Part shown: in pieces, positions 1 to 47,330 of the stretch
How positions within the stretch are numbered: position 1 is the stretch's first letter
Layout: every line of letters starts with the position of its first letter
NCBI GenBank assembly: GCA_020832345.1
Contig: JAFIEY010000126.1
Coordinates: 1 to 47,330, forward strand
Direction of reading: 5' to 3'
DNA from: Cryomorphaceae bacterium
GTDB lineage: Bacteria; Bacteroidota; Bacteroidia; Flavobacteriales; Schleiferiaceae
DNA: 47,330 nt
Notes under the pieces: generated by a model
Told to the model about the DNA's origin: nothing
Seen by the model: the letters and a program-made list of their open reading frames with translations, nothing else
The model's database searches: none
Made by a program: the position numbers and the translations under genes

Positions 1-87
1 GCGTATTATTACCACGTAAAAGCCCGTGGTAGATTTGAATCTCAGCATGTAGATGAAAGGGGATATTTAAACCTTTACAGGTAGGAT
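1..87 (+). CDS. C-terminal end of a T9SS type B (gliding motility-associated) secreted protein, partial
   Basis: The first 87 bases are open in frame 1 and end in TAG. They encode about 28 residues finishing GYLNLYR. The pattern of aromatic residues, VKARG and a final leucine-arginine matches the last strand of the gliding motility-associated C-terminal domain (CHU_C, T9SS type B). The two complete genes downstream end in the same way (GTVYLLR and GTLYLLR). The protein would be exported through the T9SS to the cell surface or medium. The rest of the gene is outside the window, so its N-terminal domains are unknown. It could be a third member of the tandem LamG family, but the visible tail is too short to prove this. 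Confidence 0.6.
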
Positions 88-240
88 TTTAATTTGCTTC
101 CTTTCGAAAAGCTTGATGGCTGAAATTTTTGAAAATAGCTTTGTAGTTTATCTGCCCTTGGAAAACCCAATAATGTTGGCTTTTAATAATTTGACCATAC
201 TGTAGAATTATATAGTATCAAGTGGAACCATTTTATTTCA

Positions 241-248
241 TACTTTTG
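241..248 (+). promoter_or_regulatory. Possible Bacteroidota -7 box upstream of the first LamG gene
   Basis: TACTTTTG fits the TAnnTTTG -7 consensus, but no convincing TTTG -33 element lies 19-21 bp upstream, so this is weak. It would give a leader of about 130 nt for the gene starting at 388. I see nothing else in the AT-rich gap 88-387: no RNA gene, no long palindrome and no credible small ORF. Confidence 0.22.
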
Positions 249-387
249 CCATGGCTAAAACACTTTAAATTATCCTTTCAATTTAGCTTGGATAATTTGA
301 AATAATGGTTGACTAAGTGGCGTCTTTACGGTATCGAAAGAGCTTTTCTTTTGTTGTCCAAATTTTGCTGTTTAACCATAATGACTA

Positions 388-2637
388 ATGATGCACACAA
401 TCAGAATATTGATTTGGACTATCGGGTTTTCTTTGATGGCCAATGTATCAATGGCTCAAAATCTCCCTGGTAGCGGCAATGCGACAACCGACTTTAATCC
501 CGGTTATGTCGAAATTGAGGATTTCCCCAGGGTGGAATTTCCCATAACTCTTACGGCATGGGTTAGATTGGAACCCTTTAATCCACCGCCTTCAATTGCG
601 AGATTCCCTATTTTTTCTACAGGGCAGGGAACCGGAACAGCATATAGAGGTTTGTCTTTTCAAATGGTTCGTCAGGGGAGTATTCCATACCTTGAAGTTC
701 AATGGGGAAATGGAGCCTGTCTTGCGTTAAATTGTGTGAGAACTTTTAGGGCATTTGTAAATGTAAATGTTGTAAATGCTGATCAAATGATTCATGTTGC
801 AGCTGTTATACATAGCGTTAATCAAGTCCAATTTTATCTCAATGGCCAATTGGTTAATTCCTTTCAGCAAGGAAACCCATCTATTTTACAGCCGGCGTAC
901 TCGCCTGCAATCGAAACAAACTTTGCTCGGATTGGATCTCACCAAGCAGGTGGCACTGATTTTTTCGATGGCTCTATTGATGAAATTACCATTTGGGATA
1001 CTGCGAGAACTTTGAATCAAATTAGGGAATTTATGTGCAAAAAGGTGCCTCCTGCATCAAATAATTTGTTGGCTTATTACAAGCTCGATGAAATAAACGC
1101 AACCGATACGGTAGTGGATAGTTCACCCAACAATTATTTTGGATTACCAGTGGGCACACTTACCAAAGAGTTTTCCGGGGCCGCCATTGGAGATGAATCC
1201 GATTTTAACTATCCGGCAAATACTGGTGTTTTACATATCAATAGTTTGGGTGATACTGTACATGTTACTCGTCCCGGTGTATTGGCAATTGTAGGTGCAC
1301 ATGCTTACACCGTTTTTGCGGAACCAAACCATAAAAACGGTATTGGAGCTGATTCTACTTGTATGCGAGATCGGTATTATGGTGTTTTTTTAGCACATAT
1401 CATGAGACCACCCCCAAGTTTTCCAAATCCAAATCCAAACTATCAAATAATGGATGTGAGTATTCGGGGTAATACACCTCCACCTTTTTTTGGGGTATAT
1501 ATTCGGGGTAGAAATAATGTACCTACTTGGCAATTGCAGGCCGGGCCAAATGCTCAGGGAAATGAAATTACAAACCTTGTCCCTATTCGTCGGGAGTTTT
1601 ACCCCAGAATTGAAGACTTTGATTACGATCCGGATTTGCCGGATACGGTAATAACTTGTAACTTCCCTCTTCTGCTTTCCGCAGCACCACTCGATGTCGG
1701 TTCTTTAAGTTGGAATGATAGCCTCAATACTACAGGTAGAGAATTGTCGGTTTTGAAACCGGGAAATTACACCATTACCGCTACCTCGCCCTGCAGCACA
1801 GGAACCATCACGCAGACCATAACTGTTTTGCCCGATATTGTGGAGGCGGATACGAACTTTTCATTTTGCGAGGGGGATTCTGTTGCGTTTTTAGATACTG
1901 TTTTTCGAGAGGAAGGACAATTTGTGATTACCAGCACGAGTCCACTGTGCGATACTATCTGGGAGGTGAACATAGTTTTTAGTAACCAAACCATACCAAG
2001 AGACACCAGCGTTTCTTTATGTGCTGGGGAGACTTTTGCCGGAGGTGGTAGTGTGTTTACAGAAGCAGGTAATTTCACCTATATCGAACCAAATCCCGAT
2101 GGTTGTGATTTTGAATATAGCTTGGAAATTATCAGACTTTCCGATCCGGAAATTTTCATCGATACTGATGATGAGGAGCTATGCGATGGGGAGGAGCTGA
2201 CTTTAACCGTGGAAAATCATGAAGACTACCCGATTTTGTGGAGTACAGGTGAAACCACCAAATCGATTACTATTTTAACGGGTGGCGACTACTCTGTTCA
2301 GGTTGGTGGGCAATGTGGCTTAAGACATGACACTATTTTTATTTTCCAAAGTAATTGTCGCCCGAAGCTTTATATACCAAATGCTTTTGCGCCCACGGGG
2401 ACTGGCAGGAACGAGCGTTTTGAAGTTAAAGGTGACGGAATTAGGATCTACGAAATTTCAATTTACGACAGATGGGGAAATAAAATTTACCATTCTACGG
2501 ATTTAAATGAATCATGGGACGGGACTTATAACGGACAATTGGTGCCCTCTGCTGTGTATGTCTATGTAATTATCGCAACAGGATTTGAAACACCCGAAGT
2601 GGTTCGGGAACGAGGCACTGTTTATTTGCTTCGTTAA
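388..2637 (+). CDS. Secreted LamG-domain protein with T9SS type B sorting domain (paralogue A)
   Basis: A 749-residue surface or secreted protein. It has an N-terminal signal peptide (residues 1-23, ending SMAQ), then a concanavalin-like LamG jelly-roll domain (about 30-215) with typical segments such as LTAWVRLEP, ARIGSH and DGSIDEITIWDTAR. The middle carries Ig/PKD-like stretches with repeated CEGDS/CAGE motifs. The C-terminal gliding motility-associated domain (about 655-749) includes IPNAFAPTGTGRNERF and YDRWGNKIYH. LamG domains usually bind carbohydrate or protein ligands, so adhesion is a reasonable guess, but the ligand is unknown. The gene at 3112 is a full-length tandem paralogue. 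Two ATG codons (388 and 391) compete for the start; the signal peptide works with either. Confidence 0.85.
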   Translation: MMHTIRILIWTIGFSLMANVSMAQNLPGSGNATTDFNPGYVEIEDFPRVEFPITLTAWVRLEPFNPPPSIARFPIFSTGQGTGTAYRGLSFQMVRQGSIPYLEVQWGNGACLALNCVRTFRAFVNVNVVNADQMIHVAAVIHSVNQVQFYLNGQLVNSFQQGNPSILQPAYSPAIETNFARIGSHQAGGTDFFDGSIDEITIWDTARTLNQIREFMCKKVPPASNNLLAYYKLDEINATDTVVDSSPNNYFGLPVGTLTKEFSGAAIGDESDFNYPANTGVLHINSLGDTVHVTRPGVLAIVGAHAYTVFAEPNHKNGIGADSTCMRDRYYGVFLAHIMRPPPSFPNPNPNYQIMDVSIRGNTPPPFFGVYIRGRNNVPTWQLQAGPNAQGNEITNLVPIRREFYPRIEDFDYDPDLPDTVITCNFPLLLSAAPLDVGSLSWNDSLNTTGRELSVLKPGNYTITATSPCSTGTITQTITVLPDIVEADTNFSFCEGDSVAFLDTVFREEGQFVITSTSPLCDTIWEVNIVFSNQTIPRDTSVSLCAGETFAGGGSVFTEAGNFTYIEPNPDGCDFEYSLEIIRLSDPEIFIDTDDEELCDGEELTLTVENHEDYPILWSTGETTKSITILTGGDYSVQVGGQCGLRHDTIFIFQSNCRPKLYIPNAFAPTGTGRNERFEVKGDGIRIYEISIYDRWGNKIYHSTDLNESWDGTYNGQLVPSAVYVYVIIATGFETPEVVRERGTVYLLR

Positions 2638-2650
2638 GGATTATTTTAAG

Positions 2651-2675
2651 TTTAACTCCTTTGTTTCGAGTTAAA
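2651..2675 (+). terminator. Terminator-like hairpin after LamG paralogue A
   Basis: TTTAACTC (2651-2658) and GAGTTAAA (2668-2675) form a perfect 8-bp stem with a 9-nt loop, 14 nt after the stop codon. The stem is AT-rich and only a short T tract follows, so termination may be inefficient. Confidence 0.4.
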
Positions 2676-2807
2676 TTTGCCCGCACCTTACTTTTATAGT
2701 CACATTAGTTGATCCGTAATTTGGGGCATTTTTTCGGATAATAATTCTTGCACTTTATTCTTTTTGAAAATTCTTTCTTACAGATAATTTCGTATTAAAT
2801 CATTGAG

Positions 2808-2838
2808 TTTGGAGATTGGGGAAAATTGCTTAAATTTG
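2808..2838 (+). promoter_or_regulatory. Bacteroidota-type promoter for LamG paralogue B
   Basis: TTTG (2808-2811), a 19-bp spacer, then TAAATTTG (2831-2838). This matches the TTTG-N19-21-TAnnTTTG consensus of the Bacteroidota primary sigma factor. Transcription would begin near 2845 and give an unusually long leader of about 265 nt that contains the repeat at 2989-3019. The rest of the gap 2639-3111 is very AT-rich and holds no gene I can support. Confidence 0.42.
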
Positions 2839-2988
2839 TGGGCTAGAATGTTTTTGTTTTAATCCAAAATAAATGAACAAGGTTTTTGTATTTTTTTTGA
2901 AAATGTGATTTTTGAATCAAAAAATATTTTTTGGATTGTTTCATTTTTTGTTTGGAATATTCATGAATAATAAAAATTAAAGCCCACC

Positions 2989-3019
2989 CATAACGCCGTC
3001 ATCGGACTTTTATAGACAG
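2989..3019 (+). repeat. Partial copy of the second palindromic repeat family
   Basis: These 31 bases (CATAACGCCGTC, then ATCGGACTTTTATAGACAG) match 37392-37421 except for one extra T. Only this half of the larger palindromic element at 37277-37430 is recognisable here. It is followed by the short perfect palindrome CCAATAATTGG (3020-3030). It lies in the presumed leader of the second LamG gene. Confidence 0.6.
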
Positions 3020-3111
3020 CCAATAATTGGCCGATTTGTGCTGTCCGAATGGCTTGTTGTTTTGAGAATTAAAGATAAAAGTGAACCAACAGCCGTAATA
3101 AACTGTGACCA

Positions 3112-5382
3112 TTGAAGTATGTAATTTACATATTGGCTTTAACCATTTGGCTTTCTTTGATTGCCAATAAATCTATGGCTCAGAATCTTCCAGGAAGTGG
3201 GAATGCCACAACGGGTTTTGGCCCGGGCTATGTAGAGATAGAGGACTTTCCCCGGGTACAGTTTCCTATTACCTTTGCCGCTTGGGTTCGACTTGAACCT
3301 TTTGGCCAGCAGCCCATTACACAGCGATTTCCGATTTTTTCCACTGGTCAGGGTACAGCCACCACCTATCGTGGGATTTCTTTTCAATTGACCCGACAGG
3401 AACACGGCTCCTATATTGAAGTGCAATGGGGTAATGGATTGTGCGCAGGCCCCAATTGCATAAAAACAATTCGACGTTTTTTTAATACTATTCTGGTCAA
3501 TTCCGATCGAATGTTTCATGTGGCTGTCGTTCTGCACAACACCAACCAGGCGACTATTTATGTGAATGGAAATTTTTCGTTTTCGACACCTTCTGAGCAA
3601 GGAAATCCTGCGATTACAAACCCTGCCTATCCACCCCTAAATGAAACAAATTATGCGCGCATCGGGGCTCATCAAGCCGGTGCAACGGACTTTTTTGACG
3701 GCTCGATTGATGAAATAACGGTTTGGAATACCGCCAGGACGCACCATCAAATCAGGGAGTATATGTGCAAAAAAGTGCCGCCTACCGCGAATAATTTACT
3801 GGCTTACTATAAACTGGATGAGCTGAACGCAACGGACACCGTCGTTGATAGTTCCCCAAATAATTTTTTTGGTGTACCCGCCGGAACACAATTGCTCACC
3901 AAAGAATACTCGGGAGCGCCCATTGGCGATGAAGCAGACTATAACGGTCCGGGTGCACTCGGGGTGGTGCATGTGAATAGTTTGGGAGATACCGTTGAAG
4001 TTTCCAACCCATCTGTAGAGCAAGTAACAACTGTTCATGCATATACCGTTTTTTCTGATCCCAATCACAAAAATGGAATCGGTGCAGATTCTTCCTGCAT
4101 GCGCGACCGATACTACGGCGTCTTTTTGGCACACGGCATTCGGTATCTACCCGGAACAATAATTTATCCCCATAACTCAAATTACCAAATTATGGATGTG
4201 AGCATACGGGGAAATACGCCACCAGATTATTTTGGTGTATTTACTCGTGGACGAAATAATTTCATGAACTGGCAATTGGAAACCGGGCCTAATTTACAAG
4301 GAAATGAAATTTTGGATACTGTTCTTATCTGTCGGGAGTTTTACCCCAGATTGGAAGCACCTAAATATGATCCGGATTTACCCGATACTGTTTTTACATG
4401 TTCTTTTCCACTGCTTCTATCAGCAGCAACCCTAGATGTTGGTACACTTAGTTGGGATGACAGTCTTAATACCATGGGCAGGGAATTATCAGTGTTAAAA
4501 CCCGGTAATTATACGATTACCGCTTCATCTTTACCCTGTAGTATTGCATCCATATCCCATACGGTTACGGTATTAGGCGAAACCATTGAGGCTGATACTA
4601 CTTTTAATATTTGTGAGGGAGACTCTGTTGTTTTTTTGGATACAATTTTTAAAGATGAAGGGCAGTTTATGGTTACGAGATCCAGTTCATTTTGCGATAC
4701 GATATGGGAGGTTAATATTGAGGTAAGTAGCCAAACGATACATAGAGATACCGTCGTTTCTTTATGTCCCGGAGAAACTTTTGAGGGCGGGGGAAATGTT
4801 TTTTCTGAAGCCGGAAATTACACTTTCATAGAACCTGACCCTGACGGATGTTTCTTTGAGTATAATTTAGAAATCATTGGGCTTTCGGATTCGGATATTT
4901 ACATTGAATCCGAAAGTGAAAAACTGTGCAATGGTGAGTCTTTGATTTTATCTGTGCGAAACCACGATGGATACCCAATTTTATGGAGTACTGGGGAAAC
5001 CACACAAATGATTGCCATCTTTAGTGGGGGTGAATATGCTGTTCAAGTGGGAGGTCAGTGTGGTTTTCGGCACGATACCATATCCATCCTGCAGGGTGGT
5101 TGTCGTCCCAGACTATTTATTCCAAATGCTTTTGCTCCAACAGGAACGGGAAATAACGAGCGATTTAAGGTGAAAGGCGACGGGATTCAGTCGTATGAAA
5201 TTTCAATTCTCGACCGATGGGGAAATGTAATTTACCACTCCACGGATTTGAGTGAGGCTTGGGACGGAACCTACAAAGGAAAAATGGTGCCTTCTGCTGT
5301 TTACGTTTACTTAATCGTCGTTACAGGATTTGAATCTTCGGAAGTAATTCGAGAACAGGGAACACTTTATTTACTTCGGTAA
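3112..5382 (+). CDS. Secreted LamG-domain protein with T9SS type B sorting domain (paralogue B)
   Basis: A 756-residue tandem paralogue of the gene at 388, with the same order: signal peptide (ends SMAQ), LamG domain, PKD/Ig-like middle, CHU_C sorting domain ending GTLYLLR. Most blocks align almost without gaps, for example NLPGSGNATT, GYVEIEDFPRV and RLFIPNAFAPTGTGNNERF. The start is TTG at 3112; no in-frame ATG gives a complete signal peptide. Its 3' end overlaps the convergent BrkB-family gene by 16 bp. Divergence is clearest around 3420-3620 and 4120-4180. It is likely an exported surface adhesin or coat protein; the ligand is unknown. Confidence 0.85.
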   Translation: MKYVIYILALTIWLSLIANKSMAQNLPGSGNATTGFGPGYVEIEDFPRVQFPITFAAWVRLEPFGQQPITQRFPIFSTGQGTATTYRGISFQLTRQEHGSYIEVQWGNGLCAGPNCIKTIRRFFNTILVNSDRMFHVAVVLHNTNQATIYVNGNFSFSTPSEQGNPAITNPAYPPLNETNYARIGAHQAGATDFFDGSIDEITVWNTARTHHQIREYMCKKVPPTANNLLAYYKLDELNATDTVVDSSPNNFFGVPAGTQLLTKEYSGAPIGDEADYNGPGALGVVHVNSLGDTVEVSNPSVEQVTTVHAYTVFSDPNHKNGIGADSSCMRDRYYGVFLAHGIRYLPGTIIYPHNSNYQIMDVSIRGNTPPDYFGVFTRGRNNFMNWQLETGPNLQGNEILDTVLICREFYPRLEAPKYDPDLPDTVFTCSFPLLLSAATLDVGTLSWDDSLNTMGRELSVLKPGNYTITASSLPCSIASISHTVTVLGETIEADTTFNICEGDSVVFLDTIFKDEGQFMVTRSSSFCDTIWEVNIEVSSQTIHRDTVVSLCPGETFEGGGNVFSEAGNYTFIEPDPDGCFFEYNLEIIGLSDSDIYIESESEKLCNGESLILSVRNHDGYPILWSTGETTQMIAIFSGGEYAVQVGGQCGFRHDTISILQGGCRPRLFIPNAFAPTGTGNNERFKVKGDGIQSYEISILDRWGNVIYHSTDLSEAWDGTYKGKMVPSAVYVYLIVVTGFESSEVIREQGTLYLLR

Positions 5383-6368
5383 GGGGCTTCTTTTTTAGCC
5401 CTGGCTTCACGTTTTCGTTTGCTGCGAATATCGATGGCGAGGTTTTCTTTTCGCAATTTTGCTTGTGCGATACTGGCGTTAAATTCAAACCCAATAATCA
5501 AAACAATGCTGTTGAGGTAAATCCAAAGCAAAATAACCAATAAGGTCCCAATCGATCCGTAGAGTTTATTGTATTGGCTGAAGTTATCAACGTAATAACT
5601 GAAACCTGCGGATGCTAGAATGATCAAAACGGTGGCGATAATTGATCCCGGTGAAAAGAACTTCCAAAGTTCCCGGTTGGCCGGACCAAAATAGTATAAA
5701 ATGGCTATGCTTATATATACAATGAAAAGCATCATTACCCAACGACCAATTTGAATAACGCCCCGAATGGCTTCTGGGATAAAGTTTTGATCGACAAGCC
5801 ACTGTGAAAAACTTTCGGTAAAAATGATCATGGTGACCCCTACCAGAATTAGCAAAGCCAAAATTAGTGTAATGAAAATAGCCACCATTTCTTGTCGCCA
5901 AAAACTTCGGTCACCCAAATTGTGAACCGTCGTATTAAAATTGGTCATTAGGGCGTTAAATCCATTTGCCCCAAAAATTAAACCCATAAAAAAACCAAAA
6001 CTCAAAAGTCCGCCTCGACGATTGGTTATGATATCCTCAATGGTGCTTTCTGCTGCCTCATAAGAATTTGGCGGCATAATATCTTGTAGGAGCTCGAATA
6101 ATTCTTCCTGAAACCCTTCTATTGGAACGTAGGGAATTAAACTGAAAATGAAAATTAATGATGGAAACAACGCCAGAAAAAAGCTGAATGCAATTGATGC
6201 TGCACGCGAAGTAACGTTTCCCTCAATAACGCCGTACCAAAAGAATCGCCCAACATCGTAAAGACTTTGTCCCTGAAAAAACGGGATGGTAATGTATTTA
6301 CTCAATCGGATAAATCGAAGTATCCAATATTTACTTTGTCGGTATTTCTTTTTAAAATATGCAGTCAC
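5367..6368 (-). CDS. YihY/virulence factor BrkB family membrane protein
   Basis: A 333-residue inner-membrane protein of the BrkB/YihY family (Pfam Virul_fac_BrkB), whose biochemical role is still uncertain. Visible family features are the N-terminal SRAASIAFSFFLALFPSLIF segment, about six hydrophobic helices, and the late GSIGTLLVILLWIYLNSIVL signature followed by a basic cytoplasmic tail (RSKRKREARAKK). The start is GTG at 6366-6368; its G is also the last base of the TAG stop of nadC (TAGTG), which implies translational coupling. The 3' end overlaps the convergent LamG gene by 16 bp. Length is normal for the family. Confidence 0.88.
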   Translation of the reverse strand: MTAYFKKKYRQSKYWILRFIRLSKYITIPFFQGQSLYDVGRFFWYGVIEGNVTSRAASIAFSFFLALFPSLIFIFSLIPYVPIEGFQEELFELLQDIMPPNSYEAAESTIEDIITNRRGGLLSFGFFMGLIFGANGFNALMTNFNTTVHNLGDRSFWRQEMVAIFITLILALLILVGVTMIIFTESFSQWLVDQNFIPEAIRGVIQIGRWVMMLFIVYISIAILYYFGPANRELWKFFSPGSIIATVLIILASAGFSYYVDNFSQYNKLYGSIGTLLVILLWIYLNSIVLIIGFEFNASIAQAKLRKENLAIDIRSKRKREARAKKEAPYRSK

Positions 6369-7222
6369 TAGTCAAAAGCTTTTAAACTCATATCTAAACT
6401 TTTCACGGAATGGGTCAAAGCCCCAACTGAAATAAAATCCACTCCGGTTTCGGCATAGGCCACAATGTTTTCCGCTGTAATTCCTCCACTGGCTTCGGTT
6501 TCGCTTCGTCCTGCAATCAATCGAATGGCTTCTGCAATATCACCAAGAGCGTAGTTGTCAAGCATTATTCTGTCCACCGGACCGTGTTTTAAAATCTCTT
6601 CAACTTCGGCTAAATCACGGGACTCAACTTCAATTTTCAGGGAAAGCTGGTTTTCCTTTAAATAATGCCGCACACGATCAATGGCCGGGCCTACACCACC
6701 TGCAAAATCAATGTGATTGTCTTTGAGCATTATCATATCGTACAAGCCAAATCTATGGTTTTGTCCACCCCCGCAATGTACAGCGTATTTTTCCAATAAC
6801 CGCATTCCCGGAGTTGTTTTTCTCGTATCGAGGAGTTTACACTTTGTATGCGCAATCAGTTGTGTGAGTTTGTGGGTTGTGGTGGCAACTCCACTCATCC
6901 TTTGAAGGCAATTTAAAGCCAAACGTTCACCGGCTAATATGCAATGAACACTTGCTTCTAACTCGAGAACGACTTGTCCAGGCTTTACTTTCTCACCATC
7001 TTTTGATAATAGCGTAACGATGGCCTCCGGTTCCAAATATTCAAATATTGATTTTGCAACCTCCAATCCGGAAATAATTCCTGCTTCCTTGATTATCAGG
7101 TTGGCCCTGCCTTTTTCTCCTGCGGAAATACATGCTCGACTGCTGTGATCACCCGATCCCACGTCTTCTTTCAACCACATTCCTATAAAATCCTGCAGTT
7201 GGTCTTTTTCAATGGCCTTCAT
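6368..7222 (-). CDS. nadC: Nicotinate-nucleotide pyrophosphorylase (carboxylating), quinolinate phosphoribosyltransferase
   Basis: A 284-residue cytoplasmic enzyme of de novo NAD synthesis. It converts quinolinate and PRPP to nicotinate mononucleotide, CO2 and pyrophosphate. Recognisable family motifs are EDVGSGDHSS near the N terminus, RMSGVATTTH, LLDTRKTTPGMRLLEKYAV, CGGGQNHRFGLYDMIMLKDN and the C-terminal EASGGI and VDFISVGALTHS. Length is normal. The ATG at 7220-7222 fits the family start. It is the first gene of a two-gene minus-strand unit with the BrkB gene (1-nt overlap). No other nad gene is visible in the window. Confidence 0.95.
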   Translation of the reverse strand: MKAIEKDQLQDFIGMWLKEDVGSGDHSSRACISAGEKGRANLIIKEAGIISGLEVAKSIFEYLEPEAIVTLLSKDGEKVKPGQVVLELEASVHCILAGERLALNCLQRMSGVATTTHKLTQLIAHTKCKLLDTRKTTPGMRLLEKYAVHCGGGQNHRFGLYDMIMLKDNHIDFAGGVGPAIDRVRHYLKENQLSLKIEVESRDLAEVEEILKHGPVDRIMLDNYALGDIAEAIRLIAGRSETEASGGITAENIVAYAETGVDFISVGALTHSVKSLDMSLKAFD

Positions 7223-7307
7223 TAACGAGATGATTTTCTGGCGACAAAACTACGAATGAAACCTACACGACAAGCAACCTTTGATGCATGCCAAAACGAT
7301 AAAGGGT

Positions 7308-7442
7308 GAGTCCACTCAAAAAAGGATGATTTCAATGAAAATCGAGGGGATTTACGAACCAGAGCTAACTATATGTTTGTGACAATTCAAAATCTAACGA
7401 CAAGGAAGATTTTGGCAGAAAGGGACTTTTTGGACCAGACTC
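7308..7442 (+). repeat. MITE-like element, copy 1 (135 bp, long-loop subtype)
   Basis: It begins GAGTCCACTCAAAAAAGG and ends GACTTTTTGGACCAGACTC, so the 17-bp terminal inverted repeats are imperfect. Flanks are AAGGGT (7302-7307) and AAGGTT (7443-7448), a 5/6 match to a 6-bp target duplication. The central loop (AGCTAACTATATGTTTGTGA) is the long version shared with the copy at 34873. It lies between nadC, which is divergent, and rlmH. Confidence 0.85.
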
Positions 7443-7448
7443 AAGGTT

Positions 7449-7573
7449 GAGTCCACTCCAAAAAGGATGATTTCAATCAAAATCGAGGTGATTTTTGAAC
7501 CGGAGCAAGTGAGGATTCAAAAATCTAACGACAAGGAAGATTTTGGCAGAAAGGGACTTTTTGGAGCAGACTC
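7449..7573 (+). repeat. MITE-like element, copy 2 (125 bp, short-loop subtype)
   Basis: It has terminal inverted repeats GAGTCCACTCCAAAAAG and CTTTTTGGAGCAGACTC, flanked on both sides by AAGGTT (7443-7448 and 7574-7579), an exact 6-bp target duplication. Internally GATTTTTGAA and TTCAAAAATC form a second stem. It is almost identical, in inverse orientation, to the copy at 37123. It is in tandem with copy 1, separated by only 6 bp. Confidence 0.9.
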
Positions 7574-7627
7574 AAGGTTTAAATATTCATGCTCAAGAAT
7601 AATACTATGATTAATTTTGCCGAAAAA

Positions 7628-8104
7628 ATGGAAATTGTATTTCTGCGCGTAGGTAAAACGGATATGTCATTTGTTGCTGAGGGTGAAGCACTTTATCATA
7701 ATAGACTGACACATTATTTTTCCAAAATTATAATGCGTGATATTCCTCCCGGTGATGCCGGTAAAAAAACCAAACCCGATTTTGTAAGCCAGAAGGAGGG
7801 AGAAAAATTTCTTTCGGTGATTTCACCAACTGACTTTTTGGTTTTGCTCGATGAAAAGGGAAAGCACTACAACTCCATTGAATTTTCAACGGTTTTACAA
7901 AAATGGATGAATACCGGCCCAAAACGAATGGTTTTTGTTGTAGGGGGCGCATTTGGGTTTAGTCAGGAAGTATATCTTCGGGCCAATGCCAAACTATCTT
8001 TATCGAAAATGACTTTTTCTCATCAAATTATTCGTGTGATTTTTTTGGAGCAGCTATATAGAGCAGCTACTATAATTAAAGGAGAAAAGTATCATAATCC
8101 TTGA
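7628..8104 (+). CDS. rlmH: 23S rRNA (pseudouridine1915-N3)-methyltransferase RlmH
   Basis: A SPOUT-class methyltransferase that uses SAM to methylate pseudouridine 1915 in helix 69 of 23S rRNA. From the ATG at 7628 the protein is 158 residues, the usual size, and begins MEIVFLRVGKT as in the family. In-frame ATGs at 7589 and 7607 would add 13 or 7 residues with no family match, so I prefer 7628. Diagnostic parts are VLLDEKGKHYNS, the SAM-binding GGAFGFS loop and the C-terminal LSKMTFSHQIIRVIFLEQLY ending GEKYHNP. The gene stands alone, just downstream of the two tandem repeats. Confidence 0.93.
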   Translation: MEIVFLRVGKTDMSFVAEGEALYHNRLTHYFSKIIMRDIPPGDAGKKTKPDFVSQKEGEKFLSVISPTDFLVLLDEKGKHYNSIEFSTVLQKWMNTGPKRMVFVVGGAFGFSQEVYLRANAKLSLSKMTFSHQIIRVIFLEQLYRAATIIKGEKYHNP

Positions 8105-8231
8105 GATGAACCACTGATACATCCAAAGTAGCGGTTTATACAGTCTTGTTATTTTTGATGTTAAAAATTTGTCAATACATCATTTTAGTAATACATTGCA
8201 GCGGATTTTAAATGGATTTAATAAAACTTGT

Positions 8232-11200
8232 ATGAAAAAGCTTTTACCCGTATTTTTCCTTTTGTTATTCCTCAATGAAACTAATGCGCAATATTCCGTT
8301 TCAGAAGAAAACAAACAACACCTTTTAACGTTGGCTATTCAATTTCAGGAAGCTTTTACGCAATTAAAATCTGAAGCAATTGCCCAGGCTGAGGAACTCA
8401 ATTTGCCGGTTTACTATGTTGGCTCGGATAGCGTAACCTATGAATTAAGTCATTTTGAAAATGATCAGCCGGTATATTTCCAAACCAATAACGTAGTAGC
8501 CGCAACAAGCACTTCCACAAATCGTGTATGGCCAAATGGCGGAGCAGGTTTGTCGCTTACAGGTAGTGGTCTAACCATGCGAGAGTGGGATGGAGGCGCA
8601 GTTAGGGTCACACATCAAGAATTTGGAAATAGGGTAGTGCAGGGTGATAATCCCTCCAACTTAAATAATCATGCAACGCATGTCGCTGGGACTTTGGTCG
8701 CTTCCGGTTTTGTTGCCGGTGCCAAGGGAATGGCTTACGAGGCTAACCTAAGGGCTTTCGATTGGAATAACGACAATAGTGAAATGGCGACTGAAGCCGC
8801 TGCCGGTGCCTTGATTTCTAACCATAGTTATGGCTCCCTTGCCGGATGGGCTTTTGGTGACTATGGCGCAAATCACTCTGGAAATAATTGGTATTGGTGG
8901 GGGAATTTATCCATCAGCACAACTGAAGATTATAAATTTGGGTTTTATAATCAAAAGGCCAGCGATTGGGATCAATTGGCCTACGCAGCTCCGCATTACC
9001 TCATCGTAAAATCTGCCGGTAATAATCGGGGTCAATCCTACGCTGGCACACATTGGGTATGGAGTAATGGCAACTGGGTGCAATCCACAGCAAGTAGAGC
9101 GCCATCGGGAGGAACGAACGGCTATGATTGCATTCCAACGTATGGAACAGCAAAAAACATCCTCACCGTTGGGGCAGTAAATACTGTAACTGGTGGTTAC
9201 AACCAACCCTCCGATGTCAATATGAGTACTTTTAGTTCGTGGGGCCCTACCGATGATGGTAGAATAAAGCCTGATATAGTGGGTGATGGAGTTAGTGTGT
9301 ATTCGCCTTATGCCGGAAGTAATAGTCAGTATGCCACCATCTCAGGGACATCCATGTCGGGGCCAAATGTTGCCGGTTCACTTTTGCTTCTACAACAACA
9401 TTTTAATAATCTCAATAATACCTATATGTTGGCGTCAACACTAAAGGCGCTTGCAATTCATACGGCAGATGAAACAGGAAATAATGCCGGTCCGGATTAT
9501 CGTTTTGGCTGGGGCATTCTCAATACGGAAACTGCAGCCCAAGTCATTTCCGATACCGGAACAACTTTCATCATTGAGGAAACTTTGCCAAATAATCAGA
9601 CTTACACACTTCCCGTAGTGTCAGATGGGATAACACCTATTAAAGTTACCCTTTGTTGGGCCGATCCACACGCACCAGCAAATACACCTGCATTAAACCC
9701 TACAACAATCAAATTGGTAAATGACTTAGATGTCCGCATTCTTCAGCCGGGAAGTCCATCCGTTGAGCACCAACCCTGGATACTAAATCCGGCAAACCCC
9801 GCAGCTGCGGCCACCAAAGGTGATAATATCAGAGATAATGTGGAGGTTGTGGCGCCCGGCGTGTTGCCTGCCGGGAATTATGAAGTTGTTGTTACGCACA
9901 AAGGTTCATTGGTAACTGCCAGTCTGGGTTGTATTCAGACCACACCTTATGGATCCGCGAATTTGAGTAGTGCAAATTCAACGCCCACAACTTTGGAAAC
10001 TTGCTCGTGGGCTGGTGAATACCTCAATGTTTCAATTAATTCTACCGGAACATATACTTTCAACTCTTCCAACTCAACAGATTACTTTACGGTCACCGAC
10101 AACTCAAATAATGTAATCGCAACGGGAAATGTGCCACTTTCCGTAGGTTTTTCTTCTACGGGAAGCTACAGAATTCATATAAGTGAAAATGCAAACTGTA
10201 ACACACAAAATGTGTGTCGGAATATTCTTGGTCAATTTTCCGGTTCAGGCACTTCAAATCCCCCTTTGACGGCTAGTGGACAGGATTTTTCATTGATTGT
10301 AACGGGTGCTGGCTCAGGTTCTCCGGCGCCACCCACACCCGTTACGAGTTTGCCATGGACTGAGGATTTTTCCAATGGCTTTACCGGATGGTCTGGACAG
10401 GGGTTTTCGGGTCAAAATCCTTCAGCCAATGCAGCCTGGGAATACCGCGGGCCTTCCACTACACCCAACAATACAGTTGGGTCACGCGGGAATTTTTCAG
10501 CTACCGCAGGGCCGATTCCTTCACCAACTACACAAAATGGATTTGCTATTTTTGATTCAGATTACCTCGACAACAATGGTACGTCTAATTTTGGTTCCGG
10601 TCTTGCACCTACACCCCATGGTGCAGGGTTAATTAGTCCGGTTTTGAATTTTACCGGCCATAATGCCCTCATGTTGAGTTTTCATTCGCGCTCCAGAAAC
10701 TTTTATTCATTTTTTGAAGTGGCACTTAGCAACGATGGCGGTGTTACGTGGTTTGACACCGTGACCGCAACAGCCCCAAGTACCAATGCCGCGATTAGAG
10801 ATGAATATATTCAACTCGATATTTCTAGCATTGCAAATGAACCCGATGCCAGAATTCAATTTGTCATGCATTCTGATCCTTCTCAAACCCAAAATGGCTA
10901 TTATTATTGGATGATTGACGACATTGAAATTGCTGAATTACCTGAAAATGATATTCGTTTTTATACAGAATCTCATGTTGATGATAAAGTTGGCGTCATT
11001 ATGGACAATGATACCACCATGGCTAAAAAACTTACCCAAACGCTTTATCAGGCCAGACCCTATAACTTTGAAGCTAAAGCACTCAATTTTGGACAAAATC
11101 CCCAGAGTAATGTTCGCTTGTCAGTTGTTATAAAGGATGAAAATGCGGTGGTGGTTGATAGTTTGTGGTCACCTATTATTTCCTCCGTCGCTTCCAAACA

Positions 11201-13331
11201 AGTGATTCACCAATGGGAACTTCGAACTCCTTTATGGTTGCCACAAAGTGGCGGTAGTTTTACAGCAGAGTATCGAGTTATTTCCGATTCCATTTCCCTT
11301 TTGGAAGCTCATATTGATACTTTGGTAATTGTTGTGAGCGATTCGCTTATCGGTCATGTATCCGGGAATCCGATTTACAATTCCATCGGAACATCCCAAT
11401 TGGGAAATGATGGATCGGCCATAGCAGTACATATTAATCTTGATCAACCGGAAAATGCAGTGGGGTATCATCTCATGCTAGCAAATGGGACCTCTGCCGG
11501 AGGGCAAGTTGAATTTTATTTATATGACAGGTCAGGAATTAACCCCGGTTCCAGTGTGCTTATAGCAAGTCAAGTTAGAAACATTACTGCAGCAGATGTA
11601 GCTAATGGCTATCTCGATGGGAATTTTGTATCAATGGGGGCGCCATTGGGTCTGCCTGTTGGGTCGTATTTTTTGGTTGCTGAGTTGTTTTCTGTAAATG
11701 GTTCAAATCCCATATTCATTTTAAATGATCAAAGCGTTATTTCACCTGTGTTCACCTCCCAAATGTTTCTCACTAACATTTCAGGTTGGTTTTCAGCCTA
11801 TGTGGGTTCTCGGAATTTTAATGCGCCGGCATTGTTTCTCAAAGGGTGTAAGGATTCTATAGAATGCCCGAATTGCAATAATTTTACCGCGACCATTTCC
11901 CAAACCGATAGCATTTTTTGTTTCGGTGATAGTACAGCGTCCCTTTTAGTCACTCCGCAAAATGGCGTTGGCCCGTATGAATACAGTTGGAATGGTCAGC
12001 CAACGATATCGACACCCTCTATTTCTGGTTTGCCAGCGGGTACTCACCAGCTGGTTATAAGTGATTCTCGCGGTTGCTCAGATACCATAACCACAACAAT
12101 TTCCCAGCCAGCCACATGGAGTGTAAGTACGACCCAGACAGGTGCAATAAGTTGCCATGGGGCACAGGACGGAGAAGCAACAGCAGCTCCTGCGGGTGGA
12201 ACCCCACCGTTTAGTTTTTCATGGAACACCACTCCGGTACAAACCGGTGCAACGGCAACCGGATTGGCTGCGGGCGTGTATAATGTGGAGGTTACGGATG
12301 GAAATAATTGCACATCCTCAGCGAGTGTTACCATTACAGAACCCGATTCCTTGGTCGTTAGTTTTCCTTATGTACAGGATATTGACTGTTATGGCAATTC
12401 CACCGGAAAGGCATTTGGACTTCCAGTGGGAGGAACGCCGCCATATAGTTTTTCATGGAACACTTCGCCTGTCCAAAATACCGATAGTTTGGTTGGTGTT
12501 CCAGCTGGCACTTATACGCTTACCGTAACGGATGCGAATAATTGTACCGCTCAGGATTCAATAGAAATCTTAGATGCACCATTTTCAAATATTGTTATTA
12601 TCACCAATTTAGCAGTTAGCTGTAGCGGAAGAAACGACGGTTATTTAGAAGTTGGTGGTGTTGGAGGCACACCTCCATTTTCGTTCCTGTGGAACACATC
12701 CCCTACAGATACGATTGCATTTATAGACAATCTTGCCCCCGGATCATATTGGGTAAAAGTCACTGATGCAAATGGTTGCATAGATACCCTTCATGCTACC
12801 GTTGGAGATCGGGATCCACTTTCATTAGACAGCATTCAGGGAGTTACATTCACGGGAATAGGGGAGCAGGACACCTATGTAATCCCTCCTGTACCTGATG
12901 GTGATATTTTTCAATGGAATGTAAGTGGAGGCACTATAATTTCGGGGCAAAATAATGATACCGTAGTGGTAGAATGGAATCAATTGGGCATTCATACACT
13001 GGAAGTTGAAGTGCAGAGTCAGCCCACATTTTCAACATTCAAATGTTCTTTTACCCATTTAGAAGTGGAGGTACACGAGAAATTTTCGGTAAATGAGGAA
13101 GGAATGAACACGCATGGTGTGAAAGTGTTTCCGAACCCATCATCGGGCGTGTTTACCATAACGGTTGATCGTCCTGAATTGTATGAACTAATGCAGATTA
13201 TGGACGCGCAGGGAAAAATCATTCATCAGGGAAGTGTTAGTGCAAGTCAAGAGTTGGATTTCCGGGCTTACAGTGCCGGGGTTTACGTGTTGCGATTGGG
13301 GAATCATCACTTTCGAGTAATCATCCTGTAA
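8232..13331 (+). CDS. Large secreted subtilisin-like (S8) serine protease with SprB repeats and T9SS type A sorting domain
   Basis: About 1699 residues from the ATG at 8232, chosen because it begins a clear signal peptide (MKKLLPVFFLLLF, cut after NAQ). A TTG at 8169 would only add an unlikely leader. The S8 triad is visible: Asp near residue 120 (REWDGG), His near 147 (HATHVAG) and Ser near 374 (GTSMSGPN), with the oxyanion Asn in SAGNN. Then come a beta-sandwich region, a choice-of-anchor-J-like module (LPWTEDFSNGFTGW, about residues 710-900), about four SprB-type repeats (about 1216-1526; GGTPPFSFSWNT, GVYNVEVTDGNNC), a PKD-like stretch and a T9SS type A tail (NPSSGVFTI ... GVYVLRLG). It probably acts as a surface-bound or secreted protease; the substrate is unknown. 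Confidence 0.9.
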   Translation: MKKLLPVFFLLLFLNETNAQYSVSEENKQHLLTLAIQFQEAFTQLKSEAIAQAEELNLPVYYVGSDSVTYELSHFENDQPVYFQTNNVVAATSTSTNRVWPNGGAGLSLTGSGLTMREWDGGAVRVTHQEFGNRVVQGDNPSNLNNHATHVAGTLVASGFVAGAKGMAYEANLRAFDWNNDNSEMATEAAAGALISNHSYGSLAGWAFGDYGANHSGNNWYWWGNLSISTTEDYKFGFYNQKASDWDQLAYAAPHYLIVKSAGNNRGQSYAGTHWVWSNGNWVQSTASRAPSGGTNGYDCIPTYGTAKNILTVGAVNTVTGGYNQPSDVNMSTFSSWGPTDDGRIKPDIVGDGVSVYSPYAGSNSQYATISGTSMSGPNVAGSLLLLQQHFNNLNNTYMLASTLKALAIHTADETGNNAGPDYRFGWGILNTETAAQVISDTGTTFIIEETLPNNQTYTLPVVSDGITPIKVTLCWADPHAPANTPALNPTTIKLVNDLDVRILQPGSPSVEHQPWILNPANPAAAATKGDNIRDNVEVVAPGVLPAGNYEVVVTHKGSLVTASLGCIQTTPYGSANLSSANSTPTTLETCSWAGEYLNVSINSTGTYTFNSSNSTDYFTVTDNSNNVIATGNVPLSVGFSSTGSYRIHISENANCNTQNVCRNILGQFSGSGTSNPPLTASGQDFSLIVTGAGSGSPAPPTPVTSLPWTEDFSNGFTGWSGQGFSGQNPSANAAWEYRGPSTTPNNTVGSRGNFSATAGPIPSPTTQNGFAIFDSDYLDNNGTSNFGSGLAPTPHGAGLISPVLNFTGHNALMLSFHSRSRNFYSFFEVALSNDGGVTWFDTVTATAPSTNAAIRDEYIQLDISSIANEPDARIQFVMHSDPSQTQNGYYYWMIDDIEIAELPENDIRFYTESHVDDKVGVIMDNDTTMAKKLTQTLYQARPYNFEAKALNFGQNPQSNVRLSVVIKDENAVVVDSLWSPIISSVASKQVIHQWELRTPLWLPQSGGSFTAEYRVISDSISLLEAHIDTLVIVVSDSLIGHVSGNPIYNSIGTSQLGNDGSAIAVHINLDQPENAVGYHLMLANGTSAGGQVEFYLYDRSGINPGSSVLIASQVRNITAADVANGYLDGNFVSMGAPLGLPVGSYFLVAELFSVNGSNPIFILNDQSVISPVFTSQMFLTNISGWFSAYVGSRNFNAPALFLKGCKDSIECPNCNNFTATISQTDSIFCFGDSTASLLVTPQNGVGPYEYSWNGQPTISTPSISGLPAGTHQLVISDSRGCSDTITTTISQPATWSVSTTQTGAISCHGAQDGEATAAPAGGTPPFSFSWNTTPVQTGATATGLAAGVYNVEVTDGNNCTSSASVTITEPDSLVVSFPYVQDIDCYGNSTGKAFGLPVGGTPPYSFSWNTSPVQNTDSLVGVPAGTYTLTVTDANNCTAQDSIEILDAPFSNIVIITNLAVSCSGRNDGYLEVGGVGGTPPFSFLWNTSPTDTIAFIDNLAPGSYWVKVTDANGCIDTLHATVGDRDPLSLDSIQGVTFTGIGEQDTYVIPPVPDGDIFQWNVSGGTIISGQNNDTVVVEWNQLGIHTLEVEVQSQPTFSTFKCSFTHLEVEVHEKFSVNEEGMNTHGVKVFPNPSSGVFTITVDRPELYELMQIMDAQGKIIHQGSVSASQELDFRAYSAGVYVLRLGNHHFRVIIL

Positions 13332-13361
13332 GATTTTTGAATCAAAAAGGGTTTTCCTTCG

Positions 13362-13389
13362 CCAAAAATATTTCGTTGGAATATTTTGG
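13362..13389 (+). terminator. Hairpin downstream of the subtilase gene
   Basis: CCAAAAATATTTC (13362-13374) pairs with GAATATTTTGG (13379-13389) around a short loop, 30 nt after the stop. No T tract follows, so it may be only a 3'-end stabilising structure. The rest of the gap 13390-13563 shows no gene. Confidence 0.3.
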
Positions 13390-13563
13390 TTGAGGGGCGC
13401 CATAGATTATGAATTACAAAGAGTGCTTTTTCCAAGTAAATTTTAGAAAAATGATTGAAGCAAATATTGAAGTGTGTTTGCCTCACATGGTGTTAATGGA
13501 ATTTTCGGGTCTAAGTAATTGAAAATATGAAAGTTTGCTATGTGTAAATTTTTTATAAAAAAT

Positions 13564-13595
13564 GTTTGTATGGAATGAATAAGTTATTACATTTG
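13564..13595 (+). promoter_or_regulatory. Promoter of the tRNA-tuf-secE-nusG-ribosomal/RNA polymerase block
   Basis: TTTG (13564-13567), a 20-bp spacer, then TACATTTG (13588-13595). This is a full match to the Bacteroidota TTTG-N19-21-TAnnTTTG promoter. The predicted start is near 13601, about 55 nt before the first tRNA. I see no other promoter of this quality up to rpoC. Confidence 0.6.
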
Positions 13596-13656
13596 CAGTC
13601 CGTTTTTAGAAAGTTAAACACGGGCGATAGTTCATTGAAAATTTGACGTGAAAAAA

Positions 13657-13729
13657 GCCAGCATAGCTCAGTTGGTAGAGCAGCTGATTTGTAATCAGCT
13701 GGTCGGGGGTTCGAGTCCCTCTGCTGGCT
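13657..13729 (+). tRNA. tRNA-Thr (anticodon TGT)
   Basis: A 73-nt cloverleaf. The acceptor GCCAGCA pairs with TGCTGGC; D arm GCTCAGTTGGTAGAGC; anticodon stem CTGAT/ATCAG with loop TTTGTAA, reading TGT; T loop GGTTCGAGTCC. CCA is not encoded. It is the first of four tRNAs ahead of tuf. Confidence 0.95.
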
Positions 13730-13752
13730 CATTTTTCATTTACCAAATAACC

Positions 13753-13833
13753 GGGGGGATACTCAAGCGGCCAACGAGGACAGACTGTAAATCTGTTGGG
13801 AAACCTTCGCAGGTTCGAATCCTGCTCCCCCCA
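13753..13833 (+). tRNA. tRNA-Tyr (anticodon GTA)
   Basis: An 81-nt class II tRNA with a long variable arm. The acceptor GGGGGGA pairs with TCCCCCC and the discriminator is A. The anticodon stem is CAGA/TCTG with GTA in the loop, and the T loop is GGTTCGAATCC. Confidence 0.95.
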
Positions 13834-13870
13834 CATTTTTTGTTTATTAGTAATAATAGGTAAAAGATAA

Positions 13871-13943
13871 GCGGAAGTAGCTCAGTTGGTAGAGCATCAG
13901 CCTTCCAAGCTGAGGGTCGCGGGTTCGAATCCCGTCTTCCGCT
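13871..13943 (+). tRNA. tRNA-Gly (anticodon TCC)
   Basis: A 73-nt cloverleaf. The acceptor GCGGAAG pairs with CTTCCGC; the anticodon loop CTTCCAA gives TCC; T arm GCGGGTTCGAATCCCGT. CCA is not encoded. Confidence 0.95.
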
Positions 13944-14021
13944 CCGAAGACGTTCTGAAGAAAAAAATGAGATGCCACCTCGGTGTGCGAAAGCGGGTAA
14001 CCTTATTAAGGTTGCCAATAA

Positions 14022-14093
14022 GCCGATGTAGCTCAGGGGTAGAGCGTTTCCTTGGTAAGGAAAAGGTCAGGGGTTCAATTCCCCTCATTGGCT
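14022..14093 (+). tRNA. tRNA-Thr (anticodon GGT)
   Basis: A 72-nt cloverleaf. The acceptor GCCGATG pairs with CATTGGC with one G-T wobble; the anticodon stem TTCCT/AGGAA encloses TGGTA, giving GGT. With the TGT tRNA at 13657 it covers the threonine codons. The last tRNA before tuf. Confidence 0.95.
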
Positions 14094-14159
14094 CAACGTT
14101 TTTTTCTTTGGTAGTTTTCAGAAAAGAGTAAAGTTCATTAATCCTTAAGTTCTTCCATC

Positions 14160-15347
14160 ATGGCAAAGGAAACTTTTGTGCGTAACAAGCCGCACCTTAA
14201 CATCGGAACCATTGGTCACGTTGACCACGGTAAAACCACTTTGACCGCTGCAATCACCAAAGTATTGGCTGACGCAGGGTTTTCAGATGCTCGTTCATTT
14301 GATTCAATTGATAATGCGCCCGAAGAAAAAGAGCGTGGTATCACTATTAACTCCGCACACGTAGAGTACCAAACCGTAAACCGTCACTACGCTCACGTTG
14401 ACTGTCCAGGTCACGCTGACTACGTAAAGAACATGGTTACTGGTGCTGCTCAGATGGACGGTGCTATCCTAGTTGTAGCTGCAACTGATGGCCCCATGCC
14501 TCAAACACGTGAGCACATCCTTTTGGCCCGTCAGGTTGGCGTGCCTCGTATCGTTGTTTTCTTGAACAAAGTTGACCTCGTTGACGATGAGGAATTGATC
14601 GAACTCGTTGAAATGGAAGTTCGTGAGCTTCTTTCTTTCTACGATTATGATGGCGACAACACGCCTGTTATTCAAGGTTCTGCTCTTGGTGCATTGAACG
14701 GTGAGCCCAAGTGGGTTGAAACCGTCATGAACCTTATGAACAGCGTTGATGAGTACATTGAAATTCCCGAGCGTGACGAAGAGAAGCCTTTCTTGATGCC
14801 TATCGAGGACGTATTCTCAATCACTGGTCGTGGAACTGTTGCTACAGGTCGTATCGAAACTGGTATTGCCAACACAGGTGATTCTGTTGACATCATTGGT
14901 TACGGTGACGAAAAACTCACTTCTACCATTACTGGTGTTGAAATGTTCCGTAAAATCCTCGATACCGGTAAAGCCGGAGACAACGTAGGTATCTTGTTGC
15001 GTGGTATTGAAAAAGGCGACATCCGTCGTGGAATGGTTATCTGTAAGCCAGGTAGCATTAAGCCACACAACAAATTCCAAGCTGAGGTGTATATCTTGAA
15101 AAAAGAAGAAGGTGGTCGTCACACCCCATTCCACAAGAAATACCGTCCACAGTTTTACCTTCGTACCACTGACGTAACAGGAGAAATCAGTCTTCCTGAC
15201 GGTGTAGAGATGGTAATGCCTGGTGACAACCTCACCATTACCGTTGATTTGATTACTCCTGTTGCACTCAACAAAGGACTTCGTTTCGCTATTCGCGAAG
15301 GTGGACGTACAGTTGGTGCCGGCCAAGTAACTGAGATTTTAGCATAA
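14160..15347 (+). CDS. tuf: Translation elongation factor Tu
   Basis: A 395-residue GTPase that delivers aminoacyl-tRNA to the ribosome. The G1 motif GHVDHGKT lies at about residues 19-26, the switch II DCPGH and the NKVDLVDD motif follow, then the two beta-barrel domains with [13 protein letters not shown] and the conserved C terminus VGAGQVTEI. Length is normal. Synonymous codon choice is noticeably more uniform than in its neighbours (many CGT, GTT, AAC), as expected for a very highly expressed gene. It lies 66 bp after tRNA-Thr(GGT) and is followed by a terminator-like hairpin, then tRNA-Trp, the common Bacteroidota order. Confidence 0.98.
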
Positions 15348-15371
15348 TCTCTTGATATATAAAGGTTAATA

Positions 15372-15407
15372 GGTGTCCCGAAAGCTTATGTTTTCGGGGC
15401 GCCTTTT
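15372..15407 (+). terminator. Intrinsic terminator between tuf and tRNA-Trp
   Basis: GGTGTCCCGAAA (15372-15383) pairs with TTTCGGGGCGCC (15392-15403): 12 bp including two G-T wobbles, an 8-nt loop, then TTTT. No promoter is visible in the 9 bp before tRNA-Trp, so it probably lets part of the transcription through and lowers expression of downstream genes relative to tuf. Confidence 0.65.
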
Positions 15408-15416
15408 CCGCTAAAT

Positions 15417-15487
15417 ACGGGTGTAGTTCAATGGCAGAATAGCGGTCTCCAAAACCGTTGATGGGAGTTCGAATCTCTCCACCCGTG
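15417..15487 (+). tRNA. tRNA-Trp (anticodon CCA)
   Basis: A 71-nt cloverleaf. The acceptor ACGGGTG pairs with CACCCGT and the discriminator is G. The anticodon loop CTCCAAA gives CCA. The 3' CCA is encoded at 15488-15490, unlike in the four upstream tRNAs. It lies directly ahead of secE. Confidence 0.95.
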
Positions 15488-15500
15488 CCAATTATTTACC

Positions 15501-15692
15501 ATGGAAAAAGTAAAGCTTTACGTAAAAGAATCATATCTTGAACTGGTCAACAAAACTAAGTGGCCTACGCTTCAAGAGTTGCAAAAAAGTGCTGCACTAG
15601 TTGCCGGGGCTTCTATTATCATTGCGTTGATCATCTATGCCATGGATAGAATAATCCGGCTTGTACTGGAGACATTCTACAATTTGTTTTAA
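15501..15692 (+). CDS. secE: Preprotein translocase subunit SecE
   Basis: A 63-residue single-span SecE, the short form usual in Bacteroidota. The amphipathic N-terminal helix (YLELVNKTKWPTLQELQKSA) holds the conserved KVTWPT-like KTKWPT motif and is followed by one transmembrane helix (AALVAGASIIIALIIYAM). It is an essential partner of SecY in the inner-membrane translocon. It lies between tRNA-Trp and nusG, the near-universal secE-nusG pairing, with 12 bp to nusG. Confidence 0.95.
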   Translation: MEKVKLYVKESYLELVNKTKWPTLQELQKSAALVAGASIIIALIIYAMDRIIRLVLETFYNLF

Positions 15693-15704
15693 TCGAAGTC
15701 CTCT

Positions 15705-16271
15705 ATGTCTCAAGTTGAAAGTACATCAAAAAAAATGCAATGGTATGTTGTTCGGGCCATTTCAGGTCAGGAGAACAAAATTAAAAACTACATCGAGATG
15801 GAGGTGCAGCACAATGGCCTGCAAGACTTTCTCGGTCAGATTTTGGTTCCTACAGAAAAGGTATATCAAATTAGAAACGGAAAAAAGGTTTCTAAGGAAA
15901 GAAATTATTTCCCCGGATATATCATGTTAGAAGCCGTTTTGGATGGTGAAATGGTACACACCATAAAAAATGTTACCGGTGTAATTGGATTTTTAGGAGA
16001 AGTTAAGGGTGGAGACCCTGTTCCACTGCGCGAAGCTGAAGTTCGTCGGATGCTTGGCAAAATGGACGAACTCAACGAAATTCCCGAACAAATTAACATT
16101 CCTTATATCGTTGGTGAAACGGTCAAGGTAATCGACGGGCCGTTTAACGGATTTGCCGGTACCATTGAAAAAATCAACGAGGAAAAACGCAAACTGGAAG
16201 TGATGGTGAAAATCTTTGGAAGAAAGACCCCATTAGAACTCAGTTACATGCAAGTAGAAAAGGAATCATAA
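15705..16271 (+). CDS. nusG: Transcription termination/antitermination factor NusG
   Basis: A 188-residue elongation factor that binds the RNA polymerase clamp and couples transcription to translation and Rho. The N-terminal NGN domain is marked by WYVVRAISGQENKIKNYIE and the PGYIMLEA segment; the C-terminal KOW domain by GETVKVIDGPFNGFAGTIEK. Length is normal. It follows secE and precedes the L11-L1-L10-L7/L12 genes. The 92-bp gap to rplK shows no terminator. Confidence 0.97.
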   Translation: MSQVESTSKKMQWYVVRAISGQENKIKNYIEMEVQHNGLQDFLGQILVPTEKVYQIRNGKKVSKERNYFPGYIMLEAVLDGEMVHTIKNVTGVIGFLGEVKGGDPVPLREAEVRRMLGKMDELNEIPEQINIPYIVGETVKVIDGPFNGFAGTIEKINEEKRKLEVMVKIFGRKTPLELSYMQVEKES

Positions 16272-16363
16272 AGTATTGATGTGAGCTCGTTTGATACGCG
16301 GAGTGCTTCCAACCCCATTAGTATCGACGTTCAATTTTTAACTTACATAAATTAACAACGAAA

Positions 16364-16807
16364 ATGGCAAAAGAAGTTGCTGCCTTAATTAAATTGCAAG
16401 TGCGTGGTGGTGCAGCTAATCCATCTCCCCCGGTAGGACCCGCTTTGGGTGCCAAGGGTGTGAATATCATGGAGTTCTGCAAGCAGTTCAACGCGCGTAC
16501 GCAAGATAAAGCAGGCAAAGTATTACCCGTAGTTATTACCGTTTATGGTGATAAATCATTCGACTTTGTAATCAAAACCCCTCCCGCTGCTGTACAGCTT
16601 TTGGAGGCATCTAAGTTGAAAGGTGGTTCCGCTGAACCCAACCGATTGAAAGTCGGGAAAGTTTCCTGGGATCAAATTCGTGAGATTGCTAAGGATAAAA
16701 TGCCCGATTTAAATGCATTTACCGAAGAATCTGCCATGAAAATGGTTGCCGGAACTGCACGCAGTATGGGTATTACCATCACTGGTTTATCACCTTTTAA
16801 CTCGTAA
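16364..16807 (+). CDS. rplK: 50S ribosomal protein L11
   Basis: A 147-residue protein of the ribosomal GTPase-associated centre. The N-terminal signature is [20 protein letters not shown] and the C-terminal RNA-binding domain ends [13 protein letters not shown]. It binds 23S rRNA near L10/L12 and is a trimethylation target of PrmA in other bacteria. It begins the rplKAJL cluster, with only 12 bp to rplA. Confidence 0.98.
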
Positions 16808-16819
16808 AAAATAATTGTC

Positions 16820-17509
16820 ATGGCAAAATTGACTAAAAACCAAAAAGCGGTTAGCGAACTCGTCGAAAAGAATAAAACCTATTCTCTCGATGAAGCAGCT
16901 ACGCTTGTTAAGGATACAAGTAAAACCAAGTTTGACGCATCTGTTGACCTTGCCGTTCGCCTGGGTGTTGATCCACGTAAAGCCAACCAAATGGTTCGCG
17001 GTGTGGTTACCCTTCCGCACGGTACAGGTAAAGATGTTCGCGTCTTGGCATTGGTTCCCGCTGACAAAGAACAAGAGGCTAAAGATGCCGGTGCCGATTT
17101 CGTTGGCTCCGATGAGTATCTGGCTAAAATTAAAGACGGTTGGACTGATATCGACGTCATTATTACTGTGCCCGCTATGATGGGCAAACTCGGTCCCTTA
17201 GGACGGGTTCTCGGACCTCGCGGTTTGATGCCTAATCCAAAGTCCGGAACAGTTACAATGGATGTGGCTAAAGCAGTAGCCGAAGTAAAAGCCGGTAAAA
17301 TTGACTTTAAAGTTGACCGCTACGGAATTGTACATACCAATATCGGTAAGGCATCCTTTGATCAGGATAAGTTGCGTGAAAACGCCGCAGAAATGATCAA
17401 TACGCTTGTCCGTATGAAGCCCGCTGCTTCAAAGGGAACGTACATTAAAAGCATTTACCTTTCAAGTACAATGGGCCCCGGAATTCCCGTTGATGCCAAG
17501 TCTGTATAA
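16820..17509 (+). CDS. rplA: 50S ribosomal protein L1
   Basis: A 229-residue L1-stalk protein. Typical parts are [37 protein letters not shown] and the signature [20 protein letters not shown]. In many bacteria L1 also represses its own operon by binding a leader RNA that mimics its rRNA site. I could not identify such a site with confidence in the 92 bases before rplK. Confidence 0.98.
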
Positions 17510-17533
17510 CCATCACCATTAATCTTCACAACA

Positions 17534-18058
17534 ATGACAAGAGAAGAAAAAGCCGCTGCAATTGGTGAATTGACCACAACATTGAAAGATAACAATGTAA
17601 TTTACATTGCCGATATTTCTGGTCTCAACGCCGCAGATACCACCGCATTGCGCAGGATGTGTTACAATAAAAACATCCAAATGCAGGTAGTAAAAAATAC
17701 TTTGCTTCGCAAAGCGATGGAGCAAAGTGAAAAAAACTTCGAGGACTTATTTCCTATTTTGAAGGGCAATACTAGCATTATGATTGCTGAAGCAGGTAAT
17801 GCGCCCGCAAAATTGATTAAAAGTTTTCGAAGTAAAAAGCAGGAAAAACCTATCCTAAAGGGTGCCTTTATCGAGGAAGCTATCTACATTGGAGATAACC
17901 AACTCGAAGCATTGAGTAATATCAAATCCCGTGAAGAACTCATCGGAGATATTATCATGTTGCTACAGTCACCCGCTAAGAATGTTGTTTCTGCACTTAA
18001 ATCCAGTGGTGGAACCATCGCCGGATTACTTAAAACGCTCGAAGAACGAGCACAATAA
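17534..18058 (+). CDS. rplJ: 50S ribosomal protein L10
   Basis: A 174-residue L10, which anchors the L7/L12 dimers to the ribosome. It has the N-terminal rRNA-binding domain (SGLNAADTTALRRMCYNK, VVKNTLLRKAM) and the C-terminal helix that carries L7/L12. The gap from rplA is only 24 bp, so a classical long L10-autoregulated leader directly before rplJ is absent here. Confidence 0.97.
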   Translation: MTREEKAAAIGELTTTLKDNNVIYIADISGLNAADTTALRRMCYNKNIQMQVVKNTLLRKAMEQSEKNFEDLFPILKGNTSIMIAEAGNAPAKLIKSFRSKKQEKPILKGAFIEEAIYIGDNQLEALSNIKSREELIGDIIMLLQSPAKNVVSALKSSGGTIAGLLKTLEERAQ

Positions 18059-18118
18059 TGTACGCACTCAGCTTCCATATAGTGTTTACCGATTGACTAA
18101 TTTTAAAATCTAATCAAA

Positions 18119-18493
18119 ATGTCTGACATCAAAGAACTAGGAGATAAGCTTGTAAACCTTACCGTTAAAGAGGTTACTGAACTAGCTAGTTATCTCAAAG
18201 AAGAATACGGAATTGAACCAGCTGCCGCTGCTGTAGCCGTTGCAGGTCCTGCCGCCGCTGGTGGTGACGAAGCTGAAGAGCAAACCGAATTCGACGTAAT
18301 CCTCAAAGCTGCCGGTTCATCCAAACTTGCAGTTGTGAAATTGGTTAAAGAATTGACCGGTCTTGGCTTGAAAGAAGCTAAAGAAGTTGTCGATGGTGCA
18401 CCTAGAGCCGTTAAGGAAGGTATTGCCAAAGACGAAGCAGAAGCACTTAAGGCTCAGTTAGAAGAAGCCGGTGCTGAGGTTGAGTTGAAGTAA
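18119..18493 (+). CDS. rplL: 50S ribosomal protein L7/L12
   Basis: A 124-residue stalk protein that recruits translational GTPases. The N-terminal dimerisation domain is followed by an Ala/Gly-rich hinge ([15 protein letters not shown]) and the conserved C-terminal domain ([36 protein letters not shown]). It ends 73 bp before rpoB, with a strong hairpin between them. Confidence 0.98.
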
Positions 18494-18513
18494 CCTTTTT
18501 CCACCTTTTTTAT

Positions 18514-18548
18514 GGTTTAGGCTTGATTTTTCAGGCCTAAACCTTTTT
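18514..18548 (+). terminator. Strong hairpin with T tract between rplL and rpoB (attenuator)
   Basis: GGTTTAGGC (18514-18522) pairs perfectly with GCCTAAACC (18535-18543). TTGA and TCAG add four more pairs (one wobble) around a TTTT tetraloop, giving a 13-bp stem followed by TTTTT (18544-18548). This is a textbook intrinsic terminator shape. As no promoter is visible before rpoB, it is best read as a partial terminator that sets RNA polymerase output below ribosomal protein output, as known for E. coli rplL-rpoB. Confidence 0.75.
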
Positions 18549-18566
18549 GCGTTAATATAATATTCA

Positions 18567-21500
18567 ATGTCTATGGCGAGTTCTTTGTCTCCTTCTCAAA
18601 CGCAAGAGCGCATCAATTTCGGCTCTATCAAAACCCCTCTGGAATATCCTGATTTTCTCGATATTCAAATCAAATCCTTTCAGGACTTTTTCCAATTGGA
18701 AACTAAACTGGAAGACCGCAACAACGAGGGATTGTTTAAAACATTTTCGGAAAATTTCCCAATCACTGACTCCCGCAATCAGTTTGTACTGGAGTTCCTC
18801 GACTATTTTGTCGATCCCCCGCGTTATTCTGAAGAAGAGTGTATTGAACGTGGTCTGTCCTACAGTGTTCCGCTCAAGGCACGCTTGAAATTATACTGTA
18901 CCGATCCCGAACATGAAGATTTTGAGACCATTGTGCAGGATGTGTATTTGGGTACAATCCCTTACATGACCTCTCGTGGTACTTTTATCATTAACGGCGC
19001 CGAACGCGTTGTCGTTTCACAGTTACACCGTTCACCCGGTGTGTTCTTTGGACAAAGCTTCCACGCTAATGGTACCAAACTTTATTCCGCCAGAATCATT
19101 CCTTTCAAAGGTAGCTGGATAGAATTTGCCACCGATATCAATGAGGTCATGTATGCGTACATCGACCGGAAAAAGAAATTGCCGGTAACTACCCTCCTTC
19201 GTGCTATTGGATACGTTAGGGATAAAGATATTTTGGAAATTTTTGACCTTGCTGAAGAGGTTAAGGTTTCTAAAACCGGACTTAAAAGGGTTAGTGGACG
19301 CCGTCTTGCTGCTCGTGTTCTCAAAACCTGGATCGAAGATTTTGTAGATGAAGATACCGGTGAGGTTGTTTCCATCGAACGGAATGAAGTGATCATCGAC
19401 CGCGATGAGATTATCAGTAAAGAAAATATTCCCCTTATCCTGGAGGCGGAAGTGCCAACCATTCTCTTACACAAAGAGGATATCGAAACTTCTGAATACT
19501 CCATTATATACAATACACTCCAAAAAGACCCGACCAACTCGGAAAAGGAATCTATGGAGTATATCTACAGACAGCTGAGAAACGCTGAACCACCTGATGA
19601 GGAAACTGCTCGTGGCATTATCGACAAGTTGTTCTTCTCCGAAACGCGTTATAGCCTCGGAGATGTAGGTCGCTATCGTTTGAACAAAAAACTTGAACTC
19701 GATATTGATGCCGACAAACAAGTTTTGACCAAAGAAGATATCATCAGTATCATTAAATACCTCATCCAACTGGTCAACAGTAAAACTGAGGTAGATGACA
19801 TCGACCACCTTTCTAACCGTAGGGTTCGTACCGTGGGAGAGCAACTTGCAGCCCAGTTTGGTGTTGGACTTGCCAGAATGGCACGCACCATTCGCGAACG
19901 TATGAACGTACGCGATAATGAGGTGTTTACCCCAATTGATTTGATTAATGCCAAGACCCTTTCTTCGGTTATTAATTCTTTCTTTGGAACCAACCAGCTG
20001 AGCCAGTTTATGGATCAGACCAACCCCCTTGCGGAGGTGACACACAAACGTCGCCTTTCAGCTTTAGGACCCGGTGGTCTATCTCGCGAACGCGCAGGTT
20101 TTGAGGTTCGAGATGTTCACTTTACGCACTACGGACGTCTGTGTCCTATTGAAACACCTGAAGGACCAAACATTGGTTTGATCTCTTCGCTTTGTGTTTA
20201 TGCCAAAGTTAATAAACTCGGATTTATCGAAACGCCTTACCGCCCTGTGAGTAAAGGCCGGGTTTTATACGATCAGGAACCTATTTACTTAAGCGCTGAG
20301 GAGGAGGAAGGACAAGTAATTGCCCAAGCCAATGCCCCTGTAAACGAGGAAGGAAACTTTGTCAATGACAAAATTAAAACCCGTTTGGAGGGTGACTTCC
20401 CAATCAATGAGCCCGGACAGGTTCACTTGATGGACGTTGCACCAAATCAAATTGCATCCATTTCCGCTTCATTGATTCCTTTTCTGGAACACGATGATGC
20501 AAACCGTGCGTTGATGGGTTCAAACATGATGCGTCAAGCTACGCCGTTGCTTTTACCGGAATCTCCCATTGTAGGAACAGGTCTTGAGCGACAGGTAGCC
20601 CGTGATTCTCGTGTACTTATCAATGCCGAAAAAGACGGTGTTGTTGAGTTTGTTGATTCGAGGGAAATCCATATTCGTTACATCTTGTCCGACGAGGAAA
20701 GTTTAGTTTCTTTTGAAGGAGAACTCAAGATGTATAATTTGGTTAAATTCCGCAAAACAAACCAAAGTTCATGCATCAACCTTCGTCCGATTGTCTCTAA
20801 AGGACAAAAAGTGAAAAAAGGTGATGTGCTTTGTGAAGGGTATGCCACCGAAAAAGGTGAACTTGCCTTGGGAAGAAATATGCAGGTCGCTTTTATGCCT
20901 TGGAAGGGTTATAACTTCGAGGATGCGATTGTAATTTCTGAGAAGGTAGTTCGTGAGGACATATTCACCAGTATTCACATTGATGAATATACGCTGGAAG
21001 TTCGCGACACCAAAGTAGGAACAGAAGAGCTTACGAGTGACATTCCCAATGTTAGTGAAGAGGCAACCAAAGATCTCGATGATAATGGAATTATTCGTGT
21101 AGGTGCAGAAATCAACCCAGGTGATATTTTAATTGGTAAAATCACACCAAAGGGAGAATCAGACCCCACTGCGGAAGAGAAACTCTTGCGTGCCATTTTT
21201 GGCGACAAAGCCGGAGATGTTAAAGATGCATCACTTAAAGCACCCCCGAGTTCTTATGGTGTGGTTATCGACAAAAAGTTGTTTGTCAGGGCCATGAAGG
21301 ACAAGAAATCGCGTCAGCGCGAAAAAGAAGAGATCCAAGTATTTGAGGAAGAATACCTTCGCAAGGAGGAGGAGCTTCGTGCAAAGTTTGTAGAAAAGAT
21401 CAATATCATTGTTGCAGGTAAAACTTGTCAAGGCGTTACCAACGACCTCAATGAAGTTGAAATTCCCAAAGGAACCAAGTTTACCCAAAAGGTACTCAAT

Positions 21501-22397
21501 GCAGTTTCGGATTACACCCGAATTGCTGGTGGAACCTGGACTACAGATTCTCAAAAGAATGAACTCATTGCGCAGTTGATTCACAATTATAAAATTAAGG
21601 TTGGAGATATTCGCGGTGTATTGCGTCGTAAAAAATTCAACCTTAGTGTGGGTGATGAACTACCTGCCGGTATTTTGAAACTTGCAAAAATTTACGTTGC
21701 ACAAAAACGTAAATTGAAAGTAGGTGATAAAATGGCAGGACGTCACGGAAACAAAGGTATCGTTGCTAAAATCGTTCGTGCCGAAGATATGCCATTCCTC
21801 GAAGATGGAACCCCGGTAGATATCGTTTTAAATCCATTGGGTGTACCTTCTCGGATGAATATCGGACAGATTTACGAAACCGTGTTGGGTTGGGCAGGAA
21901 AAAAATTGGGTAAGAAGTTTGCAACTCCAATTTTCGACGGTGCAACCATTGATCAAATTAATGAACTTACCGACGAAGCCGGAATTCCGCGCTTTGGTCA
22001 CACCTTCCTATACGATGGTGGTACAGGTGAGCGATTTGACCAAGCCGCTACAGTTGGGGTAATTTACATGCTCAAGCTCGGCCACATGGTTGACGATAAA
22101 ATGCACGCACGTTCCATCGGACCATACTCGCTTATTACGCAGCAACCACTCGGAGGTAAAGCTCAGTTTGGAGGTCAGCGTTTTGGAGAAATGGAGGTTT
22201 GGGCCATCGAAGCCTTTGGTGCATCCAATATCCTTAGGGAATTGCTAACCGTGAAATCTGATGATGTTATGGGAAGAGCAAAGACCTATGAGTCCATTGT
22301 CAAAGGGGAACCTTTGCCTGAGCCGGGAATACCTGAGTCATTCAATGTATTGTTGCATGAACTCTCCGGTTTGGCACTTAAAGTTACTCTTGATTAA
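18567..22397 (+). CDS. rpoB: DNA-directed RNA polymerase subunit beta
   Basis: A 1276-residue catalytic subunit of RNA polymerase. It begins with the family block [20 protein letters not shown] after a short variable start (ATG at 18567 or 18573). The rifampicin region ([20 protein letters not shown], then [11 protein letters not shown]) keeps the Asp, His and Ser of susceptible enzymes. Also visible are [14 protein letters not shown], the [10 protein letters not shown] block and the C-terminal [18 protein letters not shown]. It is separated from rplL by the attenuator hairpin and from rpoC by 44 bp. Confidence 0.98.
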
Positions 22398-22441
22398 TGA
22401 TGGCCACCCTGTGGCGACTTTTAACATAAATAAACATTCTT

Positions 22442-25400
22442 ATGGCTTTTAATAATTCAACGGACCGCAAAACTTTCAACAGCACCTTTAAGTCCATTAC
22501 CATTAGTCTGGCATCACCCGAGTTTATTCTCGAGCGTTCCAGCGGTGAAGTGCTAAAGCCTGAAACCATAAATTACCGTACGCACAAGCCCGAGAGAGAC
22601 GGACTTTTTTGCGAACGAATTTTTGGCCCTGTTAAAGATTACGAATGTGCTTGTGGAAAATACAAGCGTATTCGCTATAAAGGGATTGTTTGCGACCGTT
22701 GTGGAGTTGAAGTAACCGAAAAGAAAGTTCGTCGCGAGCGCATGGGGCATATCAGCCTCGTGGTGCCTGTGGCGCACATCTGGTACTTCCGCTCACTTCC
22801 CAATAAAATTGGTTACCTTTTGGGTCTTCCTACCAAGAAGCTCGACATGATCATTTATTATGAGCGCTATGTCGTAATTCAAGCGGGTGCCGCCAACAAA
22901 CCCGATGGGAATCCCCTCGAGTTTATGGAATTCCTAACGGAGGAGGAATACCTCGAAATCTATGATCGATTGCCGGTTGAGAACCAGTACCTCGACGACA
23001 ATGACCCCAATAAGTTTATTGCTAAAATGGGTGCCGAGGCGATCCTCATGCTGCTTCAGCGTATGAATTTTGACGAGTTGTCTTATCATTTGCGCGATCG
23101 TGCAAACAAAGAAACTTCTCAACAAAAACGTCAAGAAGCACTTAAGCGCTTGCAGGTTGTAGAATCTGTAAGAGATGCTAATAGCCGCATCGAAAACAAT
23201 CCCGAGTGGATGGTCGTCAAAGTAGTTCCGGTTATTCCGCCCGAACTTCGTCCTTTGGTGCCTTTGGATGGTGGCCGTTTTGCTACTTCTGACTTAAACG
23301 ATTTGTACCGCCGCGTAATCATTCGCAATAACCGTTTGAAGCGCTTGTTGGAAATCAAAGCGCCCGAAGTTATTCTTCGCAATGAAAAGCGGATGTTGCA
23401 GGAGTCAGTGGATTCACTTTTTGACAACACCAGAAAAGCCACGGCAGTTAAAACCGAAAGCAACCGCGCCTTAAAATCACTTTCCGATAGTTTGAAAGGT
23501 AAGCAAGGTCGTTTCCGTCAAAACTTGCTCGGAAAACGTGTGGATTACTCCGGTCGTTCGGTAATTGTTATCGGACCAGAATTGAAATTGCACGAATGTG
23601 GTATCCCGAAAAATATGGCAGCGGAATTATACAAGCCTTTCATCATTCGCAAAATGGTGGAACGCGGTATTGTTAAAACCGTAAAATCGGCCAAGAAGAT
23701 TATCGACAAACGTGAACCTGTCGTTTGGGACATCCTCGAAAACGTGATGAAAGGACATCCTGTATTGCTCAACCGTGCGCCAACATTGCACCGCTTGGGT
23801 ATTCAGGCATTCCAGCCAAAAATGATTGAGGGTAAGGCCATTCAATTACACCCATTAACTTGTACGGCTTTTAATGCTGACTTCGATGGTGACCAAATGG
23901 CTGTCCACCTTCCATTGGGACCCGAAGCCATTCTGGAAGCCCAATTGTTGATGCTTGCTTCCCACAATATTCTCAACCCTGCCAACGGATCTCCAATTAC
24001 CGTTCCCTCACAGGACATGGTACTTGGACTGTATTACCTTACCAAGCAACGCAAAAGTTCTGAGGCACACAAGGTAAAAGGAGAAGGTATGGTATTTTAC
24101 TCCGCAGAGGAAGTAAATATCGCTTTAAATGAGGGTATGGTCGATCTTCACGCAACCGTAAAAGTTCGCTCCAGAGTGGAAGAAAACGGTGAGCTGAAAA
24201 TTAAACTTATTGAAACTACTGTTGGACGGGTTTTATTTAACCAAAATGTACCCGAAGAAGTTGGTTTTATCGATGAGTTACTGACCAAAAAATCACTGCG
24301 TGATATCATTGCAAATATTTTACGCCAGACCAATATCCCGAAAACAGCGAAGTTCCTAGACGATATTAAGAACCTGGGTTATGCGCAAGCTTTCCGCGGT
24401 GGATTGTCTTTCTCCTTGGGCGATATCATTATCCCTGAAGAAAAAGAAACACTTGTTCAAGATGCAGAGGATCAAATTAACAATATCCTCGCGAGCTATA
24501 ACATGGGTCTCATTACCAATAATGAGCGTTACAATCAGGTGATTGATGTTTGGACAAACACGAATGCTCGACTTACCGAGCGCGCCATGCATCACTTGAT
24601 TACCGACCGTCAAGGGTTTAATCCAATTTATATGATGCTTGACTCCGGTGCACGGGGTTCTAAAGAGCAGATTCGCCAGCTTTCCGGTATGCGTGGTCTA
24701 ATGGCCAAGCCCCAGAAATCCGGATCATCTGGTGGAGAAATTATCGAAAACCCGATTATTTCAAACTTTAAGGAAGGTCTTTCAATCCTCGAGTACTTTA
24801 TCTCCACCCACGGTGCACGGAAAGGTCTTGCGGATACGGCTTTGAAAACTGCGGATGCGGGATACCTTACTCGTCGTTTGGTTGACGTTGCACAAGACGT
24901 CATCATTACCGAAGAGGATTGTGGAACCCTACGCGGATTGGAAGTTGGCCCACTTAAGAAAAATGAAGAAATCGTAGAATCGCTTTACGATAGAATCTTG
25001 GGTCGGGTTTCTCTAAATGATGTTGAAGATCCTTTGACTGACGAAGTTTACGTCCGTGCCGGTGAAGAAATTACCGAAGAAATCGCGCGTAAAATCGATC
25101 AATCACCTTTACAAACCATTGAAGTTCGCTCCCCATTGACTTGTGAAAGTCCTAAGGGAATTTGCGCCAGATGCTACGGTAGAAATCTCGCTACCGCTAA
25201 GATGGTGCAAATGGGTGAAGCTGTTGGTGTCGTTGCTGCTCAGTCTATTGGAGAGCCCGGAACTCAGCTTACTTTACGTACCTTCCACGTTGGTGGAACG
25301 GCGGGTAACATTTCTGAAGACTCAGCACTTAAAGCCAAATACGACGGTAAAATTGATATTGATGAATTGCGAACCGTTGATGGTAAAAATGCCGACGGTG

Positions 25401-26782
25401 AGGATGCAGTCATTGTAATTGGTCGTACAGCGGAATTGCGTATCAGCGATCCTAAGACTAACATCGTGTTGCAAACCAGTAACATACCTTACGGTGCGTT
25501 CTTAAAGATTAAAGATGGCAGCTTGGTAAAGAAAGGTGATGTCATTTGTGAATGGGATCCTTGGAATGCCGTAATTGTATCGGAATCAGCTGGTACTATT
25601 GAATTTGAAGGCATTGAAAAGGACATTACCTATCGTGTTGAAATCGATGAGCAAACTGGTTTCCAGGAAAAGGTAATCTCTGAATCCAAGAATAAAAAGA
25701 TGATTCCGGTCATCAAGATTTTGGGCGCAGACGGAGAAGTGATGAACACCTACAACTTACCAGTAGGAGCGCATATTACCGTTGAAAATGGTGAAAGTAT
25801 TCCTTCGGGAAAAATCCTCGTCAAAATTCCACGGAAGTCGTCAAAAGCCGGTGATATTACGGGAGGTTTACCTCGTGTAACTGAGCTTTTTGAAGCGCGT
25901 AATCCATCCAACCCCGCTGTGGTTTCTGAAATTGATGGTGTGGTTTCATTTGGACCAAAAATCAAACGAGGAAATCGCGAGGTTATCGTAGAATCTCGTA
26001 CCGGGGAACGCAAAGTGTATATGATCAACCTCTCCAAGCAAATTCTTGTTCAGGAGAACGATTATGTACGTGCGGGTACCCCTCTATCCGAGGGTTCTAT
26101 TTCTCCGGGAGACATCCTTTCTATCGAAGGACCTACCGCAGTACAGGAATACCTCGTAAACGAAGTTCAGGAAGTATATCGCTTGCAAGGTGTGAAAATC
26201 AATGACAAGCACTTCGAGGTTATCGTTCGTCAAATGATGCGTAAGGTGGAAATTCAAGATTCTGGTGATACCAGCTTTCTTCAAGGAAACCTTATCCATA
26301 CCTATGACTTTATTAACGAGAACGATTGGATTTTCGACAAAAAGGTTGTTGAAGAAGGTGGCGGTTCTGACGAACTAAAACCCGGTATGATTGTCTCTGC
26401 TCGTCAATTGCGAGATGAGAATAGTCGTCTTCGTCGTGCCGATAAAGAACTCGTGCAAGCCCGTGATGCTCGTCCTGCAACTGCCACTCCGGTATTGCAA
26501 GGGATTACCAAAGCATCCTTGCAAACCAAATCGTTTATTTCTGCGGCATCCTTCCAGGAAACAACCAAAGTGCTCAATGAAGCTGCCCTTAGCGGTAAGG
26601 TTGATACCCTCGACGGACTTAAAGAAAACGTTATTGTTGGCCATAAAATTCCTGCGGGTACCGGTCTTAAATCCTACGAAAAAATCATCGTTGGTGTTAA
26701 GCAAGACCTTGAGGAATTGGAAGAGGCTGCGGCGGAAAATCAGCATGAAGAAGAAGTGGAGGAAACCCAAAACGCAGAGTAA
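22442..26782 (+). CDS. rpoC: DNA-directed RNA polymerase subunit beta'
   Basis: A 1446-residue clamp subunit. The N-terminal zinc site ([20 protein letters not shown]) is intact and the magnesium loop NADFDGDQM sits near residue 480. The second zinc region is CGTLRG with [15 protein letters not shown]. The trigger-loop and bridge-helix block ([20 protein letters not shown]) is present. The C terminus has an acidic tail ([20 protein letters not shown]). Its TAA stop overlaps the ATG of the next gene (TAATG). Confidence 0.98.
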
Positions 26783-27099
26783 TGGAACAACCAAAAGATC
26801 CCAACCAACAGCAGCTCAACATTGAAATCAATGAGGATGTTGCCGGAGGTGTATATAGCAATTTAGCCATCATCAACCACTCTCCTTCGGAATTTGTGGT
26901 GGATTTTGTGCAAGTTATGCCTGGTGTACCAAAGGCCCGTGTGAAGTCAAGGGTTATTTTAACCCCGCAACACGCCAAACGCTTTTTGCGTGCGATGTCG
27001 GAAAACATTAAAAAGTTTGAGCAATCGCATGGTGAAGTGACGGATCAGGAACCGGTTAATTACCCAATTAATTTTGGGGGTCCTACCGGACAAGCATAA
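26782..27099 (+). CDS. DUF3467 domain protein
   Basis: A 105-residue cytoplasmic protein that fits the DUF3467 family, a small conserved Bacteroidota protein of unknown function usually found right behind rpoC. Visible features are IEINEDVAGGVYSNLAIINH, VDFVQVMPGVPKARVKSR and TPQHAKRFLRAMSENI. The start codon overlaps the rpoC stop by one base, so translation is probably coupled to beta' synthesis. A strong terminator follows 21 bp later, making this the last gene of the block. Its placement hints at a link to transcription, but this is inference only. Confidence 0.88.
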   Translation: MEQPKDPNQQQLNIEINEDVAGGVYSNLAIINHSPSEFVVDFVQVMPGVPKARVKSRVILTPQHAKRFLRAMSENIKKFEQSHGEVTDQEPVNYPINFGGPTGQA

Positions 27100-27120
27100 T
27101 TTTAACCGTTTTATTGACAG

Positions 27121-27155
27121 GCCACCGGAACGATTTTGTCTTCCGGTGGCTTTTT
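27121..27155 (+). terminator. Intrinsic terminator ending the RNA polymerase block
   Basis: GCCACCGGAA (27121-27130) and TTCCGGTGGC (27141-27150) form a perfect 10-bp stem with a 10-nt loop followed by TTTTT. It lies between the DUF3467 gene and ppa. Confidence 0.9.
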
Positions 27156-27186
27156 AGTTTTTAATCTTACAAAAAAAAACAATCCT

Positions 27187-27720
27187 ATGACCAACCCATG
27201 GCATGATGTAAGTCCGGGAGATAACCCCGAGTCTTTTGTGAAAAGTATTATTGAAATTCCCAAAAATTCAAGGGCAAAATACGAGCTCGATAAGGAATCA
27301 GGAATGTTGATCCTGGATCGTGTACTTTATAGTGCAGTTTATTATCCCGCTAATTATGGCTTTATTCCTAAAACGTATTGTGACGATAATGACCCACTTG
27401 ATATTTTAGTTTTGAGCCAAATCGAAGTTGTCCCCATGTGTATTGTTCCGGCAAAAGTTATTGGTGTAATGCGCATGTTGGACCAAGGAGAAGCCGATGA
27501 TAAAATTATCGCAGTTGCAGCAGATGACAAAAGTGTGAGTCACTTCAACGACGTTTCAGAACTTCCACATCATTTTTTATCTGAAATGCGCAGTTTTTTT
27601 GAAGACTATAAAAAGTTGGAAAACAAAACTGTAGTTGTAGAAGATTTTCAGGGAAGGGATGAAGCATTGCGAATATTGAACCAGGCATTTCAGGATTACC
27701 AAATAAAGTTCAATGGTTAA
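27187..27720 (+). CDS. ppa: Inorganic pyrophosphatase (family I)
   Basis: A 177-residue soluble enzyme that hydrolyses pyrophosphate to phosphate and pulls biosynthetic reactions such as nucleic acid synthesis forward. The metal-binding signature [11 protein letters not shown] and the later [16 protein letters not shown] carry the catalytic aspartates, and KYELDKESG with YPANYGFIP match the family. An in-frame upstream start at 27136 would fall inside the terminator stem, so the ATG at 27187 is chosen; it gives the usual length. It is a monocistronic-looking gene between the terminator and parC. Confidence 0.96.
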
Positions 27721-27808
27721 AAACCCGTGGATATTTTCTGCCGGGTTGCTTCGGGAGAAAATATTTTACCGCTTATCTTTACCCGCATAAGCGCAAAGAG
27801 GAAAATCC

Positions 27809-30472
27809 ATGGCCGAGGAACAAGAAAACCCACAACTTCCGGAAGAGAGTAACAACAGAACCAGTATTACCCGTGTAAGCGGGATGTACGAGGACTATTT
27901 TTTGGATTACGCATCTTATGTAATCCTTGAAAGGGCGGTGCCAGCCTTGTCTGATGGAGTGAAGCCCGTACAGCGCAGGTTGCTTCACGCCATGCGGGAA
28001 ATGGACGATGGACGATACCACAAGGTGGCCAACATCATCGGGCAAACCATGAAATATCACCCGCATGGGGACGCTTCAATTGGCGATGCACTGGTGCAAC
28101 TCGGGCAAAAGGAACTACTCATCGACTGTCAGGGTAACTGGGGAAACATCCTTACCGGAGATAGTGCTGCGGCGCCGAGGTATATCGAAGCCCGACTGAC
28201 GAAGTTTGCCCTTGAGGTAGCTTTTAATGCAAAAATTACGGAATGGAGTGCGTCATACGATGGAAGGGGAAAAGAACCGGTTTTTTTGCCGATGAAATTT
28301 CCGCTGCTTCTCGCTCAAGGTGTTGAAGGTATTGCGGTAGGTTTGAGCACCAAAGTTTTGCCCCACAACTTTAATGAACTGATAGATGCCAGTATAAATA
28401 TTCTAAAAGGAAAGAAGGTTACTGTGGTGCCTGACTTCCCCTCGGGAGGAATTGCGGATGTTTCAAATTACAACGACGGAATACGAGGTGGCCGAGTTCG
28501 CGTTAGGGCCAAAATAGAAGCGCTGGATAAAAAAACGCTAATTATAAAGGAAGTTCCTTTTGGCACTACCACCACCAGCTTAATCGAAAGCGTGATTAAG
28601 GCCAACGATAAGGGTAAAATCAAAATCAAAAAAATCGAAGACAATACCTCAGAGTTTGTCGAGATTTTGGTTCATCTGGCACCTAATATTTCTCCCGACA
28701 AAACCATAGATGCGTTATATGCATTTACAGATTGCGAGGTGTCTATTTCGCCACTGGCTTGTGTTATTGAAAACGATCGTCCCATTTTTGTTGGGGTTAC
28801 CGAATTACTAAGATTATCAACGGAACATACCGTTGATCTCACCCGACAAGAACTGCAGGTTAAACTCGACGAATATCAAAATGATTGGCATGCGGCCTCT
28901 TTGGAAAGGATTTTTATCGAAAATCGAATTTATCGGGATATTGAAGAGGCCGAAACCTGGGAGCAGGTTCTTCAGTTTATTCACGATGGCTTAAAACCAC
29001 ATATTGGCCACTTACTCCGTCCCGTCACCGATGAGGACGTGGCACGCCTGACGGAAATCAGAATCAAGCGAATTTCAAAATACGATTCGGATAAGGCCAA
29101 TGACAATATTTTAGCCCTCGAAGGTAAAATTGCTGAATACAAGCATCACCTCGAAAATCTGGTAGAATACACCATTAATTACTTCAAACACCTGAAGGAA
29201 AAATACGGAAAAGATAAGGGACGGAAAACCGAAATCCGGATGTTTGACGATATCGTGGCCCAAAAGGTTGCCATTGCAAATGAGAAACTTTACGTCAATC
29301 GCGAAGAGGGTTTTGTTGGTATTGGATTAAAAAAGGCCGAATACGTATGCGATTGTAGCGATATTGACGATATCATTGTCTTCCGAAGCGATGGCGTAAT
29401 GATGGTCTCCAAGGTAGATCAAAAGATGTACATGGGGAAAGACATTATTCACGTAGGTGTATTTAAAAAGGGCGACAAACGAAAGATTTTTCATTTCATT
29501 TATAGTGATGGCCCCAATGGCCCTACCTATATGAAGCGGTTCTTTGTGGATGGGGTAACCCGGGATAGAGAATATGATTTGACCAACGGAACCAAAGGAT
29601 CCAAGGTTTTGTATTTTTCCGTAAATCCAAATGGAGAATCCGAAACCGTCACCGTACATCACCGGGCCATCAAGAAAGTGAAAAAGATGAGATTTGACCT
29701 TGATTTGGGCGAGTTGGCCATCAAGGGAAGGGGTGTAAAAGGAAATACGGTGACCAAACATCCGGTTAAGAAAATTGAACGAAAGGAAAAGGGAAGCTCC
29801 ACGTTAGCCCCGCGTAGAATTTGGCTCGACGAAACGGTAATGCGGTTAAACGGTGAGGGAAGAGGGCGTTTATTAGGCCGTTTCTCCGGTGATGACAGGA
29901 TTCTTGAAATCACAACCAAGGGTCAATATCGCTTGTTGCCTTACGACTTTAGCACCCACTTTGAAGAGGATTGGCTGATTATTGAAAAATATGATCCCGA
30001 AAAACCGGTAAGCACAATTTATTGGGAACCTGAAAAGGAAAGGTTTTATGTAAAGCGCTTTATTCCCGAAATGTCCGATAAAAAGGAAATCTTTATTTCT
30101 GAGGAAGAAGGTGCGTATATGGAAATGGTAAGCTATCACCCTAAACCCACAGTATTACTGCAATTTAAAAAAGTAAAGGGTAAGGCTGCGGACGATGAAA
30201 CGATCGATTTAGAATCTTTTATTTCCGTAAAAGGGCAAAAAGCCATGGGAAATCAACTCACGCGAAATCCGGTTAAGAATATGATTCTAAATGAACCGGA
30301 ACTTGAACCTGAAGCAACGGAAGAAGTTGAAAGCGAAAAAGTTGATGTTCCGGAAACCGAAGATGCCCCTGAGCAGAAAAAGAGCGAACAAGAACCCAAG
30401 GATAAATCTGGTGATAACGAAAAGGGTAGTGCAGGAATCCAGATTTCACTATTCGATGAGCCGGAACCCTAA
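27809..30472 (+). CDS. parC: DNA topoisomerase IV subunit A
   Basis: An 887-residue type IIA topoisomerase subunit. The breakage-reunion domain starts at SYVILERAVPALSDGVKPVQ, with the helix HPHGDASIGDALVQLGQ and the active-site Tyr in AAPRYIEARL. It has no obvious GyrA-box, which with the diverged beta-pinwheel favours ParC over GyrA. The last about 60 residues form an acidic Lys/Glu tail ending QISLFDEPEP; QISLF resembles the bacterial sliding-clamp binding pentapeptide. parE is not in the window. Small hairpins in the 88-bp gap before it (for example CGCTTAT/ATAAGCG at 27771-27794) may be leader structure. Confidence 0.92.
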   Translation: MAEEQENPQLPEESNNRTSITRVSGMYEDYFLDYASYVILERAVPALSDGVKPVQRRLLHAMREMDDGRYHKVANIIGQTMKYHPHGDASIGDALVQLGQKELLIDCQGNWGNILTGDSAAAPRYIEARLTKFALEVAFNAKITEWSASYDGRGKEPVFLPMKFPLLLAQGVEGIAVGLSTKVLPHNFNELIDASINILKGKKVTVVPDFPSGGIADVSNYNDGIRGGRVRVRAKIEALDKKTLIIKEVPFGTTTTSLIESVIKANDKGKIKIKKIEDNTSEFVEILVHLAPNISPDKTIDALYAFTDCEVSISPLACVIENDRPIFVGVTELLRLSTEHTVDLTRQELQVKLDEYQNDWHAASLERIFIENRIYRDIEEAETWEQVLQFIHDGLKPHIGHLLRPVTDEDVARLTEIRIKRISKYDSDKANDNILALEGKIAEYKHHLENLVEYTINYFKHLKEKYGKDKGRKTEIRMFDDIVAQKVAIANEKLYVNREEGFVGIGLKKAEYVCDCSDIDDIIVFRSDGVMMVSKVDQKMYMGKDIIHVGVFKKGDKRKIFHFIYSDGPNGPTYMKRFFVDGVTRDREYDLTNGTKGSKVLYFSVNPNGESETVTVHHRAIKKVKKMRFDLDLGELAIKGRGVKGNTVTKHPVKKIERKEKGSSTLAPRRIWLDETVMRLNGEGRGRLLGRFSGDDRILEITTKGQYRLLPYDFSTHFEEDWLIIEKYDPEKPVSTIYWEPEKERFYVKRFIPEMSDKKEIFISEEEGAYMEMVSYHPKPTVLLQFKKVKGKAADDETIDLESFISVKGQKAMGNQLTRNPVKNMILNEPELEPEATEEVESEKVDVPETEDAPEQKKSEQEPKDKSGDNEKGSAGIQISLFDEPEP

Positions 30473-30477
30473 AGACT

Positions 30478-31212
30478 ATGGATGAAAATCAAGCCATATC
30501 CCAGAATCAATTGAAGTTTTTGCGCCGACTAAAAACCAAAAAGTACAGATACAAACATCGGGCTTTTATTGCTGAGGGAAATAAATTGGTTATGGATTTA
30601 ATTTCAGCCGGTTTAAACTGTAAGGCTTTGTATATTGACAGTCTATCTGATGCTTCTCTCTTTCCCGATGCCGTCCATATTTCCGATAAAACAAGGAAAT
30701 CTTTTTCGGTATTTGACAATCCTTCCGGTGCTGTAGGTGTTTTTGAAATGCCCAACCAAGCGCCGCCATCCTCGAATTTGATTTTGGCACTTTATGGAGT
30801 TCAGGATCCGGGTAATCTGGGAACCATTTTGCGCACTGCAGTTTGGTTTGGTGTTTTTGATATCTGTCTGCTTGATGGCACAACAGATCCCTTTAATGCA
30901 AAGTGTGTGCAGGCCAGTATGGGCGCTATTGCCCACACGCGTTTAACCTTTGCCAGTGCCGGGGATATATTACCGTTTCAGTCGCAGGGATACCAATTGC
31001 TCGGCGCCGATATGGAGGGCGAGTCAATTTACGGTTTCGACTGGCCGGAAAAAGCCATTCTCATCATGGGAAATGAGGGACAGGGATTAAAAGGCTTTCC
31101 GTTGGAATATCGTGCATTGTCCATTCCTTCCCGGGGTGGAAAAGCAGCGGAATCTCTCAATGTCGCGATGGCGAGTGGAATCATTCTCTCCCATTTCGCC
31201 GGATCGGTATAA
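30478..31212 (+). CDS. SpoU/TrmH-family RNA 2'-O-methyltransferase
   Basis: A 244-residue SPOUT methyltransferase that should methylate a ribose 2'-OH in rRNA or tRNA with SAM. The N-terminal substrate-binding domain (LKFLRRLKTKKYRYKHRAFI) is followed by the three SpoU motifs: DPGNLGTILRTAVWFG, IMGNEGQGL and IPSRGGKAAESLNVAMASGI. The exact RNA target cannot be told from the sequence; an RlmB- or TsnR-like role is possible. It starts 5 bp after parC, so it is probably cotranscribed. Confidence 0.92.
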   Translation: MDENQAISQNQLKFLRRLKTKKYRYKHRAFIAEGNKLVMDLISAGLNCKALYIDSLSDASLFPDAVHISDKTRKSFSVFDNPSGAVGVFEMPNQAPPSSNLILALYGVQDPGNLGTILRTAVWFGVFDICLLDGTTDPFNAKCVQASMGAIAHTRLTFASAGDILPFQSQGYQLLGADMEGESIYGFDWPEKAILIMGNEGQGLKGFPLEYRALSIPSRGGKAAESLNVAMASGIILSHFAGSV

Positions 31213-31347
31213 TTTTATTTTGTATATTTGTGGGAAAGCAATTCGGGTAAAAGTCGTTTTGAATAAAGGAGTTTGTCTCTTTTGAAGTCAATGCAACCAA
31301 TCCTTGCCCGAGTTTTTAAAAAAATATTAATCCTAAAAAACATTCCC

Positions 31348-31680
31348 ATGAAAACTGTAATTGTGGCATTATTGCTAATGAGTGGCGGTTTAGCTTTTTC
31401 TCAGCCAGTAGAAAAAGAGGTGGAATTATCGCCTAAAACGTTTGAAAATTTAATGACTCCTTCCCTGGAGCAGCTGCCTTCAAATTCACCTTATATTTTA
31501 CCGGCAGACCAACGTTTGCCGGGTGTTGAGCGGATTTTTAATAATCCGGAATTTATAACCGTTGAACGAGAACCTCAAACCGTAAATACCGATGTTTACC
31601 CCATGGTTCATCGCAATAGTTATGGGCCAAATCGCAGGATTTATTCTTACTCGGATCTTTATTATTCACCATACAGGTGA
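31348..31680 (+). CDS. Small secreted or periplasmic protein of unknown function
   Basis: I do not recognise this family. From the ATG at 31348 it is 110 residues with a clear signal peptide (MKTVIVALLLMSGGLAFSQ). An in-frame start at 31273 would add 25 residues in front of it and is unlikely. The mature part is about 90 residues, rich in Pro, Glu and Tyr (for example EVELSPKTFENLMTPSLEQL, and a tail with five Tyr). There are no cysteines or membrane segments. A -7 box match (TATATTTG, 31223-31230) lies upstream. It stands alone between the methyltransferase and a membrane protein gene. Confidence 0.65.
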   Translation: MKTVIVALLLMSGGLAFSQPVEKEVELSPKTFENLMTPSLEQLPSNSPYILPADQRLPGVERIFNNPEFITVEREPQTVNTDVYPMVHRNSYGPNRRIYSYSDLYYSPYR

Positions 31681-31719
31681 TTGTATTCAAACGTATTTTG
31701 ATGATGGGTTCTGTATTCC

Positions 31720-32481
31720 ATGAAGACAAAAATTAAGACGCCCAATGTTCTTGCCATTCGCAAGTTCTTGCCCCAATCCGACATTCCGTTTATCGTGTAT
31801 GCTGTGGTGTTTTTCACCATGTTTTTGGTTTGGGTTTTTCGTTATCTCCATCCGGATTTAACCCTCAATATCTTTTCCGAATTACTCGGGGCGGCATTTA
31901 CATTGTTCATCATCGACACCTTGCTGGTACGCACCAAAACCAAACGATGGAAGGAGGTTCAGCAACACGTAAATTATCTCATCGGTAGAAATGTTTATCG
32001 AATTCGCGATGGTATTTCTACCCGGGCTTTTGCATTTGATCCGGAAATTGACGAAGAAACCAAAGAGTATGGTTCACCGGATAGTGTCCGCGAACAACGC
32101 GCTGCTTTTTTGTCCGACCTCGAAAAAGCCGGACCGCAAAAACTAATTCAGATTTTATACGAAGAGGAACTTTTTACTGAAAGCAACTACCAGTATTTTA
32201 ACGAAAAAGCAGATGATATTTGGAAAATTGTAAACATGCGATACTCCGATTATCTGCCGCCGGATTTGGTTCATGTGCTTATTGTTTTGCATACGCATCT
32301 CAAGGATGTGGGCGCTTATATACGGCTTTATCGTAAATCTATTCGGTTTCCTGCGGAGGCTACTTTCTATAAAAATCTCGGAAGGAGCAACATCGCTACC
32401 ACGCTTCACGAGGTAATCAAAATTCTTAATTTCCTTTACAATGAGGGACTTTCAGAAGTGTCGGGTAGCGATGCGGCTTGA
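31720..32481 (+). CDS. Membrane protein of unknown function with two N-terminal helices
   Basis: A 253-residue protein I cannot assign. Residues about 22-40 (PFIVYAVVFFTMFLVWVF) and 48-68 (LNIFSELLGAAFTLFIIDTL) are two transmembrane helices joined by a short loop, followed by a basic RTKTKRWKE edge and a soluble, probably cytoplasmic, helical domain of about 180 residues. The layout resembles small signalling or scaffolding membrane proteins, but no catalytic motif is visible. It is convergent with the hydrolase gene, only 4 bp away, so the two must share a terminator region. Confidence 0.7.
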   Translation: MKTKIKTPNVLAIRKFLPQSDIPFIVYAVVFFTMFLVWVFRYLHPDLTLNIFSELLGAAFTLFIIDTLLVRTKTKRWKEVQQHVNYLIGRNVYRIRDGISTRAFAFDPEIDEETKEYGSPDSVREQRAAFLSDLEKAGPQKLIQILYEEELFTESNYQYFNEKADDIWKIVNMRYSDYLPPDLVHVLIVLHTHLKDVGAYIRLYRKSIRFPAEATFYKNLGRSNIATTLHEVIKILNFLYNEGLSEVSGSDAA

Positions 32482-32485
32482 TATT

Positions 32486-33700
32486 TTACTTTACGAGTAT
32501 CTTTCGGGAAATCGTTTTTTCACCATTTTCAATTCGCAAAAAATACACGCCTTTGGCCATAGAGGCGAGATTTATTTCTGTTTCTCGCCCCGGATTGGTT
32601 TGTCCGGTTAGAATTACCTTTCCATGGGTGTTTATAAGTTGCCAAGTCTTTTTTGTGGAAACTGTGTTTTTGTCACGTATAAAAAGTGTATTTTCAACCG
32701 GATTGGGATAAATGGCATAAACGGCTTCCTCAAAGCTTTTGGATTTTAGATTGAAATTGCGCAACCAATGTACAAGGGTGTCACCAACAGCCTGCTGCAC
32801 AGAAGGTATATTCGGCGGTGTAAATTGGTGATTGAGATCTTCGAGTAAATAGAAATCAAATCCCATGGTTGTTTCTTGCTGAAATCTAAAAAGTTCGCTT
32901 GGCGGGACGTTAAAATCCAATTCTCCAGCAACAAATAGAGTAGGTAGATTTATCATATCGAAAATAATGGCCACTGAATCGTAATGATTGATGTAAGGAT
33001 ACCATTCCTGTGGAGGTAATCCGCCAAAATTGGGTAAAACGGAGAAGTTTTGTTGTCTCACCAATTGAAAATATTGCAAGTATTGGTCACCGGCTTGTTT
33101 TGCCGCTGAGGTGTCTCCACCGCAGGAATCAGCAATTTCAACCAATTGTCGTGCTATGGCCGTATCTAGCGGCGTTCGTCCACCCGCAAGGGAAATTAAT
33201 GCTTTCACATCCGATCTCTGACGGGCAATTGCGGCGATGAGCATGGCACCCTCACTATGACCGGCCAAAATAAGTTTATTGGTGTCGATGTCACTGCGGG
33301 TTTTTAGGAAATCCAATGCGGAATTTGCCGGAAGGAAGACGTTGTTAAAGTTGAATGGCCCTTGGTAATTTGGGCATGAAATCATGATTTCGTCATATCG
33401 GAGAACGGCATAACCTGAATCTCGCAGTTGATGCGCCATGTCCCGCAATGGTCTGAGTGTTTGTCCAATAAGACCCGGGTATAAGCAGGCGCCATTTGCA
33501 CCACTAATGGAGGTGGTTCCATTTCGATCGTTTTGTCCGGAACCCGGGATCATTACGATGGCTGGATGGGGTCCGTTGCCAGGTGGTAAATCGAGAATAG
33601 CGTTGATATTGCAGCCGCCGTGGTTGAATTGTACGGGGATTGATTGGCCTGATACATGGGTTGAAATCAGGATTGTGGTGATTAGAATTAACTTGTTCAT
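32486..33700 (-). CDS. Secreted alpha/beta hydrolase with T9SS type A sorting domain
   Basis: A 404-residue protein: signal peptide (MNKLILITTILISTHVSGQ), an alpha/beta hydrolase fold with IVMIPGSGQNDRNG (oxyanion strand), the nucleophile elbow GHSEGA (Ser near residue 148), a late acid loop (LFVAGELDFNVP) and the C-terminal His in DLNHQF. It is similar to dienelactone-hydrolase/BAAT-type esterases. The last about 80 residues (YPNPVENTLFI, KGVYFLRIENGEKTISRKIL) are a T9SS type A sorting domain, so the enzyme is exported to the surface or medium. Substrate unknown; an esterase or acyl-hydrolase role is likely. It is the last gene of a three-gene minus-strand run. Confidence 0.88.
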   Translation of the reverse strand: MNKLILITTILISTHVSGQSIPVQFNHGGCNINAILDLPPGNGPHPAIVMIPGSGQNDRNGTTSISGANGACLYPGLIGQTLRPLRDMAHQLRDSGYAVLRYDEIMISCPNYQGPFNFNNVFLPANSALDFLKTRSDIDTNKLILAGHSEGAMLIAAIARQRSDVKALISLAGGRTPLDTAIARQLVEIADSCGGDTSAAKQAGDQYLQYFQLVRQQNFSVLPNFGGLPPQEWYPYINHYDSVAIIFDMINLPTLFVAGELDFNVPPSELFRFQQETTMGFDFYLLEDLNHQFTPPNIPSVQQAVGDTLVHWLRNFNLKSKSFEEAVYAIYPNPVENTLFIRDKNTVSTKKTWQLINTHGKVILTGQTNPGRETEINLASMAKGVYFLRIENGEKTISRKILVK

Positions 33701-33711
33701 CAGGTTAAAAT

Positions 33712-34293
33712 TTAGAAATATTCTGGTTGGACAATGATTTTAGTGATTATTTCGGCCACCAACAATGCGATGATAAACCCAATGACCATGCGCTTTCCGC
33801 GAAGGTTGGCGGAAACCTTGTAGGCATTTACCATTAATGCGATGGACCAAACGGTAAAAGCAATCAGGGGAATGCTCAAAAGAATCATAATCCCCATTTC
33901 GGTTGCATCGGGTTGATCTCCGGCGGCCAAGGCCATTCCCGGGCCGTACATTACGCCGCCTAAGTTGAGCAATGGAAGCAAGGCATAAGGCGCTTTGGCG
34001 AGTAACATGGTGCCGGCAATATCAATGATTCTGGTTTTTTTCGCACCGGAAAGCCATGCGGTCAAATAAAAACAGGCTGTAATAATGACAGCGTTTATCA
34101 CCTGATCGATGAGGGCCGTGAGGAAATTACTGTCTTCCACAAAGTGCAAGTCAATTGCCCCGTCAAATCGGGCGTTGGTAATTCCGGCCAATGTCGCTCC
34201 TACGATGAGGAAAACTAAGCCCAATAACAAGGCTTCAGCACCGGCAATTCGGTTGAATGGATTGAAAATAAATTTCCAATTGATTGATTTCAT
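33712..34293 (-). CDS. YIP1-family-like integral membrane protein
   Basis: A 193-residue polytopic protein with about five hydrophobic helices. It opens NWKFIFNPFNRIAGAEALLL, has a polar loop and then repeated membrane spans (IDQVINAVIITACFYLTAWL, IMILLSIPLIAFTVWSIALM, MVIGFIIALLVAEIITKIIV). The layout fits the YIP1 domain family (PF04893), whose bacterial members are of unknown function. It lies 11 bp upstream of the hydrolase start and downstream of the DUF2089 gene. A small MITE-like element sits between it and the DUF2089 gene. Confidence 0.65.
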   Translation of the reverse strand: MKSINWKFIFNPFNRIAGAEALLLGLVFLIVGATLAGITNARFDGAIDLHFVEDSNFLTALIDQVINAVIITACFYLTAWLSGAKKTRIIDIAGTMLLAKAPYALLPLLNLGGVMYGPGMALAAGDQPDATEMGIMILLSIPLIAFTVWSIALMVNAYKVSANLRGKRMVIGFIIALLVAEIITKIIVQPEYF

Positions 34294-34335
34294 TATTTAG
34301 GTTTTTAGGTTAGTGAAAATTGGTTTTTAATATTT

Positions 34336-34394
34336 TAGTCCACTCCAAAAAGGATGATTTTGGAAGAAAGGTGGGGGCTTTTTGGAGCAGACTC
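34336..34394 (+). repeat. MITE-like element, copy 3 (59 bp, internally deleted)
   Basis: It keeps both 17-bp ends (AGTCCACTCCAAAAAG, first G replaced by T, and CTTTTTGGAGCAGACTC) but lacks the middle. The left arm runs to GATGATTT, then continues as TTGGAAGAAAGG, the right-arm sequence; the join is at a GATTT repeated in both arms. Flanks are ATATTT on each side (34330-34335 and 34395-34400), an exact 6-bp duplication. It lies between the DUF2089 and YIP1-like genes. Confidence 0.85.
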
Positions 34395-34418
34395 ATATTT
34401 TTTCAAATCAAAATGGTA

Positions 34419-34700
34419 TTATGAGGCTTCCAGTGATTTTACTTTTTTGATGATGTCGTCCAAAGTGTTTCTAACTTTAGGATAACTATGGCCGGTGTGT
34501 TTGGCCATCTCTTTTAAACTTCCGGAGGACTTGATAAACTGCATCAGGAAATTGAGCTCATCCGCATTGAGTTGAACTAAAATGGGAAGAGAGAAGGAGC
34601 CTTCTACTGAGGTGCCACAAGCCCCGCAATGCATTCTTTGCACATGAAGTTGTGTGTTGCATGCCGGACACTGGGTTGGAACTTTGTTTGGTTTCTCCAT
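34419..34700 (-). CDS. DUF2089-family small zinc-ribbon/HTH protein
   Basis: A 93-residue protein with an N-terminal treble or ribbon of two CxxC pairs (CPACNTQ and MHCGACG), a central hydrophobic strand region and a helix-turn-helix-like C terminus (GSLKEMAKHTGHSYPKVRNT). This matches DUF2089, a family thought to contain small transcription regulators. It is the first gene of the minus-strand run ahead of the YIP1-like gene, which suggests it controls those genes, but this is inference. A TATATTTG -7-like box lies upstream on its strand (34724-34731). Confidence 0.8.
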   Translation of the reverse strand: MEKPNKVPTQCPACNTQLHVQRMHCGACGTSVEGSFSLPILVQLNADELNFLMQFIKSSGSLKEMAKHTGHSYPKVRNTLDDIIKKVKSLEAS

Positions 34701-34872
34701 TACATTGTTTGTTTTTGACGGTGCAAATATAAATAAAATTAATTAATGTGTAAATAAAATTTAGTTTTTTTGAATAAAAATAATTTTCACCTCTGTTTTA
34801 TTCATGTTTTACTTAAAATGTTTTCCCTTCGCGGTTTGGTGAAAATTGCACGTTTATCATTACTCTATCTAT

Positions 34873-35008
34873 GAGTCTGCTCCAGAAAGTCCCTTTCTGC
34901 CAAAATCTTTCTTGTCGATAGATTTTTGAATTTTCACTAACAATTAGTTAGCTGTGGTTCAAAAACCCCCTCGATTTTGATTGAAATCATCCTTTTTGGA
35001 GTGGACTC
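34873..35008 (-). repeat. MITE-like element, copy 4 (136 bp, long-loop subtype)
   Basis: It is inverted relative to copies 1-3: on the plus strand it begins GAGTCTGCTCCAGAAAG and ends CTTTTTGGAGTGGACTC. The loop contains CTAACAATTAGTTAG, a small perfect stem (CTAAC/GTTAG), shared in form with copy 1. Flanks ATCTAT and ATCTTT agree in 5 of 6. It is the main content of the 400-bp gap 34701-35100, which otherwise holds a TACTTTTG -7-like box at 35066-35073 ahead of the M48 gene. Confidence 0.88.
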
Positions 35009-35100
35009 ATCTTTTATTTTTGAAATATCCCAACCCCCCCCAAACCCTTCAATGTTTTTTAGCCTTACTTTTGTTCATCAATTTTTAAAAACCAAAACAT

Positions 35101-37122
35101 GTGAAATCCATACCCGTTTCCACTGGATTTAAGCGCCGTTCTGCCATAGCCGTATTGGCCATTCTGTTTTTCATCATCGCGTATTTTACGGTAGTGGCCA
35201 TTGCATTACTATTGGTTGCAGCAGCTATTGGAGCGGGGATTTTCCTCGTGCTTCGCCCCATAAACTTAATTATTGTATTTTTTGGAATCGCATTGGTGGG
35301 TTCGGGTTTGCTGGTGTTTTACTTTTTGATAAAGTTTATTTTTAACCGACAAAAGGAAGATCGGTCAAACCTTACGGAAATTGAAGAATCCAAATTCCCC
35401 AAACTGTTTGCATTTGTAAGAGAGGTGGCAGAGGAGGTGGGCGTGCCGTTTCCCAAAAGGATTTATCTATCGCCGGATGTCAACGCTTCCGCCTTTTACG
35501 ACTCACCCATTAAATCCTTGTTTTTTCCCAGTAAAAAAAATCTGCATCTTGGCATGGGCTTGATCAATTCGGTCACAGTTTCTGAACTCAAAGCTATTAT
35601 TGCACATGAGTTCGGCCATTTTTCTCAGCGTTCTATGAAGGTAGGGGTCTTTGTTCATCAAATCAATTATATCATTCATCAGACACTTGCCGACGATCCC
35701 AAGTTCGATAAAGTATTGATCTGGTGGGTTCAAATCAATAGCGTTTTTTCGCTGGTGGCCAATCTGGCGGTGGGCATCAATAACGGAATTCGGTGGGTGT
35801 TGGCCCAATTGTATAAGGTGGTGAATCTCGCCCACATGGGTCTTTCGAGGGAAATGGAATTCCACGCCGATGCTGTTGCAGCTGAAGTTGCAGGTAGTCG
35901 ATCCCTAGAAGACGCCTTGCTGCGCACGGATTTGGCGGCTTACGCATTTCAACGGACACTTGAATATTACGGACAAAATCACGGGTATAATAAAAAGTCT
36001 GAAAACATATATCCCGAAATGCACTTTGTCATGAAAACCCTGGCGGAGAAAAATGAAATTCCCGTAAAGGGAAATCTTCCAGTCGTACAAATGAAGCACA
36101 TTGGGCGGTATGATAAATCCAAGCTTCGCATAAATAGTCAGTGGGAATCCCATCCTTCCAACAAAGATAGAATATCATCGCTGCGCAAACTCGCCATTGA
36201 AAAACCCATGGACGATAGGCCGGCGACCATTTTAATTGACGCATTGGCGCCAATGCAAAAAGAACTCTCGGTTCAGTTATTTGGTGAAGTTTACCAGGAA
36301 GCCGAAGATTTGATCTACAACGAATTTACCCAATCTTATTTGTCATTTGAAAATCAATTTGCCACACCAAAACCATATCTGAGTTATTACGACAGTCGCA
36401 GTCCGGTTTTTTATGAAAATGAAGATTTTCCAGAGGATTTTGATTTCAACTGGTCAGCACTTTTTAATCCCGAAAAAGTGGATTTGGTGTATTCCTGCTA
36501 TTCCCTGGAAAATGACCTGCAAGTTATTAGAGACATTAGTCTGAAAATAGTTCGCGTATCTACCTTTGAATACGATGGGTACATGTATAAGCGAAAACAC
36601 GCCGCAACACTTGCAGATCGTTTAAAGGCAGAACTCGATGTGTTAAAGGAAAAGTTGAATGTAAATGATCGAAACATCTTTTTCCTCTTCATGAAAATCA
36701 CGCGTGAAAAAGGAATATACGATGAATGGTTATCGGCTTTTAAGGCGTTTAACGAAGTAGAAAAAAAAGTGACGGAGCGAATCGCCCTATTGCAAAAACT
36801 GCAAGATTCCCTCAATTTTATTTACGAAACCTTACCCGAGCATATCATCAAGCTCAACCTCGATGTAACGCGATCCATCGAAGAAAAGATTCGCCCATTA
36901 TTGGAAGACGATATTGAAGGATTTAGGTTGGAAGCGCAGGACGTAATGATGGAGGAGATAAGGGTTTACCTAAAAAGGAAACACTGGATTTATTTCAGTG
37001 CGGGGGAATACAATATGGAAAACCTCAATGTTGTTTTTTCCATGATTCAACAATACCATTCCGGATTGCAGCGATACCACGCCAAGGTGAAATATGATTT
37101 ATTGGAAATGAGTTTAATATAG
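35101..37122 (+). CDS. M48-family membrane metalloprotease
   Basis: A 673-residue integral membrane zinc protease. Two N-terminal membrane segments (about residues 16-45 and 55-80) precede the M48 domain, with HEFGH at about 169-173 giving the two His ligands and the catalytic Glu. The third ligand Glu lies in SREMEFHADAVAA (about residue 252). A long C-terminal half of about 350 residues (to 673) is largely helical and specific to this larger HtpX-like type. The start is GTG at 35101; the overlapping ATG runs straight into TGA. The TAG stop lies inside the target duplication of the repeat that follows. Its role is probably membrane protein quality control; substrates unknown. Confidence 0.88.
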   Translation: MKSIPVSTGFKRRSAIAVLAILFFIIAYFTVVAIALLLVAAAIGAGIFLVLRPINLIIVFFGIALVGSGLLVFYFLIKFIFNRQKEDRSNLTEIEESKFPKLFAFVREVAEEVGVPFPKRIYLSPDVNASAFYDSPIKSLFFPSKKNLHLGMGLINSVTVSELKAIIAHEFGHFSQRSMKVGVFVHQINYIIHQTLADDPKFDKVLIWWVQINSVFSLVANLAVGINNGIRWVLAQLYKVVNLAHMGLSREMEFHADAVAAEVAGSRSLEDALLRTDLAAYAFQRTLEYYGQNHGYNKKSENIYPEMHFVMKTLAEKNEIPVKGNLPVVQMKHIGRYDKSKLRINSQWESHPSNKDRISSLRKLAIEKPMDDRPATILIDALAPMQKELSVQLFGEVYQEAEDLIYNEFTQSYLSFENQFATPKPYLSYYDSRSPVFYENEDFPEDFDFNWSALFNPEKVDLVYSCYSLENDLQVIRDISLKIVRVSTFEYDGYMYKRKHAATLADRLKAELDVLKEKLNVNDRNIFFLFMKITREKGIYDEWLSAFKAFNEVEKKVTERIALLQKLQDSLNFIYETLPEHIIKLNLDVTRSIEEKIRPLLEDDIEGFRLEAQDVMMEEIRVYLKRKHWIYFSAGEYNMENLNVVFSMIQQYHSGLQRYHAKVKYDLLEMSLI

Positions 37123-37247
37123 GAGTCTGCTCCAAAAAGTCCCTTTCTGCCAAAATCTTCCTTGTCGATAGATTTTTGAATCCTCACTTGCTCCGGTTCA
37201 AAAATCCCCTCGATTTTAATTGAAATCATCCTTTTTGGAGTGGACTC
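37123..37247 (-). repeat. MITE-like element, copy 5 (125 bp, short-loop subtype)
   Basis: It begins directly after the M48 stop codon with GAGTCTGCTCCAAAAAG and ends CTTTTTGGAGTGGACTC. Flanks are ATATAG on both sides (37117-37122 and 37248-37253), an exact 6-bp duplication whose left copy supplies the TAG stop of the protease. It is nearly identical to the reverse complement of copy 2. The element is open in one frame on the minus strand (IKIEGIFEPEQ ... DKEDFGRKGLFGADS), but this looks incidental. Confidence 0.92.
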
Positions 37248-37276
37248 ATATAGTATTTGCCCCAGCCTTAATCTTT

Positions 37277-37430
37277 GATTAGAGCTTGTCCATAAAGTGT
37301 CAGTGGCTGAACTAGAAAGTTCGAGGACAAGGCTTGCGACCCCTGAAATTCAGTGAGTTTACTAAAGTAAATGACCTTAATTTCAGGTGAGCATAACGCC
37401 GTCATCGGACTTTATAGACAGACACTAATC
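37277..37430 (+). repeat. Second palindromic repeat family, full-length copy (about 154 bp)
   Basis: The ends are imperfect inverted repeats: GATTAGAGCTTGTCC followed by ATAAAGT on the left, and ACTTTAT followed by AGACAGACACTAATC on the right, 18 of 22 positions matching. Internal arms also pair: AAAGTTCGAGGAC with GTCATCGGACTTT, and CCTGAAATT (37342-37350) with AATTTCAGG (37379-37387). The whole can fold into one long stem. The 30 bases at 37392-37421 recur at 2989-3019. The right end overlaps the last six codons and stop of the downstream-lying minus-strand gene. Confidence 0.7.
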
Positions 37431-38842
37431 ACCCGATATTCTGCATACCTACGTGTATTATGCCATTGCGTTTCTCCAACCCGAACCAATGTATAGCGAA
37501 ACTGAACCACAGTATCCGGAAATTCCTCAAGCCAATCGTTGCCAATTAAAAATACGGGCTGATCCTCAAAAGCGCCCCGCAACTGGTGAAAGTTTCGGGT
37601 GGTGTAACTTTCCGCATAGGAGAAAAAACGCTCATTTCGGCTGCCGTAACCCCCCAAAAGGTAAACGTTCCAGTAGTCGCCAATGTAGGTTGCGCCCGGC
37701 TCAATTGGGAAACTTTTTGCCTCGGCATTGGTCATCCTGTCAGGCAAGATCTCTGCCCGATTGGTGGCAATGATATGTGCGGCATCTCCAGCCCCGAGTA
37801 GGGCAATAAAGAAAACAAAAGTCCGAATAACATTAGCTAAAAAGTGCTTTTCAGCCCACATTAACATCACAGTCATCCCCAGCGGGTACAAAATAGCAAA
37901 ATACCGCACGGAGGTATCGTTTAAAAAAACCCAATGGGATAATAGGGCTAACCCCAAACTGCCCCAAAACAAAAAGAATAGCGGGTATTGAAATTTTTCG
38001 GACCGACTAAAAAAGCGCGGTATGGAAATGATGCTGATGATGAAAATAATCAGTCCAATAATGAGCATACCATAATGCGCCCAAAGAATGGCCCATCGTT
38101 CGGGTTCGCCGGGTTGTAGGTTTTTTAAAATGCCATGGCTTATCCTATGAAAATTGGTGTTTAGTTCTCCTGCATCCACGAGAAATTGCGAGGAAAAATC
38201 GGCGACCTTTACGGATTTTAATTTCGATTTCACCACAATGATTGTCGGCACCAATAACCCCAATGCCATAGCCGCAGTAGTTTTCCAAAAAGGCATTTTG
38301 CGCCAAATCATTATGGCCATCATCAAAAGGGCTGAAATTGAAGTTTCACTAACCCAAAAAGAAATGCCGAGGATAAACCCAGCCAATGCCAATTGACGTG
38401 TTGAAAGGGTTTCTCTTTTTACAATATAAAAAGCCGCACCCCATAGCAAAAGCAAGATATGATAAGGTTGCGCAAAAATCACATTGGTGCAAAAAAGGAT
38501 GGGTGGAATGATAAAAACCAAAGCCAGCGCAATTTTACCAAATCTGCTTTGCAGGTTTCGCGACCAAAAGTACCACCCGCCAAAATTGATGCCCATCTGG
38601 AAAATACTCAAAACAACCATGGCCGGGAAAAACTTAGTAAAAGGTGCGGCCAATAAGGGCAACAAACCACCAAACCGATCCTGTCCCCAGAAATACATGC
38701 CGTGTCTGGAATTAAAATGTCGGGTCATCATTGCGTAAATGCCCTGGTCTGCGTTCAAAAGCGGAAAAAACACACCCGCATATATCATGCATCCCAAAAG
38801 CATGATGCCAACTATTATAAGTCGATAGATCTGTTTTGACAT
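37412..38842 (-). CDS. Polytopic membrane protein, GT-C-like glycosyltransferase
   Basis: A 476-residue protein with about ten hydrophobic helices and an acidic first extracytoplasmic loop (FFPLLNADQGIYAMMTRHF), the layout of GT-C glycosyltransferases such as the PMT/ArnT group, which use polyprenyl-phosphate sugar donors. The C-terminal third is a small soluble domain. The precise acceptor cannot be told; moderate confidence only. It lies 6 bp after the GT4-type gene, so the two likely form a surface-polysaccharide or protein glycosylation unit. Its last residues (VISVCL) and TAA stop are supplied by the palindromic repeat at 37277-37430, so the original C terminus may have been altered. Confidence 0.6.
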   Translation of the reverse strand: MSKQIYRLIIVGIMLLGCMIYAGVFFPLLNADQGIYAMMTRHFNSRHGMYFWGQDRFGGLLPLLAAPFTKFFPAMVVLSIFQMGINFGGWYFWSRNLQSRFGKIALALVFIIPPILFCTNVIFAQPYHILLLLWGAAFYIVKRETLSTRQLALAGFILGISFWVSETSISALLMMAIMIWRKMPFWKTTAAMALGLLVPTIIVVKSKLKSVKVADFSSQFLVDAGELNTNFHRISHGILKNLQPGEPERWAILWAHYGMLIIGLIIFIISIISIPRFFSRSEKFQYPLFFLFWGSLGLALLSHWVFLNDTSVRYFAILYPLGMTVMLMWAEKHFLANVIRTFVFFIALLGAGDAAHIIATNRAEILPDRMTNAEAKSFPIEPGATYIGDYWNVYLLGGYGSRNERFFSYAESYTTRNFHQLRGAFEDQPVFLIGNDWLEEFPDTVVQFRYTLVRVGETQWHNTRRYAEYRVISVCL

Positions 38843-38848
38843 AATTCG

Positions 38849-39961
38849 TCAGATTAGGGGTGTCAATGCAGTTTCCAGCTTTTTCCGTTCTGCTTCCCAA
38901 TTGTGAATTTCCGCAACTTTTTCTAGTGGTTGGGTGTAATGAGATTTCCCCAAGCGCATAATTTCTACCGCCTGCCTGGCAATTTCTTCGGGGTCGTGGT
39001 TTTTTATCACCAACCCGATTTTATGATTTTCAATAATTTTTGCCACTTCCACTACCGATGAGCCCAAAACAGGTAAGCCCGCGTGGATGTAGTCAAATAA
39101 TTTATTGGGTAAACTAAACCGATAATTCGCATTGGTGGTTTTGTCCAAACTCAGTCCACAGTCTGCCAGACGAGTGATGCCCAGTAACTTTCCGTAAGGT
39201 TGTGGCGGAATAAAAATCACACGCGAACGGAGGTTTTCCTTCAAAACCTTTTCCTTCAGAATCGGGATAACATCCCCGCGACCCACCACCAGCAAAATCG
39301 CCTTTTCGGGCAAGTATTTCAACGCGTCCACCATCTCTTCCATCCCCCGATCTACATTGATGCCACTGCCCTGGTTAATAAAAATAAAAGCCTCTTCGGG
39401 TAAATTCCAGTCTGAGCGATCATACGTCGGAATATCCGAAGGGAAAGGCGTGATATTGCGAACCACAGAAAGAATTTTGCCGTATTCCTCCTTGTATTGT
39501 TGGGCAATAGATGGGTTGACCGTAATAATGTGTTTCAGCTTTGGGAAGATGAATCGTTCCACCCGCAGCCAAACATTCTGTACTCCAGGCCGATGAACGA
39601 GTTCCGGGGTGTGACAAAAGTATTCGTGCGAATCGTAAACCAGCGGAACACCCTTTATTTTAGCGATAATAAAATTGGGTAAAAGCGTATCCAGATCATT
39701 GGCCAACAAACCATCGGCCTTCGTGAAGAGCAAAAAGAAAAACAGACGAATCTGGAATTCAGCGTAAAACCAAACCTTTTTGCGAAACAGCAAACGCATA
39801 CGATGGGTAGGGTAGGGGCGCTCCAAGGGCAAACTCTCCTTCAGTTTCCGTCCCACCAAAATAGGCGTCACACCCAGATCCATCAGCATCACACACGATT
39901 TATTCACCCTTTGGTCGGTGACAAGGTCGTTGGTAACAGATACAATAACACGTTTCTTCAC
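38849..39961 (-). CDS. Glycosyltransferase, GT4-like (GT-B fold)
   Basis: A 370-residue cytoplasmic or membrane-associated enzyme that should transfer a nucleotide-activated sugar. The N-terminal Rossmann half begins KKRVIVSVTNDLVTDQRVNK and includes LANDLDTLLPNFIIAKIKGV and VYDSHEYF. The C-terminal half has NQGSGINVDRGMEEMVDALK, LLVVGRGD and the donor-site FSLPNKLFDYIHAGLPVLGS with the E-x7-E-like region VVEVAKIIENHKIG. Sugar and acceptor are unknown. It is the first gene of a two-gene minus-strand unit with the GT-C-like protein. The ATG start fits the Rossmann beginning. Confidence 0.87.
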   Translation of the reverse strand: MKKRVIVSVTNDLVTDQRVNKSCVMLMDLGVTPILVGRKLKESLPLERPYPTHRMRLLFRKKVWFYAEFQIRLFFFLLFTKADGLLANDLDTLLPNFIIAKIKGVPLVYDSHEYFCHTPELVHRPGVQNVWLRVERFIFPKLKHIITVNPSIAQQYKEEYGKILSVVRNITPFPSDIPTYDRSDWNLPEEAFIFINQGSGINVDRGMEEMVDALKYLPEKAILLVVGRGDVIPILKEKVLKENLRSRVIFIPPQPYGKLLGITRLADCGLSLDKTTNANYRFSLPNKLFDYIHAGLPVLGSSVVEVAKIIENHKIGLVIKNHDPEEIARQAVEIMRLGKSHYTQPLEKVAEIHNWEAERKKLETALTPLI

Positions 39962-40090
39962 AAGAAAAATTTAGGGCAAAGATAAACCAGTTGACCAAAC
40001 GCCCCAGCGAAGGTTTGAGAACAAAGAATGGTCAAAAATCACCCTTTTTTTAATCAACAAAGCCAGCCCATCTAAAAGCGAATTTTCATT

Positions 40091-40300
40091 TGGGCGCCTG
40101 CCACCCCCATTCCAACCCCTTGCACCACCGCAGCTCATTTGGATGGGGGGTGTCACCGGGCTGTCCGCTATAGCCACCTTCCCGCGGCCCACATCGGCGG
40201 CGCGTACGGGGGCTGGCTCCTACCGTCGCAGCCTCCGCCGCTTGCGCCGCTGTACGGCCTCGTGTTCGGTGGGCTGCCGCTTCCATCCCTGGCGCGTTGG
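40091..40300 (+). repeat. GC-rich structured sequence, probable dispersed repeat or RNA element
   Basis: About 210 bases that are strikingly GC-rich between AT-rich flanks. Pairings include CACCCCCATTCC (40102-40113) with GGATGGGGGGTG (40141-40152), and GGCT with AGCC around 40159-40175. No reading frame here looks like a protein. The segments GGGCTGTCCGCTATA (40158-40172) and GCTGCCGCTTCCATCCCT (40273-40290) resemble, from memory, the ends of a repeat common in marine Bacteroidota genomes. The function is unknown. Confidence 0.45.
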
Positions 40301-40311
40301 TGTCGTATGCA

Positions 40312-40341
40312 TGTAGGGAAAACGCATGCGTTGCACCTACA
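40312..40341 (+). repeat. 30-bp palindromic repeat
   Basis: TGTAGG at one end and CCTACA at the other surround a perfect ACGCATGCGT centre; 24 of 30 positions are palindromic. It resembles the short TGTAGGGGCAACGCATGCGT-type palindromes dispersed in many Bacteroidota and cyanobacterial genomes (recalled, not checked). The rest of the gap to 40472 holds no gene. Confidence 0.5.
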
Positions 40342-40472
40342 ATCGTCATCATCATCTAAAAGCATAAAAACCACCACCATTTATACCCATCTCACCCAAA
40401 AAAGCCCTAACGTATCTGGAATATTGGTTCACCATGGCACTATTCAGATATTTACATTATATTTGACCTTCA

Positions 40473-40540
40473 ATAACCGCAATACCAGCTGCACAACATA
40501 TCCTGATTTGGGTGTATATAGATAGTTTTTTTGCGGTTAT
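40473..40540 (+). other. Spaced inverted repeat upstream of the defence cassette
   Basis: ATAACCGCAA (40473-40482) and TTGCGGTTAT (40531-40540) are perfect 10-bp inverted repeats 48 bp apart, with a T7 run just before the second arm. It could be the terminator of a lost upstream gene, or one boundary of the AT-rich cassette. Confidence 0.4.
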
Positions 40541-40610
40541 AAACGATTATGTGGGATTATAAAAGACAATCGTACAACAAAACCAAGACGGAGAATAAAG
40601 TAAAAGGAAG

Positions 40611-40618
40611 TAAATTTG
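40611..40618 (+). promoter_or_regulatory. -7 box of the AAA ATPase/DUF4435 cassette
   Basis: TAAATTTG fits TAnnTTTG and lies 20 bp before the start codon at 40638, giving a very short leader. A clear TTTG -33 element is not visible. Confidence 0.35.
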
Positions 40619-40637
40619 CAAATAACAAACTATAGAA

Positions 40638-41993
40638 ATGAGTAAAACCAAAATAAAATCATTTGAAATCATTGGGCTTTTTGGGACTGATGATATAAAT
40701 ATTCCTTTTAAAGACCCTGTTAAAATTCTTATCGGTGAAAATGGACTAGGTAAAAATCAGGTATTGAATTTATTCTATTTCACACTAACTAAGAATTTTT
40801 TTAGACTTAGCGAATATAATTTCAAGAGCCTTACTATAACATTTTCAAACGACAAAAAAATTGAAATATCAAAAAGGCAAGTTGATGAACTAGTAGACAA
40901 AATTTATAAACATCCTATAGTAAAAGAATTGATAAGTGAGATAGGATATTCTCAATTTGAAATGCTTCGAAATAAATTTCTGAAAGACAGGAAGAATTGG
41001 CATAGACTTGAAGACAGTTATTTGATGTCAAACACTAGAATTGGAAGAAAATTTCCAATCCATCGGGTCTTTAGAGTGTTTGAAGAATTGGAAATAATTG
41101 AAGACAAACAGTCTAATGTTTATTTAGATAAATGTAAAAAGGATATTTCAAAGGAACTCAAGGGGGTAGAGATTTTGTATTTCCCAACATATAGAAGGGT
41201 TGAAGAAGATTTATACAATCTAGGCTATGATGAAGACGAATTAAGAATTGACCAAGACAATAATCTCATTCAATTTGGAATGGGTGATGTTAAAAGAAGA
41301 TTTAACTATATACAGAACACAATTGATAAATTACTTAAAGAAGGACTTGCTCAATTTACAAAAGACATTTTAAATGTTGTAATTGATGATTCTGAACCTT
41401 CAGAAAATATTTTAGATAAGATTAATGAAAGTGACATAGAAATAATTTTATCAAGAGTTGGCAACTTATTACCTGACAATCAAAAAGATGCTGTAAAAAG
41501 TATTGTTGCCAACAAACAGTTGAAAAATCCACTTTCTGCTTATTTGTTACAAAAGCTAATCGATATATACGAAAAACAAAAAGAATTAGATAATTCTGTT
41601 AAAATATTCAGAGATGCCTGTAACAAGTATTTAATTAATAAAAGTGTTTTTTATGATGAAAGTGCTATTGAAATTTACATAAAATCAACAAGGACAAATG
41701 ATAAAATTGATTTGAAACACTTGTCTTCCGGTGAAAAGCAGATTGTTTCAATGCTATCAAATGTTTACTTATCTGAAACAGAAAAAAGATTTTTAATTCT
41801 GTTTGATGAGCCCGAACTTTCTTTAAGTATGATGTGGCAAAAACAGCTTTTACCCGATATATTAAATTCTAATAAGTGTGATTTTCTGTTAGCCGTAACA
41901 CATTCTCCTTTCATTTTTGACAATGAATTAGACTCCTTTGCTGTCGGAATGAATGAATACGTTAAACCTGCAAAAGTGAATGTTAAGCAATGA
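40638..41993 (+). CDS. AAA/ABC-type ATPase, putative AriA of a PARIS anti-phage system
   Basis: A 451-residue SMC/ABC-like ATPase. The Walker A region is GENGLGKNQ near residue 33, with Asn where Ser or Thr is usual. The ABC signature LSSGEKQ, Walker B LILFDEPELSLS and a His switch in VTHSPFIF follow in order near the C terminus. Between them is a long helical insert. It overlaps the next gene by 4 bp (ATGA), and that gene carries DUF4435/Toprim features; this pair is the architecture of PARIS, in which AriA sequesters the AriB nuclease until a phage anti-restriction protein is sensed. The gene is much more AT-rich than the rest of the window, suggesting transfer. Other AAA-DUF4435 pairs remain possible. 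Confidence 0.68.
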   Translation: MSKTKIKSFEIIGLFGTDDINIPFKDPVKILIGENGLGKNQVLNLFYFTLTKNFFRLSEYNFKSLTITFSNDKKIEISKRQVDELVDKIYKHPIVKELISEIGYSQFEMLRNKFLKDRKNWHRLEDSYLMSNTRIGRKFPIHRVFRVFEELEIIEDKQSNVYLDKCKKDISKELKGVEILYFPTYRRVEEDLYNLGYDEDELRIDQDNNLIQFGMGDVKRRFNYIQNTIDKLLKEGLAQFTKDILNVVIDDSEPSENILDKINESDIEIILSRVGNLLPDNQKDAVKSIVANKQLKNPLSAYLLQKLIDIYEKQKELDNSVKIFRDACNKYLINKSVFYDESAIEIYIKSTRTNDKIDLKHLSSGEKQIVSMLSNVYLSETEKRFLILFDEPELSLSMMWQKQLLPDILNSNKCDFLLAVTHSPFIFDNELDSFAVGMNEYVKPAKVNVKQ

Positions 41994-42787
41994 CGTATTT
42001 AGAGCAATTAAGAAAAAGTAAGAGCAAGCCTCAAGTGGCATATCAAGAATTTGCCCTTTCAACGAGAAAGAATCCAGAGCATTTATTTTGCTTTTTTGAA
42101 GGGAAAGATAATGCTTACTATGTATCAAGGATAAAAAGATTTACAGAAAGTTATTATCCTGTGAAGTGAGGTGGAAAACAATCAGTACTTGATGTTTACT
42201 CATTAATTACAGGCAAAGAAGAGTATAAAAAATATAAGTTGGGGTTCTTTATTGATAGAGATTTTAATTCTCCAGTTGGTGACAAAAATCCTCCAATTTT
42301 TGAAACTCCTTGTTATTCAGTGGAAAACTTGTATGTTTCGATAAGTGTTTTTAAAGAAATTTTGACTAACGAATTTCATCTATCAGAAGTTTCAGATACA
42401 AATTTTAAAAAATTATCATCTTTATATGAGCAAAGGCAAAAGGAATTTCACAATTCAGTTTTGCTTTTTAACAGTTGGTATTCCTGCTTAATAGAGAAAC
42501 GAGAAAATGAAAATCGCAAAACAGGGGTAACACTTGATGATAAGTTGCCCAATAACTTTATTGACATTAGCCTAGACGAAGTTAAATCATCATATGACTT
42601 TCAAAAGATAAAAGAAACCTTCCCAAATGCTATCGAAATTGACTACACAGAAGTTGAGAAAAAAATGGAATTCTTTCAAGACAAAGAGATGCACAAAGTT
42701 TTCCGTGGAAAATACGAATTAGAATTTTTAATTAAAATGATTCGTGAAATTCTTAAAGACTCAAGTGGATATTTCGGAGCATACTGA
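41990..42787 (+). pseudogene. DUF4435 (Toprim-like) protein, putative AriB, interrupted by an in-frame TGA
   Basis: ATG at 41990 overlaps the ATPase stop. The frame runs 59 codons to TGA (42167-42169), then stays open in the same frame to 42787, 265 codons plus stop. Both parts look like one family: LFCFFEGKDNAYYV (Glu37) before the stop and GFFIDRDFNS (Asp89, Asp91) after it are the expected Toprim-type acidic residues. The residue at the TGA precedes GGK, where I expect Cys in this family, so a single TGT/TGC to TGA change would explain it. The last six residues (GYFGAY) are encoded by the inserted IS21 end, so the original C terminus is also lost. Reinitiation or readthrough cannot be excluded. 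Confidence 0.72.
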
Positions 42788-43061
42788 CCCCCATACGCCG
42801 CAACACTGATTCTGTATGATTATTCTTTGTTTTGGTTTTCGGCCTGACAATACGTCCCATGCTGACCCCTCTCAGGGCTTCACATTGTTGTTCCTTTATC
42901 TTATTGGGGAGGGCGCGCGGCACGCCGGCACCAAATACGGAGCATGCTGACCCCTCTGATTTGAGGAGCACGGCACGCCGACCCTAAATACGGAGCATGT
43001 TGACCCCCTAAAAAATTGTTTGGTACTTTATGGGATTTAATTAACCCATAAAACTAACGTA

Positions 43062-44663
43062 ATGGCTGGAAAACCAAAACAAATGAATCAAATAAAACAA
43101 CTTTTGCAATTGCACTTGCAAGGAAAGGGCAAAAAAACGATAGCCCGCATTACTGGTATGAGTAAGAACACGGTAAAATCTTATTTGCAGAAGCTTGATG
43201 CGCTTATGTTAAAAGATAAATCTGTGACCATAAAAAGCTTACTTAAGCTAGAAGATCCCGAATTAGAAGGGGTTTTTCATGCAGGCAATCCTGCTTATAA
43301 ACAGGAAGATGAGCGTTATACAAAATTTACCAAGCTTGCTGAGGGTTACATTAAAGAGCTAGAGCATGTTGGTGTAACCAAGCGTTTACTTTGGGAAGAG
43401 TATAAACAAGAGTACCCTAAAGGCTATCAATACACTCAGTTCTGCTTTCATCTTCGCCAATACTTAAAGGCAAAGAAGCCCTCTGCGGTACTTCATCATA
43501 AGCCTGGCGATGCGCTATTTATTGATTTTGCCGGCAAAAAACTATCGTATGTTGATAGAAAAACAGGAGAGATTATTGAGTGTCCTGTTTTTGTTGCATG
43601 CTTACCGTACTCTGATTATGGGTTTGCAATTGCTGTTAGTTCTCAGAAAGTAAGTGAGTTTATTTATGCGCTAACCAAGTGCATACATTTTATGGGCGGT
43701 TCTCCGCATTCAATAGTACCTGACAACCTTAAGTCCGCAGTTATTCGCGCAAATAGGTATGAGCCTATACTAAACGATGCACTTTCTGATCTTGCAAATT
43801 ACTACGACACAGCGGTAGTTCCAGCACGCGTCAGAAAGCCAAAAGATAAGGCGCTTGTTGAAAATCAAGTTAAGCTCATTTACACACGTGTATATGCTCG
43901 CATCAGAAACCAAACGTTTTTTGATTTAAGGTCTCTGAATCATGAAATTGCTAAACGAGTAAAGGCTCATAACCAAACACGTATGCAAAGACATCCGTAC
44001 TGTCGAGAGGAAAAGTTTTTATCTGATGAGCAGGCTCATCTTAAGCCTTTACCTAAAGATAAATTTAGTTTAAAGTTTACAAAAGTGCTTACTGTGGCTC
44101 ATAACAACCACATCTATTTGAGTAAAGATAATATCCACTACAGTGTGCCTTATGAGTTTACAGGTCAAAAAGTTAAGGTTGTATATAATCGAGAAATGGT
44201 TCGTATTTATTATGAAAACAAACAAGTAGCTGCGCATATTAGAGGTTATTCAGATCGAGGATATGCCACAGTAAAAGATCACTTATGTTCTGCTCATCAG
44301 GAATATTTAAGTCGCAGTCCAACGTACTATATACAGCGAGCAGCAAAGAAGTCTTCAGTCTTGGCGCAACTCATTGAAGCGCTTTTCAATACAAACCGAT
44401 ATCCAGAACAACTCTATCGTTCATGTGATGGATTATTTTCTTTAATGGAAAAAAACGACAAAAAGATTTTTGAGCAAGCTTGTAAAAAAGCCCTTAAACT
44501 CAATAATCCTAGTTACCCTTTTGTGAATAACATTTTGGAAAACAAGACATATAGACAAGAAGAACCTGAAGACCAGAGACCCCTGCCCAAACACGACAAC
44601 ATTCGTGGAAAGGCTTATTATCAACAAAAGTTAAACTTTAAATCAACTGACAATCATGAATGA
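43062..44663 (+). CDS. istA: IS21-family transposase IstA
   Basis: A 533-residue DDE recombinase. The N-terminal HTH (GKGKKTIARITGMSKNTVKS) is followed by the integrase core with Asp in ALFIDFAGKKL, Asp in VPDNLKSAV and Glu in DKALVENQV. The C-terminal beta-barrel region (KDNIHYSVPYEFTGQKVKVV) matches IstA proteins. Length is full. It acts with IstB in transposition. It overlaps istB by 8 bp, indicating coupled translation. The coding sequence appears intact, so the element may still be active. Confidence 0.95.
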   Translation: MAGKPKQMNQIKQLLQLHLQGKGKKTIARITGMSKNTVKSYLQKLDALMLKDKSVTIKSLLKLEDPELEGVFHAGNPAYKQEDERYTKFTKLAEGYIKELEHVGVTKRLLWEEYKQEYPKGYQYTQFCFHLRQYLKAKKPSAVLHHKPGDALFIDFAGKKLSYVDRKTGEIIECPVFVACLPYSDYGFAIAVSSQKVSEFIYALTKCIHFMGGSPHSIVPDNLKSAVIRANRYEPILNDALSDLANYYDTAVVPARVRKPKDKALVENQVKLIYTRVYARIRNQTFFDLRSLNHEIAKRVKAHNQTRMQRHPYCREEKFLSDEQAHLKPLPKDKFSLKFTKVLTVAHNNHIYLSKDNIHYSVPYEFTGQKVKVVYNREMVRIYYENKQVAAHIRGYSDRGYATVKDHLCSAHQEYLSRSPTYYIQRAAKKSSVLAQLIEALFNTNRYPEQLYRSCDGLFSLMEKNDKKIFEQACKKALKLNNPSYPFVNNILENKTYRQEEPEDQRPLPKHDNIRGKAYYQQKLNFKSTDNHE

Positions 44664-45375
44664 CATTGAGAGCAGATTAACATCGTTACGGCTTCACGGT
44701 ATGCACCGTGCTTGGGAGTCGTTAAAACAAAGTCGGCAACTCCAAAACCTTGAAGCAGCAGAAGTCCTTGACCTGCTGCTTCAATCGGAGCAAGATGAAC
44801 GGCAAGACAGGCGCTATAAACGTCTTTATCGCAACGCAAAGTTCCGATATAATGCCAACTTAGAAGAGGTGAAAATAGGAGCATCTCGCGGACTTGAAAA
44901 AAGCCTAGTTGCTAGGTTAACTACCGGTAACTACTTGGAAAAAGGAGAGTCTATTTTGATTACCGGAGCTACAGGCTGTGGAAAAAGCTTTTTTGCTTCA
45001 TCTTTGGGTAATCAAGCTTGTATTCAAGGTCATAGCGTAGCCTACTATAATGCACAAAAGCTAATGTTAAGAGCAAAGCTTTCACGTGCAGAAGGCACTT
45101 CAATAAAGTTTTTTGAAAAAATATCAAAAACAGAATTATTGATTATAGATGACTTCGGGCTAACTTCATTAGACGCGATACAACGAATGGATCTAATGGA
45201 AATAATTGAAGATCGACATGCTAGAAAATCAACAATCATCTCAAGTCAATTACCAGTAGCAAGCTGGTATAATGTCATCGGAGAAGACACAATTGCTGAT
45301 GCCATTTTAGATCGATTAGTGAATACATCTCACCATATCGAAATAAAAGGAGAAAGTATGAGAAAAAAAATGTAA
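44656..45375 (+). CDS. istB: IS21-family helper ATPase IstB
   Basis: A 239-residue AAA+ protein of the DnaC/IstB type that helps IstA select targets. The N-terminal helical domain (MHRAWESLKQSRQ) is followed by Walker A GATGCGKSFFA, Walker B LLIIDDFGL and sensor-like TIISSQLPVASWY. The C-terminal Arg region DAILDRLVNTSHHIEIKGES is present. Length is normal and no lesion is seen. It ends 92 bp before the right end of the IS. Confidence 0.95.
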   Translation: MNDIESRLTSLRLHGMHRAWESLKQSRQLQNLEAAEVLDLLLQSEQDERQDRRYKRLYRNAKFRYNANLEEVKIGASRGLEKSLVARLTTGNYLEKGESILITGATGCGKSFFASSLGNQACIQGHSVAYYNAQKLMLRAKLSRAEGTSIKFFEKISKTELLIIDDFGLTSLDAIQRMDLMEIIEDRHARKSTIISSQLPVASWYNVIGEDTIADAILDRLVNTSHHIEIKGESMRKKM

Positions 45376-45466
45376 CTTTGTCATGCTATTTACGTTCTTA
45401 AAAACTTACAATTTTTTAGGGGGGTCAATATGACCGTATTGGGGGGTCAATATCACCGAAATATCC

Positions 45467-46442
45467 AGCAATATGTGGGCGGAAAATCGTCGGATAAATT
45501 CCAACGGACTTAGACGCATGGTCTTGCGCTTGCCCTTTGCACGGTAATCTTTCCAGCTAAACTTCACCCAACGATCATCCACCTCACGAATACGGTGATT
45601 GCTGATGGCAATTTTCTGTGCCCCGTTACAATGTTTATACTTGAATGTACTGAATTAAAGCGAGCTGTTTGATTAAACATTGTAACGGGGTGGGTGTATC
45701 GCGCCAGATACTCCACCACTGTATCGGGCGATTGCACGGGCGATTTGGCATACACCGCCCACTTGGTTTTGTAAAGACGGTCGCGGAGCGATGGCCAATG
45801 CGTCCCCTCGGGTACTTGCACCTCTCCACGCAAAATCATCCGATTGAGATGGTCGAGGAAATACCCGCGAAAAAGCGGCATCATCACGTTATAGGGAAAC
45901 AAATAATCGCCAAAGCCCTTTTTGAGTTTATGCCATTGATTATTGGCATCTGCGCCGCCGCCACTGACAATGCAATGTACGTGGGGGTGAAACTGAAGCT
46001 GCTGCCCCCATGTATGCAGCACGGTTGTAATAGCCGGCGTTGCCCCCAAGTACTTCGGATCGCGACTCAGGGTCAACAAGCAATGCGCGGACGCATCAAA
46101 CAGCAAATCAAAAAACAACTTCCGGTAGCGCCAGGCCATCGGTCGGAGTTCTGCCGGCAGGGTAAACACCACGTGAAAATACCGGGTAGGCAGCAGTTCA
46201 CGCAATCGCTCGTCCATCCATTCCTGCACACGGGCGTACCCACAATGCGGACAGTGGCGGTTGCGGCAAGCGTGATACTGCAAGTGGATTTTCTCACAAG
46301 CACTGTTTTGGCACTTGTAGGTATGGTATCCCAGAGCTGCTGTATGGCATCGCTCAATCTTGCTCAGCACCTTATGCGCACCAAGCGGTATATGCTGGCG
46401 CCAATCCGGAACATGCGCCAGCACGTCCTTAAACGAGGCCAC
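45467..46442 (-). pseudogene. IS91-family transposase, frame-shifted and 3'-truncated
   Basis: Starts at GTG 46442 and is open for 292 codons to 45564. It has the zinc finger (CQNSACEKIHLQYHACRNRH, CPHCG), the HUH motif FHPHVHCIVSGGG (near residue 152) and the catalytic-Tyr region VVEYLARYTH. It then runs into a 70-bp palindromic insertion. Beyond that, the family continuation KIAISNHRI ... WVKFSWKDYRAKGKRK ... LEFIRRFSAHIL can be read only in another frame, down to 45467, where the IS21 end cuts it off. The normal protein is about 380 residues, so this copy is inactive. It lies 3 bp after the tyrosine recombinase gene, a common partner in Bacteroidota. Confidence 0.88.
45621..45690 (+). repeat. 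70-bp palindromic insertion inside the IS91 transposase
   Basis: CCCCGTTACAATGTTTA (45621-45637) and its perfect complement TAAACATTGTAACGGGG (45674-45690) enclose a 36-nt spacer. The transposase family sequence is continuous on either side (YTH before, IAISNH after), so this is a later insertion. Only a 2-bp TG duplication, if any, flanks it. Confidence 0.7.
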
Positions 46443-46445
46443 TCC

Positions 46446-47318
46446 CTAAAGCATTTGTTTGTTTTTGGGAATATTAGCAATCTGATTATCCGGCACATCA
46501 ATCGTATCCAAAGGATTTACCAAGGCGTTGCGTTTGCGCGACTGCAGGTGCAAATACACCATCGTCGTTTCGATTTTGCTGTGGCCTAGTAATTCTTTAA
46601 TCGTATGAATATCAGCCCCACCATCTAATAAGTGCGTGGCAAAAGAATGGCGAAGTGTATGTACTTTTTTGGGTTTATGCTGTAGGCCAGCACGTTGATA
46701 AACCATACGAACAGCGTGTTGGATGCTGCGTTCGTGCATCGGTTTTCCCGGTTCTTGTCCTTCAAACAAATAGACTTGTGGTTTGACTTTACAATCGCGG
46801 TAATATACCCTCAACGTCTCAAGACACCTTTGAGAAAGCAAGGTATAGCGATCACGAGCGCCTTTACCACTTTCAACTTTAATGCGGTTTTGCTCCCCTT
46901 CAATGTGAATCATTTTTAGATGTTGAAGTTCACTCAGCCGCAATCCGCTGCTATAAAACAGCTCCAAAATAGCCTTTTCCTTGCTGCTTTGGCAAGCATT
47001 TAAAAGCATTTGAACCTCTTCGCGCGTGAGCACAGCAGGTAGTTTAAACGGACGCTTGGGGTAGATTTTACTGGGCGTTTCATATGGTTTGCCCAACACA
47101 TGGCGAAAGAAGTACGCCAAACTTTGCGCCACCATGTGGCATTTGCTGCGGGAGGCTTGTTTTTCGTTGATTAAGTAATGGAGATAATCAACCACCAAAT
47201 CTTCCGTCCAATCCATCGGATCCATGTCCGGATAGAACTCAATCATAAACCGAACTTCCCTTGTGTACGAAACGATGGAGCGCTTTGCCAAATGCGATAC
47301 GACCATCAGTTTCTCCAT
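46446..47318 (-). CDS. Tyrosine recombinase/integrase associated with the IS91-type element
   Basis: About 290 residues of a XerC/D-like site-specific recombinase. The N-terminal SAM-like core-binding domain is followed by the catalytic domain with all expected residues: Arg in SGLRLSEL, Lys in VESGKGARDRY, HTLRHSFATHLL (His and Arg), LLGHSKIETTMVYLH (His and the nucleophile Tyr). I chose the ATG at 47318; a TTG at 47324 is also in frame, and as no stop is seen before the window edge the true start could be slightly further upstream. It pairs with the IS91-type transposase gene directly downstream. It appears intact. Confidence 0.9.
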   Translation of the reverse strand: MEKLMVVSHLAKRSIVSYTREVRFMIEFYPDMDPMDWTEDLVVDYLHYLINEKQASRSKCHMVAQSLAYFFRHVLGKPYETPSKIYPKRPFKLPAVLTREEVQMLLNACQSSKEKAILELFYSSGLRLSELQHLKMIHIEGEQNRIKVESGKGARDRYTLLSQRCLETLRVYYRDCKVKPQVYLFEGQEPGKPMHERSIQHAVRMVYQRAGLQHKPKKVHTLRHSFATHLLDGGADIHTIKELLGHSKIETTMVYLHLQSRKRNALVNPLDTIDVPDNQIANIPKNKQML

Positions 47319-47330
47319 TTTCAAAAGGGC

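Follow-up and report, generated by a model that had tools for sequence, protein, structure and literature searches.

Is the AT-rich gene pair on this Bacteroidota contig a working PARIS anti-phage system, and as what kind of genetic unit did it arrive? A first-pass annotation, made from the letters alone, had read it as a transferred unit with the two-gene architecture of PARIS (AriA plus AriB). We followed up this reading in the whole 47,330-nucleotide stretch of Cryomorphaceae bacterium contig JAFIEY010000126.1 (the window), in the draft assembly of 260 contigs to which it belongs, and among related loci. We consider it likely that the pair is a PARIS integron-type cassette that carries its own promoter and was inactivated recently, in a Bacteroidota genome where many defence cassettes occur. 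While the gene pair adds to a kind already known, the cassette bank to which it points deserves more interest.

The gene pair and its family

The gene pair belongs, with near certainty, to the PARIS family. Its first gene, ariA (40638–41993, + strand), encodes an AAA_15/ABC-type ATPase of 451 aa and overlaps the second gene by ATGA at 41990–41993, exactly as annotated. AriA is the best PADLOC model for this ATPase (1.4e-28), ahead of PtuA of Septu (2.1e-13), which we rejected as its family. The protein also matches Pfam AAA_15 (38.8 bits, cut-off 32.1) and the solved AriA 8UX9 (9.6e-12). The second gene is an ariB remnant of the DUF4435/Toprim type (41990–42765, + strand) that retains codons 1–258 with one internal stop. 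When this TGA is read through, the gene matches PADLOC AriB (1.9e-47) and Pfam DUF4435 (1.6e-53; 182.4 bits, cut-off 27), while the 182-aa fragment behind the stop matches them by itself (3.7e-36, and 7.1e-41 with 140.9 bits, respectively). The earlier assignment of the second gene to DUF4435, and of the ATPase to AriA rather than another system, therefore holds, and PADLOC recognises both components of the system. All these Pfam scores also exceed the limits given for PARIS (32 for AAA_15 and 27 for DUF4435, in an AAA_15 or AAA_21 ATPase adjoining DUF4435) in an excerpt of Rousset 2022 (PMC9122126).

Structure prediction agrees with this assignment. The AriB fold was modelled for an intact relative, L002 (VEQH01000030.1, from the Flavobacteriales MAG ZLKRG09), with a mean pLDDT of 92.4. 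Compared with solved AriB by VIA-align 2, the model reaches Z 13.6 to 8V46_D and 13.4 to 8UX9_A over 249–260 residues, at about 12% identity; the next fold matches are OLD Toprim domains, with Z of at most 7.6. Foldseek with the same protein returned no match with E <0.001 and had neither 8V46 nor 8UX9 among its best 50, and AriB found no match among PDB sequences by phmmer or profile search.

Three lesions in the window copy

Both genes of the window copy are damaged. An in-frame TGA at ariB codon 60 (42167–42169, + strand) ends the frame after 59 codons. It stands at the position of a conserved cysteine, which is present in 33/33 loci and, when four further loci are included, in 35 of 37; the two others, remote relatives with 27% identity, carry Ala and Ser. 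The stop falls between the acidic motif FFEGKD and the motif DRDF, which are thereby split. We take the EG..D and D.D of AriB to be Toprim residues. An ORF of 182 aa behind the stop (42239–42787, + strand) lacks FFEGKD, and its tail is read from an IS21 element. A role for residue E26 of Escherichia AriB is reported in an excerpt of PMC12409363.

The second lesion is a truncation. AriB homology ends at 42765 and the IS21 element begins at 42766, leaving 258 codons plus IS21-derived letters against 309 aa in the intact relative. The roughly 51 last residues that are lost include the conserved stretch YAETP..L..YL and the model helices 281–287 and 296–307. Thus, no single polypeptide in the window is a full-length AriB with both EG..D and D.D.

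The third lesion lies in AriA, whose Walker A region GENGLGKN (40734–40757, + strand) ends in Asn where relatives have Thr, giving GKN in place of an intact GK[ST]. Thr is found in 34/34 readable relatives (30/30 and 33/33 in two separate alignments), three of the 37 loci being unreadable here as contig ends cut them. In an alignment of 19 rows, T40 departs in the window row alone. The first-pass annotation had proposed a two-gene PARIS system and overlooked the stop, the Asn and the truncation.

The truncating element is of the IS21 family (42766–45467, + strand; ends TGGATATTTCGG and CCGAAATATCCA). It carries istA (43062–44663), istB (44656–45375) and matching terminal repeats, and scores 237.2 bits with NF033546 and 237.5 bits with NF038214. 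The left end is seen again on contig C163 and the right end on C229, where other IS21 copies lie at the contig ends. It is followed directly by an IS91-like element (45468–47330, − strand; Y2 transposase 45564–46442, tyrosine recombinase 46446–47324) that reaches the contig end. We saw no target duplication at the IS21 element. Since no duplication is seen and an IS91-like element adjoins at 45468, the junctions at 42766–45468 might be explained by deletion or recombination between IS copies, or by an assembly joining two copies. A single assembly underlies the calls of both the stop and the IS junction.

These lesions suggest, from the coding sequence, that the window PARIS is very probably no longer functional and very probably a remnant rather than a working system. 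ariA and ariB codons 1–258 hold no further stop or frameshift and, as shown below, have a low dN/dS ratio against L002, which argues that the decay is recent. The same openness and strong constraint would be expected of a working PARIS whose lesions are sequencing or assembly errors, and the IS21 copies at the ends of C163 and C229 make a misjoined junction conceivable. That would, however, require errors at three places, namely at two substitutions and at a truncation. Nothing in the window's genome matches the missing C-terminal coding sequence (query bases 1–154) at an E below 0.04, and no pairing of IS21 flanks restored a target duplication in a comparison by eye of the copies other than the shorter, partial ones of C130 and C97. 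Error at all three places is thus very unlikely.

Recoding of the TGA, through selenocysteine or otherwise, draws on the cysteine at codon 60 in the relatives, as UGA in place of a conserved Cys is a classic mark of selenoproteins. Against this, the window's genome, rated 100% complete, holds neither SelB over cut-off (best 188.8 against 242.25 bits, in a 401-aa frame that is presumably EF-Tu) nor tRNA-Sec (best 43.4 against a gathering score of 47; the two top-scoring RNA hits are tRNA-Ser and tRNA-Leu according to ARAGORN). For this reason we take the TGA as a stop and reject selenocysteine. ariA likewise ends in TGA, two relatives have Ala and Ser at the position, and read-through would leave AriB truncated and AriA with its own lesion, which makes recoding scarcely credible. 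A broken operon might also be kept for a reduced role, such as AriA alone as decoy or sensor. AriA is indeed full length and highly conserved, but its Walker A substitution occurs in none of the 34 readable relatives and we know of no precedent for such a role, so we hold this to be highly improbable. We therefore continue to treat the window copy as a very probable remnant. By score alone, the window would be called a complete PARIS, and even the post-stop fragment clears the published limit. This means that defence-system calls need reading-frame checks.

The probable cassette and its closest relative

The remnant resembles the PARIS of L002 in its AriA (93.6% identity), its AriB (94.6%), its cassette start and the block around its −7 box, while L002 differs in being intact, with a 309-aa AriB, and in having group II introns at both flanking attC-like sites. 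We place the presumed gene cassette remnant at 40547–42765 (+ strand), with its 5' end at TTATGTGGG and its 3' end and attC lost. Homology to L002 (87%) spans 40545–42765. Because an intron ends exactly at the cassette start in L002, the end of homology is no boundary mark by itself. The predicted start of the window copy is TTATGTGGGATTAT at 40547, and one extra base (A) separates it from AAACG. The first 22 nt from 40547 are as in L002, and so is the −7 box block.

The AT-rich composition that had been noted is borne out. The remnant has a GC content of 0.294 against 0.429 in the remainder of the window, and none of 452 sliding windows of the same size is lower; those with GC of at most 0.31 start at 40301–40701. 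A promoter element of its own, also claimed earlier, is present as well: TAnnTTTG is the Bacteroidota −7 consensus, and TAAATTTG matches it at 40611–40618 (+ strand), inside the cassette and about 20 nt upstream of ariA. This box sits in the block common to the window and L002, while the rest of the leader is variable. TAnnTTTG is not enriched across the whole window (42 found, 49 expected).

The transferred unit itself seems to have been read correctly, in view of the attC-bracketed relative, but its proposed boundary does not stand. The 10-bp inverted repeat said to flank it (40473–40540, arms 40473–40482 and 40531–40540) has both arms upstream of the cassette and brackets nothing. A perfect inverted repeat of at least equal length arises in 19/500 shuffles of 40397–40637, the stretch 40455–40556 folds at chance level (z −0.19), and the attC model gives no match; we rejected the idea that this repeat marks a boundary or an attC site.

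The L002 PARIS lies between two attC-like hairpins. A covariance model (R1), built from eight sites with two-sided, pair-keeping changes in 15/27 stem pairs, scores them at 124.7 bits (a training sequence) and 48 bits (E 8.4e-11; not used in training). At the PARIS site, the folding of the bottom strand is much stronger than that of its shuffles (z −4.53); at the other site it is less clear (z −2.0, with 7/200 shuffles equally good). The L002 genes are followed, on their 3' side, by an attC-like hairpin that has the L and R boxes and the terminal G/TTRRR. In the window, where the cassette has lost its 3' end, R1 finds no site on either side of PARIS. Nor does the model find sites beside PARIS in loci L003–L034 at E up to 0.01, although there is one about 2.4 kb before ariA in L018 (E 0.001) and a weak match in L034 (E 0.13).

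When a cassette circularises through attC, its start is expected to complement its own R'' box. In L002, the start TTATGTGGG and the R'' box CCCCACATAAC are complementary over 10 nt. We compared ten attC-bracketed cassettes, that of L002 and nine from the window's genome: the complementarity is 9–10 nt in four and 0–4 nt in six. It reaches at most 7 nt in 90 mismatched pairings, and 10/100000 permutations match the observed sum.

Together, the sites and the starts suggest that PARIS travels as an integron-type gene cassette. By analogy, the window copy probably derives from such a cassette, a reading drawn from the bracketing of L002 and the shared start, as the window is without an attC-like site. 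The alternative is a plain horizontally acquired operon, with hairpins that belong to another repeat family (terminator-like or REP-like). It would fit the lack of a recognised integrase and of any site in the window, as well as the introns at both L002 sites, which share the orientation of the cassette, while the published group IIC-attC introns lie opposite to it (PMC7923331). Yet the sites end in AAACG, mostly followed by TTRR, and lie between same-strand genes, and at several cassettes the start is complementary to the R'' box of that same cassette. We judge another repeat family unlikely and keep to the integron-type cassette. The window copy adjoins a glycosyltransferase gene, without attC or a known attI. 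Insertion at a non-classical attG site would be our guess.

In their divergence from L002, the two genes form a mosaic. Between the window and L002, AriA has dS of about 1.9 and dN of 0.036 (ratio 0.019), while AriB codons 35–258 have dS 0.158 and dN 0.011 (ratio 0.071). The synonymous difference is 0.693 in AriA, near saturation, and 0.142 in AriB 35–258. Across 607 locus pairs, the AriB minus AriA synonymous difference has a mean of −0.009 (sd 0.075), and the window/L002 pair is the extreme at −0.551, followed by −0.275. Synonymous divergence jumps near ariB codon 34, just ahead of FFEGKD. We read this as recombination in which two PARIS lineages exchanged the effector portion.

A proposed cassette bank in the same genome

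Attachment-like sites are widespread in the window's genome. R1 finds 29 matches on 22 contigs (E up to 0.1). This count is a lower bound, with 150 of 871 first-look candidates scored, and it leans towards the L002 family since the model was trained on similar sites. The first attC of contig C110 is 97% like the L002 PARIS attC. We considered joining the window contig to C110, but C110 begins with another repeat and no join is claimed.

Restriction or phage-defence families occur in 6/9 bracketed cassettes examined; C216 carries a further bracketed pair. They are a McrBC-like system (C110), AbiLi/AbiLii (C115), NsnA-NsnB-NsnC (C191, with a weak left site of 22.5 bits), an AccI-type methylase with its endonuclease and, separately, PDC-M11A (both C97), and a PD-Lambda-2 A/B pair beside a Gp49-type toxin-like gene (C137; B covers 118/402 profile positions). 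The bracketed cassettes of C50, C6 and a TPR protein on C97 gave no defence match. Outside brackets, C110 also holds HEC-01, AbiE, ParDE and an NgoBV-type endonuclease with methylase; TmtA lies on C8, and type I restriction subunits on C242, C50 and C91. No tested defence gene was found on the other attC contigs, one of which, C138, has ORFs that we read as sugar-epimerase-like. The contigs were chosen for holding sites, without a background rate, and we claim no enrichment of defence genes.

No integron integrase passed TIGR02249 (cut-off 265 bits) in the genome of the window or of L002, and none of 14 control genomes passed it either. On balance, we lean towards the view that this Bacteroidota genome keeps a large integron-type cassette bank of at least 29 sites with defence operons of two to three genes, PARIS being one cassette. 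Defence would here be exchanged and broken cassette by cassette, with AriB modules swapped and IS91-like elements and group II introns feeding on attC.

Proposed history and relation to known systems

We propose that a PARIS operon with a promoter of its own reached this Bacteroidota genome in the form of an integron-type cassette and was later inactivated. Its function may be pictured from Escherichia, where AriB is held in an AriA hexamer until an anti-restriction protein sets it free, and AriB dimers cut tRNA-Lys and some other tRNAs (PMC11455837; excerpts of PMC12409363 and PMC9122126). By analogy, AriA of the intact L002 system would be the sensor ATPase holding the AriB Toprim nuclease; sensing of a phage anti-restriction protein would release AriB, which would then cut host tRNAs and stop translation. 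In the window, AriB would be cut to 59 residues, with its C-terminal fold lost at the IS21-linked junction, and AriA would carry a changed Walker A. Given the stop, the truncation and the substitution, neither AriB release nor tRNA cleavage is expected there.

A phage or plasmid origin was considered and rejected. Intact AriB matches none of 50,697 phage records; it matches just six plasmid records, at 24–26% identity, and no occurrence in viral contigs was confirmed. No empty site was recovered from four genomes of the same genus: all retain the glycosyltransferase, what was retrieved beyond it is unalignable with the window, and in one case the contig breaks off at this point.

The literature covered, with two 2024 PARIS structure papers and the first-hand accounts of integron defence (Darracq 2025 and a companion paper) outside its scope, held no report joining PARIS with integrons. 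In PMC13064858 and PMC10924106, Paris is the city only; the main text of PMC11389934 is without PARIS; and the excerpt of PMC12593503 has PARIS and integron cassettes in separate places. This is weak evidence that the link is new, and priority may lie elsewhere.

The PARIS of Escherichia P4 satellites (excerpt of PMC9122126; structures 8UX9 and 8V46) shares with our locus the order of ATPase then DUF4435/Toprim gene, the AriB fold (as modelled for L002) and a sequence match in AriA. It differs in having none of the window's lesions (the stop, the Walker A change and the missing AriB C-terminus), and in residing at a P4 hotspot, whereas the present unit seems to be carried as an attC-type cassette.

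Among integrons, the nearest parallel is the CALIN, a cluster of attC sites lacking an integron integrase (excerpt of PMC9024848), which likewise combines attC-like sites with no recognised integrase. Our case departs from that record in having 29 sites in one genome, a 260-contig draft in which an integrase may be missing or unrecognised. For Bacteroidetes proper, the same excerpt of the IntegronFinder 2.0 paper gives one complete integron, in Salinibacter ruber, and earlier only In0. Sedentary chromosomal integrons of Vibrio carry attC-bracketed anti-phage cassettes together with an integrase, and systems of more than two genes are said to be absent from them (Darracq 2025, as told in an excerpt of PMC12409362); here, the same kind of attC-bracketed anti-phage systems occurs with no integrase recognised. 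If our reading is true, PARIS as an attC-bracketed cassette in Bacteroidota would mean that such banks are not confined to Vibrio and to mobile integrons, and the three-gene Nsn cassette would exceed the two-gene size reported for them.

Putative defence gene cassettes, and repeats

The genome to which the window belongs appears to hold a cassette bank rich in defence genes. We detected at least 29 attC-like sites in it with a covariance model built from eight sites resembling those of L002, the Flavobacteriales MAG locus VEQH01000030.1, which carries an intact PARIS between two attC-like hairpins. Many of these sites lie near restriction, AbiL, AbiE, HEC-01, Nsn, TmtA, PD-Lambda-2 and toxin-antitoxin genes; the contigs concerned are C110, C115, C191, C97, C8, C242, C50, C137, C6 and C91 (among loci L089-L098 and L120-L123). 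No integrase was recognised for this cassette bank.

Between the glycosyltransferase gene and PARIS lies a GC-rich repeat of ~300 nt (window 40090-40420). The window's genome gave 59 candidate copies of it, of which 40 were scored and all 40 matched; Rfam at gathering scores returned no match to it. Three copies of a 235-nt direct repeat, 89-92% alike, are placed between defence operons on contig C110 (locus L089, 6560-6794, 10104-10338 and 13264-13498), and the attC model gives no match to them.

Divergence and damage of ariB

Between the window and L002, synonymous divergence is close to saturation in AriA, while AriB is little changed. The drop is sharp and falls near ariB codon 34 (window 41990-42765; L002 5001-5776). 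This looks like an effector swap through recombination between PARIS copies. Damage to AriB may not be rare among PARIS relatives, because the best AriB match in Anabaena sp. CRKS33 (L029, 5001-5408) also ends early, at residue 136, with a stop within the alignment.

Mobile elements at attC-like sites

The IS91-like element at window 45468-47330, also present on contigs C110, C50, C39, C115, C6, C218 and C97, encodes an additional tyrosine recombinase. On several contigs its terminus directly abuts the AACAG of attC-like sites, as if the R'' box, a part of these sites, were its target.

A group II intron is present twice in L002 (3222-3566 and 6061-7952), and one of these copies holds a run of N. 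Both are inserted immediately 3' of AACG in the two attC-like sites. Both also share the orientation of the cassettes, in which they differ from published IIC-attC introns (PMC7923331).
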